In this document: piece after piece, positions 1-33,354 of the stretch
How the letters are laid out: every line of letters begins with the position of its first letter
Position numbering within the stretch: position 1 is the first letter of the stretch
Origin: Candidatus Poriferisocius aerobius
GTDB lineage: Bacteria > Actinomycetota > Acidimicrobiia > Acidimicrobiales > Bin134
Assembly (NCBI GenBank): GCA_028278955.1
Contig: JAPYOC010000174.1
Span: 1 to 33,354 of the forward strand
Direction of reading: 5' to 3'
Length of the DNA stretch: 33,354 nucleotides
The notes under the pieces: model-generated
What the model saw: the letters and a program-made list of their open reading frames with translations, nothing else
What the model was told of the DNA's origin: nothing
The model's database searches: none
Position numbers and translations under genes: made by a program

Positions 1-74
1 CCGCGGTGCTGGCCGACTGGGGCTTTGATGCCCAGGCGGTCGCCGCTTTGAGAGCATCGGGAGCGGTCAAGTAG
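1..74 (+). CDS. Probable family III CoA-transferase (CaiB/BaiF), C-terminal end only
   Basis: The window opens inside a gene. The only reading that runs into a sensible stop (TAG at 72-74) gives a 23-residue tail, with the pattern ADWGF, a short acidic linker, then ALRASGAV. This pattern is common at the C-terminus of class III CoA-transferases, where the last helix reads roughly 'LxxxGxxxxxIxxLRxxGxI'. The enzymes move CoA between carboxylic acids in the cytoplasm. The gene ends 35 bases before the PIG-L gene on the same strand, so they may share a transcript. The assignment rests on a very short tail, and another family is possible. Confidence 0.45.
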   Translation, partial: AVLADWGFDAQAVAALRASGAVK

Positions 75-109
75 CCGCCGGCGAGCGACCGCAAGAGGAG
101 GGACCGTTC

Positions 110-910
110 ATGGCCACCATGGTGAACTTTCACGCCCATCCCGATGACGAGGCCATCGCCACGTCCGGCACGATGATGCAGGCGAACGACGACGGCCACC
201 GGGTGGTGCTGGTGGTGGCCACCAAAGGGGAGCAGGGCGAACCGGCGCCCGGCGCACTGCGCCCCAGCGAGCAGCTGGGCGATCGGCGGGCGGCTGAGAC
301 GCTGAAAGCAGCCCAGATCATCGGCGCGCACCGGGTGGAGTTCTTGGGCTACGAGGACTCGGGCATGGCGGGCACCGAGGCCAACGACAACCCGGCCAGC
401 TTCTGGCAGGCCGACTTCGGCGAAGCGGTGGAGCGGTTGGCGCGAATACTGGCCGAGGAGTCCGCCGAAGTGCTCACCGTGTACGACGCTCACGGCGGCT
501 ACGGCCATCCCGACCACATCCAGGTTCACCGGGTGGGGGTGGAGGCGGCTCGCAAAGCCGGAGTCGAGAAGGTGTTCTACGCCACCATGAACCGCACCCA
601 GATCTTGCGGCAGATGGCCGAGGTGGAATCGGTGGCCGACGCAATGGAGGACATCGAGGTCGAGCGGTCTGAGCGCATCAGAGACCAGGAGTTCGGGACT
701 GAAGAAGCGGACATCACGCATGCGGTGGACGTGGGCCTCTACCTGGAGCGCAAGCGGGCCGCCATGCTGGCCCATGCCAGCCAGATCACCGCCGACTCCT
801 TCTTCGGCGCCATGACCGACGAGCAGTTCGCCGACGTATTCGGCACCGAGTGGTTTGTGGCCCCCGGTCCGCCCCGCAGCGGCGACTTCGCCACCGACCT
901 GTTCAAGTGA
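110..910 (+). CDS. PIG-L family zinc-dependent deacetylase (MshB/Mca-like)
   Basis: This 266-residue protein has the two hallmark motifs of the PIG-L/LmbE fold: HPDDE at residues 10-14 and GHPDH at 132-136. By analogy with MshB, the zinc ligands would be H10, D13 and H136, with D12 as the general base. Family members remove acetyl groups from GlcNAc-linked substrates; in actinobacteria the best known are the mycothiol enzymes MshB and Mca. There is no signal peptide, so the protein is probably cytoplasmic. The ATG at 110 is preceded by a strong GAGGAGGG ribosome binding site about 10 bases upstream. The stop overlaps the GTG of the next gene, which suggests coupling. The exact substrate (mycothiol intermediate, mycothiol conjugate, or other sugar) cannot be read from sequence. 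Confidence 0.85.
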   Translation: MATMVNFHAHPDDEAIATSGTMMQANDDGHRVVLVVATKGEQGEPAPGALRPSEQLGDRRAAETLKAAQIIGAHRVEFLGYEDSGMAGTEANDNPASFWQADFGEAVERLARILAEESAEVLTVYDAHGGYGHPDHIQVHRVGVEAARKAGVEKVFYATMNRTQILRQMAEVESVADAMEDIEVERSERIRDQEFGTEEADITHAVDVGLYLERKRAAMLAHASQITADSFFGAMTDEQFADVFGTEWFVAPGPPRSGDFATDLFK

Positions 911-1293
911 GCCCGGGTGCGGGCTTGTTGGCCGCGTCGTTGGCCGGCTTCCACGACTGGTTCTCCTGGGTGGTGATGCTCGGCAATGCCGTTGCCGGAG
1001 CGTGGGCGCTGCGGGCCCACTTTCGGCCCCGGTGGCGCGGCTGGCCCCTGTGGGCGTTCATCGCCGCCGCCCAAACCACTATTTTCGCCCAGGTGATCGT
1101 CGGCGTTGTCCAAGAGAACCGCTCGGGGGCTGACCCCGGTGATTTGCACCGCCTCTACGGCTTTGCGGCCATCGCCGCGGTGGCCATCGTCTACGCCTAC
1201 CGCATGCAGCTCGCCCACCGACGCGAGCTGCTCTATGCCGGCGGCAGCTTGTTCTTGGCCGGCCTGGCCATCCGGGCCATGATCCTCAGCTAG
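907..1293 (+). CDS. Small four-helix membrane protein of unknown function
   Basis: Starting at the GTG that overlaps the PIG-L stop (GTGA, 907-910), this gives 128 residues, mostly hydrophobic. Four likely membrane helices lie at roughly residues 18-35, 47-66, 77-95 and 107-125, joined by short Arg-rich or Pro-rich loops. An ATG at 850 opens the same frame further upstream, but it would overlap the PIG-L gene by 61 bases and add a non-hydrophobic Arg-rich stretch, so the GTG is preferred. I do not recognise the family. Overlap with the deacetylase gene suggests co-translation, but no functional link can be shown. Confidence 0.6.
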   Translation: MSPGAGLLAASLAGFHDWFSWVVMLGNAVAGAWALRAHFRPRWRGWPLWAFIAAAQTTIFAQVIVGVVQENRSGADPGDLHRLYGFAAIAAVAIVYAYRMQLAHRRELLYAGGSLFLAGLAIRAMILS

Positions 1294-1325
1294 CCGAAGT
1301 CGGCGACCCGAAGATCGGGGCGGCC

Positions 1326-1562
1326 TCAGAGGTTGACCACGGGGCAGGTGAGGGTTCTGGTGATGCCGTCCACCATCTGGATCTGGCTCACCACGAGGCG
1401 GCCGAGCTGGTCCATGGACTCGGACTCGGCCTTGGCGATCACATCGTAGGGGCCGGTCATGATCTCAGAGACCACCACTCCATCGATCTTGCGGATGGCC
1501 TCGGCCACCTGACGGGCTTTGTCCATCTCGGTCTGGATCAAAACGTATGAGCTGACGGCCAC
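1326..1562 (-). CDS. Stand-alone Lrp/AsnC ligand-binding (RAM) domain protein
   Basis: This 78-residue protein is the length of a single RAM domain with the expected beta-alpha-beta-beta-alpha-beta order. It begins with a beta strand (SYVLIQT), has the helix ARQVAEAIRKI, the strand pair around GVVVSEIMTGPYDVIAKAE, and ends with the TRTLTCPVV strand. RAM domains form octamer-like rings and bind amino acids or similar small molecules. There is no helix-turn-helix, so it cannot bind DNA by itself. It could act as a small-molecule sensor or a partner for full-length Lrp proteins. The start is GTG, with GGAGGTG (minus strand of 1570-1576) about 7 bases upstream. It lies downstream of hsp20 on the same strand, but a strong hairpin separates them. 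Confidence 0.85.
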   Translation of the reverse strand: MAVSSYVLIQTEMDKARQVAEAIRKIDGVVVSEIMTGPYDVIAKAESESMDQLGRLVVSQIQMVDGITRTLTCPVVNL

Positions 1563-1628
1563 GTGACTGCACCTCCGGTCGGCTTTCCCGCATGGTACTC
1601 AAAGCTGCGCTCCTGTGGGCGAGCGCGT

Positions 1629-1656
1629 CCCGGCCCCCCTGAGCAGGGGGGCCGGG
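1629..1656 (-). terminator. Strong GC hairpin between hsp20 and the RAM-domain gene
   Basis: A perfect 11-bp inverted repeat (1629-1639 with 1646-1656) encloses a 6-base loop. It sits just past the hsp20 stop on the minus strand and before the RAM gene. It lacks a clear T-run on the minus strand, so it would be a non-canonical terminator, as is common in high-GC actinobacteria. It could equally stabilise the 3' end of the hsp20 message. Confidence 0.6.
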
Positions 1657-1675
1657 TTGTTGGGGGGCAGTTCGT

Positions 1676-2113
1676 TCAGTTGGCGGCCTCGCCGGCCGGC
1701 TGGGTGGCGGAGATCGCCACCTTCCTGGGTTTGACTGCTTCAGCCACTGGAAGGGTCACAGTGAGCACTCCGTCGGCGTAGGAGGCCTTCAAACCGTCGG
1801 GGTCGAGGTTCTCGCTCAGGTAGAGCTGGCGGTGCATGGAACCGCTACGGCGCTCCCGGCTGATGACGGTTCCGCTCTCGTAGGCCGAGGCCTGGCGCTC
1901 AACTAGCAAGTTGAGCTGTCGGTTCTCAACGGTGAGGTCGATGTTCTCCACTGAGACTCCGGGAAGGTCGAAGTGGATTTCCACCCGGTCATCGAAGCGG
2001 ACCACATCGGTGGGCACAGCCCATTGGGAGCCGCTGCCAGTCCGGCCGAGGAACCGGTCGAAATCGGAAAAAAGGCTGTTGGCCAGGCTGTTTACTGGAA
2101 TTGCACGGGGCAT
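1676..2113 (-). CDS. Small heat shock protein, Hsp20/alpha-crystallin family
   Basis: This is a 145-residue ATP-independent chaperone that would bind unfolding proteins as oligomers in the cytoplasm. The alpha-crystallin domain spans roughly residues 33-130. It includes the strand DRVEIHFDLPGV, the strand DLTVENRQLNLLVER, and the family signature ASYADGVLTVTLP near residues 109-121. The short C-terminal tail is acidic-polar (PAGEAAN). The ATG at 2113 has GAAAGGA (minus strand of 2122-2128) 8 bases upstream, a clear ribosome binding site. The upstream region is unusually AT-rich for this genome and probably carries the heat-shock promoter, but I could not find an intact HspR (HAIR) or CIRCE inverted repeat. 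Confidence 0.93.
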   Translation of the reverse strand: MPRAIPVNSLANSLFSDFDRFLGRTGSGSQWAVPTDVVRFDDRVEIHFDLPGVSVENIDLTVENRQLNLLVERQASAYESGTVISRERRSGSMHRQLYLSENLDPDGLKASYADGVLTVTLPVAEAVKPRKVAISATQPAGEAAN

Positions 2114-2207
2114 TTGTGAAATCCTTTCATAAAAATTGAGTGATGTGCCATTAGGTACAACCGCTGCAACCTTCCGAGCCCTGGGGCTATTCCCATTGGA
2201 AAGAGAT

Positions 2208-2243
2208 TTGTTGCGCCCGCGCAGTGGGTAAAACTATCGGCTC
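2208..2243 (+). promoter_or_regulatory. Candidate leaderless promoter for the 528-residue gene
   Basis: TTGTTG (2208-2213), 18 bases, then AACTAT (2232-2237) lies 6 bases before the ATG at 2244. There is no ribosome binding site, so transcription would begin at or near the start codon. The -10 box is a poor match, so this is tentative. Confidence 0.35.
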
Positions 2244-3830
2244 ATGAATCGCGCCCCCGTCAATCCGTATCTGGCCAGCTCCTCCTATGCCATCGCCCAC
2301 GGGCGGTGCGACCAGCAGGACAACGTGCCCTGGCGGGGGCCGGAGGGCCCGACCGAGGTGCTCGATCAGGCGACCGATCTCCAGTACGCCTGGCTCGGCC
2401 CGTGCCATTTCGGCCACCTGACGTCGGGGCGTTACCCCGACGGCCGGCGGGTGGTGTGGAGCAACGGGCGCCAGAACATCGCCAAGCTCGACTATGAGAC
2501 CCTCGAGTTGCTGGCCGACCACGAGATCGCGGGCGCAGAGGGACGCACGCCCGTGGCCGAGTTGGAGGAAAACCTCCGCGGCCTCGACGACAAGGACGGT
2601 TGGGAGGCCGTTGAGCACGCCATAGAGCTGTCGATGAGGTACATGACCGGCCTCGACGGGGTGTATGCGCTGCTGGACTGCGACCACACCCTGTTCCTGG
2701 GCCGCAAGGACCACGCGGTGGCCTACACGGAGGCCGATCCCTCCGATCCGGCGTCGCCCATAGTGGAGCGGAACCGGTGGAACAAGCCCGACCGCATCGA
2801 GGGCTTCTTCGTGGGAATGAACATGACCTTCGACGGCAAGCTCGTGATGTCCACCGACCACGGCTGGGTCATCGTGCTCGAGCGCGACTTCAGCGCCTAC
2901 CACGCCCTCCAGCTCGCCGGCGGGGCCGAGGCGGCCGCCGACTACTGCGCTCAGCGTGCCGCCGAGCGGGGCAACACCGGTTACGGCTGGGTTCGCACCA
3001 GCATGTGCGTGGATCCCGACAACGGCATCTACGTGTCGTCCAACGATCACCACCACAAGCTGCGCTGGACGGGCGCCGAGCTCACCGATGATCCCGCTCA
3101 CGGCTGCTGGGCTGCGCCCTACCGCAACGGTGGCGGCTGTGGGTCGGGAACAACGCCTTCGCTGATGGGCTTCGGCCCCGACGAGGACAGGTTCGTGGTC
3201 ATCGGCGACGGCGACGAGGTAGTCAACGTCACCTTGTTGTGGCGAGACGAGATTCCCGAGGACTGGGAGCAGCTTCCCGGCGCTCCCGACCGCCGCGTCG
3301 CCGGCTTCGGGCCGGCCACTATGGGCAACCCCGACCGGGCCGAGATCAAGACCGAGCAGTCGATCACCGTGGCGGGCTACGGGGCCATGGCGGTGAACAA
3401 CGAGCCGGCCTCGATTCCCCACGGCTTCCCCGCTCAGGCCGCCCGGATGCTGTGCTTCATGCTCGGCCACAAGCCGGACTACCAGCCCTACGGCCTTCAC
3501 AAATACGAGTGGGATCCCCTGGCCCGGGAGCTGAAGGAGGCATGGGTCAACCTCGACATCTCCTCTCCCAACTCGGTGCCCTTCGTGGCCGAGGAGAGCG
3601 GGTTGGTGTACACCTGCGGGGTTCGCGGCGGGCAATGGACGATCGAGGCGGCCGACTGGGCCACCGGAGAGTCTCGGTTCCACTATGTGCTGGGAGGCTC
3701 CAAGTTCAACACCATCGGGGCGGGGGTGACCGTGGACGACGACGGGCGGCTGCTGTTCGGCTCCATGTACGGCAAGACCCGTATCCTGCGAGGGCCGGGT
3801 TCGATTCCCAGCGAGCGAGAGTCTGTGTAG
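2244..3830 (+). CDS. Uncharacterised 528-residue propeller-like protein
   Basis: I do not recognise the family. The protein is soluble, with no signal peptide or membrane helix, and is rich in Asp, Gly, Trp and His. Several segments look like beta-propeller blade strands, each with a turn of type D-x-D/N-G followed by a hydrophobic strand: MTFDGKLVMSTDHG near residue 194, DPDNGIYVSSNDHHHK near 258, and DDDGRLLFGSM near 498. Such turns occur in SMP-30, NHL and PQQ-type propellers. Other landmarks are DCDHTLFLGRKDH near residue 150 and the glycine run GGGCGSGT near 297. The frame is open throughout, and galE starts 10 bases after its stop, so the two may be co-transcribed. A carbohydrate-related or enzymatic role is only a guess from the neighbour. 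Confidence 0.8.
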   Translation: MNRAPVNPYLASSSYAIAHGRCDQQDNVPWRGPEGPTEVLDQATDLQYAWLGPCHFGHLTSGRYPDGRRVVWSNGRQNIAKLDYETLELLADHEIAGAEGRTPVAELEENLRGLDDKDGWEAVEHAIELSMRYMTGLDGVYALLDCDHTLFLGRKDHAVAYTEADPSDPASPIVERNRWNKPDRIEGFFVGMNMTFDGKLVMSTDHGWVIVLERDFSAYHALQLAGGAEAAADYCAQRAAERGNTGYGWVRTSMCVDPDNGIYVSSNDHHHKLRWTGAELTDDPAHGCWAAPYRNGGGCGSGTTPSLMGFGPDEDRFVVIGDGDEVVNVTLLWRDEIPEDWEQLPGAPDRRVAGFGPATMGNPDRAEIKTEQSITVAGYGAMAVNNEPASIPHGFPAQAARMLCFMLGHKPDYQPYGLHKYEWDPLARELKEAWVNLDISSPNSVPFVAEESGLVYTCGVRGGQWTIEAADWATGESRFHYVLGGSKFNTIGAGVTVDDDGRLLFGSMYGKTRILRGPGSIPSERESV

Positions 3831-3840
3831 CTGGCCCACC

Positions 3841-4860
3841 ATGGCAACGGCGTTGGTGACCGGGGGGGCGGGCTATGTCGGCACCCATACGTGCGTCGCT
3901 CTCATGGAAGCCGGCTGGGAAGTCGCCGTGCTGGACAGCTTGGAGAACTCCTCGAGCGCCGCAATCGACGCCGTCGCCGAGGTCGTCGGCCGCGGCCTTC
4001 GCCTCTACGTGGGTGATTGCCGGGACAACTCTGCGGTGGAAAGGGCGCTCACCGAGGCGGGCCCGGACGCAGTGCTGCACTTCGCGGGGCTCAAGTCGGT
4101 GCCCGACTCGGTGGCTGATCCGGTTCGCTACTACCGCCACAATCTCGAATCCACCTCAGTGCTCTTGGAGGCGATGGCGCGCCATGGAGTGCGCCGGATT
4201 GCGTTCTCCTCCTCGGCGGCGGTGTACGGGCTTTGCAAGGAGTTGCCGGTGTCGGAGACGGCGGCAACCCGCCCGGCCAACCCCTATGGCTGGACCAAGC
4301 TGATCAGCGAGCAGATGATCTCCGATGTGGTTCGATCTGACCCCCGCTGGTCGGCGTCGCTGCTCCGCTATTTCAATCCCGTGGGCGCCCATCCCAGCGG
4401 AATCATCGGAGAGGACCCCGAAGGGGCGCCCGCCAACCTGATGCCCTACCTGCTCCAAGTAGCGGTGGGCCGCCGCGCCGAGCTGCCGTTGTACGGGACC
4501 GACTATCCCACTCCCGACGGCACCGCGTTGCGCGACTACATCCATGTGATGGACCTGGCCGAAGGCCACCGAGCCGCCCTCGAGGCTCTGGTGTCGTCTG
4601 CCGGGCAGGTTCACACCTACAATCTGGGCACTGGCCGCGCCTCGTCGGTGCGACAAGTGGTTGCGGCTCTGCGTGAGGCCACCGGCCATCCCCTGCCGTG
4701 TCGGGAGTTCAAGCGCCGCGCCGGCGATGTCGCCGAACTGTGGGCCGATCCCCGCAAGGCCCTCTTGGAACTGGGCTGGTCGGCTGACCGGACGCTGGCT
4801 GAGATGTGTCGAGACGCCTGGGCGTGGCAGTCGGCGCATCCGCAGGGGTATCGGCGCTAG
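3841..4860 (+). CDS. galE: UDP-glucose 4-epimerase
   Basis: This 339-residue protein interconverts UDP-glucose and UDP-galactose, feeding cell-surface polysaccharide synthesis. It belongs to the extended short-chain dehydrogenase family. The NAD-binding motif GGAGYVG is at residues 8-14. FAGLKSVPDS near residues 81-90 and the SSSAAVYG segment supply the catalytic Ser. The YxxxK pair is in NPYGWTK near residues 148-154, and RYFNPVGAHPSG matches the GalE substrate loop. Length is normal (about 330-340). The ATG at 3841 follows the preceding stop by 10 bases. A WbpP/Gne-type UDP-GlcNAc epimerase is a possible alternative, but the FNPVGAHPSG loop favours GalE. It ends 15 bases from the convergent pckA stop. 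Confidence 0.92.
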   Translation: MATALVTGGAGYVGTHTCVALMEAGWEVAVLDSLENSSSAAIDAVAEVVGRGLRLYVGDCRDNSAVERALTEAGPDAVLHFAGLKSVPDSVADPVRYYRHNLESTSVLLEAMARHGVRRIAFSSSAAVYGLCKELPVSETAATRPANPYGWTKLISEQMISDVVRSDPRWSASLLRYFNPVGAHPSGIIGEDPEGAPANLMPYLLQVAVGRRAELPLYGTDYPTPDGTALRDYIHVMDLAEGHRAALEALVSSAGQVHTYNLGTGRASSVRQVVAALREATGHPLPCREFKRRAGDVAELWADPRKALLELGWSADRTLAEMCRDAWAWQSAHPQGYRR

Positions 4861-4875
4861 TGGTTTGTCGCGCTG

Positions 4876-6534
4876 CTAAAGCATCGCCTTGATGCCCAGA
4901 GCGGCGTACCCCTGCTCCTCGTAGTTCCGGCGGAACAGGTCGCGCAGGGCAACGGCGGCCTCGTCGTAGGCTTCGGGATCGCTCCAAGTGTTGCGGGGGT
5001 TCAGGACCTCGTCGGCGACTCCGGGGCACGATTCGGGTATTCGCAGCCCCAGAACGGGGAGCCTGACGGTGTCCACGTGGTCGAGGTCGCCGTTGAGAGC
5101 GGCGTTGAGCAGCGCCCGAGTATGGGCGATGGACAGGCGATCGCCCACCCCGTAGGGCCCTCCCGACCAGCCGGTGTTCAACAGGATGCAGCGGGCCGAG
5201 TGGTCATCCATGCGGTGGGCGAGGAGTTCGGCGTACACCGAGGGCCTGTGCGACATGAACGGGGCTCCGAAACAGGCGCTGAACGTGGCCTGCGGCGCCA
5301 CCACGCCCACCTCGGTGCCGGCCAGCTTGGAGGTGAACCCCATCACGAAGTGGTACATCACCTCTTCTCGGTCGAGTATCGACACCGGGGGGAGCACGCC
5401 GAAGGCGTCCGCGGTCAACAGCACGATGGTGCGGGGGTGAGGCCCCCTGGCGCCGGGCGCCACATGGGGGTTGCAGGAGAGCGGATAAGCGAAGCGGGTG
5501 TTCTCGGTGATGGAGTCGTCGGTCAGGTCGAGTTCTTGGGGATCGGTGTCGGCGAGGTCTTGGCCTTCCAGGGCGGGGACGTTCTCAATGAGGGTCCCCC
5601 TCACCGACAGGGCGGCGGCGATGATGGGCTCGGCCTCCTTGTCCAGGTCGATGAGTTTGGCGTAGCAGCCGTCCTCGAAATTGGCGATCCCCGATTCGGT
5701 CCAAACGTGCTCGTCGTCGCCGATCAGGCCGCGGTCGGGGTCGGCCGACAACGTGGTCTTCCCGGTGCCGGACAGGCCGAACAAAATGGCGCTGTTGCCG
5801 TTGTCGTCCACGTTGGCCGAGCAGTGCATGGTGAGCTGCTCGGCGTCGGGCAGCACGAAGTTCATCACCGTGAACATGGTCTTCTTCACCACGCCGCAGT
5901 AGTCGGCCCGACCGATCACCAGCCCCAGCCGGTTGCGCAGGTCTATGACGACGGCTCGGTCGGTGCGGGTGCCGTCGCGGTCGGGATCGCACCGGAAGCT
6001 GGGGACGTTGATCATCGTCCAGCCGGTGGAGTCGCGGTCGGAGTCGTCGCGCACGCCTTTGGGGAACATGATGTTGGCGAAGTAGGCGTGGGTGGCGTAC
6101 TCGCTGACCAGCCGGTAGGGGATGGCGAACTCGGGATCCCAGCCGCAGAACACATCGGCGGTGTACAGCGTGGCCTTCTGCTCGTTGAGGTGGGCCACCA
6201 CCTGCTCCAGCAGGCCGGTGTAGCGGTCGCCGTCCAGCGGGCTGAAGTCCGACTTCCACCACACCTCGTCCACCACCTCGGGCCAGGCCACCGCGAAGGT
6301 GTCTTGCACGGGGCGGCCGGTGCACGTCGGATCGGAGTAGAAAATCAGCGGTCCGTCGGCGCCCAGCGCGGTGGCGAACGCCTTCTGGTCGTGCTCTGCC
6401 CCGTCGAGGCGGGTGCGGCCCCGGTCGCCGTCGATGGCCGCGGCGAAGAGCTCCTCCTGGGTCAGCCCGGCCCGGACGTCCACCGAGTCCAAGCCGAAAC
6501 GAACGCGGAGATGGTCAGCGACTGATCCCGTCAC
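4876..6534 (-). CDS. pckA: Phosphoenolpyruvate carboxykinase, ATP-dependent
   Basis: The enzyme converts oxaloacetate and ATP to phosphoenolpyruvate and CO2, the entry step of gluconeogenesis. From the GTG at 6534 the protein has 552 residues, close to the usual 530-540. The ATP-type signatures are plain: FTVMNFVLPD near 221-230, the Walker A loop GLSGTGKTTLS at 253-263, DDEHVW near 273-278, NFEDGCYAK after it, ENTRFAYP, and TADAFGVLPPVS. A much longer open frame continues upstream to 6870, but that part is Arg/Pro-rich and antisense-like. The GTG overlaps the stop of the cold-shock-like gene (GTGA), and this start fits the family. Most studied actinobacteria use the unrelated GTP-type enzyme, so the ATP type is informative about lineage. 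Confidence 0.95.
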   Translation of the reverse strand: MTGSVADHLRVRFGLDSVDVRAGLTQEELFAAAIDGDRGRTRLDGAEHDQKAFATALGADGPLIFYSDPTCTGRPVQDTFAVAWPEVVDEVWWKSDFSPLDGDRYTGLLEQVVAHLNEQKATLYTADVFCGWDPEFAIPYRLVSEYATHAYFANIMFPKGVRDDSDRDSTGWTMINVPSFRCDPDRDGTRTDRAVVIDLRNRLGLVIGRADYCGVVKKTMFTVMNFVLPDAEQLTMHCSANVDDNGNSAILFGLSGTGKTTLSADPDRGLIGDDEHVWTESGIANFEDGCYAKLIDLDKEAEPIIAAALSVRGTLIENVPALEGQDLADTDPQELDLTDDSITENTRFAYPLSCNPHVAPGARGPHPRTIVLLTADAFGVLPPVSILDREEVMYHFVMGFTSKLAGTEVGVVAPQATFSACFGAPFMSHRPSVYAELLAHRMDDHSARCILLNTGWSGGPYGVGDRLSIAHTRALLNAALNGDLDHVDTVRLPVLGLRIPESCPGVADEVLNPRNTWSDPEAYDEAAVALRDLFRRNYEEQGYAALGIKAML

Positions 6535-6779
6535 GTGGGCTCTGGGTTGCGGGCCGCGGTGAGAAACGAGGGAGTGCCCATGTCCACCTCGGAGCCCAGC
6601 CGCAGGCGGGTGGCCTTTCCTGCGGCGATGTCGAACAGCACTCGCTGGCCTTGGCGCAGCATCCGGAACACCGATCCCTCCAGCGCGTCGGAGGCCAAGT
6701 CGAATTCGGCCCGATCGGTGTCGCGCACGACAACGCCAAGGCCGGTCGCGGGGTCGTAAGCCTTGATCACACCCTGCAC
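6531..6779 (-). CDS. Small cold-shock-domain-like protein coupled to pckA
   Basis: This 82-residue protein starts with GVIKAYDPATGLGVV, the layout of the first strands of a cold-shock (CspA) OB-fold. There TGLGVVV stands where the RNA-binding RNP1 motif KGFGFI normally lies. EFDLASDALEG and LRQGQRVLFDI match the later strands (the usual 'hxSai...l.eGqxVxFdv' pattern). The loss of RNP1 aromatics suggests weak or altered nucleic-acid binding. The start is GTG at 6779. The stop overlaps the pckA GTG by 4 bases, so the two are almost certainly translationally coupled. A regulatory role for pckA is possible but is inference. Confidence 0.7.
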   Translation of the reverse strand: MQGVIKAYDPATGLGVVVRDTDRAEFDLASDALEGSVFRMLRQGQRVLFDIAAGKATRLRLGSEVDMGTPSFLTAARNPEPT

Positions 6780-6864
6780 GGGGACTCTTTCTGACGGTGA
6801 TCGGGGACAACGGCAGGGTAACGGCCGGTTTGGGCGGTTCGCGAGTCGAAAAGCGCGGAGTCGC

Positions 6865-6878
6865 TACCATCTCGGGAC
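6865..6878 (+). promoter_or_regulatory. Leaderless -10 box for fakA
   Basis: TACCAT (6865-6870) matches the actinobacterial TANNNT -10 consensus and lies 8 bases before the ATG at 6879. No ribosome binding site is present, so the message would start at or very near the ATG. No convincing -35 box was found. Confidence 0.5.
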
Positions 6879-8594
6879 ATGACGGCGGACCGTTTGGGTG
6901 CTGATGGCCTGCGGGCCACCATGGAGTGGTTCCGCGACGCCCTTGCTCTGCACCGAGACGCCATCAACCAGCTAAACGTGTATCCCGTTCCCGACGGGGA
7001 CACCGGCACCAACATGGCGCTCACCCTAGAGACGGTGGTCGCGGAGACATCCGCCGCCGGGGACTCGATGAGCGAGGTGTGCGGCGCCATCAGCCACGGG
7101 TCGCTGATGGGGGCCCGGGGCAACTCCGGCGTCATCCTGTCGCAGATGCTGCGGGGTTTGGCCGAGGAGGTGGCCGCCGCCGGCCACGTCGATCCGCCGG
7201 TATTGGCCGACGCGCTGCGGCACGCCTCGACCGCGGCCGATGAGGCGGTGTCCACCCCGGTGGAGGGCACCATGCTGACCGTGGTGCGAGACGTGGCGAC
7301 CGCCGCCGCCGAGGCGGTCGATCAGGGGGTCGACCGCCTCATCTGTCTGGTGGAGGGATGCCAGCGGGCCGGCCGGGCGTCGCTGGACCGCACACCTGAG
7401 CTGCTGCCGCAGTTGGCCCGGGCCAACGTGGTGGACGCCGGGGGAGCGGGATTTCTGCTGTTGCTGGATGCGCTGGCCACTGCGATAGACGGCCGGCCGC
7501 TGCCCGATCCACTGCCCGTGGACCCCGCGGCGGGGGTGGGCGCGATGACCGGAGGCGCTGATGCCCCCGAAGGCCGGGCCGACGCCGCCGGCACCCGCTA
7601 TGAGGTGATGTTCTTCTTAGAGGCCGACGATGGCCGCATCGGAGGTTTCCGCTCGGCCTGGGAGGCCCTGGGCGACTCCATCGCGGTGGCAGGCGGCGAC
7701 GGGTTGTGGAGCTGCCACATTCACAGCAACGACATCGGCGGCAGCATCGAGGCGGGCATCGCCGCCGGGCGCCCCTTCGACATCCGGGTGACCGACTTGT
7801 TCGAGCAGGTGGAGCACGTCGAGTCGATGGCGGGCATCTCCAGCGCCGGGCCGGATCCCGGATCGGGGGGGAGGCCGCCGCCCCGGGCGGGGGCCGGCGA
7901 GATCGGCGGCGCCGTCACGACGGTGGTCGCCGATCCGGTCCGCACCGCCGTGGTGGCGGTCTCGGCGGGGTCCGGGGTGCGCCGCATTCTGGAGTCGCTC
8001 GGGGTTCGGGCGGTCATCGTCGGAGGCCAGACCGCCAATCCCTCCACGGAGCACCTCGTGCGGGCGGTCGAGCAGATCGATGCCGACGAGATCGTGCTCC
8101 TGCCCAACAACAAGAACATCGTGGCGGTGGCCGAGCGGGTGGGCGACTGCACTGATGCCATTGTGCGGGTGGTGCCCACTCGGGGGATTGCCGAAGGGCT
8201 GGCCGCTCTGATGGCCTACAACCCGTCGGCTGGCGCCGACCAGAACTCTGCAGCCATGGCCCAAGCCGCTGCCGGGGTGGTGACCGGGGAGGTGACCCGG
8301 GCGGCGCGCGACACCGACAGCGAGCTCGGGCCCATTGCCGCCGGCCAATGGCTGGGGCTGGATGTCCAGGGGTTGCGAGCGGTGGCCCAAAGCGCCGCTC
8401 AGGCTGCCATCGGGCTCTTGGACCAGCTCATCGCCGAGGGCCATGAGCTGGTTACGGTCATCTCCGGCGCCGATGCCACCGCCGCAGACGTCGAGGAGGT
8501 GGCTGCTTGGCTGGCCGAGCGCCATCCCGCCGTCGAGGTGGAGGTCCACGACGGCGGCCAGCCGCTCTATCCGTTCTATCTCGGAGTGGAATGA
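6879..8594 (+). CDS. fakA: DAK2-domain fatty acid kinase-like protein (FakA/YloV)
   Basis: This 571-residue protein has the three-part layout of FakA: an N-terminal DhaL/DAK2 kinase domain (about 1-200), a middle domain, and a C-terminal DegV-like or YloV-specific domain. The ATP/Mg site is seen in NVYPVPDGDTGTNM (residues 33-46), then SLMGARGNSGVILSQ near 75-89 and NVVDAGGAGF near 186-195. The C-terminal part carries VVAVSAGSGVRRILESLG and LLPNNKNI, typical of YloV. FakA phosphorylates fatty acids presented by FakB for phospholipid synthesis. No fakB lies in this window, although plsX and acpP do. The stop overlaps recG (ATGA), as in many Gram-positive genomes where this gene sits beside recG. 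Confidence 0.87.
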   Translation: MTADRLGADGLRATMEWFRDALALHRDAINQLNVYPVPDGDTGTNMALTLETVVAETSAAGDSMSEVCGAISHGSLMGARGNSGVILSQMLRGLAEEVAAAGHVDPPVLADALRHASTAADEAVSTPVEGTMLTVVRDVATAAAEAVDQGVDRLICLVEGCQRAGRASLDRTPELLPQLARANVVDAGGAGFLLLLDALATAIDGRPLPDPLPVDPAAGVGAMTGGADAPEGRADAAGTRYEVMFFLEADDGRIGGFRSAWEALGDSIAVAGGDGLWSCHIHSNDIGGSIEAGIAAGRPFDIRVTDLFEQVEHVESMAGISSAGPDPGSGGRPPPRAGAGEIGGAVTTVVADPVRTAVVAVSAGSGVRRILESLGVRAVIVGGQTANPSTEHLVRAVEQIDADEIVLLPNNKNIVAVAERVGDCTDAIVRVVPTRGIAEGLAALMAYNPSAGADQNSAAMAQAAAGVVTGEVTRAARDTDSELGPIAAGQWLGLDVQGLRAVAQSAAQAAIGLLDQLIAEGHELVTVISGADATAADVEEVAAWLAERHPAVEVEVHDGGQPLYPFYLGVE

Positions 8595-10762
8595 CCTCTT
8601 CGCCGGCGGTCGGTGCCGAGCGGGAAAGCGGTGATCGGCCTCCGCTCACGATGGCCGACTTCGAGGCCATGAAGGTCGGCGTGCTGAGCGGGGTGGGCCG
8701 CGCCAAAGCCGAGGCGCTGGCCGCCGTCGCGGTGGAATCAGTGCTGGACCTGTTGACCTACTACCCCCGCCGCTACATCGACCGCACCAATCAGGCCGCG
8801 ATCGGCGATCTTGAAGACGGTGTGGAGGCGATGGTGATGGCCCAGGTGGACAGCGTGTTCTCCAAGCGGCTCCCGGGGCGCCGCACGATGGTCAGGGTAG
8901 CGGTCAGCGATGACAGCGGCCGCTTGAGCCTGGTCTTCTTCAACCAGCCGTGGCGAGACCGCCAGCTCGCCGAAGGCCAGGAAGTGGTCGTCTTCGGGAA
9001 GCTGGACCGGTATCGGGGCCAGCATCAGATGACCAATCCCATCGTCGATCTGGTGGGCGACGAGACCGGGCGCATCGTGCCGGTGTACCCCCAGTCGGCA
9101 AAGGCCGGGCTCCAGACCCGGGAGATCAGGCGGTGGGTGGACGAGGCGCTGCGCCGTTCGCAGCCGCGGGGCATCAGCGATCCGGTGCCCGAGACCCTGC
9201 GGCAGCGCCACGGGTTGATCGGGCGCCACCGAGCACTCGACCGCATCCACCGGCCGACGACCCAGGATGACCGGTATTCGGCCAGAGATCGGCTGGTGTT
9301 CGACGAGCTGCTGCGGCTTCAGCTCAAGCTGATCATGCGCAAGCGAGCCGTTGAGCAGGCCGCGGTCGGGATCAGCCACGATGCAGGTGCAGAGCTGGTC
9401 GAGCGATTCACGGGCTCGCTGGGCTTTCCCCTGACCGGTGCCCAGCACCGGGTGATCGGCGAGGTGGTGGCCGACATGGCCCGCCCGGTTCCGATGCACC
9501 GCCTTCTTCAAGGAGATGTGGGGGCGGGCAAGACCGTGGTGGCGGTGGCGGCGATGCTCACCGCGGTGCAGGGCGGGCACCAAGCAGCGCTGATGGCGCC
9601 CACCGAGGTGCTGGCCACGCAGCATTTCCTGGGGATCCGCTCGCTGCTGGAAGGCCTGGTTGTGTCCACAGACGACTCGCTTTTGGGCGAGCGGCCCCTG
9701 CGGGTGGCGCTGTTGGCCAACCCAACCCCCGGGGCTGAGCGGTCCCGGATTCAGGAGTCGCTGGCCGACGGGGTAATCGACGTTGTGATCGGCACCCACG
9801 CCCTGATCCAAGAGGCGGTGGGCTTCTCCTCGCTGGGGGTGGTGGTGGTGGACGAGCAGCACCGGTTCGGGGTCGAGCAGCGGGCCGCCCTTCGGGCCAA
9901 GGGCTCTCAGGGCGCGTCTCCCGATGTGCTGGTGATGACCGCCACCCCCATCCCCCGAACCGCGGCTATGACCGTGTACGGCGATCTGGACGTGTCGGTA
10001 TTGGACGAGATGCCCCCGGGGCGAACTCCGATTGCCACCCGGTGGGCTCAAACGGCGGCCGAGGAGGCCGGGGTGTGGGAGCAGGTGCGCTCGGAAGTCG
10101 GGCGGGGCGGCCAGGCCTATGTGGTGTGTCCGCTGATCGAGGAGTCCGCCGGTGTCGACGCCCGCTCCGCCACCGAGATCTACGAGCGGCTTCGGGCCGG
10201 GGAGCTGTCCGGGCTTCGGGTTGGCCTGCTCCACGGCCGCCTCACCCCAGCGGAGAAGAGGTCGGCGATGGACCGGTTCCGAGTCGGGGAAATCGATGTG
10301 CTGGTGGCCACCACCGTGATCGAGGTGGGGGTGGACGTGCCCAACGCCGCCATCATGGTGGTGGTGGACGCCGACCGGTTCGGGATTGCGCAGCTCCACC
10401 AGCTGAGAGGCCGCGTGGGCCGGGGCGACCGGCCGGCCGCGTGCTGGCTCCTGGCCGCCGACGCGGTGGGGGTTGCCGCCGAGCGGCTTCGGGCATTGGA
10501 GGGCACCACTGACGGATTCGAGCTGGCCGAGGTCGATCTGGAGCTGCGGGGCGAGGGAACCATCTTGGGTGAGCGCCAGAAGGGCCGCAACGACTTGCAG
10601 CTGGCATCGCTGCGCCGGGACAAGGAGTGGGTGGTTTGGGCCCGCCGCGCCGCCGGGGAAATGCTGGACGACGACCCCGGCTTGCAGCGCCACGGCGAGC
10701 TGCGCTCCGAGGTGGAGCTGTTGCTGGTGGACGGCGATGCCGACTATCTGATGAAGAGCTGA
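8591..10762 (+). CDS. recG: ATP-dependent DNA helicase RecG
   Basis: RecG reverses stalled replication forks and processes branched DNA. From the ATG at 8591, which overlaps the fakA stop by 4 bases, the protein has 723 residues; a GGAG lies about 5 bases upstream. The wedge/OB domain spans roughly residues 20-250 (YYPRRYIDR near 57). The superfamily 2 motifs follow in order: Walker A GDVGAGKT at 308-315, DEQHRFGVEQR (the RecG form of DExH) near 420, TATPIPRT near 455, and QLRGRVGRG near 600, with the C-terminal TRG motif segment after it. The frame also opens earlier (8507), but that stretch overlaps fakA and is not RecG-like. Confidence 0.96.
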   Translation: MTSSPAVGAERESGDRPPLTMADFEAMKVGVLSGVGRAKAEALAAVAVESVLDLLTYYPRRYIDRTNQAAIGDLEDGVEAMVMAQVDSVFSKRLPGRRTMVRVAVSDDSGRLSLVFFNQPWRDRQLAEGQEVVVFGKLDRYRGQHQMTNPIVDLVGDETGRIVPVYPQSAKAGLQTREIRRWVDEALRRSQPRGISDPVPETLRQRHGLIGRHRALDRIHRPTTQDDRYSARDRLVFDELLRLQLKLIMRKRAVEQAAVGISHDAGAELVERFTGSLGFPLTGAQHRVIGEVVADMARPVPMHRLLQGDVGAGKTVVAVAAMLTAVQGGHQAALMAPTEVLATQHFLGIRSLLEGLVVSTDDSLLGERPLRVALLANPTPGAERSRIQESLADGVIDVVIGTHALIQEAVGFSSLGVVVVDEQHRFGVEQRAALRAKGSQGASPDVLVMTATPIPRTAAMTVYGDLDVSVLDEMPPGRTPIATRWAQTAAEEAGVWEQVRSEVGRGGQAYVVCPLIEESAGVDARSATEIYERLRAGELSGLRVGLLHGRLTPAEKRSAMDRFRVGEIDVLVATTVIEVGVDVPNAAIMVVVDADRFGIAQLHQLRGRVGRGDRPAACWLLAADAVGVAAERLRALEGTTDGFELAEVDLELRGEGTILGERQKGRNDLQLASLRRDKEWVVWARRAAGEMLDDDPGLQRHGELRSEVELLLVDGDADYLMKS

Positions 10763-10784
10763 CGCTCTGATGAAGAGCTGACGC
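10747..10784 (+). repeat. Perfect 19-bp tandem duplication across the recG stop
   Basis: The 19-base unit at 10747-10765 is repeated exactly at 10766-10784. The first copy contains the last recG codons and the TGA stop. The second fills most of the gap to rsmD. The unit is not a multiple of three, and because the stop is in the first copy, it does not change the RecG protein. Confidence 0.85.
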
Positions 10785-10788
10785 ACCG

Positions 10789-11313
10789 ATGACGCTTCGT
10801 ATCCTCGCGGGCGAGGCCCGGGGCCGACGCTTGAGCGCTCCGGGCGGCAGGGACGTGCGCCCCACCACGAGCAGGGTTCGAGAGGCGGTGTTCAATTCGC
10901 TGCACAGTCGGGGCTGGTTGCAAGGCGCCGACGTGCTCGACCTCTTCGCCGGCTCGGGGGCGTTGGGGTTGGAAGCTCTGTCGCGCGGAGCGGCGACGGC
11001 AACTTTCATGGAGTCGGCCCGACCTGCGCTGGCCGCTCTGCGGGCCAATATCGGCGCCACCGGGTTCGGTGACCGCTGTCGCGTGGTCCCCGGCGAGGTC
11101 ATGGGGGAGCTGGCCCGGCTGGGCGGGGACTTCGATGTGGCCCTGTGCGATCCTCCGTACGGGTTCGATGCTTGGGAGGATCTGCTGTGTCGGTTTCGCG
11201 CCGAGGTGGTGGTGGTCGAGTCCGATCATGCGGTGGAGCCCGGACCTGGTTGGGATGTCGTCAAACAGCAGCGCTACGCGGGTACCGTTGTGGTGATCGC
11301 CCATCGGCGATAG
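10789..11313 (+). CDS. rsmD: 16S rRNA (guanine(966)-N2)-methyltransferase
   Basis: RsmD methylates G966 of 16S rRNA during 30S assembly, using S-adenosylmethionine. The 174-residue protein opens with RILAGEARGRRL and RPTTSRVREAVFNSL, both typical of RsmD. The SAM-binding motif I is VLDLFAGSGALGLEAL near residues 49-64, and the catalytic DPPY motif is at 121-124. Length is slightly short (usual 180-200), with a trimmed C-terminal region. It sits between recG and coaD, its usual neighbour, on the same strand. Confidence 0.93.
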   Translation: MTLRILAGEARGRRLSAPGGRDVRPTTSRVREAVFNSLHSRGWLQGADVLDLFAGSGALGLEALSRGAATATFMESARPALAALRANIGATGFGDRCRVVPGEVMGELARLGGDFDVALCDPPYGFDAWEDLLCRFRAEVVVVESDHAVEPGPGWDVVKQQRYAGTVVVIAHRR

Positions 11314-11341
11314 CAGCGAGGTACCCCCAGGAGGCCCCTTC

Positions 11342-11821
11342 GTGACCCGTGTCCTGTTTCCCGGATCGTTCGATCCCATACATAACGGTCATGTGGAGAT
11401 CGTGGAGATTGCGGCGCGGCTGTTCGAGGAAGTGGTCGTGGCCGCGGTCCGCAATCCCCAGAAGACCCCCCTGTTCGAGTTGGAAGAGCGCAAGGCGATA
11501 CTGGAGGAGTGCTTCGCCCACCTGCCCAACGTGCGGACCACCATGTTCGCCAGCCTGGTGGTGGATCTGGCCACCAGCGAGGGCGTGGACTTCATCGTAA
11601 AGGGCCTGAGGGCGGTGTCCGACTTCGAGAACGAGCTTCAGATGGCGCAGATGAACCAAGCCGTGTCCGGGGTCCACACCCTGTTCATCCCCTCTGCGAG
11701 CAAGCACTCGTTCTTGGCCTCCAAGCTGATCCGCGAGCTGGCCCGTTTCGGCCGCCATATTGACCCCATGGTGCCCCCGCCGGTGGCCAAACGACTCGTC
11801 AAGAGGTATCGAGATGGCTAA
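11342..11821 (+). CDS. coaD: Phosphopantetheine adenylyltransferase
   Basis: CoaD makes dephospho-CoA from 4'-phosphopantetheine and ATP, the penultimate step of CoA synthesis. The 159-residue length is standard. FPGSFDPIHNGH at residues 6-17 contains the HxGH nucleotidyltransferase motif (14-17). FIVKGLRAVSDFENELQMAQMN is the conserved central segment, and KHSFLASKLIRELARFG replaces the usual ISSSLVREIA motif with slight variation. The start is GTG at 11342, with AGGAGG about 8 bases upstream. Its 3' end overlaps the next gene by 8 bases. Confidence 0.95.
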   Translation: MTRVLFPGSFDPIHNGHVEIVEIAARLFEEVVVAAVRNPQKTPLFELEERKAILEECFAHLPNVRTTMFASLVVDLATSEGVDFIVKGLRAVSDFENELQMAQMNQAVSGVHTLFIPSASKHSFLASKLIRELARFGRHIDPMVPPPVAKRLVKRYRDG

Positions 11822-12410
11822 CACCGACCCCAGCGCAACCAGAGCCCCTCAGCCGGCGGCGGGGACGTTTGTGGATCCGGAGTTCGACCTGCTCTTGCGC
11901 CGGGCCATCGAGATGGTGGACGCGGCCCGACCGATGCCGCTTTCAGCCTCCTCCATGATCAACAAGGAGGAGGTCCTGGATCTGCTTCAGAATTGCCTGA
12001 ACCGCCTTCCCGAGGAGATGCGGGCCGCCCGCTGGCTCCTAAAGGAGCGCGAGGACTTCTTGAAGAGAGTACACCGGGAGGGCGACGAGATCCTGGTGGC
12101 GGCCCGATCCCGGGCTGAGGCCATGGTGCAGCGCACCGAGGTGGTCAAGGCCGCTGAGCAGCGGGCCCGGCGCATGGTGGAAGAGGCCGAGGCCACCGCT
12201 CGCCGGTTGCGCTTGGAGACCGAGGACTATTGCGACACCAAGCTGGGGAGCTTCGAGAACGCCCTCGAGCGAATTCTGAACACCGTCAAGGAGGGCCGGA
12301 CCCGGCTCCAGGGTGACCCGCTGGCCGACCTGGTCCGGGCCTACAGCCCCGAGCCCGCTCCCGAGCCCGACGACGGCTTCTTCGACCAGGACACCGAGGC
12401 CCACCACTAG
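11814..12410 (+). CDS. sepIVA: DivIVA/SepIVA-like coiled-coil protein
   Basis: From the ATG at 11814 the protein has 198 residues. A short DivIVA-like N-terminal region (EFDLLLRRAIEMVDAARPMPLS, residues 20-40, split here by family rather than strict match) is followed by a long charged coiled coil, about residues 45-165, with many Ala, Glu and Arg. The C-terminal tail is acidic and Pro-rich. In mycobacteria the septal factor SepIVA lies immediately upstream of the yceD-like gene and rnc-mutM-smc, and this gene has exactly that position. SepIVA guides polar and septal envelope synthesis. The assignment rests on synteny and coiled-coil character; a generic ATP-synthase-b-like coiled coil is the main alternative. 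It overlaps coaD and ends 8 bases before yceD. Confidence 0.75.
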   Translation: MANTDPSATRAPQPAAGTFVDPEFDLLLRRAIEMVDAARPMPLSASSMINKEEVLDLLQNCLNRLPEEMRAARWLLKEREDFLKRVHREGDEILVAARSRAEAMVQRTEVVKAAEQRARRMVEEAEATARRLRLETEDYCDTKLGSFENALERILNTVKEGRTRLQGDPLADLVRAYSPEPAPEPDDGFFDQDTEAHH

Positions 12411-12418
12411 GAGGTGCC

Positions 12419-12916
12419 ATGTCGAACCCGCTGCTCGTGGCGGTGGCAGAGATGCTGCGCCGTCCCGGCTCCCATCGCGAGCTTTCGATTGAGGTGGATG
12501 TCGAGGGTCTGGCCACCTTTGATGCCGCCGTTCACGGGCCGGTCTGCCTCCGGCTCCATCTGGAGTCGGCTCTCGGTGGAGTGGAGGTAACCGGCTCGCT
12601 GTCGGCGGGATGGCGCGGTTCCTGCCGGAGGTGTCTGGCCCCCATTGAGCAGTCGGTGCAGGAGGACCTGCGGGAGGTGTTCAGCAGCGCCCCCTCAGGT
12701 GATGAGGTGTATCCGATCAAAGGCGGTGAGGCAGATTTGACCCCCATGGTCCGCGATTGCCTCGTTCTCGCCCTGCCCATCGCTCCGCTGTGCTCTGAGG
12801 ACTGCGCTGGGCCGGCCCCCGATGCCTACCCCATGAACCCGCTCGCGCCCCCCGCCGAAGATCGTCCCAAAGACCCTCGATGGGCTGCGTTAGACGCGCT
12901 GCGCACCGGCCAGTAA
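12419..12916 (+). CDS. yceD: YceD/DUF177 family protein (rRNA accumulation factor)
   Basis: This 165-residue protein is the YceD (DUF177) family member that nearly always precedes rpmF. In E. coli and plants it is linked to 23S rRNA processing or accumulation. Conserved cysteines are visible: the CRRCL motif near residues 77-81, preceded by the SAGWRGS strand, and the LPIAPLCSEDCAG motif near 120-132. These probably bind metal. The ATG at 12419 has an excellent AGGAGG 4 bases upstream. The next gene, rpmF, starts 89 bases after the stop. Confidence 0.9.
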   Translation: MSNPLLVAVAEMLRRPGSHRELSIEVDVEGLATFDAAVHGPVCLRLHLESALGGVEVTGSLSAGWRGSCRRCLAPIEQSVQEDLREVFSSAPSGDEVYPIKGGEADLTPMVRDCLVLALPIAPLCSEDCAGPAPDAYPMNPLAPPAEDRPKDPRWAALDALRTGQ

Positions 12917-13005
12917 ATTGTGACGTGCTGCGCCGCCACCCCAGCACTTGTTGGCCGCGGCCCATTCCACTCTCCCCCTCGGGGAGGCAGATCGAGGATC
13001 GTTCG

Positions 13006-13185
13006 ATGGCTGTACCCAAGAAGAAGACATCCAAAGCCAAGGGCCGCAGCCGTCGGGCCGCAGCCTGGCGAGTGTCGGTGCCGGCGCAGAGCACCTGCCC
13101 TCGTTGCGGATCGGCCAAACGGCCCCACCGGGTGTGCGGGGTGTGCGGCTGGTACGCGGGCCGAGACGCCATCGAAGTGGCCTGA
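13006..13185 (+). CDS. rpmF: 50S ribosomal protein L32
   Basis: This is a short ribosomal protein of the large subunit. From the ATG at 13006 it has 59 residues and starts MAVPKKKTSKAKGRSRRA, the classic L32 N-terminus. It has a four-cysteine zinc ribbon: C31, C34 (CPRCG) and C44, C47 (CGVCG), so it is the zinc-binding form of L32. A GAGGA sequence lies about 7 bases upstream. An ATG at 12880 opens the same frame earlier but adds 42 residues with no L32 similarity and overlaps yceD, so it was rejected as the start. Confidence 0.96.
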   Translation: MAVPKKKTSKAKGRSRRAAAWRVSVPAQSTCPRCGSAKRPHRVCGVCGWYAGRDAIEVA

Positions 13186-13217
13186 ACCCTCCCTCGCGGC
13201 CGTTTGGGGGGCGTAAG

Positions 13218-14213
13218 TTGGGGTCGCTTCCCGTCGCTGTGGACGCAATGGGGGGTGATGATGCTCCTCGGTCGGTGGTGGCCGGTGCCCGAATGGCGGC
13301 CGAGCGGGGCATTCCCGTCGTGCTGGTGGGGCGGCCCGAGCAGTTGTCTGGCGTCGGCGACTTCGAGGTGGTCTCGGCGTCGCAGGTGATCGCCATGGGG
13401 GCCGAGGCGGCTTCCAGTGTTCGCAAGATGAAGGACTCCTCGCTGGTCCGGGCCGCTGAAGCGGTTCGCGACGGTCGGGCCTCGGCCATGGTCAGCGCCG
13501 GCAACACCGGAGCGGCGATGACGGCATCTTTGCTCAGAATGGGCCGGATACGAGGAGTGTCCCGGCCGGCCATCGCCACCCCGATCATCGTTCCCGGTCG
13601 GGCCTGGCCCAACGTGATGCTGGACGCGGGGGCCAACACCGAGTGCAGCGCCGAATGGCTTGTGCAATTCGCCCAGATGGGCGCGGTGTACTGCCGCGAC
13701 CGCTGGGGGGTGCAAGAGCCCCGAGTCGGGCTCCTGTCCAACGGGGAGGAGGCCGGCAAGGGATCGCCTTTGGTCAAAGAGGCGTTCGAGCGGCTAGAGG
13801 ACCGGGCCTGGCAGACGAGGACCGGCGCGGTTTTCGCAGGCAATGTGGAAGGGCGGGACCTGCTGGCAGACCAGGTGGACGTGATCGTCACTGACGGGTT
13901 CACCGGGAACGTCGCCCTCAAGACGGCCGAGGGGGTGGCCAAGCAGCTGATCGGCGCGCTGGTGGAAGCGCTGGACTCCTCTGAAGAGGCCCAGCGGGGG
14001 GCCAAGCTGCTGGCCCCCGCCCTGGCGCCGCTGTACGACGAGTTCAACCCCGATTCGGTCGGGGGCGCCATCTTGCTGGGGGTGGACGGCGTGAGCATCA
14101 TCAGCCACGGCGCATCGTCGCCCCGGGCATTGGCCAACGCCATACAGGTGGCCTATGAACTGGCCGAACGCAACACGGTCGGATCGTTGCGCCGGATACT
14201 GTGCTCTGATTAG
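13218..14213 (+). CDS. plsX: Phosphate acyltransferase PlsX
   Basis: PlsX converts acyl-ACP to acyl-phosphate, feeding phospholipid synthesis. The conserved start VAVDAMGGDDAP lies at residues 6-17 if translation begins at the TTG at 13218, giving 331 residues, the normal length. MVSAGNTGAAM near residue 92 and GVDGVSIISHGAS near the C-terminus are family hallmarks. A G-rich run (13205-13211) about 6 bases upstream could serve as ribosome binding site. The next in-frame candidate, GTG at 13239, would cut into the first conserved strand. The frame is open further upstream through rpmF, but that part is not PlsX-like. The adjacent acpP supplies the acyl-carrier partner. Confidence 0.93.
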   Translation: MGSLPVAVDAMGGDDAPRSVVAGARMAAERGIPVVLVGRPEQLSGVGDFEVVSASQVIAMGAEAASSVRKMKDSSLVRAAEAVRDGRASAMVSAGNTGAAMTASLLRMGRIRGVSRPAIATPIIVPGRAWPNVMLDAGANTECSAEWLVQFAQMGAVYCRDRWGVQEPRVGLLSNGEEAGKGSPLVKEAFERLEDRAWQTRTGAVFAGNVEGRDLLADQVDVIVTDGFTGNVALKTAEGVAKQLIGALVEALDSSEEAQRGAKLLAPALAPLYDEFNPDSVGGAILLGVDGVSIISHGASSPRALANAIQVAYELAERNTVGSLRRILCSD

Positions 14214-14258
14214 CGATTCGCGGCGTCTTCGGTGGGGGGGAAGGGCGACAGGTTGGCT

Positions 14259-14264
14259 TATACT
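14259..14264 (+). promoter_or_regulatory. Candidate -10 box for acpP-rnc-mutM
   Basis: TATACT lies 37 bases before the acpP start, in the gap after plsX. It is the best match to a sigma-70 type -10 element in this gap. No -35 match was found 17 bases upstream. Confidence 0.45.
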
Positions 14265-14301
14265 CGTCGAGGCCGTGTTGTTGAGCTGCCCCGGAGATGA
14301 C

Positions 14302-14601
14302 GTGCCATCTGAAACCCATGTCGAGCAGAGTCCGCTGGATCGCGACGGGGTTCTGGCGCTGGTCACCGAGTGTTTGGCGGAAATCTTGGAGATACCGCCC
14401 GACCGGATCGCCGAGGGCCAGGCCTTTGCCGACGACCTCGACGCCGATTCTCTTGCCCTCATCGAGCTGGTGGAGGCGTTGGAAGAGGAACTGAGCGAGA
14501 GGACGGTCGGATTCAGCATTGACGACGAAGACCTGGAGGATCTCAAGACGGTGCGAGATGCCGTCGACTATGTCCACGGCCGGCTGAGCCGAAGCTCCTG
14601 A
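14302..14601 (+). CDS. acpP: Acyl carrier protein
   Basis: From the GTG at 14302, with GGAG about 5 bases upstream, the protein has 99 residues, somewhat longer than the usual 77-85. The phosphopantetheine attachment Ser is S50 in DLDADSLALIELVEALEEE, the standard ACP helix II motif. The protein is strongly acidic. It shuttles acyl chains in fatty acid synthesis and is the natural donor for the neighbouring PlsX. The extra length is about a dozen N-terminal residues. An ATG at 14155 opens the frame earlier, but it overlaps plsX and the added part is not ACP-like. The stop overlaps the apparent CTG start of rnc. Confidence 0.92.
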   Translation: MPSETHVEQSPLDRDGVLALVTECLAEILEIPPDRIAEGQAFADDLDADSLALIELVEALEEELSERTVGFSIDDEDLEDLKTVRDAVDYVHGRLSRSS

Positions 14602-15311
14602 CTGCCGACCCCGATCTCGCTGCGCTGGCCGATCGCCTCGGCTACCGCTTCACCCGCCCCAGCCTGCTGGTCGAGGCGCTGACCCATCGTTCTTGGTGCG
14701 CCGACCACGCCGGGGCGCCCTCCAACGAGCGGCTGGAGTTCTTGGGCGACTCCGTCTTGGCCCTCGTGGTGACCGACCACATCTACACCGCGTTTCCGGA
14801 GATGGCTGAGGGCCAGCTCGCCCCTTTGCGAGCTGAAGTGGTGCGGGCCGAGACGCTGGCTGATCTGGCCGGCGAGCTTCAGCTGGCGAAGGCCATCCGC
14901 CTTGGGCGGGGCGAGGAGGTCTCGGGAGGAAGGGAGAAGCCGTCGATTCTCTCTGACGCCATGGAGGCGGTGATCGGGGCGGTCTACCTAGATGCCCCTT
15001 GGGAGGTTCTGATCGATCTGGTCCGGGGGTGGCTGGCCGCGCCCATTGCCGCAGCTTCTCAAGGTCCCGGTTTCCGGGATTTCAAGACCAGATTGCAGGA
15101 GTACTGCGCCCGCTGCGGCTACGAGGCGCCCGAGTACCGGCTGTCTGAGAAGGGCCCCGACCACGCCAAGCGGTTCTCGGCCGTTGTGCGCATGAACGGC
15201 AAGGAGCGGGGCCGGGGCGGGGGCCGGTCCAAAAAGCAGGCCGAGCAGGCCGCCGCCGCCGCCGCCTGGCAGACCCTGGATCTCGAGGCGGTTGCCGCCG
15301 TCACCCCATGA
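14598..15311 (+). CDS. rnc: Ribonuclease III, apparently starting at CTG
   Basis: RNase III cuts double-stranded RNA in rRNA precursors. The catalytic domain carries ALTHRSW near residues 27-33, the signature NERLEFLGDSVL at 43-54, and SDAMEAVIGAVYLD with the second acidic pair. A dsRNA-binding domain (about 155-232) ends with SKKQAEQAAAAAAW. With the CTG at 14598 the protein has 237 residues and begins TADPDLAALADRLGYRF, a normal RNase III N-terminus. There is no ATG, GTG or TTG in frame before the TTG at 14742, which falls inside the catalytic signature. The CTG overlaps the acpP stop as CTGA, so translational coupling probably drives initiation. No strong ribosome binding site is visible. 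Confidence 0.9.
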   Translation: MTADPDLAALADRLGYRFTRPSLLVEALTHRSWCADHAGAPSNERLEFLGDSVLALVVTDHIYTAFPEMAEGQLAPLRAEVVRAETLADLAGELQLAKAIRLGRGEEVSGGREKPSILSDAMEAVIGAVYLDAPWEVLIDLVRGWLAAPIAAASQGPGFRDFKTRLQEYCARCGYEAPEYRLSEKGPDHAKRFSAVVRMNGKERGRGGGRSKKQAEQAAAAAAWQTLDLEAVAAVTP

Positions 15312-15339
15312 TCGAAGCAGCCCGACGAGGAGTCGTCCG

Positions 15340-16185
15340 ATGATCGCATTGCCGGAAGCCGAGACCATCCGCCGCGACTTGGATCGAGAGCTGTCTGGGT
15401 TGCGGATCAAGTCGGTGGAGGTGGCAAAGGCGGGGTACGCCAAGCGGTCGGGGGGCGTGAAGAAGTTCGCCGCCCGGCTGGAGAAGGCCAAGATCACCAG
15501 CGTGCGCCGTCGGGGCCTGTACTTGATCGTGGGGTTGGACAGCGAGGATGTGTTGGTGGCCCACTTGGGCGCCGGCGGCCAGCTGCGCCGCAATGCCAAC
15601 CGGGATGATGTCGAACCCGACACCGTGGTGTCGATCACCTTCACCAAGAGCGGGCAGCTTCGGCTGGTGGACGGCGTCGGTGATGCCGGGCTGTTCTTGG
15701 TCGCGGCCGAAAAGCTGGCCGAAGAAGTCCCCGAGCTCGACGGGCTGGGCATCGACCCGCTAGATCAGCCGGTGCCCTGGCGGGTGTTCGGCCAGCTCCT
15801 CTTGGCCCAGGACGCCAAGCTGAAGGCGGTGCTGACCGATGACCAGGTAGTCGTCGGGCTAGGGGAGCTGTACTCCGACGAGATCCTCTTTTCCGCCGGC
15901 CTGCGATTCGACCGCCTCACGAGTTCGCTGGGGCCCCAGGAGGTCAGGCGCTTGCACCGGGCGATGGTGGAGACCCTCCACGACGCGGCAAAACATCGGG
16001 GCACCACCCTCGAGGACGGTCTCTACGTTGACGTCCACGGTCAGCCGGGCGGCTACGGAGAATATGTGAACGTGTTCAAGCAAGCGGGCCAGAAGGGCCG
16101 GCCCTGTCCCCGCTGCCACCGCCCCATCCAGAAATACCGCTTCCGCCGCCGGTGGACCTACTACTGCGAGCAGTGCCAGATCTGA
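15340..16185 (+). CDS. mutM: Fpg/Nei-fold DNA glycosylase-like protein lacking canonical catalytic residues
   Basis: At 281 residues this has the Fpg/MutM layout: N-terminal beta sandwich, helix-two-turn-helix (about 150-190, VVVGLGELYSDEILFSAG), and C-terminal zinc finger with C256, C259, C276 and C279, including the expected Arg in RRRWTYYC. It sits in the mutM position between rnc and smc. However, the N-terminus reads MIALPEAETI instead of MPELPEVETI. The catalytic Pro and Glu right after Met are therefore Ile and Ala. The usual active-site Lys (in RRxKYL) is Leu60 and the conserved Asn of GIGNIY is Glu176, while His75 is kept. The ATG at 15340 is well placed, with GAGGAG 7 bases upstream. 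A TTG at 15349 would give M-P-E but has no spaced ribosome binding site. Lesion-cutting activity is doubtful. Confidence 0.85.
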   Translation: MIALPEAETIRRDLDRELSGLRIKSVEVAKAGYAKRSGGVKKFAARLEKAKITSVRRRGLYLIVGLDSEDVLVAHLGAGGQLRRNANRDDVEPDTVVSITFTKSGQLRLVDGVGDAGLFLVAAEKLAEEVPELDGLGIDPLDQPVPWRVFGQLLLAQDAKLKAVLTDDQVVVGLGELYSDEILFSAGLRFDRLTSSLGPQEVRRLHRAMVETLHDAAKHRGTTLEDGLYVDVHGQPGGYGEYVNVFKQAGQKGRPCPRCHRPIQKYRFRRRWTYYCEQCQI

Positions 16186-16237
16186 CCTTCGAGGGGCACC
16201 GGCGCCGGGAGTTCGCCAATCAAGGCACGGCGATGGG

Positions 16238-16250
16238 TAGGGTCGAATAG
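16238..16250 (+). promoter_or_regulatory. Leaderless -10 box for smc
   Basis: TAGGGT (16238-16243) fits TANNNT and ends 7 bases before the ATG at 16251. No ribosome binding site is seen between them, so smc is probably translated from a leaderless message. Confidence 0.5.
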
Positions 16251-19200
16251 ATGTTCTTGAAGGCGCTGACGATGAAGGGGTTCAAATCCTTCGCCGACTC
16301 CACCACGCTGGAGTTCGAGCCCGGCGTCACCGCTATCGTGGGCCCCAACGGCAGCGGCAAGTCCAACGTGGTCGACGCGGTGGCCTGGGCCCTGGGAGCG
16401 CAGGCCCCGACATCGGTGCGCTCGGCCAAGATGGATGACGTCATTTTCGCGGGAACCGCCACCCGGGCCCGACTGGGCCGGGCGGAGGTCTCGCTCAGCA
16501 TCGACAATGCCTCCCGACTGCTGCCCATCGATTTCGAGGACGTCACCATCACCCGCACGCTGTTCCGCAGCGGCGACAGCGCCTACGCCATCAACGGCGT
16601 GCCCTGTCGCCTGCTCGACATCCAGGAGCTGCTGAGCGACTCCGGCGTCGGCCGCCAACAGCATGTGATCGTCTCTCAGCGCCAGATCGAGGGAGTGCTG
16701 AGCGCCCGGCCCGAGGACCGCCGAGCGGTCATTGAGGAGGCGGCCGGAGTGCTGAAGCACCGCCGCCGCAAGGAGAAGTCGGAGCGGCGGCTGGCGGCGT
16801 CAGAGGCCAACCTCAGCCGGCTGTCCGATGTGGTGCGTGAGATACGCCGCCAGCTGCGCCCGTTGGAACGACAAGCCGAGGCCGCCCGGTGCCACGGTGA
16901 TCTGGTGGCGGAGTTGAGCGGTATCCGTCGTTTTCTGGCCGGGCGGGAGGTCGAGCAGCTGCGCCGACGGGTTCGCCAGCTGACCCAAGACCAGGCTGCC
17001 CACCGCCGCGAGGCGCAGCAGATCACCGGTCGGGTCGAGGCAGTGGACCGGGAGCTTGCCGCCGCCGAGATACGGCTCTCGGCGACCGAAGGGCAGGACA
17101 TCAGCAACGCTTTGCTGCGCTTCGAAGCGGTGACCGAGCGTCTGCGGGGTTTGGAGGCGCTGTTGGCGGAGCGCCGTCTGCGCCTGCTGAGCGAGCGCAG
17201 CGCAGGCACAGACGAGGATGTGGTGGCCACGCTGGAGGCCGAATCGCACCGTCTGGGCCAAGAGCTGGAAGAGGTGGAGCAGTCGGAGGCCGCTCTGAGG
17301 CCTGATGCGGCCGCCGTCCACGACGCCGAACAAGAGCTGGAGCAGCTCCGCCTGTCGTTCGACGAGCGGTGGGGCGCCGAGCCCCCGGCACCAGCAGGCT
17401 CGGAGGCGGCTCGGGTCGCCGGGGAGATCAGGATATTGGAGGCATCCATCCACCGGGACCAGGCAGAGCGGGCTCGTCTCAGCCGCGACTTGGAGGAGTT
17501 GGAGCAGCGCCGACAGGAGTTGGTCGAGGAGCTGGACCGGAGCTGGGCCGAGGCTGCTGCGGCCGAGGCTTCCCAGCGATCCCGGTGGGAGCAGCACCAG
17601 TCGGCCGAGCGTTCGATGGAACAGGCCCGGGCCGGTTGCGAGCAACAGAGGGCGGCTCTGGCCGAGGCGGTCGGAGATCGGCAGGCCTGGGAGGCTCGGC
17701 GGGAGGCGCTTTCGCTGGCGTTGGACGAGGCGCGCGACGCATCAGGGGCTCAGCGCCTCGCCGGCATCCAAGGCGTGGTCGGCACCCTGTTCGACATCGT
17801 AGACGTCGATCGGGGATGGGAGGCGGCGTTTGAGGCCGCCGCCGCCGACGCGGTCGCCGCCGTGGTGGCCACCGACTCAGAGGCGGCCATGAGGGCTATC
17901 GCCACTCTGGAGGCCGACAATGCGAGCGGCGCGGTCTTGGTTTTGGGCTCGCCGGGGGCGGGGGCGGCAATCCCGGCTGCCGGCGTCCCCCTGCGTCGCC
18001 ATGTCTGTTCGTCGGTGGCGGGTGTGGACCGGCTCCTCGATGCCCTCGTCGGCGATGTCGGGGTGGTGGGCAGCAGCGAGGAGGCGGCCGCCGCCGCGGT
18101 GGCCCACCCCGCCTCCGTGGTGGTGACGCGCCGGGGCGACCGGTTCTCGCCTTCTGGATGGCGGGTGGGGGTTCGCCGCTCGGGGGCGACGAGGGGCCTG
18201 TTGGAAGAGGCCGAGCAGGCCTCGGCCCGAGCGGTCGAAGCGGTCGGGGCCGCCGAGCAGCGCCTCGTCGAGGCGCAAAGCCGCCGGGAGGAGGCCGAGC
18301 AACGCGAGGCCCAGGCCCGAGAGCAGGCCAACAGCCAGGCTGAGGCGGCAAAAAGCACTCGGAATCGGGCGGCTGCGGTGGAGCGGGAGCTTCGAGACGC
18401 AGAGGTGGGAATCGCCGCGCTCGGGCCCCGCGGCCAAGAGTTGGACGACAGGATCAATGAGGACCTCCGCCGGGCGGGCCAGCTCCACCGGGAGCTGCCC
18501 CGCCATGAAGCCGAAGAAGCCGGGCAGCGGGCCCGGGCCGAGAAGACAAGCCGAGCCCGACAGGAGTTGGCCGAGAAGTCGCAAGCGGCCAGCAGTCTCC
18601 GCTCCGACTACCAGGTGCGAGCGGCGGGGATCGACGAGCGGCGCCGGTTGCTGAGCACCCAGCGGGCAGAGATCGAGCGCCGCTTGAGCCAGATGGCCCA
18701 AGCCCGGGCCGAAGCCGCCTCGCGTCGGGAGGCGGTCGACCTCAGGCTGTCCGTCGTCGACCAGATGATGCAGCTGGTGGCCCGAAGGGCCCACCAGGCG
18801 GGCCGCGGGCTTGAGGATCTTCGCCATCGACGGGCCCGGGAATCGGAGGCGGCGAGGGCAGCCGCCCAGCGGCTGGAGGACTTGCGGGGCCAGCGGTCGC
18901 AGGCGGAGGCCAGGCTGGGGCAGTGCCGAGAGCGGGACCGCAGCGCCGAAATCGAGCTGGCGGAAGCGAGCGTCAGGCTGGAGGCCGCAGTCGACCGCTG
19001 CCGCCGCGACTTGAACTGCGAGCCCGGTGAAGCGGTGGCCGAGCCGTGCCCTCCTCTGGTGCCCGGCGTTGCGCCCGCTGACCGGGCTCGGGCCTTAGAG
19101 CAAGAACTTCGCATCATGGGGCCGGTGAACCCGTTGGCGTTGGAGGAGTACGAGGCGATGTCGGAGCGCTACGAGTTCACCCAGGGCCAGATTGACGACA

Positions 19201-19745
19201 TCCGCCAAAGCCGCCGAGAGCTCCGCAAGGTGATCCGCAAGATCGACGAGGAGATCATCACCGTGTTCTCCTCGGCGTATGCCGACGTGGCCCGAAACTT
19301 CGCCGACCTGTTCAAGACCTTGTTCCCCGGCGGCGAGGGCACGCTGAAGCTCAACCAGCCCGACGCGTTGCTCGACACCGGGGTGGAGATCGATGCCCGC
19401 CCGTCGGGCAAGAACGTCCGGCGGCTGAGCCTGCTCTCGGGAGGGGAGCGCTCGCTCACCGCGCTGGCCTTCTTGTTTGCGGTCTTCCGCAGCCGGCCAT
19501 CGCCGTTCTATGTCATGGACGAGGTGGAGGCCGCGCTCGACGACATCAACCTGCACCGCTTTCTCCATCTCATCGACGAGTTCCGAGCCGATGCCCAGCT
19601 TCTCATTGTGAGCCACCAGAAGCGCACAATGGAAGCGGCTGACTGCCTCTACGGGGTGTCATTGAAACCGGGGGGAAGCTCCAAGGTGCTTTCCGAAAAG
19701 GCGATGGTAGCCTCGCAGCCGAAGGTACTTATCGGACAAGGTTGA
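16251..19745 (+). CDS. smc: Chromosome segregation protein SMC
   Basis: SMC is the ATPase core of bacterial condensin, which organises and separates chromosomes. At 1164 residues it has normal length. The Walker A loop GPNGSGKS is at residues 31-38. The R-loop region and VGRQQHVIVSQRQIEGVLSA follow (split by an ordinary linker). Long coiled coils run from about 165 to 495 and 650 to 950, and the hinge from about 500 to 640 begins GIQGVVGTLFD. The C-terminal head has LSGGERS at 1062-1068 and Walker B FYVMDEVEAALDD near 1086. The stop overlaps the next gene region, 2 bases before its ATG. scpA and scpB are not in this window. Confidence 0.97.
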   Translation: MFLKALTMKGFKSFADSTTLEFEPGVTAIVGPNGSGKSNVVDAVAWALGAQAPTSVRSAKMDDVIFAGTATRARLGRAEVSLSIDNASRLLPIDFEDVTITRTLFRSGDSAYAINGVPCRLLDIQELLSDSGVGRQQHVIVSQRQIEGVLSARPEDRRAVIEEAAGVLKHRRRKEKSERRLAASEANLSRLSDVVREIRRQLRPLERQAEAARCHGDLVAELSGIRRFLAGREVEQLRRRVRQLTQDQAAHRREAQQITGRVEAVDRELAAAEIRLSATEGQDISNALLRFEAVTERLRGLEALLAERRLRLLSERSAGTDEDVVATLEAESHRLGQELEEVEQSEAALRPDAAAVHDAEQELEQLRLSFDERWGAEPPAPAGSEAARVAGEIRILEASIHRDQAERARLSRDLEELEQRRQELVEELDRSWAEAAAAEASQRSRWEQHQSAERSMEQARAGCEQQRAALAEAVGDRQAWEARREALSLALDEARDASGAQRLAGIQGVVGTLFDIVDVDRGWEAAFEAAAADAVAAVVATDSEAAMRAIATLEADNASGAVLVLGSPGAGAAIPAAGVPLRRHVCSSVAGVDRLLDALVGDVGVVGSSEEAAAAAVAHPASVVVTRRGDRFSPSGWRVGVRRSGATRGLLEEAEQASARAVEAVGAAEQRLVEAQSRREEAEQREAQAREQANSQAEAAKSTRNRAAAVERELRDAEVGIAALGPRGQELDDRINEDLRRAGQLHRELPRHEAEEAGQRARAEKTSRARQELAEKSQAASSLRSDYQVRAAGIDERRRLLSTQRAEIERRLSQMAQARAEAASRREAVDLRLSVVDQMMQLVARRAHQAGRGLEDLRHRRARESEAARAAAQRLEDLRGQRSQAEARLGQCRERDRSAEIELAEASVRLEAAVDRCRRDLNCEPGEAVAEPCPPLVPGVAPADRARALEQELRIMGPVNPLALEEYEAMSERYEFTQGQIDDIRQSRRELRKVIRKIDEEIITVFSSAYADVARNFADLFKTLFPGGEGTLKLNQPDALLDTGVEIDARPSGKNVRRLSLLSGGERSLTALAFLFAVFRSRPSPFYVMDEVEAALDDINLHRFLHLIDEFRADAQLLIVSHQKRTMEAADCLYGVSLKPGGSSKVLSEKAMVASQPKVLIGQG

Positions 19746-19747
19746 GA

Positions 19748-21136
19748 ATGAGCTACGAGCCCGAAGATCCCCGTTCGGACTGGGATCCCCTGGGGTGGGA
19801 GTGGGAAGGCCCCGACGAGCATTCCAGCGGTTTGGCGCAGCCGCGTGCCGCCGAGTTGGTTGCCTGGGTCCCCCAAGACAGCCCGCCCCCGCAGTCGCGC
19901 GGTCCCGCCGTGGCCATGCTGGTGGCCTCGGTGCTGCTGGCCGTCTTGGGGCTGGTCGGCATCGGGATCGGAGTGGGAAGCATCTTCTTCAATCAGGGCG
20001 CTCCCCCCCCAGAGATCGTCGTGGTCTCCGGGCCCCGAATGGTGAGCGCTCCAGCCCAAGCGCCGGAGCTGCGAACTCCGTTGGCAGATGCGCCCTCCGA
20101 TCGGCCTCGGTCGGACGAGGCCCCCGGCACCGGTCAGACGGCTCTCTCCCCAGTGCCCGACGATCCGGTGGTGGCTGTGGCCCGGGCGGTCATTCCGTCG
20201 GTGGTGCTCATCGAGGTGAACGCGCCTGAGGCGGATCAGGACAGCCCGATCCTTCCCGAGCCCGGAACGCAGCGCCCCGATGGCCCCCAGAGGTATGGTC
20301 AGGGCTCTGGGATCGTCTACGACGCATCCGGCCTGATTCTGACCAACGCCCATGTTCTGGGCGAGGCCGATACGGTCAGGGTCCAGTTCGCCGACGGCAC
20401 TCGGGCCCAGGGTGTGGTGGTCGGGGCCGCGTCGGCCATCGACGTCGGTTTGGTGAGGGTGGACACCGACTTTTCCCTCACGCCCGCCGTTTTCGCCGAT
20501 CGCTCGACCGTTGAGGTCGGGCAGCTGGCGGTGGCGGTGGGCAGCCCGTTCGGGTTGCAGCAGTCGGTGACCTCCGGGATCGTCAGCGCGGTGGGCCGGG
20601 CGGTCAGAGAGGGCACGGGCGACAGCGCATTCGTCGAGATGATTCAAACCGATGCTCCCATCAACCCCGGCAATTCGGGCGGCGCCCTGGCGAACCGCTC
20701 CGGCCACGTCATCGGCATGAACACGCTCATCCAGACCGACGGCCGGGTGAGCGGCAACATCGGTCTGGGCTTTGCCATACCCTCCGACATCGCCTTGAAC
20801 ATCGCCGAGCGCATCCTCAAAGGCGAGAGCACCGAGCTCGGTTACCTGGGAGTCTGGGGAACCGATCCGAAAATAGGGGAACCGGGCGCCTTGATCGTCG
20901 AGGTGCAGCCCAGCACGCCCGCGGGCGAAGCCGGGTTGCTGGAAGGGGACCTGATCGTCAAGATGGACGACGAGGCGGTGTCCACCTTCACCGAGTTGGC
21001 GGCCAAGGTCCAGTTCCGGGTGCCGGGAACCGAGGTGAAGCTGGAGGTGGTGCGCGACGGCACCCCGATCACGCTCACCGCGGTCATCGGCTCTCGGCCG
21101 GTCTCGCCGCAATCCGGTGTTGGAGACGAAGAGTAG
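19748..21136 (+). CDS. HtrA/DegP-like membrane-anchored serine protease with PDZ domain
   Basis: This is a trypsin-fold protease of 462 residues from the ATG at 19748. It has a cytoplasmic acidic N-terminus (1-53), one membrane helix (about 54-80), a linker, then an extracytoplasmic protease domain with the complete triad: H202 in TNAHVLG, D232 in SAIDVGLV, and S310 in NPGNSGGAL. A PDZ domain follows (about 375-455), with GYLGV and AGLLEGDLIVKMDDEAV. Such proteases degrade or refold damaged exported proteins under envelope stress. An AAGG lies 6 bases before the ATG. A TTG at 19742 is an alternative start inside the smc end. The ftsY start touches its stop. Confidence 0.93.
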   Translation: MSYEPEDPRSDWDPLGWEWEGPDEHSSGLAQPRAAELVAWVPQDSPPPQSRGPAVAMLVASVLLAVLGLVGIGIGVGSIFFNQGAPPPEIVVVSGPRMVSAPAQAPELRTPLADAPSDRPRSDEAPGTGQTALSPVPDDPVVAVARAVIPSVVLIEVNAPEADQDSPILPEPGTQRPDGPQRYGQGSGIVYDASGLILTNAHVLGEADTVRVQFADGTRAQGVVVGAASAIDVGLVRVDTDFSLTPAVFADRSTVEVGQLAVAVGSPFGLQQSVTSGIVSAVGRAVREGTGDSAFVEMIQTDAPINPGNSGGALANRSGHVIGMNTLIQTDGRVSGNIGLGFAIPSDIALNIAERILKGESTELGYLGVWGTDPKIGEPGALIVEVQPSTPAGEAGLLEGDLIVKMDDEAVSTFTELAAKVQFRVPGTEVKLEVVRDGTPITLTAVIGSRPVSPQSGVGDEE

Positions 21137-22269
21137 TGGTGTTCCGCCGACGGCGGCGGTCGGGGGAGGCGGTCGGGGCTGCCAACCAGTCTGCGCCCGA
21201 TTCCGAGGTTGGCCCCAAGCGGCCTCACGAGCCGGAGACCGAGCCTGATCCAGAGTCGGAGGGGGCCTACGAGCCGGAGACTGGGCTCGAAGGTGATCCG
21301 GCGCCTACCAGCGAGACCGAACCCGAGCGAGCCCGTATTCGAGACCGGCTGTCCAATGCCCGGGGGGCGTTCTCGGGCTTCGTGGCGTCAGTGGTGTCTC
21401 GGGGAATAGACGACGCTGTCTGGGAGGAGCTCGAGGAAGCGCTCATCCTGGCCGATGCGGGGGTCGGCACGACCACGGCGCTGCTGGACCGGCTCAAAGA
21501 GGAAGCCAAGGCCGAGAGGATCACCGATCCCGAGGATCTGGTGGCCATGCTCAAAGCCCAGATGACGCAGAGCCTGCACGTCCCCGGCCTCGAGCTCAGC
21601 ACCGAAGGCAATCCCGCGGTATGGCTGTTCGTGGGGGTGAACGGGGTGGGCAAGACCACCACCATCGGCAAGCTGGCGGCTCGAGAGGCCCAGAGCGGCC
21701 GCAAAGCAGTGCTTGCCGCTGGGGACACGTTTCGGGCCGCAGCCGCCGAGCAGCTGGGACAGTGGGCCGAGCGATCGGGGGCCGAGTTGGTGCGGGGCGC
21801 AGAGGGGGCCGATCCCAGCTCGGTGATTTTCGATGCCATCGAGCATGCCTCAGCGGCCGGAGCGCCGCTGGTGATGGCCGACACCGCCGGGCGGCTCCAT
21901 ACCCGCACCAACTTGATGGAGGAGCTGGCCAAGATACACCGAGTGGCCGGCAAGGGGCCGGGAACGGTTGCCGAGGTGCTGCTGGTGATCGACGCCAGCA
22001 CCGGCCAGAACGGCCTAGCCCAGGCTCGGCGCTTCACCGAGTCGGCCGAGTTGACCGGCGTGGTCCTCACCAAGCTCGACGGATCGGCCAAGGGCGGCAT
22101 CGTCATGGCGGTGCAAGACGAATTGGGAATCCCGGTGAAGCTGGTGGGGCTGGGGGAGGGAATCGGGGATTTAGCGGCATTTGACGCCCATGAATTCGTC
22201 GAAGCCCTGTTTTCCTCGCCTGTCTCCTCGCGCCGGATGACCCCTTCCCACCGCGAGCGCATAGCCTAG
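21136..22269 (+). CDS. ftsY: Signal recognition particle receptor FtsY
   Basis: FtsY is the membrane receptor for SRP, a GTPase that docks ribosomes at the translocon. The 377-residue protein has an N-terminal Arg-rich stretch (MVFRRRRRS) and an acidic repeat-rich A region (about 20-70, many Pro-Glu-Thr). The NG domain carries the P-loop GVNGVGKTTTIGKLA near residue 165-180, DTAGRLHTR near 248, and TKLDGSAKGG near 312. The start is one of two adjacent GTG codons (21136 or 21139), and the first shares its G with the preceding TAG. ffh follows 7 bases after the stop, so the two SRP GTPases are probably made from one transcript. Confidence 0.96.
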   Translation: MVFRRRRRSGEAVGAANQSAPDSEVGPKRPHEPETEPDPESEGAYEPETGLEGDPAPTSETEPERARIRDRLSNARGAFSGFVASVVSRGIDDAVWEELEEALILADAGVGTTTALLDRLKEEAKAERITDPEDLVAMLKAQMTQSLHVPGLELSTEGNPAVWLFVGVNGVGKTTTIGKLAAREAQSGRKAVLAAGDTFRAAAAEQLGQWAERSGAELVRGAEGADPSSVIFDAIEHASAAGAPLVMADTAGRLHTRTNLMEELAKIHRVAGKGPGTVAEVLLVIDASTGQNGLAQARRFTESAELTGVVLTKLDGSAKGGIVMAVQDELGIPVKLVGLGEGIGDLAAFDAHEFVEALFSSPVSSRRMTPSHRERIA

Positions 22270-22276
22270 GCAGTCC

Positions 22277-23707
<1,431 letters not shown>

Positions 23708-23728
23708 CCCTCAAGGAATCCGGGCGGG

Positions 23729-23734
23729 TAGAAT
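23729..23734 (+). promoter_or_regulatory. Candidate -10 box for the rpsP operon
   Basis: TAGAAT matches TANNNT in the 138-base gap between ffh and rpsP and would give a leader of roughly 105 bases. The leader contains a small hairpin (23764-23768 with 23775-23779, 5 bp). No convincing -35 box was found. Confidence 0.45.
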
Positions 23735-23845
23735 CTCTGCGTTCCGGCGGTCGGCGCCGGTTCGTGCCTGAACGGGCACTTGTGACGGGCCAATCGGGCT
23801 CACGATGCCCAATGGACCCCAGACGACAGAAGGGCTGACCGGCTC

Positions 23846-24229
23846 GTGGCAGTAAGACTCCGGCTTATGCGGATGGGCAAGAAGAAGCAGCCCACGTACC
23901 GTGTGGTGGCCGCCGACTCCCGCAAAGCCCGCAACGGGCGCTTCATCGAGATCGTGGGCACCTACAACCCCCGCCAGGAGCCGTCTCTGATAGAGATCGA
24001 CAATCAGCGGGCGGTGCACTGGCTTCGCCACGGGGCCCAGCCCAGCGAGCGGGTGCAGAAGCTGTTGGTCATATCGGGCGCATGGGCGGAATTCGCCGAT
24101 GAAGCCGGGTCTGCGGCTGTTCCTCCCGCCAAGGTGACCACGGCCGAGTCGGCCGCTGCCCCTGAGAGCCGAGAGCCTGGTGACGAGCAAGCAGCTGATG
24201 GCGAGAAAGCAGAGGACGGGGAGTCGTGA
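23846..24229 (+). CDS. rpsP: 30S ribosomal protein S16 with acidic C-terminal tail
   Basis: S16 is an early-binding 30S assembly protein. The GTG at 23846 gives MAVRLRLMRMGKKKQPTYR, the normal S16 N-terminus, and RNGRFIEIVGTYNPRQEP is conserved. The S16 core takes about 80 residues. The protein continues to 127 residues with a tail rich in Ala, Glu and Asp (from about 90 on), absent in E. coli S16 though extensions are known in actinobacteria. The stop overlaps the khpA start as GTGA. The genes rpsP-khpA-rimM-trmD-rplS form the classic operon. Confidence 0.95.
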   Translation: MAVRLRLMRMGKKKQPTYRVVAADSRKARNGRFIEIVGTYNPRQEPSLIEIDNQRAVHWLRHGAQPSERVQKLLVISGAWAEFADEAGSAAVPPAKVTTAESAAAPESREPGDEQAADGEKAEDGES

Positions 24230-24549
24230 GCGACACTGATTTCGGGGCGGACAACCCCGACTACGAAGATGATGATTTCGACGAAGCGGGCGGCGGCAAC
24301 GCCATTGAGGCCCCGACGGCGAGAAACGTTTTGGAGTACCTGGTCAAGTCGGTGGTGGAGAACCCCGGCGAGGTGGAGGTAGAGGTAGTCGAGCGACAGG
24401 GCTCGATCACACTGGAAGTCACCGTGGCCGATGGGGACATGGGCCGGGTCATCGGTCGTCGGGGCCGAGTGGCCAATTCCATTCGCACCCTGGTGCGGGC
24501 TGCGGCCAGCAAGGACGGCAGCTCCGTCGACGTCGATTTCATTGACTGA
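24226..24549 (+). CDS. khpA: KH-domain RNA-binding protein KhpA (YlqC family)
   Basis: This is a small single-KH RNA-binding protein. In Gram-positive bacteria KhpA pairs with KhpB and affects cell division and RNA levels. The GTG start at 24226 overlaps the rpsP stop. The KH core is seen in residues 30-107: ARNVLEYLVKSVVENP, then the GxxG loop in MGRVIGRRGRVANSIRTLVRA. An unusual acidic N-terminal extension of about 30 residues (YEDDDFDEAGGG) precedes the normal 77-residue domain. Its stop is in the same frame as rimM, 15 bases upstream of that gene's first possible start. Confidence 0.92.
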   Translation: MSDTDFGADNPDYEDDDFDEAGGGNAIEAPTARNVLEYLVKSVVENPGEVEVEVVERQGSITLEVTVADGDMGRVIGRRGRVANSIRTLVRAAASKDGSSVDVDFID

Positions 24550-24564
24550 TCAGCACGGGCGCGT

Positions 24565-25026
24565 CTGCTGCTAGAGGTTGGGCGTATCGACCGGGCTCAC
24601 GGGGTCCGGGGGGAAGTGGTGGTCACGCTGTGGACCAACCGCGCCGAGCGGCTCGAGAGGGGGGCAGTGCTCGCCACCGACCTCGGCAAGCTCACCGTGG
24701 CCGATACCCGGGCCTATCAGCAGCGCTGGATCATGCGGTTCGCCGAGATCGGCGACAGAGACGCGGCCGATTCCGTGCGAGGACAGGCGCTGAGGGCCGA
24801 GCCCCTATCCGACCCCGACGAGCTGTGGGTTCACGAGCTGATCGGCATGACGGTGTGCGAGCCCGATGGCACCGAGCGGGGGAAGGTCGAGGCGGTGCAG
24901 GCGAATCCGGCCAGCGATCTTCTCGTGCTGGAATCCGGGGTCCTGGTGCCGCTCACCTTCCTTGTCAAGCGATTGGGCGACCGGCTGATTGTGGATGGCC
25001 CCGACGGGTTGTTCGACGATCCGTGA
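24565..25026 (+). CDS. rimM: Ribosome maturation factor RimM, apparently starting at CTG
   Basis: RimM helps mature the 3' domain of 16S rRNA and binds S19. The conserved N-terminus LEVGRIDRAHGVRGEVVV is encoded at about 24568-24624, and the PRC-barrel domain follows with ELWVHELIGMTV near residue 87. The in-frame codons between the khpA stop (24547-24549) and this motif include no ATG, GTG or TTG, only two adjacent CTG codons at 24565 and 24568. The GTG at 24616 is the first standard start, and using it would delete the conserved strand. From 24565 the protein has 153 residues. The stop overlaps trmD as GTGA. No good ribosome binding site is visible, so reinitiation after khpA is likely. Confidence 0.88.
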   Translation: MLLEVGRIDRAHGVRGEVVVTLWTNRAERLERGAVLATDLGKLTVADTRAYQQRWIMRFAEIGDRDAADSVRGQALRAEPLSDPDELWVHELIGMTVCEPDGTERGKVEAVQANPASDLLVLESGVLVPLTFLVKRLGDRLIVDGPDGLFDDP

Positions 25027-25745
25027 GGGTCGACGTCTTCACCATCTTCCCCTCGGTGCTCGAGGCGTTCTTGGGCTTCGGCGTTATCGGAAGGGCGGTG
25101 GATCAGGGTCGCCTTGATGTGCGGGTTCGCGATCTCAGAGCCGGCGCGGGCGACGTCCGCCGCTCGGTGGACGACGCCCCGTTCGGCGGCGGCGCGGGGA
25201 TGGTCATGATGCCAGAACCCCTGTTCAACGCGGTCGAGCAGGCTGATCCGCCGAGACCGCTGTTTCTGCTGGGGCCCGCAGGACGCCGGTTCGACCAGGC
25301 CACTGCCCAGGAGTTGGCCTCCGGCCGCGGTTTCTCCCTGTTGTGCGGCCGCTATGAGGGGGTGGATCAGCGGGTTCGAGATCACCTGGTGGACGGGGAG
25401 CTCTCCGTCGGGGACTTTGTGCTGGCCGGCGGCGAGCCGGCGGCGATGGCGGTCATCGAGGCGGTGGGGAGGCTTGTTCCCGGGGTGCTGGGGAATGAGC
25501 TGTCGGCGGCCCACGAGTCGTTCAGCGAGGGCTTGCTGGAGCATCCCCACTACACCCGGCCGGCCGAATTCCGGGGTTGGCGGGTGCCTGATGTGCTGCG
25601 GTCGGGGGATCATGGCCGCGTGGATCGCTGGCGGAAAGCCCAATCGCTGGCCCGGACAACGGCCTCGCGGCCCGATCTCATCGAAGCCCGCGGCGGTTTG
25701 ACCGATGCCGAGCGAGCGCTTCTCGAAGAGTTCGGCCTTGCCTGA
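25023..25745 (+). CDS. trmD: tRNA (guanine(37)-N1)-methyltransferase
   Basis: TrmD methylates G37 of tRNAs that read C-starting codons, preventing frameshifts. The 240-residue protein begins at a GTG overlapping the rimM stop, giving MRVDVFTIFPSVLEAF, a standard start. The SPOUT knot motifs are clear: LCGRYEGVDQRV, SVGDFVLAGGEPAAM, LVPGVLGN, and the C-terminal HYTRPAEFRGWRVPDVLRSG. FGGGAGMVM near residue 57 is also conserved. It is the fourth gene of the rpsP operon and is followed by rplS after 71 bases. Confidence 0.96.
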   Translation: MRVDVFTIFPSVLEAFLGFGVIGRAVDQGRLDVRVRDLRAGAGDVRRSVDDAPFGGGAGMVMMPEPLFNAVEQADPPRPLFLLGPAGRRFDQATAQELASGRGFSLLCGRYEGVDQRVRDHLVDGELSVGDFVLAGGEPAAMAVIEAVGRLVPGVLGNELSAAHESFSEGLLEHPHYTRPAEFRGWRVPDVLRSGDHGRVDRWRKAQSLARTTASRPDLIEARGGLTDAERALLEEFGLA

Positions 25746-25755
25746 TGAAGCCGGG

Positions 25756-25761
25756 TATGAT
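25756..25761 (+). promoter_or_regulatory. Candidate -10 box for rplS
   Basis: TATGAT is a good -10 match in the trmD-rplS gap, giving a leader of about 50 bases. It would allow extra rplS transcription apart from the operon. No clear -35 box at the right distance. Confidence 0.5.
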
Positions 25762-25816
25762 CTCGCCGCGTCCCGATGGCTGAGTTGGGCGCTGATGTGA
25801 GCACAAGAGGCGTTCC

Positions 25817-26161
25817 ATGAATCCCACCGACATTGTCGACCGCGACACCCGGCGAACCGATATCCCCGAATTCGGTCCCGGCGACACGGTCAAGGTGCAT
25901 GTCCGCGTTGTGGAAGGCAGCCGCGAGCGGGTCCAGGTTTTCGAGGGAGTGGTGATCCGCCGACAGGGCAGCGGGATTCGGGAGACCTTCACCGTTCGCA
26001 AGGTGAGCTTCGGTGTGGGAGTGGAACGCACTTTTCCAGTCCATTCGCCCATAATCGCCAAGACTGAGGTCGGTGCGCGCGGTGACGTGCGCCGGGCCAA
26101 GCTCTACTACCTGCGCGACCGCATCGGTCGAGCCGCCAGGGTCAAGGAGAAGCGCTTCTAG
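25817..26161 (+). CDS. rplS: 50S ribosomal protein L19
   Basis: L19 lies at the interface of the two ribosomal subunits. The 114-residue protein has the expected length. It contains [22 protein letters not shown] (the L19 signature strand pair, read here over residues 20-42), [33 protein letters not shown], and the basic tail [22 protein letters not shown]. In many actinobacteria lepB and rnhB lie just downstream; here yraN follows after 45 bases with neither. Confidence 0.96.
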
Positions 26162-26194
26162 TGGTGTGTCGCAGAAAGTGTCGCTGCCTGTGCC

Positions 26195-26206
26195 TACGGT
26201 TGGGGG
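26195..26206 (+). promoter_or_regulatory. Leaderless -10 box for yraN
   Basis: TACGGT (26195-26200) fits TANNNT and ends 6 bases before the ATG at 26207. The intervening bases are a G-run that could in principle act as a weak ribosome binding site, but the spacing would be zero. Confidence 0.45.
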
Positions 26207-26551
26207 ATGGCATACAAGCAGGCGTTGGGCCGTTGGGGAGAGGATCGTGTGGTGCGGTGGTATCGCCGCCGCGGCTTTGAGGTTCTGGAGCGCAACTGGC
26301 GCTGCCGGCACGGGGAGTTGGACGTGATCTTGCGGCGCGGGCCCGTCATTGCGGTGTGCGAGGTCAAGACCCGGTCGTCGCTGGCTTTCGGCGCTCCCGC
26401 CGAGGCCGTCGGCTGGCAGAAGCAGCGGCGGATACGCCGACTGGCCGCTCAGTGGCTGTCGGAGCAGGAGCGCAGGGGAGCAGTGCAGCTTCGGTTCGAC
26501 GTGGCAGAGGTAGTGGGTCGAGAACTCCGGGTCATCGAGTCGGCCTTCTAG
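26207..26551 (+). CDS. yraN: YraN/UPF0102 family nuclease-like protein
   Basis: This 114-residue protein belongs to the UPF0102 family, a PD-(D/E)XK nuclease-like fold often found beside comM and dprA. It has the family start ALGRWGEDRVVRWYRRRGFEV, followed by NWRCRHGELDVI (acidic metal site), and VCEVKTRSS (E-x-K) near residues 52-60. Function is not settled; a role in DNA processing or repair is inferred from fold and neighbours. Its last 20 bases overlap the end of a small gene on the opposite strand. Confidence 0.92.
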   Translation: MAYKQALGRWGEDRVVRWYRRRGFEVLERNWRCRHGELDVILRRGPVIAVCEVKTRSSLAFGAPAEAVGWQKQRRIRRLAAQWLSEQERRGAVQLRFDVAEVVGRELRVIESAF

Positions 26552-26714
26552 CCCACAGAATCAGCCCGCCGAAGACCGGGCCACCCACATCCCCGAGGAC
26601 GAGAAAGCCCAAGAGCCCCCACAGAATCAGCCCGCCGAAGACCAGCAGGGCGATGGCCACGAACCAGTAGTCGAACCGGGTGCGCCGGTGCTTTCGCGTG
26701 GGGTCGAAGCCCAT
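26532..26714 (-). CDS. Tiny membrane protein with internal repeat
   Basis: This 60-residue frame has a basic N-terminus (DPTRKHRRTRFDYW, inside-positive) followed by two hydrophobic segments sharing VFGGLILW, at about residues 25-32 and 47-54. It resembles a one- or two-helix inner-membrane protein. The repeat comes from a 26-base direct duplication spaced by 66 bases (22 codons), so frame is preserved, which supports a real coding region. Read on the minus strand, GATAAT ends 5 bases before the ATG, consistent with a leaderless promoter. The start lies only 11 bases from the divergent cytochrome c start, and the 3' end overlaps the end of yraN. Function is unknown. Confidence 0.55.
   Translation of the reverse strand: MGFDPTRKHRRTRFDYWFVAIALLVFGGLILWGLLGFLVLGDVGGPVFGGLILWARRPTR
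26552..26643. repeat. 26-bp direct repeat, two copies 66 bases apart
   Basis: Identical 26-base copies lie at 26552-26577 and 26618-26643. The 66-base period equals 22 codons. Both copies lie inside the small minus-strand membrane gene and produce its repeated VFGGLILW segments. Confidence 0.85.
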
Positions 26715-26725
26715 ACCCCATTATC

Positions 26726-27103
26726 GTGGCATCGGTGGCTGTTCAAGAAGCTGGGGCCGCTTTGCGGTTGGTGCTCGTCTCTTTGTGCCTGGCGCTGGTC
26801 CCCGGATGCGGTTCGAGCCCCTCTCCAGAAGTGGGGGAGGGGCCCGACGGGACTCCTGATCCTGTTTTGGTGGCCGGCCGGGCCGTGTACGCCGATCGGT
26901 GCTCTTCCTGCCACGACGCCGACGGCAGCGGGACCGGTGACGGCCCGCGGCTGAATCGAGGCCACCTCTTGTCGGCGTACCCCGCTGCGGGGGGCGCGGC
27001 CGCAGTTGTGTCCGGGGGGCGAGGCCGCATGCCCGGCTTTGGCGGGATCTTGACCGCAGGCGAGATCAGCGCGGTGCTCCGCTACATCAACGAGGTTCTC
27101 TGA
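26726..27103 (+). CDS. Cytochrome c-like lipoprotein
   Basis: This 125-residue protein has a hydrophobic signal segment (about 12-27) ending in the lipobox LVPGC, with C28 as the probable lipid-modified residue. A single c-type heme site CSSCH is at 59-63 and the likely sixth ligand M102 in RMPGFGG. It would be anchored to the outer face of the membrane and carry electrons, like the small cytochrome domain of respiratory complexes. The start is uncertain: GTG at 26726, or GTG 26735 nearby. It lies between yraN and comM with no related redox genes, which is unusual for this housekeeping cluster. Confidence 0.85.
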   Translation: MASVAVQEAGAALRLVLVSLCLALVPGCGSSPSPEVGEGPDGTPDPVLVAGRAVYADRCSSCHDADGSGTGDGPRLNRGHLLSAYPAAGGAAAVVSGGRGRMPGFGGILTAGEISAVLRYINEVL

Positions 27104-27150
27104 GGCCTCGGGCACAACGGGTGCTTGGAGCAAGTGTCACCGTCGACGGC

Positions 27151-27156
27151 TAGAGT
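27151..27156 (+). promoter_or_regulatory. Candidate -10 box for comM
   Basis: TAGAGT fits TANNNT in the 127-base gap before comM and would give a leader of about 70 bases. A weak TTGGAG lies 20 bases upstream. Support is limited to sequence match. Confidence 0.35.
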
Positions 27157-27230
27157 CACCGAAACGCTCGAGACCAGCGATTCGGGTCTCCTTTCCGGCA
27201 CGGGGAACGATCCTCGAGAAAGCACCAGCC

Positions 27231-28766
27231 GTGCTTGCCAACATTTCAGCCTCCGTTCTGGCCGGCATCACCGGACATCCGGTATCGGTGGAGGTTCACG
27301 TCTCCTCGGGCCTGCCCACCTTCACCGTGGTGGGCCTGCCCGACGCTGCTTGCCGAGAAGCCCGTGATCGGGTTCGGGCCGCTCTGATCTCCAGCGGCAT
27401 CGTTTGGCCGCCGGGGCGCATAACCGTCAACCTGGCCCCGTCGGGGATCCGCAAGGAAGGCCCGGGGCTGGATCTGGCCATCGCCATGGGGGTCCTGGTC
27501 GCCGACGAAAAGCTGCCTGCTGAAGACCTCGCCGACATGGCGTTCTTGGCCGAGCTGGGGCTCGACGGGCGGCTGCGCGCCGTTCCCGGGGTGCTGCCCC
27601 AAGTGCGCTGCCTGGACAGTGCCGAGGTCGTGGTCGCCCCCGAGAGCGCCGCCGAGGCCGCCCTGGCGAGGGGTCCTGCGATTCGGGCGCCGGCCACCCT
27701 CGGCGAGCTCGTCTCGGTGCTTCGAGGAGAGGATGCCTGGCCCGAGCCGCCGAAGCCGGAATCGACGGGACCGTCGGCCGAGGCCTTGGATCTGGCCGAT
27801 GTGAGAGGGCAGCACATGGCGCGCCTGAGCTTGGAAGTGGCCGCCGCAGGCGGGCACCACCTCTTGATGATCGGCCCGCCAGGGGCGGGCAAGACCATGC
27901 TGGCCCGGAGGCTGCCTGGGCTCCTGCCCCCGTTGGATGAGCCCACCGCTATTGAGGCCACCATGGTGTGCTCGGCCGCCGGTCTGGATCTGCCCTGCTC
28001 GGGGTTGATCCGACGAGCCCCGTGGCAGGCGCCCCATCACTCTGCCTCGATGATGGCGCTGGTGGGCGGAGGGAGCCGGACGCTGAGGCCGGGGGCGATC
28101 AGCTGCGCCCACGGTGGCGTGTTGTTCTTGGACGAGATGGGGGAGTTTGCCCCCCAAGCCTTGGACGCGCTGCGCCAGCCTCTTGAAGAAGGGGTGATCC
28201 GAGTCAACCGGGCCACGGCTGCGGCCTCGTTTCCGGCTCGATTCCTCCTGGTGGGGGCCATGAATCCGTGTCCGTGCGGCGAACTGGGGCAGCCAGGCAA
28301 GTGCCGCTGCACCCCTTTGGCCCGGTTGCGCTATGCCCGCCGGTTGAGCGGGCCGCTGCTGGATCGATTCGACCTGAGGATCCATGTCGGCCGGCCGGAA
28401 GTCAGTGATTTGTTCGACGCACCGCCGGGAGAGTCTTCGGCCGAGGTGAGAGTGCGGGTGGAGCGGGCCCGTATCGCTGCTGCCAAACGGGGCGCAGCGT
28501 CCAATAGCGAATTGCCCGACGACGCTCTCGACGAATGCGCTCCGCTCGACCCGGAGGCCAAGAGCATGTTCAGCCACGCCATCGCGGAGGGCCGTCTCAC
28601 CGCTCGGGGGTTTCAGCGGGTGCGGCGGGTGGCCCTCACGTTGGCCGACCTGTCGGGGCGCCAGCCGCCGCTGACCGGCGACCTGGTCGCGCAGGCGCTG
28701 TTCATGCGAACTGAGCCGGTCACCGTGGCCCACGATCCCTGGAGTCTTGCCAATGGTTGCCGATGA
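27231..28766 (+). CDS. comM: YifB/ComM family AAA+ ATPase (Mg chelatase-like)
   Basis: ComM is a hexameric helicase that promotes branch migration when DNA taken up by transformation is integrated. The 511-residue protein starts with GTG at 27231. It has the N-terminal domain (SASVLAGITGHPVSVEVHVSSGLP read across residues 6-29), Walker A GPPGAGKTM near residue 215, and Walker B GGVLFLDEMGEF near 297. The zinc-like cysteine cluster MNPCPCGELG and CRC follows near 344, then RYARRLSGPLLDRFDL. Its 3' end overlaps dprA. Confidence 0.95.
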   Translation: MLANISASVLAGITGHPVSVEVHVSSGLPTFTVVGLPDAACREARDRVRAALISSGIVWPPGRITVNLAPSGIRKEGPGLDLAIAMGVLVADEKLPAEDLADMAFLAELGLDGRLRAVPGVLPQVRCLDSAEVVVAPESAAEAALARGPAIRAPATLGELVSVLRGEDAWPEPPKPESTGPSAEALDLADVRGQHMARLSLEVAAAGGHHLLMIGPPGAGKTMLARRLPGLLPPLDEPTAIEATMVCSAAGLDLPCSGLIRRAPWQAPHHSASMMALVGGGSRTLRPGAISCAHGGVLFLDEMGEFAPQALDALRQPLEEGVIRVNRATAAASFPARFLLVGAMNPCPCGELGQPGKCRCTPLARLRYARRLSGPLLDRFDLRIHVGRPEVSDLFDAPPGESSAEVRVRVERARIAAAKRGAASNSELPDDALDECAPLDPEAKSMFSHAIAEGRLTARGFQRVRRVALTLADLSGRQPPLTGDLVAQALFMRTEPVTVAHDPWSLANGCR

Positions 28767-29904
28767 CACCCCTCGGGCCGGAAACCTTGCCGAACAAGCC
28801 GGGAGTCTGCCGGTGGAGGCATGGCTGGTGGCGCTGGCCTCTTTGCCCGCGGTGGGACCGGCTCGGTTGCGGGCGCTCCTCGCCGCCCACCGCCCCTCCG
28901 CAGTATGGGCTGCTCTGAGGGGACGACCGTCGCCGGAGCTGATGCGAATAGCCGGCAAACCGGATCTGTACGAGCAGTGGCAGCGCGCCGCCGCGACTCT
29001 CGACGTGGCCCGGCTGTGGGCCTGGCACCGCGAGCACGGTGTGGGCGTGGCTGCCTTGGGCACCCCCGGATATCCGCCTACCCTGTCTCAGGATCTGGAC
29101 CCGCCCGCAGTGGTGTTCCACCGGGGAGATCCCCAGGTGGTCAGGGGCCCTCGCGTGGCCATCGTCGGCACCCGGCGATGCACCCGCTATGGCAGTGACG
29201 TGGCGTTCGATCTGGGCCGTGATTTGGCCTCGGCCGGTGTGGGCGTGATCTCCGGTCTGGCCTTGGGCATCGACTCCGCCGCCCACGCCGGTGCTCTGCA
29301 AGCGCAGGTGGCCCCGCCCATTGCCGTGGTGGGCAACGGCATGGACAAGCCCTACCCCGAGCGCAATCGAGCACTCTGGCGGGCAGTGGCGGATCAGGGG
29401 GTGCTGTTGGGGGAGGCGCCCCTGGGCGCTCCTCCCGAACGCTGGCGGTTTCCGGCCCGCAATCGCATCATCGCCGCCCTCGCCGATGTGGTTGTGGTGG
29501 TGGAGTCCCACGCCTCTGGAGGCTCGATGCACACGGTGGCCGAAGCCGCAGCCCGGGACCGGCCGGTTTTGGCCGTGCCCGGACCGGTTCGCAGCTCCGC
29601 GTCAGACGGCTGCCTCGAGCTGCTGAGAGACGGCTGCGCCCCTTGCCGCGATGCCGACGACGTGCTGCTGGCCTTGGGCATGTCTGGTGCTGAGGCTGCC
29701 CCTCTGGACACCCGCCCGTGTCCGAGCCGCATCGGCCAGCAGGTTCTGGATGCGCTGGGCTGGCAGCCCGCCGACGCCGAGCAGGTCAAGGGCCGCACCG
29801 GTTTGGCCATGGCCGAAGTAGCCGGGGCGGTGGAAGAGCTGCGGATCACCGGATGGGTGGCGGTGTCGGGCCGCTGGATCGAACGGGTGGGCGTCACCCG
29901 ATGA
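28753..29904 (+). CDS. dprA: DNA processing protein DprA
   Basis: DprA loads RecA on single-stranded DNA during natural transformation. The Rossmann-like domain has VAIVGTRRCTRYG, ISGLALGIDSAAHAGAL, NGMDKPYPERN, FPARNRIIAALAD, and GSMHTVAEAAARDRPVLAVPG, all in the expected order. A C-terminal winged helix (about 320-380) follows. The ATG at 28753 has GGAG 8 bases upstream and overlaps the comM stop; the protein then has 383 residues. Coupling with comM suggests a DNA uptake or recombination role, though no uptake machinery is in this window. Confidence 0.94.
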   Translation: MVADDTPRAGNLAEQAGSLPVEAWLVALASLPAVGPARLRALLAAHRPSAVWAALRGRPSPELMRIAGKPDLYEQWQRAAATLDVARLWAWHREHGVGVAALGTPGYPPTLSQDLDPPAVVFHRGDPQVVRGPRVAIVGTRRCTRYGSDVAFDLGRDLASAGVGVISGLALGIDSAAHAGALQAQVAPPIAVVGNGMDKPYPERNRALWRAVADQGVLLGEAPLGAPPERWRFPARNRIIAALADVVVVVESHASGGSMHTVAEAAARDRPVLAVPGPVRSSASDGCLELLRDGCAPCRDADDVLLALGMSGAEAAPLDTRPCPSRIGQQVLDALGWQPADAEQVKGRTGLAMAEVAGAVEELRITGWVAVSGRWIERVGVTR

Positions 29905-29932
29905 GGTTGCGACGCACTAGCCTTGAGGGGGG

Positions 29933-30841
29933 ATGGGATGGGATCTAGATGCCTTTGCGGCATCGACCGTTTCGGTTCGCGACGACACCGCGGCGATGTA
30001 CCGCCGGGAAGTGGCGGCATTTGCCGAATGGCTTGCGGCGTCTCGAGCGGCCCCCGGCTCGATCGCTGCTCGGGATCCCGATCCCGGAGACGTCGACTTG
30101 CGGGCGATCCGGCGGTATCTGGCCCACCTGAGCACGCAGGGCTATGCCCGCAGGACAATGGCTCGAAAAGCCACCGCGCTGCGCCGCTATTTCCGTTGGG
30201 CGCAGCGCACGGACCGGGTTGCCGCCGACCCCACGATCGGCGCTGTGACCCCGACCCGGGGGCGCCATCTGCCTCGCGTGCTGCGCTCGGAGGAGTTGGA
30301 AGCCCTGTTGGACAAGCCGCGTCCCGCGGTGGCCGACGACAGCGCCGCTCGACGCCAACGCGATCTTGCGGTCTTGGAACTGCTCTACGGCAGCGGCCTT
30401 CGGGTCGGCGAAGTGTGCGCCATCAGGGTCGGCGACGTCGACACGCGGCGGCGGCGCCTCATCGTGCGAGGCAAGGGCGCGAAGGAGCGGGTCGTGCCGC
30501 TGAGCGAGCCTGCGGCCGCCGCGGTCGCAGAGTGGCTCGAAGAAGGCCGGGCGGAGATGGCCGATCCAGCCGCTGCCGGCGACGCCCTGTTCGTGAACTT
30601 GTACGGACGCCCGCTGAACACCCAGGCAGTTCGCCGGCTGCTCAACCGCCGGGCAAGCACCCAGACCAACCCCCACGCACTGCGCCACACCTTCGCCACT
30701 CACCTCCTCGACGGGGGGGCCGACCTCCGACAGGTGCAGGAGCTGTTGGGCCATTCCGATCTGGGCTCCACGCAGATCTATACCCATGTCAGCATGGAGA
30801 GGCTCCGAAAAGTGGTTGAGGAGAACCACCCGCGGGCCTGA
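29933..30841 (+). CDS. xerC: Tyrosine recombinase XerC/XerD
   Basis: Xer recombinases resolve chromosome dimers at dif with FtsK. The 302-residue protein has an N-terminal SAM-like DNA-binding domain (about 5-95) and a catalytic domain. All active-site residues are in place: R157 in GSGLRVGE, a Lys near 180-182, H248 and R251 in HALRHTF, H274 in LGHSDLG, and the nucleophile Y283 in QIYTHV. The location by dprA and rpsB favours XerC, but XerC and XerD cannot be separated with certainty. The N-terminal domain carries an acidic insertion (RDPDPGDVDLR). TAGCCT lies 9 bases before the ATG, and a G-rich run lies directly before it. Confidence 0.92.
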   Translation: MGWDLDAFAASTVSVRDDTAAMYRREVAAFAEWLAASRAAPGSIAARDPDPGDVDLRAIRRYLAHLSTQGYARRTMARKATALRRYFRWAQRTDRVAADPTIGAVTPTRGRHLPRVLRSEELEALLDKPRPAVADDSAARRQRDLAVLELLYGSGLRVGEVCAIRVGDVDTRRRRLIVRGKGAKERVVPLSEPAAAAVAEWLEEGRAEMADPAAAGDALFVNLYGRPLNTQAVRRLLNRRASTQTNPHALRHTFATHLLDGGADLRQVQELLGHSDLGSTQIYTHVSMERLRKVVEENHPRA

Positions 30842-30908
30842 CGTCCGTCGGAACCCGGTAACCTGAGCTTGCTTCCCCTTGATTCTGGACCACCGATGGG
30901 AGGCCACG

Positions 30909-31478
30909 GTGCTGGGAATGCGGGTCGGAGCGTTGGCCGCGGCAGCGGCATCGGCCTGGATGATGCTGCAACCTGCTCAGCCAACGCCCGAGACACCGCC
31001 GCCGACAGTGCAACGGGAGGCGGGGCCGGCTTCCCCCGTGGAGTACCTCGCCCCCGTTGATGCCGCAGTGATCGACTCGTTCCGAGCTCCGGCCCACATC
31101 GGGGCGCCGGGCAATCGGGGCTGGGAGTACGATCCCGAGCCCGGATTGCCGGTGAGGGCGTCGGCCGAGGGCGAGGTGGTGTTCGCCGGGTCGGTGGCCC
31201 ACAACCGGTTTGTGACCGTGCTTCACCGCGACGGACTACGCACCGCCTACGGATACTTGGGCTGGATTGCCGTCGCGAGGGGCGAATGGGTGGGGCCGGG
31301 ACAGCTGCTGGGCACCACCTCCGAGCGGTTCTTCTTCAGCGTCCGAGATGCAGACCGATATCTCGACCCGGCCCGGGTTTTGAACGCAGGGCGCGTGCGG
31401 CTGGTCCCCCACCACAACAGGCCCGGCCGAAGCCGGCTTCCGGCTTATGGCCCAGAACGTTTCCCCGGCTATGGTTGA
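30909..31478 (+). CDS. M23-fold (LytM-like) exported protein without catalytic residues
   Basis: From the GTG at 30909, with GGGAGG about 5 bases upstream, the protein has 189 residues. A signal peptide or membrane anchor lies at about 5-20, then a Pro-rich linker and an M23-like beta domain (about 60-150). The LytM fold is seen in GLPVRASAEGEVVFAG and VTVLHRDGLRTAYGYLG. All four metal or catalytic positions are changed. HxGxD is NRGWE (69-73), the Tyr-x-His strand is YGY (114-116), and the HxH of the last strand is RFF (140-142). It would therefore be an inactive scaffold, like EnvC or NlpD LytM domains that activate amidases. A TTG at 30879 is a longer alternative start. Confidence 0.8.
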   Translation: MLGMRVGALAAAAASAWMMLQPAQPTPETPPPTVQREAGPASPVEYLAPVDAAVIDSFRAPAHIGAPGNRGWEYDPEPGLPVRASAEGEVVFAGSVAHNRFVTVLHRDGLRTAYGYLGWIAVARGEWVGPGQLLGTTSERFFFSVRDADRYLDPARVLNAGRVRLVPHHNRPGRSRLPAYGPERFPGYG

Positions 31479-31518
31479 CTCCGGCTCAGAAGCATCTTCT
31501 GGCCTGAGACAATCACCG

Positions 31519-31559
31519 CCCGGGGCATCCCACGGTCGCCATTCGGTGCTGACCCCGGG
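31519..31559 (+). promoter_or_regulatory. Hairpin in the rpsB leader
   Basis: A 7-bp inverted repeat (31519-31525 with 31553-31559) lies 32-73 bases before the rpsB ATG. Ribosomal protein S2 regulates its own leader in other bacteria, but this hairpin does not match a known S2-binding structure that I can verify. Confidence 0.3.
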
Positions 31560-31591
31560 TTTCGCTGAACCGCTGGGAGAGGAGAAACCCC

Positions 31592-32458
31592 ATGGCGCCA
31601 GTCGTTACGATGCGTCAACTGCTCGATGCCGGAGTCCATTTCGGACACCAGACCCGGCGCTGGAACCCGAAGATGCAGCGCTTCATCTTCGGAGAGCGGG
31701 ATGGCATCTACATCATTGACCTGACCCAGACGCTGGCCCGTATCGAGTCGGCCTACATTTTTGTTCGCGATCTGGTGTCCAAGGGCGGCCAGGTGCTCTT
31801 CGTGGGCACGAAGAAGCAAGCCCAAGACAGCGTGCAGAGCTATGCGGAGCGCGTGGGGATGCCATATGTGAACGAGCGGTGGCTCGGCGGTCTCCTGACC
31901 AATTTTGAAACCATCTCCAAGCGAATGGGCAAAATGAAGGAGTTCCAGCGGATGCGCAGCTCGGGCGAACTCGACGTCATGCCCAAGAAAGAAGCCCTCC
32001 TCATCTCCCGGGAGCTCGCGAAGCTTGAGCGCAACCTCAACGGCATTCGCGACCTGACCCGGCCGCCCGACGCGGTGTTTGTGCTTGACACCAAAAAGGA
32101 GCACATCGCGGTGGCCGAGGCCAACAAGCTGAGGCTGCCGGTTATCGCCGTGGTGGATACCAACTGCGATCCCGACGTCATCCAATACGTGATCCCCGGC
32201 AATGACGACGCGATCCGCTCCGGCGAGTTGATGTGCCGGATAGTCAGCGATGCCGTCCTCGAGGGCCGGTACATGGCAAGGACAAATGCCGCCAAGGAGC
32301 CTCAGGCAGCTGCGGCGGCCCCGCCTGCCAAGGAGCCTCAGGCGGTTGCGGCGGCCCCGCCTGCCAAGGAGCCTCAGGCGGTTGCGGCGGCCCCGCCCGC
32401 AGATGAGGCCGCGCCAACCGTTGAAGTCGAGCGAATTCAATCAGAGGAGCAGGCGTGA
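31592..32458 (+). CDS. rpsB: 30S ribosomal protein S2 with repeat-rich C-terminal tail
   Basis: S2 joins the 30S subunit late. The core (about 1-228) has the family motifs [59 protein letters not shown], and the C-terminal core strand [13 protein letters not shown]. The protein then continues to 288 residues with three exact-like copies of a 12-residue unit (AKEPQAxAAAPP) and an acidic end. A GAGAGGAG sequence about 8 bases before the ATG is a strong ribosome binding site. The stop overlaps the tsf start as GTGA, tighter than in most bacteria. Confidence 0.97.
32291..32398 (+). repeat. Three 36-bp tandem repeats in the rpsB tail
   Basis: Units lie at 32291-32326, 32327-32362 and 32363-32398. 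Each encodes AKEPQA, then a variable Ala or Val, then AAAPP. The second and third units are almost identical at the base level, and the first differs at a few bases, which points to recent duplication. Confidence 0.85.
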
Positions 32459-33246
32459 GCTCTTTTTCAGCCCAAGATGTCAAGGCGCTACGCCAGGCCA
32501 CTGGCGCCGGAATGATGGATTGCAAGCGCGCCCTCGCTGACAACGGCGGCGACATCGAGGCCGCTACCCAGTGGCTGCGGGAGAAGGGCATGGCCAAAGC
32601 GGCGGCTCGGGCCGATCGGACCAGCGATCAGGGGGTGGTTGCCCTTGCGGCAGACGCCGCTGCCGCCGCCATCGTCGAGCTTCGCTGTGAGACCGACTTC
32701 TCCGCCAAAGCCGACGACTTCACCGCGTTGGCCGACGAGCTGGTCAAACTTGTGCTGGCCGAGGGCGAGGACTCGGTTGCATCTCGGAAGGCGGCCATCG
32801 AGGATCTCGGTCTGGCCAAGAGGGAGAACGTCCGGCTGGGGAAGGTGGTCAAGGTCGAAGCCTCCGAGGGCAGCATCTTGGACACCTACCTCCACGTCCA
32901 GGATGGACGGGGGACAAGCGCCGTGGTGGTGGAGGCCCGCGGCCTCAGCAAGGAGCTAGCCCATGAGATCGCCCTGCACATCGCCTTCGCCAAGCCCTCG
33001 GTATTGAGCCGAGATGAGGTAGATCCCGGCGAGGTGGAGAGAGAGCGCACTGCGCTGACCGAGATGACCAAGGCCGAGGGCAAGCCTGAACAGGCTTGGG
33101 ACAAGATCGTTGACGGCCGGCTGAGGGCTTGGTACGCCGAGCGGGTGTTGCTGGAGCAGGGCCTGTTCGGGGAGAAGGAAACCGTGCAATCCCGGTTGGG
33201 AGGCGGCGAAATTGTTCGGTTCGAGCTGGCGGCTATCGGCAGTTAG
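32455..33246 (+). CDS. tsf: Elongation factor Ts
   Basis: EF-Ts recycles EF-Tu by exchanging GDP for GTP. The 263-residue protein begins with GTG at 32455, overlapping the rpsB stop, with AGAGGAG upstream. The N-terminal UBA-like domain has [20 protein letters not shown] (the classic EF-Ts motif, residues 6-25). It is followed by the strand [25 protein letters not shown], read across the core. The C-terminal region carries [15 protein letters not shown] and LLEQGLFGE. Length is slightly short compared with E. coli (283), because of a shorter core. pyrH and frr would be expected next, beyond the window. Confidence 0.96.
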
Positions 33247-33288
33247 TGGTGGGCCTCGCAGAAATAATCGCGCGTGTCCTGCTCGCCA

Positions 33289-33310
33289 GCGACGCCGCTC
33301 GCGGCGTTGC
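33289..33310 (+). terminator. GC-rich hairpin after tsf
   Basis: A 10-bp inverted repeat (33289-33298 with 33301-33310, one G-T pair) has a very short loop, so its inner pair must open. It begins 42 bases after the tsf stop. No T-run follows. It may be a non-canonical terminator or a REP-like element; the window ends soon after. Confidence 0.4.
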
Positions 33311-33354
33311 GGCTCCTCGCCGTACGCAGGGGGTATGGCTTCGTCGCCGCGCCT

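Follow-up and report, generated by a model that had tools for sequence, protein, structure and literature searches.

A degenerate protein of the MutM (Fpg) family, encoded between rnc and smc in Candidatus Poriferisocius aerobius, is probably a displaced MutM that has been retained as a non-catalytic pseudoenzyme, most likely as a DNA- or partner-binding or scaffold protein. Its gene lies in a window of 33,354 nucleotides (the whole stretch of DNA analysed here), in which the following features bear on the argument:

14598..15311, + strand: rnc (RNase III), first gene upstream, part of the conserved cluster
15328..15332, + strand: Shine-Dalgarno AGGAG, 7 nt 5' of the ATG (sequence; kept across the genus)
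15340..16185, + strand: pseudo-MutM, degenerate Fpg/MutM-family protein of 281 aa (Pfam, NCBIfam, alignment, predicted structure)
15343..15348, + strand: Ile2-Ala3 replacing the catalytic Pro2-Glu3 (alignment)
15349..15351, + strand: TTG (Leu4), alternative start codon, not kept across congeners (codon comparison)
15517..15519, + strand: Leu60 replacing the phosphate-gripping Lys60 (alignment)
15571..15573, + strand: Ala78 replacing the void-filling Met77, Bst MutM numbering (alignment)
15676..15684, + strand: Val113 and Asp115 replacing the void-filling Arg112 and Phe114 (alignment)
15775..16005, + strand: H2TH domain, its conservation 0.88 of that in canonical proteins (Pfam; identity comparison)
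15865..15867, + strand: Glu176 replacing the phosphate-binding Asn174 (alignment)
16096..16182, + strand: C-terminal zinc finger, complete in the window protein with four Cys and Arg271 (equivalent to Arg264 of Bst MutM); Cys missing from other subclades
16251..19745, + strand: smc, first gene downstream, part of the conserved cluster

Judged by tree and synteny, the window protein is the direct MutM/Fpg orthologue by descent, and it possesses both the Fpg N-terminal domain and the H2TH fold (Pfam Fapy_DNA_glyco, 1.2e-19; H2TH, 4.8e-16). Its AlphaFold model (pLDDT 91.4) adopts the MutM fold and matches Bst MutM (1r2y) with Z 34.4 and an rmsd of 2.2 over 273 residues, while the zinc-finger cysteines (C256, C259, C276, C279) and the finger Arg (R271) are in place. 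Fold, helix-two-turn-helix and zinc finger are thus intact, as an earlier reading of the letters by themselves (the sequence-only reading) had stated. The protein falls just under both NCBIfam Fpg cut-offs (199.3 against 212 and 186.9 against 203.3), canonical neighbours scoring about 300, and fails the NCBIfam Nei/Nei2 cut-offs as well (57.1 against 252 and 37.9 against 400).

On the + strand, the gene has rnc before it and smc after it, and both neighbours are conserved. Comparison within the genus makes the ATG at 15340 secure as its true start, since the 20 sequences retrieved for the genus all have ATG here (20/20) and AGGAG is likewise invariant. The sequence-only reading had itself raised the alternative that translation begins at the TTG at 15349, which is in frame within the window and would give an N-terminal Pro-Glu. 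Codon 4 is TTG in 9/20 congeners, but CTA, CTT or CTC (Leu codons not used as starts) or CTG in the other 11/20, and this variability beside a conserved ATG and Shine-Dalgarno refutes such a start. Pro5-Glu6 of the window protein correspond by homology to Pro5-Glu6 of canonical enzymes, and the remaining catalytic residues would be absent even so; we give a misread start practically no credence.

The upstream neighbour has a start-site peculiarity of its own. The rnc gene apparently begins with CTG, sharing CTGA (14598-14601) with the acpP stop, and no in-frame ATG, GTG or TTG stands ahead of its conserved N-terminal region; the CTG is present here and in 19/20 of the congeners checked, L112 being the one in which the motif was not found. 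This suggests that the CTG start is conserved and translationally coupled. Elsewhere in the window, the rpsB (S2) frame carries a C-terminal tandem-repeat extension (32245-32420), and a PEP carboxykinase-like frame (4876-6870) exceeds the usual length by about 120 codons at its N-terminus, which may reflect a wrongly placed start or a problem with the frame.

The residues on which the sequence-only reading had relied, namely the N-terminus MIALPEAE, Leu60, the retained His75, Glu176 and the finger Arg, were all confirmed by translation and alignment. Its list of losses was correct as far as it went, and omitted the void-filling Met77, Arg112 and Phe114, which are lost too. In canonical enzymes, Pro2 and Glu3 are catalytic, Lys60, Asn174 and Arg264 form the phosphate-stabilising set, and the Arg112/Phe114 region is the intercalation loop (PMC3188539). 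The same reading had held the Pro nucleophile to be essential, which is not supported: E. coli Fpg P2G and P2T mutants are reported to have about 10% activity left on Fapy-dG, and hNEIL1 P2G to have residual lyase activity (PMC10164570). Because loss of Pro2 alone is insufficient, the argument for inactivity rests on the joint loss of Pro2, Glu3, Lys60, Asn174, Met77, Arg112 and Phe114, from which we infer that the window protein is probably catalytically dead.

These losses extend far beyond a single protein. Among 151 sequences aligned with Bst MutM (104 degenerate, including the window protein, and 47 canonical), the degenerate set keeps Pro2 in 6/104, Lys60 in 2/104 and Met77 and Phe114 in 0/104, whereas all four are near-invariant in the canonical 47; Asn174 is mostly lost too. 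Position 2 is occupied by I, L, F, Y, A, R, V or N, and occasionally still by P, so that the M-[I/L]-x-L-P-E start proposed earlier does not serve as a clade marker. Glu6 (mature E5) is kept in 104/104 degenerate sequences, and Glu181 of the Bst DE motif is equally invariant. Two features that had been taken to support function do not hold up at this scale: His75 is H, Q or N within the genus and mostly gone in the wider degenerate clade, and the finger Arg is often lost across it, the zinc ligands being lost in two thirds of the non-redundant degenerate set. Relative to canonical proteins, identity in the degenerate clade is lowest, at 0.47, for residues 112-130 (the pocket-side loop); the H2TH core stands at 0.87, the C-terminal finger at 0.91 and the long helix 194-222 at 0.96. 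By this comparison, erosion is centred on the lesion pocket, with the H2TH helices and the C-terminus retained.

The gene is carried by 21/21 same-genus relatives examined, at 74-89% identity and with open frames free of stops, and orthologues in these relatives and in over 20 other families of Acidimicrobiales share most of the losses. Records of genus and clade come from Acidimicrobiia, for example Candidatus Poriferisocius (the window genus) and Candidatus Microthrix. Elsewhere in the order, families carry either a fully canonical or a degenerate gene at the rnc-smc address, and intermediates are few. A tree was built from an alignment stripped of the N-terminus, the finger and every trait column, as a control against trait-driven grouping, and 48/48 non-redundant degenerate sequences formed one clade (95/91) nested inside canonical rnc–mutM–smc Fpg; the conserved clade sought by the sequence-only reading does exist. 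Independent origins of degeneracy are not favoured, as the single clade is recovered with and without the trait columns, and an assembly error in a single genome was rejected, as the trait recurs in independent MAGs and in two MAG assemblies at chromosome level (L105 and L111). On the tree, Met77, Arg112 and Phe114 require one change each, Pro2 six, Asn174 seven and the first zinc Cys four; since the triad changed once each and Pro2 six times, base eversion appears to have been lost first and the nucleophile to have drifted later. One protein (L027, genome G026) keeps Pro2, Glu3, Lys60, the His and Arg112, has lost Met77, Phe114, Asn174 and the finger Arg, and is a possible intermediate between canonical and degenerate forms.

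The pseudo-MutM gene is under strong purifying selection. Its median dN/dS within the genus is 0.092, similar to that of rnc (0.085) and smc (0.096), in agreement with the earlier opinion that it is not a pseudogene. Residue losses do accompany a second Fpg in most genomes, as would be expected of a gene made redundant and left to decay, but a dN/dS equal to that of its neighbours, stop-free frames in 21/21 same-genus relatives and long-term retention over more than 20 families make ordinary decay a very improbable explanation.

A second canonical Fpg, which had been suggested as a check, was found in the same genome. The genome encodes two further Fpg/Nei proteins, of which L001 on contig C175 has all canonical catalytic residues and passes the NCBIfam Fpg cut-offs; the other, L003 (G000:C39:2733-3437; PEIIEVEYYRR...), is a third Fpg/Nei-like protein far under the Fpg and Nei cut-offs. 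With 50% identity or more taken to define the L001 type, such an Fpg was present in 24/28 degenerate genomes versus 0/41 with a canonical MutM-position protein in a first sample, and in 36/39 (one a contig-edge fragment) versus 0/9 in a second, partly overlapping sample. The Fisher p-values for this association are tiny, yet overstated, as the genomes share ancestry, and the presence of the L001 type may be one ancestral event, which would make the counts non-independent. Relatives with up to 54% identity occur elsewhere in Actinomycetota, so the L001-type Fpg was probably gained by transfer from other members of the phylum. The earliest-branching degenerate lineage (L041/L169) is without it, so some erosion may predate the gain, unless that lineage lost the L001 type; L027 also has no L001-type Fpg.

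The losses, together with the second Fpg, are best explained by the following probable course of events. The vertically inherited MutM of the rnc-mutM-smc cluster would have become a pseudoenzyme in the ancestor of a large Acidimicrobiales clade, losing Met77, Arg112 and Phe114, which fill the void of the flipped base, and the phosphate-gripping Lys60 on or near the stem branch, whereas Pro2, Asn174 and, in subclades, zinc would have been lost later and repeatedly. Excision of oxidised purines would have been handed to a canonical Fpg elsewhere in the genome (here the L001 type on contig C175), and the old MutM, presumably made together with RNase III and SMC, would have been kept for a function of its fold, H2TH helices and C-terminal finger. 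That role is most likely to bind DNA or a partner without catalysis, whether as a scaffold, an end or junction binder or a repair regulator.

Two other functions compete with such non-catalytic binding. The protein could still be an enzyme with altered chemistry or substrate, for instance an AP lyase of low activity that employs the Met1 alpha-amine, or a monofunctional glycosylase that relies on Glu6 and water. The invariance of Glu6 and Glu181, the strong purifying selection and the residual activity of P2G hNEIL1 and of the E. coli Fpg mutants (PMC10164570) speak for it, and residual activity through the Met1 amine and Glu6 is formally conceivable. A gained polar cluster or new catalytic motif was sought in the degenerate clade, however, and none that looks catalytic was found, the few newly conserved residues being R83, T222, L at 243 and Y274; the different chemistry put forward in the sequence-only reading therefore finds no support. 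Position 2 is also freely variable, nearly all base-everting and phosphate-gripping residues are missing, and the pocket-side loop is the least conserved region, so that we consider an altered enzyme improbable.

A purely protein-level role is the main rival to non-catalytic binding, although we still think it unlikely: pseudo-MutM may have left DNA entirely for a protein-protein or RNA role, for example with the flanking-gene products RNase III and SMC. It would accommodate the unbroken synteny with rnc and smc, a median pI of about 6 in the zinc-less majority of the degenerate clade, and the conservation of the C-terminal finger and helix 194-222 though DNA contacts are lost. The synteny is nevertheless older than the catalytic loss and hence no evidence of a new partnership, and the protein of the window genus is basic (pI 8.8) and keeps four Cys and the finger Arg, features with which DNA binding is plausible there. 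DNA binding may not be the clade's common function, since a median pI of 6.5 (against 9.1 in canonical proteins) and the loss of zinc ligands in many members weaken it as a shared property.

Alteration at residue 2 is tolerated elsewhere in the family, as NEIL3 has Val2. A group of Firmicutes proteins starting MIELPEA may be Fpg/Nei-like. Unlike the Nei type, the window protein reaches a Nei-model score of only 57 bits, against a cut-off of 252, and is an Fpg orthologue by tree and synteny. It resembles canonical MutM/Fpg (Mtb Fpg1 type; Bst MutM, 1r2y) in fold, H2TH, finger, length and rnc-mutM-smc position, fpg1 of M. tuberculosis being reportedly rnc-adjacent too (PMC2734929), and differs from it in being without Pro2, Glu3, Lys60, Met77, Arg112, Phe114 and Asn174 and in scoring under the NCBIfam Fpg cut-offs. 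The nearest precedent in the literature consulted is M. tuberculosis Fpg2 (Rv0944), a truncated Fpg homologue that lacks the catalytic N-terminus and is encoded alongside other Fpg/Nei enzymes of the same genome (PMC2734929); unlike it, the window protein is full length, shows point losses and is conserved in many families. Some members of the degenerate clade have lost zinc ligands and so recall the zincless-finger clades PFNei and NEIL1, in which the zincless finger is reported to fulfil the zinc finger's role (PMC3188539), but the degenerate clade often loses the finger Arg as well, and the window protein keeps both ligands and Arg. Our literature searches on inactive or pseudo Fpg and on Acidimicrobiales Fpg returned nothing on point, and the literature searched yielded no precedent for an Fpg that is full length and strongly conserved over much of an order yet stripped of its catalytic residues. 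Kinases and phosphatases include well-known pseudoenzymes; to our knowledge, few that are old, full-length and strongly conserved are known among DNA glycosylases.

The clade offers an ordered series, from canonical proteins through loss of the eversion loop and loss of the nucleophile to loss of zinc, which separates the parts of MutM that serve catalysis from those that serve something else, and the second Fpg makes the displacement history testable. We tentatively propose, as a possibility still short of likely, that the Acidimicrobiales pseudo-glycosylase went out of base excision and took on a conserved structural or regulatory role after the Fpg takeover, being produced alongside RNase III and SMC. 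Across much of Acidimicrobiales, a gene at the mutM address that bears the name Fpg on grounds of homology probably does not encode a repair glycosylase.

Follow-up and report, generated by a model that had tools for sequence, protein, structure and literature searches.

A conserved CTG codon as the probable translation start of rimM in a genus of Acidimicrobiales

The question raised by this locus is where translation of rimM begins when its reading frame offers no standard start codon ahead of the conserved N-terminus of the protein. The window, which is the whole stretch of 33,354 nt that was analysed, is contig 84 of a fragmented assembly (2.48 Mb, 225 contigs) from a genus of uncultured Acidimicrobiia and carries a run of rpsP, khpA, rimM and trmD on the forward strand. 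The first gene of this run, rpsP (S16; 23846..24229; PF00886, 88.5 bits), is followed by khpA (24226..24549; PF13083, 78.1 bits), whose TGA stop at 24547-24549 lies in the rimM frame. From 24550, in the same frame as khpA, the codons read TCA GCA CGG GCG CGT CTG CTG CTA GAG GTT GGG CGT ATC. The initial annotation had stated that no ATG, GTG or TTG precedes the conserved RimM N-terminus and that only two adjacent CTG codons (24565 and 24568) could serve as starts, and the codons of the window confirm this for the whole interval from the khpA stop. The first downstream in-frame standard start is the GTG at 24616, the first of two in-frame GTG codons (24616 and 24619; 24616..24621). With CTG 24568..24570 as the putative start codon, the spacer behind khpA has a length of 18 nt (24550..24567) and contains no standard start, and the rimM coding region comprises 152 aa (24568..25026). 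Its stop is overlapped by the GTG of trmD (25023..25745; GTGA), for which TrmD matches were found in relatives.

The identity of the gene product is supported by profile matches. Translated from CTG 24568, it passes the cut-off of the RimM equivalog TIGR02273 (78.1 bits, cut-off 66.2) and that of the N-terminal RimM domain PF01782 (52.7 bits, cut-off 23.5), the latter match beginning at 24577. The C-terminal PRC-barrel PF24986 scores just under its cut-off (24.5 bits, cut-off 27), and no PDB sequence matched RimM at E 0.001. The domains, the equivalog-level score and the gene order rpsP-khpA-rimM-trmD are those of known RimM genes, but these start with ATG or GTG, whereas rimM of the window appears to start with CTG. 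Moving the start to GTG 24616 lowers the TIGR02273 score from 78.1 to 52.1 bits, which is under the cut-off of 66.2, and the PF01782 score from 52.7 to 25.6 bits with the loss of domain positions 2-16. The earlier statement that a start at this GTG would remove a conserved strand is in line with these values.

RimM was present in 38 of 41 genomes and in 18 of the 21 same-genus relatives, so that 19 genus rows, including the window, were available for the comparison of the khpA-rimM junction that had been proposed initially. This comparison places the start at CTG 24568. The column of this codon contains CTG in 16 of the 19 rows, TTG in one (L009) and CAA in two (L014, L019). It is therefore of the NTG type in every genus row except for the two with CAA, and both of these have a GTG two codons upstream. 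A GTG three codons upstream is found in four of the CTG rows (L011, L012, L013, L017). In six of the 19 rows (L002, which is the window, L003, L015, L016, L018 and L020), the frame is closed by a stop 6-7 codons upstream, and any standard start ahead of the conserved segment is lacking; this recurrence is more than chance. For seven rows (L004-L010), the frame is open back into khpA, with standard starts 18 to 61 codons before the column, the nearest ones at 18 to 56 codons and overlapping khpA in another frame. A longer form of RimM in these seven rows would be compatible with the stop positions taken alone. The distance from the khpA stop to the CTG column differs across the genus (18, 19, 28, 35, 85 or 90 nt, with 90 nt seen in one relative), as do the frame offsets (0, 1 and 2). 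Separate assemblies agree on the rimM CTG, including a 3.8-Mb single-contig genome.

The pattern of substitutions changes at the same position. The codon after the CTG column encodes leucine in all 19 rows with a free wobble position (CTC 6, CTA 5, CTG 5, CTT 3). Across codons +1 to +15, pairwise differences at codon positions 1, 2 and 3 amount to 218, 0 and 1016, comprising 957 synonymous and 218 non-synonymous differences. Codons -6 to -1 show 501, 501 and 587 differences at these positions, with 107 synonymous versus 779 non-synonymous ones, and thus look non-coding. These counts cover pairs of related rows and are hence non-independent events; the shift in pattern at 24568 is still sharp. 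Protein-type constraint begins directly after CTG 24568.

Outside the genus, all 19 genomes of the same order matched RimM, and 11 of these loci (L021-L031) were compared. The exact column of the CTG is occupied by GTG in L021 and by ATG in L023, L025 and L029 (4 of 11), and in the remaining seven (L022, L024, L026, L027, L028, L030, L031) a standard start is located 1 to 14 codons before this column. As a control for the codon itself, 362 conserved leucine columns from 20 gene families of the neighbourhood were inspected, of which 19 were CTG with at most one TTG, nine were all CTG and 103 were all NTG. Since 19 of the 362 columns are CTG-like, the invariance of one leucine codon is on its own only mild evidence. 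The case for the CTG start is built on codon invariance, the coding boundary, the absence of alternative starts and the outgroups taken together. With these combined, rimM translation probably starts at CTG 24568 (probability about 0.88), in an intact gene of 152 residues with an M-L-E-V-G-R N-terminus and the predicted product fMet-LEVGRIDRAHG....

Several other explanations have to be weighed against this reading. From the window alone, CTG 24565 and CTG 24568 are indistinguishable, and translation could begin one codon upstream. In the genus, however, the column of 24565..24567 is unconserved (CTT 7, CCT 7, CTG 2, TCT 2 and TTT 1 in 19 rows), and a codon other than CTG in 17 of the 19 rows makes this start very improbable. 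The CTG start suggested by the initial annotation is thereby well supported, but narrowed to 24568 and not upheld for 24565, with CTG in 2 of 19 rows. A shortened RimM with its start at GTG 24616 or 24619 would use the first standard start codons of the frame, and position 24619 is GTG in all 19 genus rows. Nevertheless, the 15 codons ahead of these GTG codons evolve as protein with zero second-position differences in 19 genomes, the segment LEVGRIDRAHGVR would be left out, and the form starting at 24616 shows the loss of profile score described above, which leaves little probability for truncation.

The fragmented state of the window assembly could also suggest that a standard start was erased by a sequencing or assembly error. 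This alternative is contradicted by five other genomes of the genus that are start-less at the same site and have spacers unlike that of the window, so that an error is extremely unlikely. Finally, khpA and rimM share one frame in the window, which makes it conceivable that TGA readthrough or frameshifting yields a KhpA-RimM fusion. A conserved frame relation was not found across the genus, where all three offsets (0, 1 and 2) occur and the genes are separated by 18 to 90 nt, and the codons of the spacer evolve as non-coding; the probability of a fusion is consequently close to negligible.

A start at CTG 24568 raises the further question of whether other genes of the genus begin in the same way. 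A single automatic criterion for start-less genes was applied to 21 gene families of the neighbourhood in genus and outgroup stretches. Strictly start-less in the genus stretches were rimM at 5 of 18 places and rnc at 13 of 16, with zero cases in 18 other families. The flag for rpsP (14 of 18) is an artefact, as its standard start sits just beyond the cut used. In the longer outgroup stretches, rimM was start-less at 0 of 17 places and rnc at 2 of 13, both of the latter showing a CTG upstream of the conserved part. A gene that we take to be YraN-like was start-less at 2 of 14 outgroup places (L378 in G027 and L382 in G032). One of them shows a CTG upstream of the conserved part, and a CTGA motif is visible before the conserved part in L378.

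The parallel with rnc that had been drawn initially holds. This gene (14598..15311, forward strand; TIGR02191, 229 bits) has an apparent CTG start at 14598-14600, which overlaps the acpP stop at 14599-14601 as CTGA in the window, and its start column is CTG at all 22 genus loci. At 18 of them, the interval from the preceding in-frame stop to the CTG is free of standard starts, and the remaining four have one only 61-76 codons upstream. Downstream of the CTG, the first standard start occurs at codon +9 or later. The CTG codon of rnc is, in addition, constrained by the overlapping acpP reading.

Another gene with this property encodes an Fpg-like glycosylase, with its own copy on contig 39 (PF01149, 65.4 bits; PF06831, 63.0 bits). 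Its start column is CTG in all 17 genus loci with a close match and ATG or GTG in all 13 outgroup loci read, a count that does not cover another three outgroup genomes with close matches over the full length. An in-frame stop is located at most 11 codons upstream with no standard start in between in 14 of the 17 genus loci. PDB chains of Fpg begin at a proline aligned to residue 2. This argument was down-weighted because a MutM relative in the window encodes MIALPE, so that proline need not follow Met1 in this genus.

The MutM relative itself (15340-15351) has an ATG at 15340. All 16 genus rows shown encode MIALPE, and AGGAG precedes the ATG in genus rows. In contrast to the CTG of the Fpg-like gene, the matching leucine codon here stands behind an ATG and varies (TTG 9, CTA 6 and CTG 1 in 16 genus rows). 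A proline that does not follow Met1 is unusual for Fpg enzymes and may reflect an altered activity or, in the window, a start at TTG 15349.

For a broader view, 263 single-copy families were scanned by codon signature, covering up to 460 kb of each genome. A first scan, which flagged dozens of genes and was affected by leader DNA shared among close relatives, was superseded by these codon-signature scans. Among the 263 families, no further robust CTG start was detected, and 214 have a conserved ATG, GTG or TTG column. The automatic filters of the scans did not cleanly pick up the Fpg-like gene, which had been spotted by eye in the first scan; therefore, three in 263 is a lower bound. CTG starts are rare in the genus, with three supported cases among 263 families, and the trait is neither confined to the genus nor common in it. 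The initial suggestion of a wider use of CTG initiation in this lineage is thus weakly supported through the addition of the Fpg-like glycosylase, but not extended by any further robust case in the 263 families.

One candidate, miaA, was rejected or is doubtful at best. A standard start is present 13 or 25-27 codons upstream at most genus loci, and the column is leucine or valine in most outgroup loci, reading as internal. The N-terminus of miaA (L199-L219) is ambiguous, as the P-loop strand opens with a CTG at most genus loci but the upstream standard starts occur at variable positions; miaA of G014 has no standard start between codons -64 and +32.

Could CTG serve this lineage generally as a fourth start codon, enabled by an altered initiation apparatus? 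This appears unlikely. Three genus-wide CTG starts in 263 families (~1%) contrast with 0.024% of bacterial initiation codons being CUG (PMC11497404), but this ratio calls for caution, since the 0.024% is presumably annotation-based and would under-count CTG, which may inflate the contrast, and since two of the three genes were prior leads from the window. The sporadic start-less rnc at 2 of 13 outgroup places also fits a general use. On the other side stand the conserved standard-start columns in 214 of 263 families and the initiator tRNA of the relative G014, which has the usual GGG/CCC anticodon stem, so that a variant initiator tRNA was rejected there. The M1-type change of the E. coli initiator tRNA, which weakens the discrimination against CUG (PMC11497404), is not seen in G014. 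In G000, the genome of the window (93% complete), no exact match to the R-loop pattern was obtained and the loci read did not yield its initiator tRNA. An unusual mRNA structure at the rimM start was not seen either, with predicted energies of -23.1 kcal/mol as the rimM mean, -18.9 kcal/mol for the window and -19.9 kcal/mol for 284 standard starts. The G014 initiator tRNA and the mRNA structure offer no explanation for the tolerance of CTG. A more specific version would be that CTG is selectively kept in this sponge-associated lineage as a fourth start for a few proteins needed in low amounts (RimM, RNase III and the DNA glycosylase) and that its initiation apparatus accepts CUG more readily than those of E. 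coli and mycobacteria do; we regard this as an unlikely, speculative possibility.

The CTG of rimM is an instance, kept in the genus, of a known rare type of start, and no new mechanism is involved. The initiator tRNA would read CTG 24568 as formyl-methionine, the position of the ribosome at this codon being deduced from sequence comparison. CTG most likely took the place of an ATG or GTG before the genus diverged and would then have been kept, the exceptions being one CTG-to-TTG difference and the lineages with a GTG two or three codons upstream. The Shine-Dalgarno match ahead of it is weak in the window and weak to moderate over the genus rows. Duplex energies are -2.5 kcal/mol in the window and -3.8 kcal/mol as the mean of the 19 rimM rows, with comparison means of -5.2 kcal/mol for 284 standard starts and -4.3 kcal/mol for 300 internal CTG codons; the means for the other two genes are -6.2 (good) for the Fpg-like gene and -2.2 kcal/mol for rnc. 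Re-initiation by ribosomes arriving from khpA, which ends 18 nt upstream in the window, may help the rimM start, and re-initiation is likewise plausible after acpP, whose stop overlaps rnc; in one relative, though, khpA and rimM are as much as 90 nt apart. Slow initiation at CTG might be tolerated or even favoured if the cell requires less RimM than ribosomal proteins encoded in this operon, although a low dosage of RimM as the reason for CTG is a guess.

These observations can be compared with reported cases. According to PMC5622118 and PMC11497404, CUG likewise replaces AUG, GUG or UUG in rare bacterial starts, with two AUG-to-CUG switches among 61,358 ancestral AUG starts (PMC5622118) and a yield of 0.86% of that of AUG in E. 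coli (PMC11497404). Unlike a single recent switch, CTG is kept genus-wide in three conserved genes here. Among the NUG starts CUG is the weakest in E. coli, and genes very rarely switch to it; a CTG kept throughout a genus in several conserved genes would therefore be a clean natural case for studying selection on dosage through weak starts. In a mycobacterial start-codon selection (PMC4633059), ATG, GTG, TTG and ATT were active, CTG was not enriched (0.03%) and its paucity was noted; both groups are actinobacteria, but CTG is conserved in the present genus. For E. coli rimM, PMC5318159 cites Wikstrom et al. 1992 for a reported dependence of translation initiation on the structure of the mRNA. 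In both cases a peculiarity of the mRNA would govern how translation of this gene begins; since no unusual start structure is seen in the genus, the weak start codon may be another route to a similar end. A literature search of titles and abstracts found no paper on CTG starts of rimM or rnc in this group. For annotation, a gene finder restricted to ATG, GTG and TTG will predict rimM and rnc of these genomes as too short or too long.

The initial annotation had also called both genes essential, which does not hold for rimM. Two genomes of the same genus, G004 (95% complete) and G016 (98% complete), both among the smaller genomes, have no PF01782 match. In G016 (L404, 1480-1520), khpA runs directly into trmD, which overlaps the khpA stop, and in G004 (L405) khpA and trmD are about 74 nt apart with rimM missing. 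RimM therefore appears to be dispensable in the genus. Possible starts for trmD of G016 are an ATT (ATTAA) and a TTG that precedes it by a few codons.

A last candidate from the scans was a carboxymuconolactone-decarboxylase-like gene with a CTG directly after a TGA. Its frame is open across the TGA and the upstream half matches PF02627, so that it was rejected as a CTG start. In this AhpD-like gene (L229:1285-1878 in G014; G000:C129 around 1729-2106), the in-frame TGA lies within a CVVU (CxxU) motif, and tRNA-Sec (67.5 bits) is present in G000, G014 and G007. Judged by these features, the gene likely encodes a selenoprotein.
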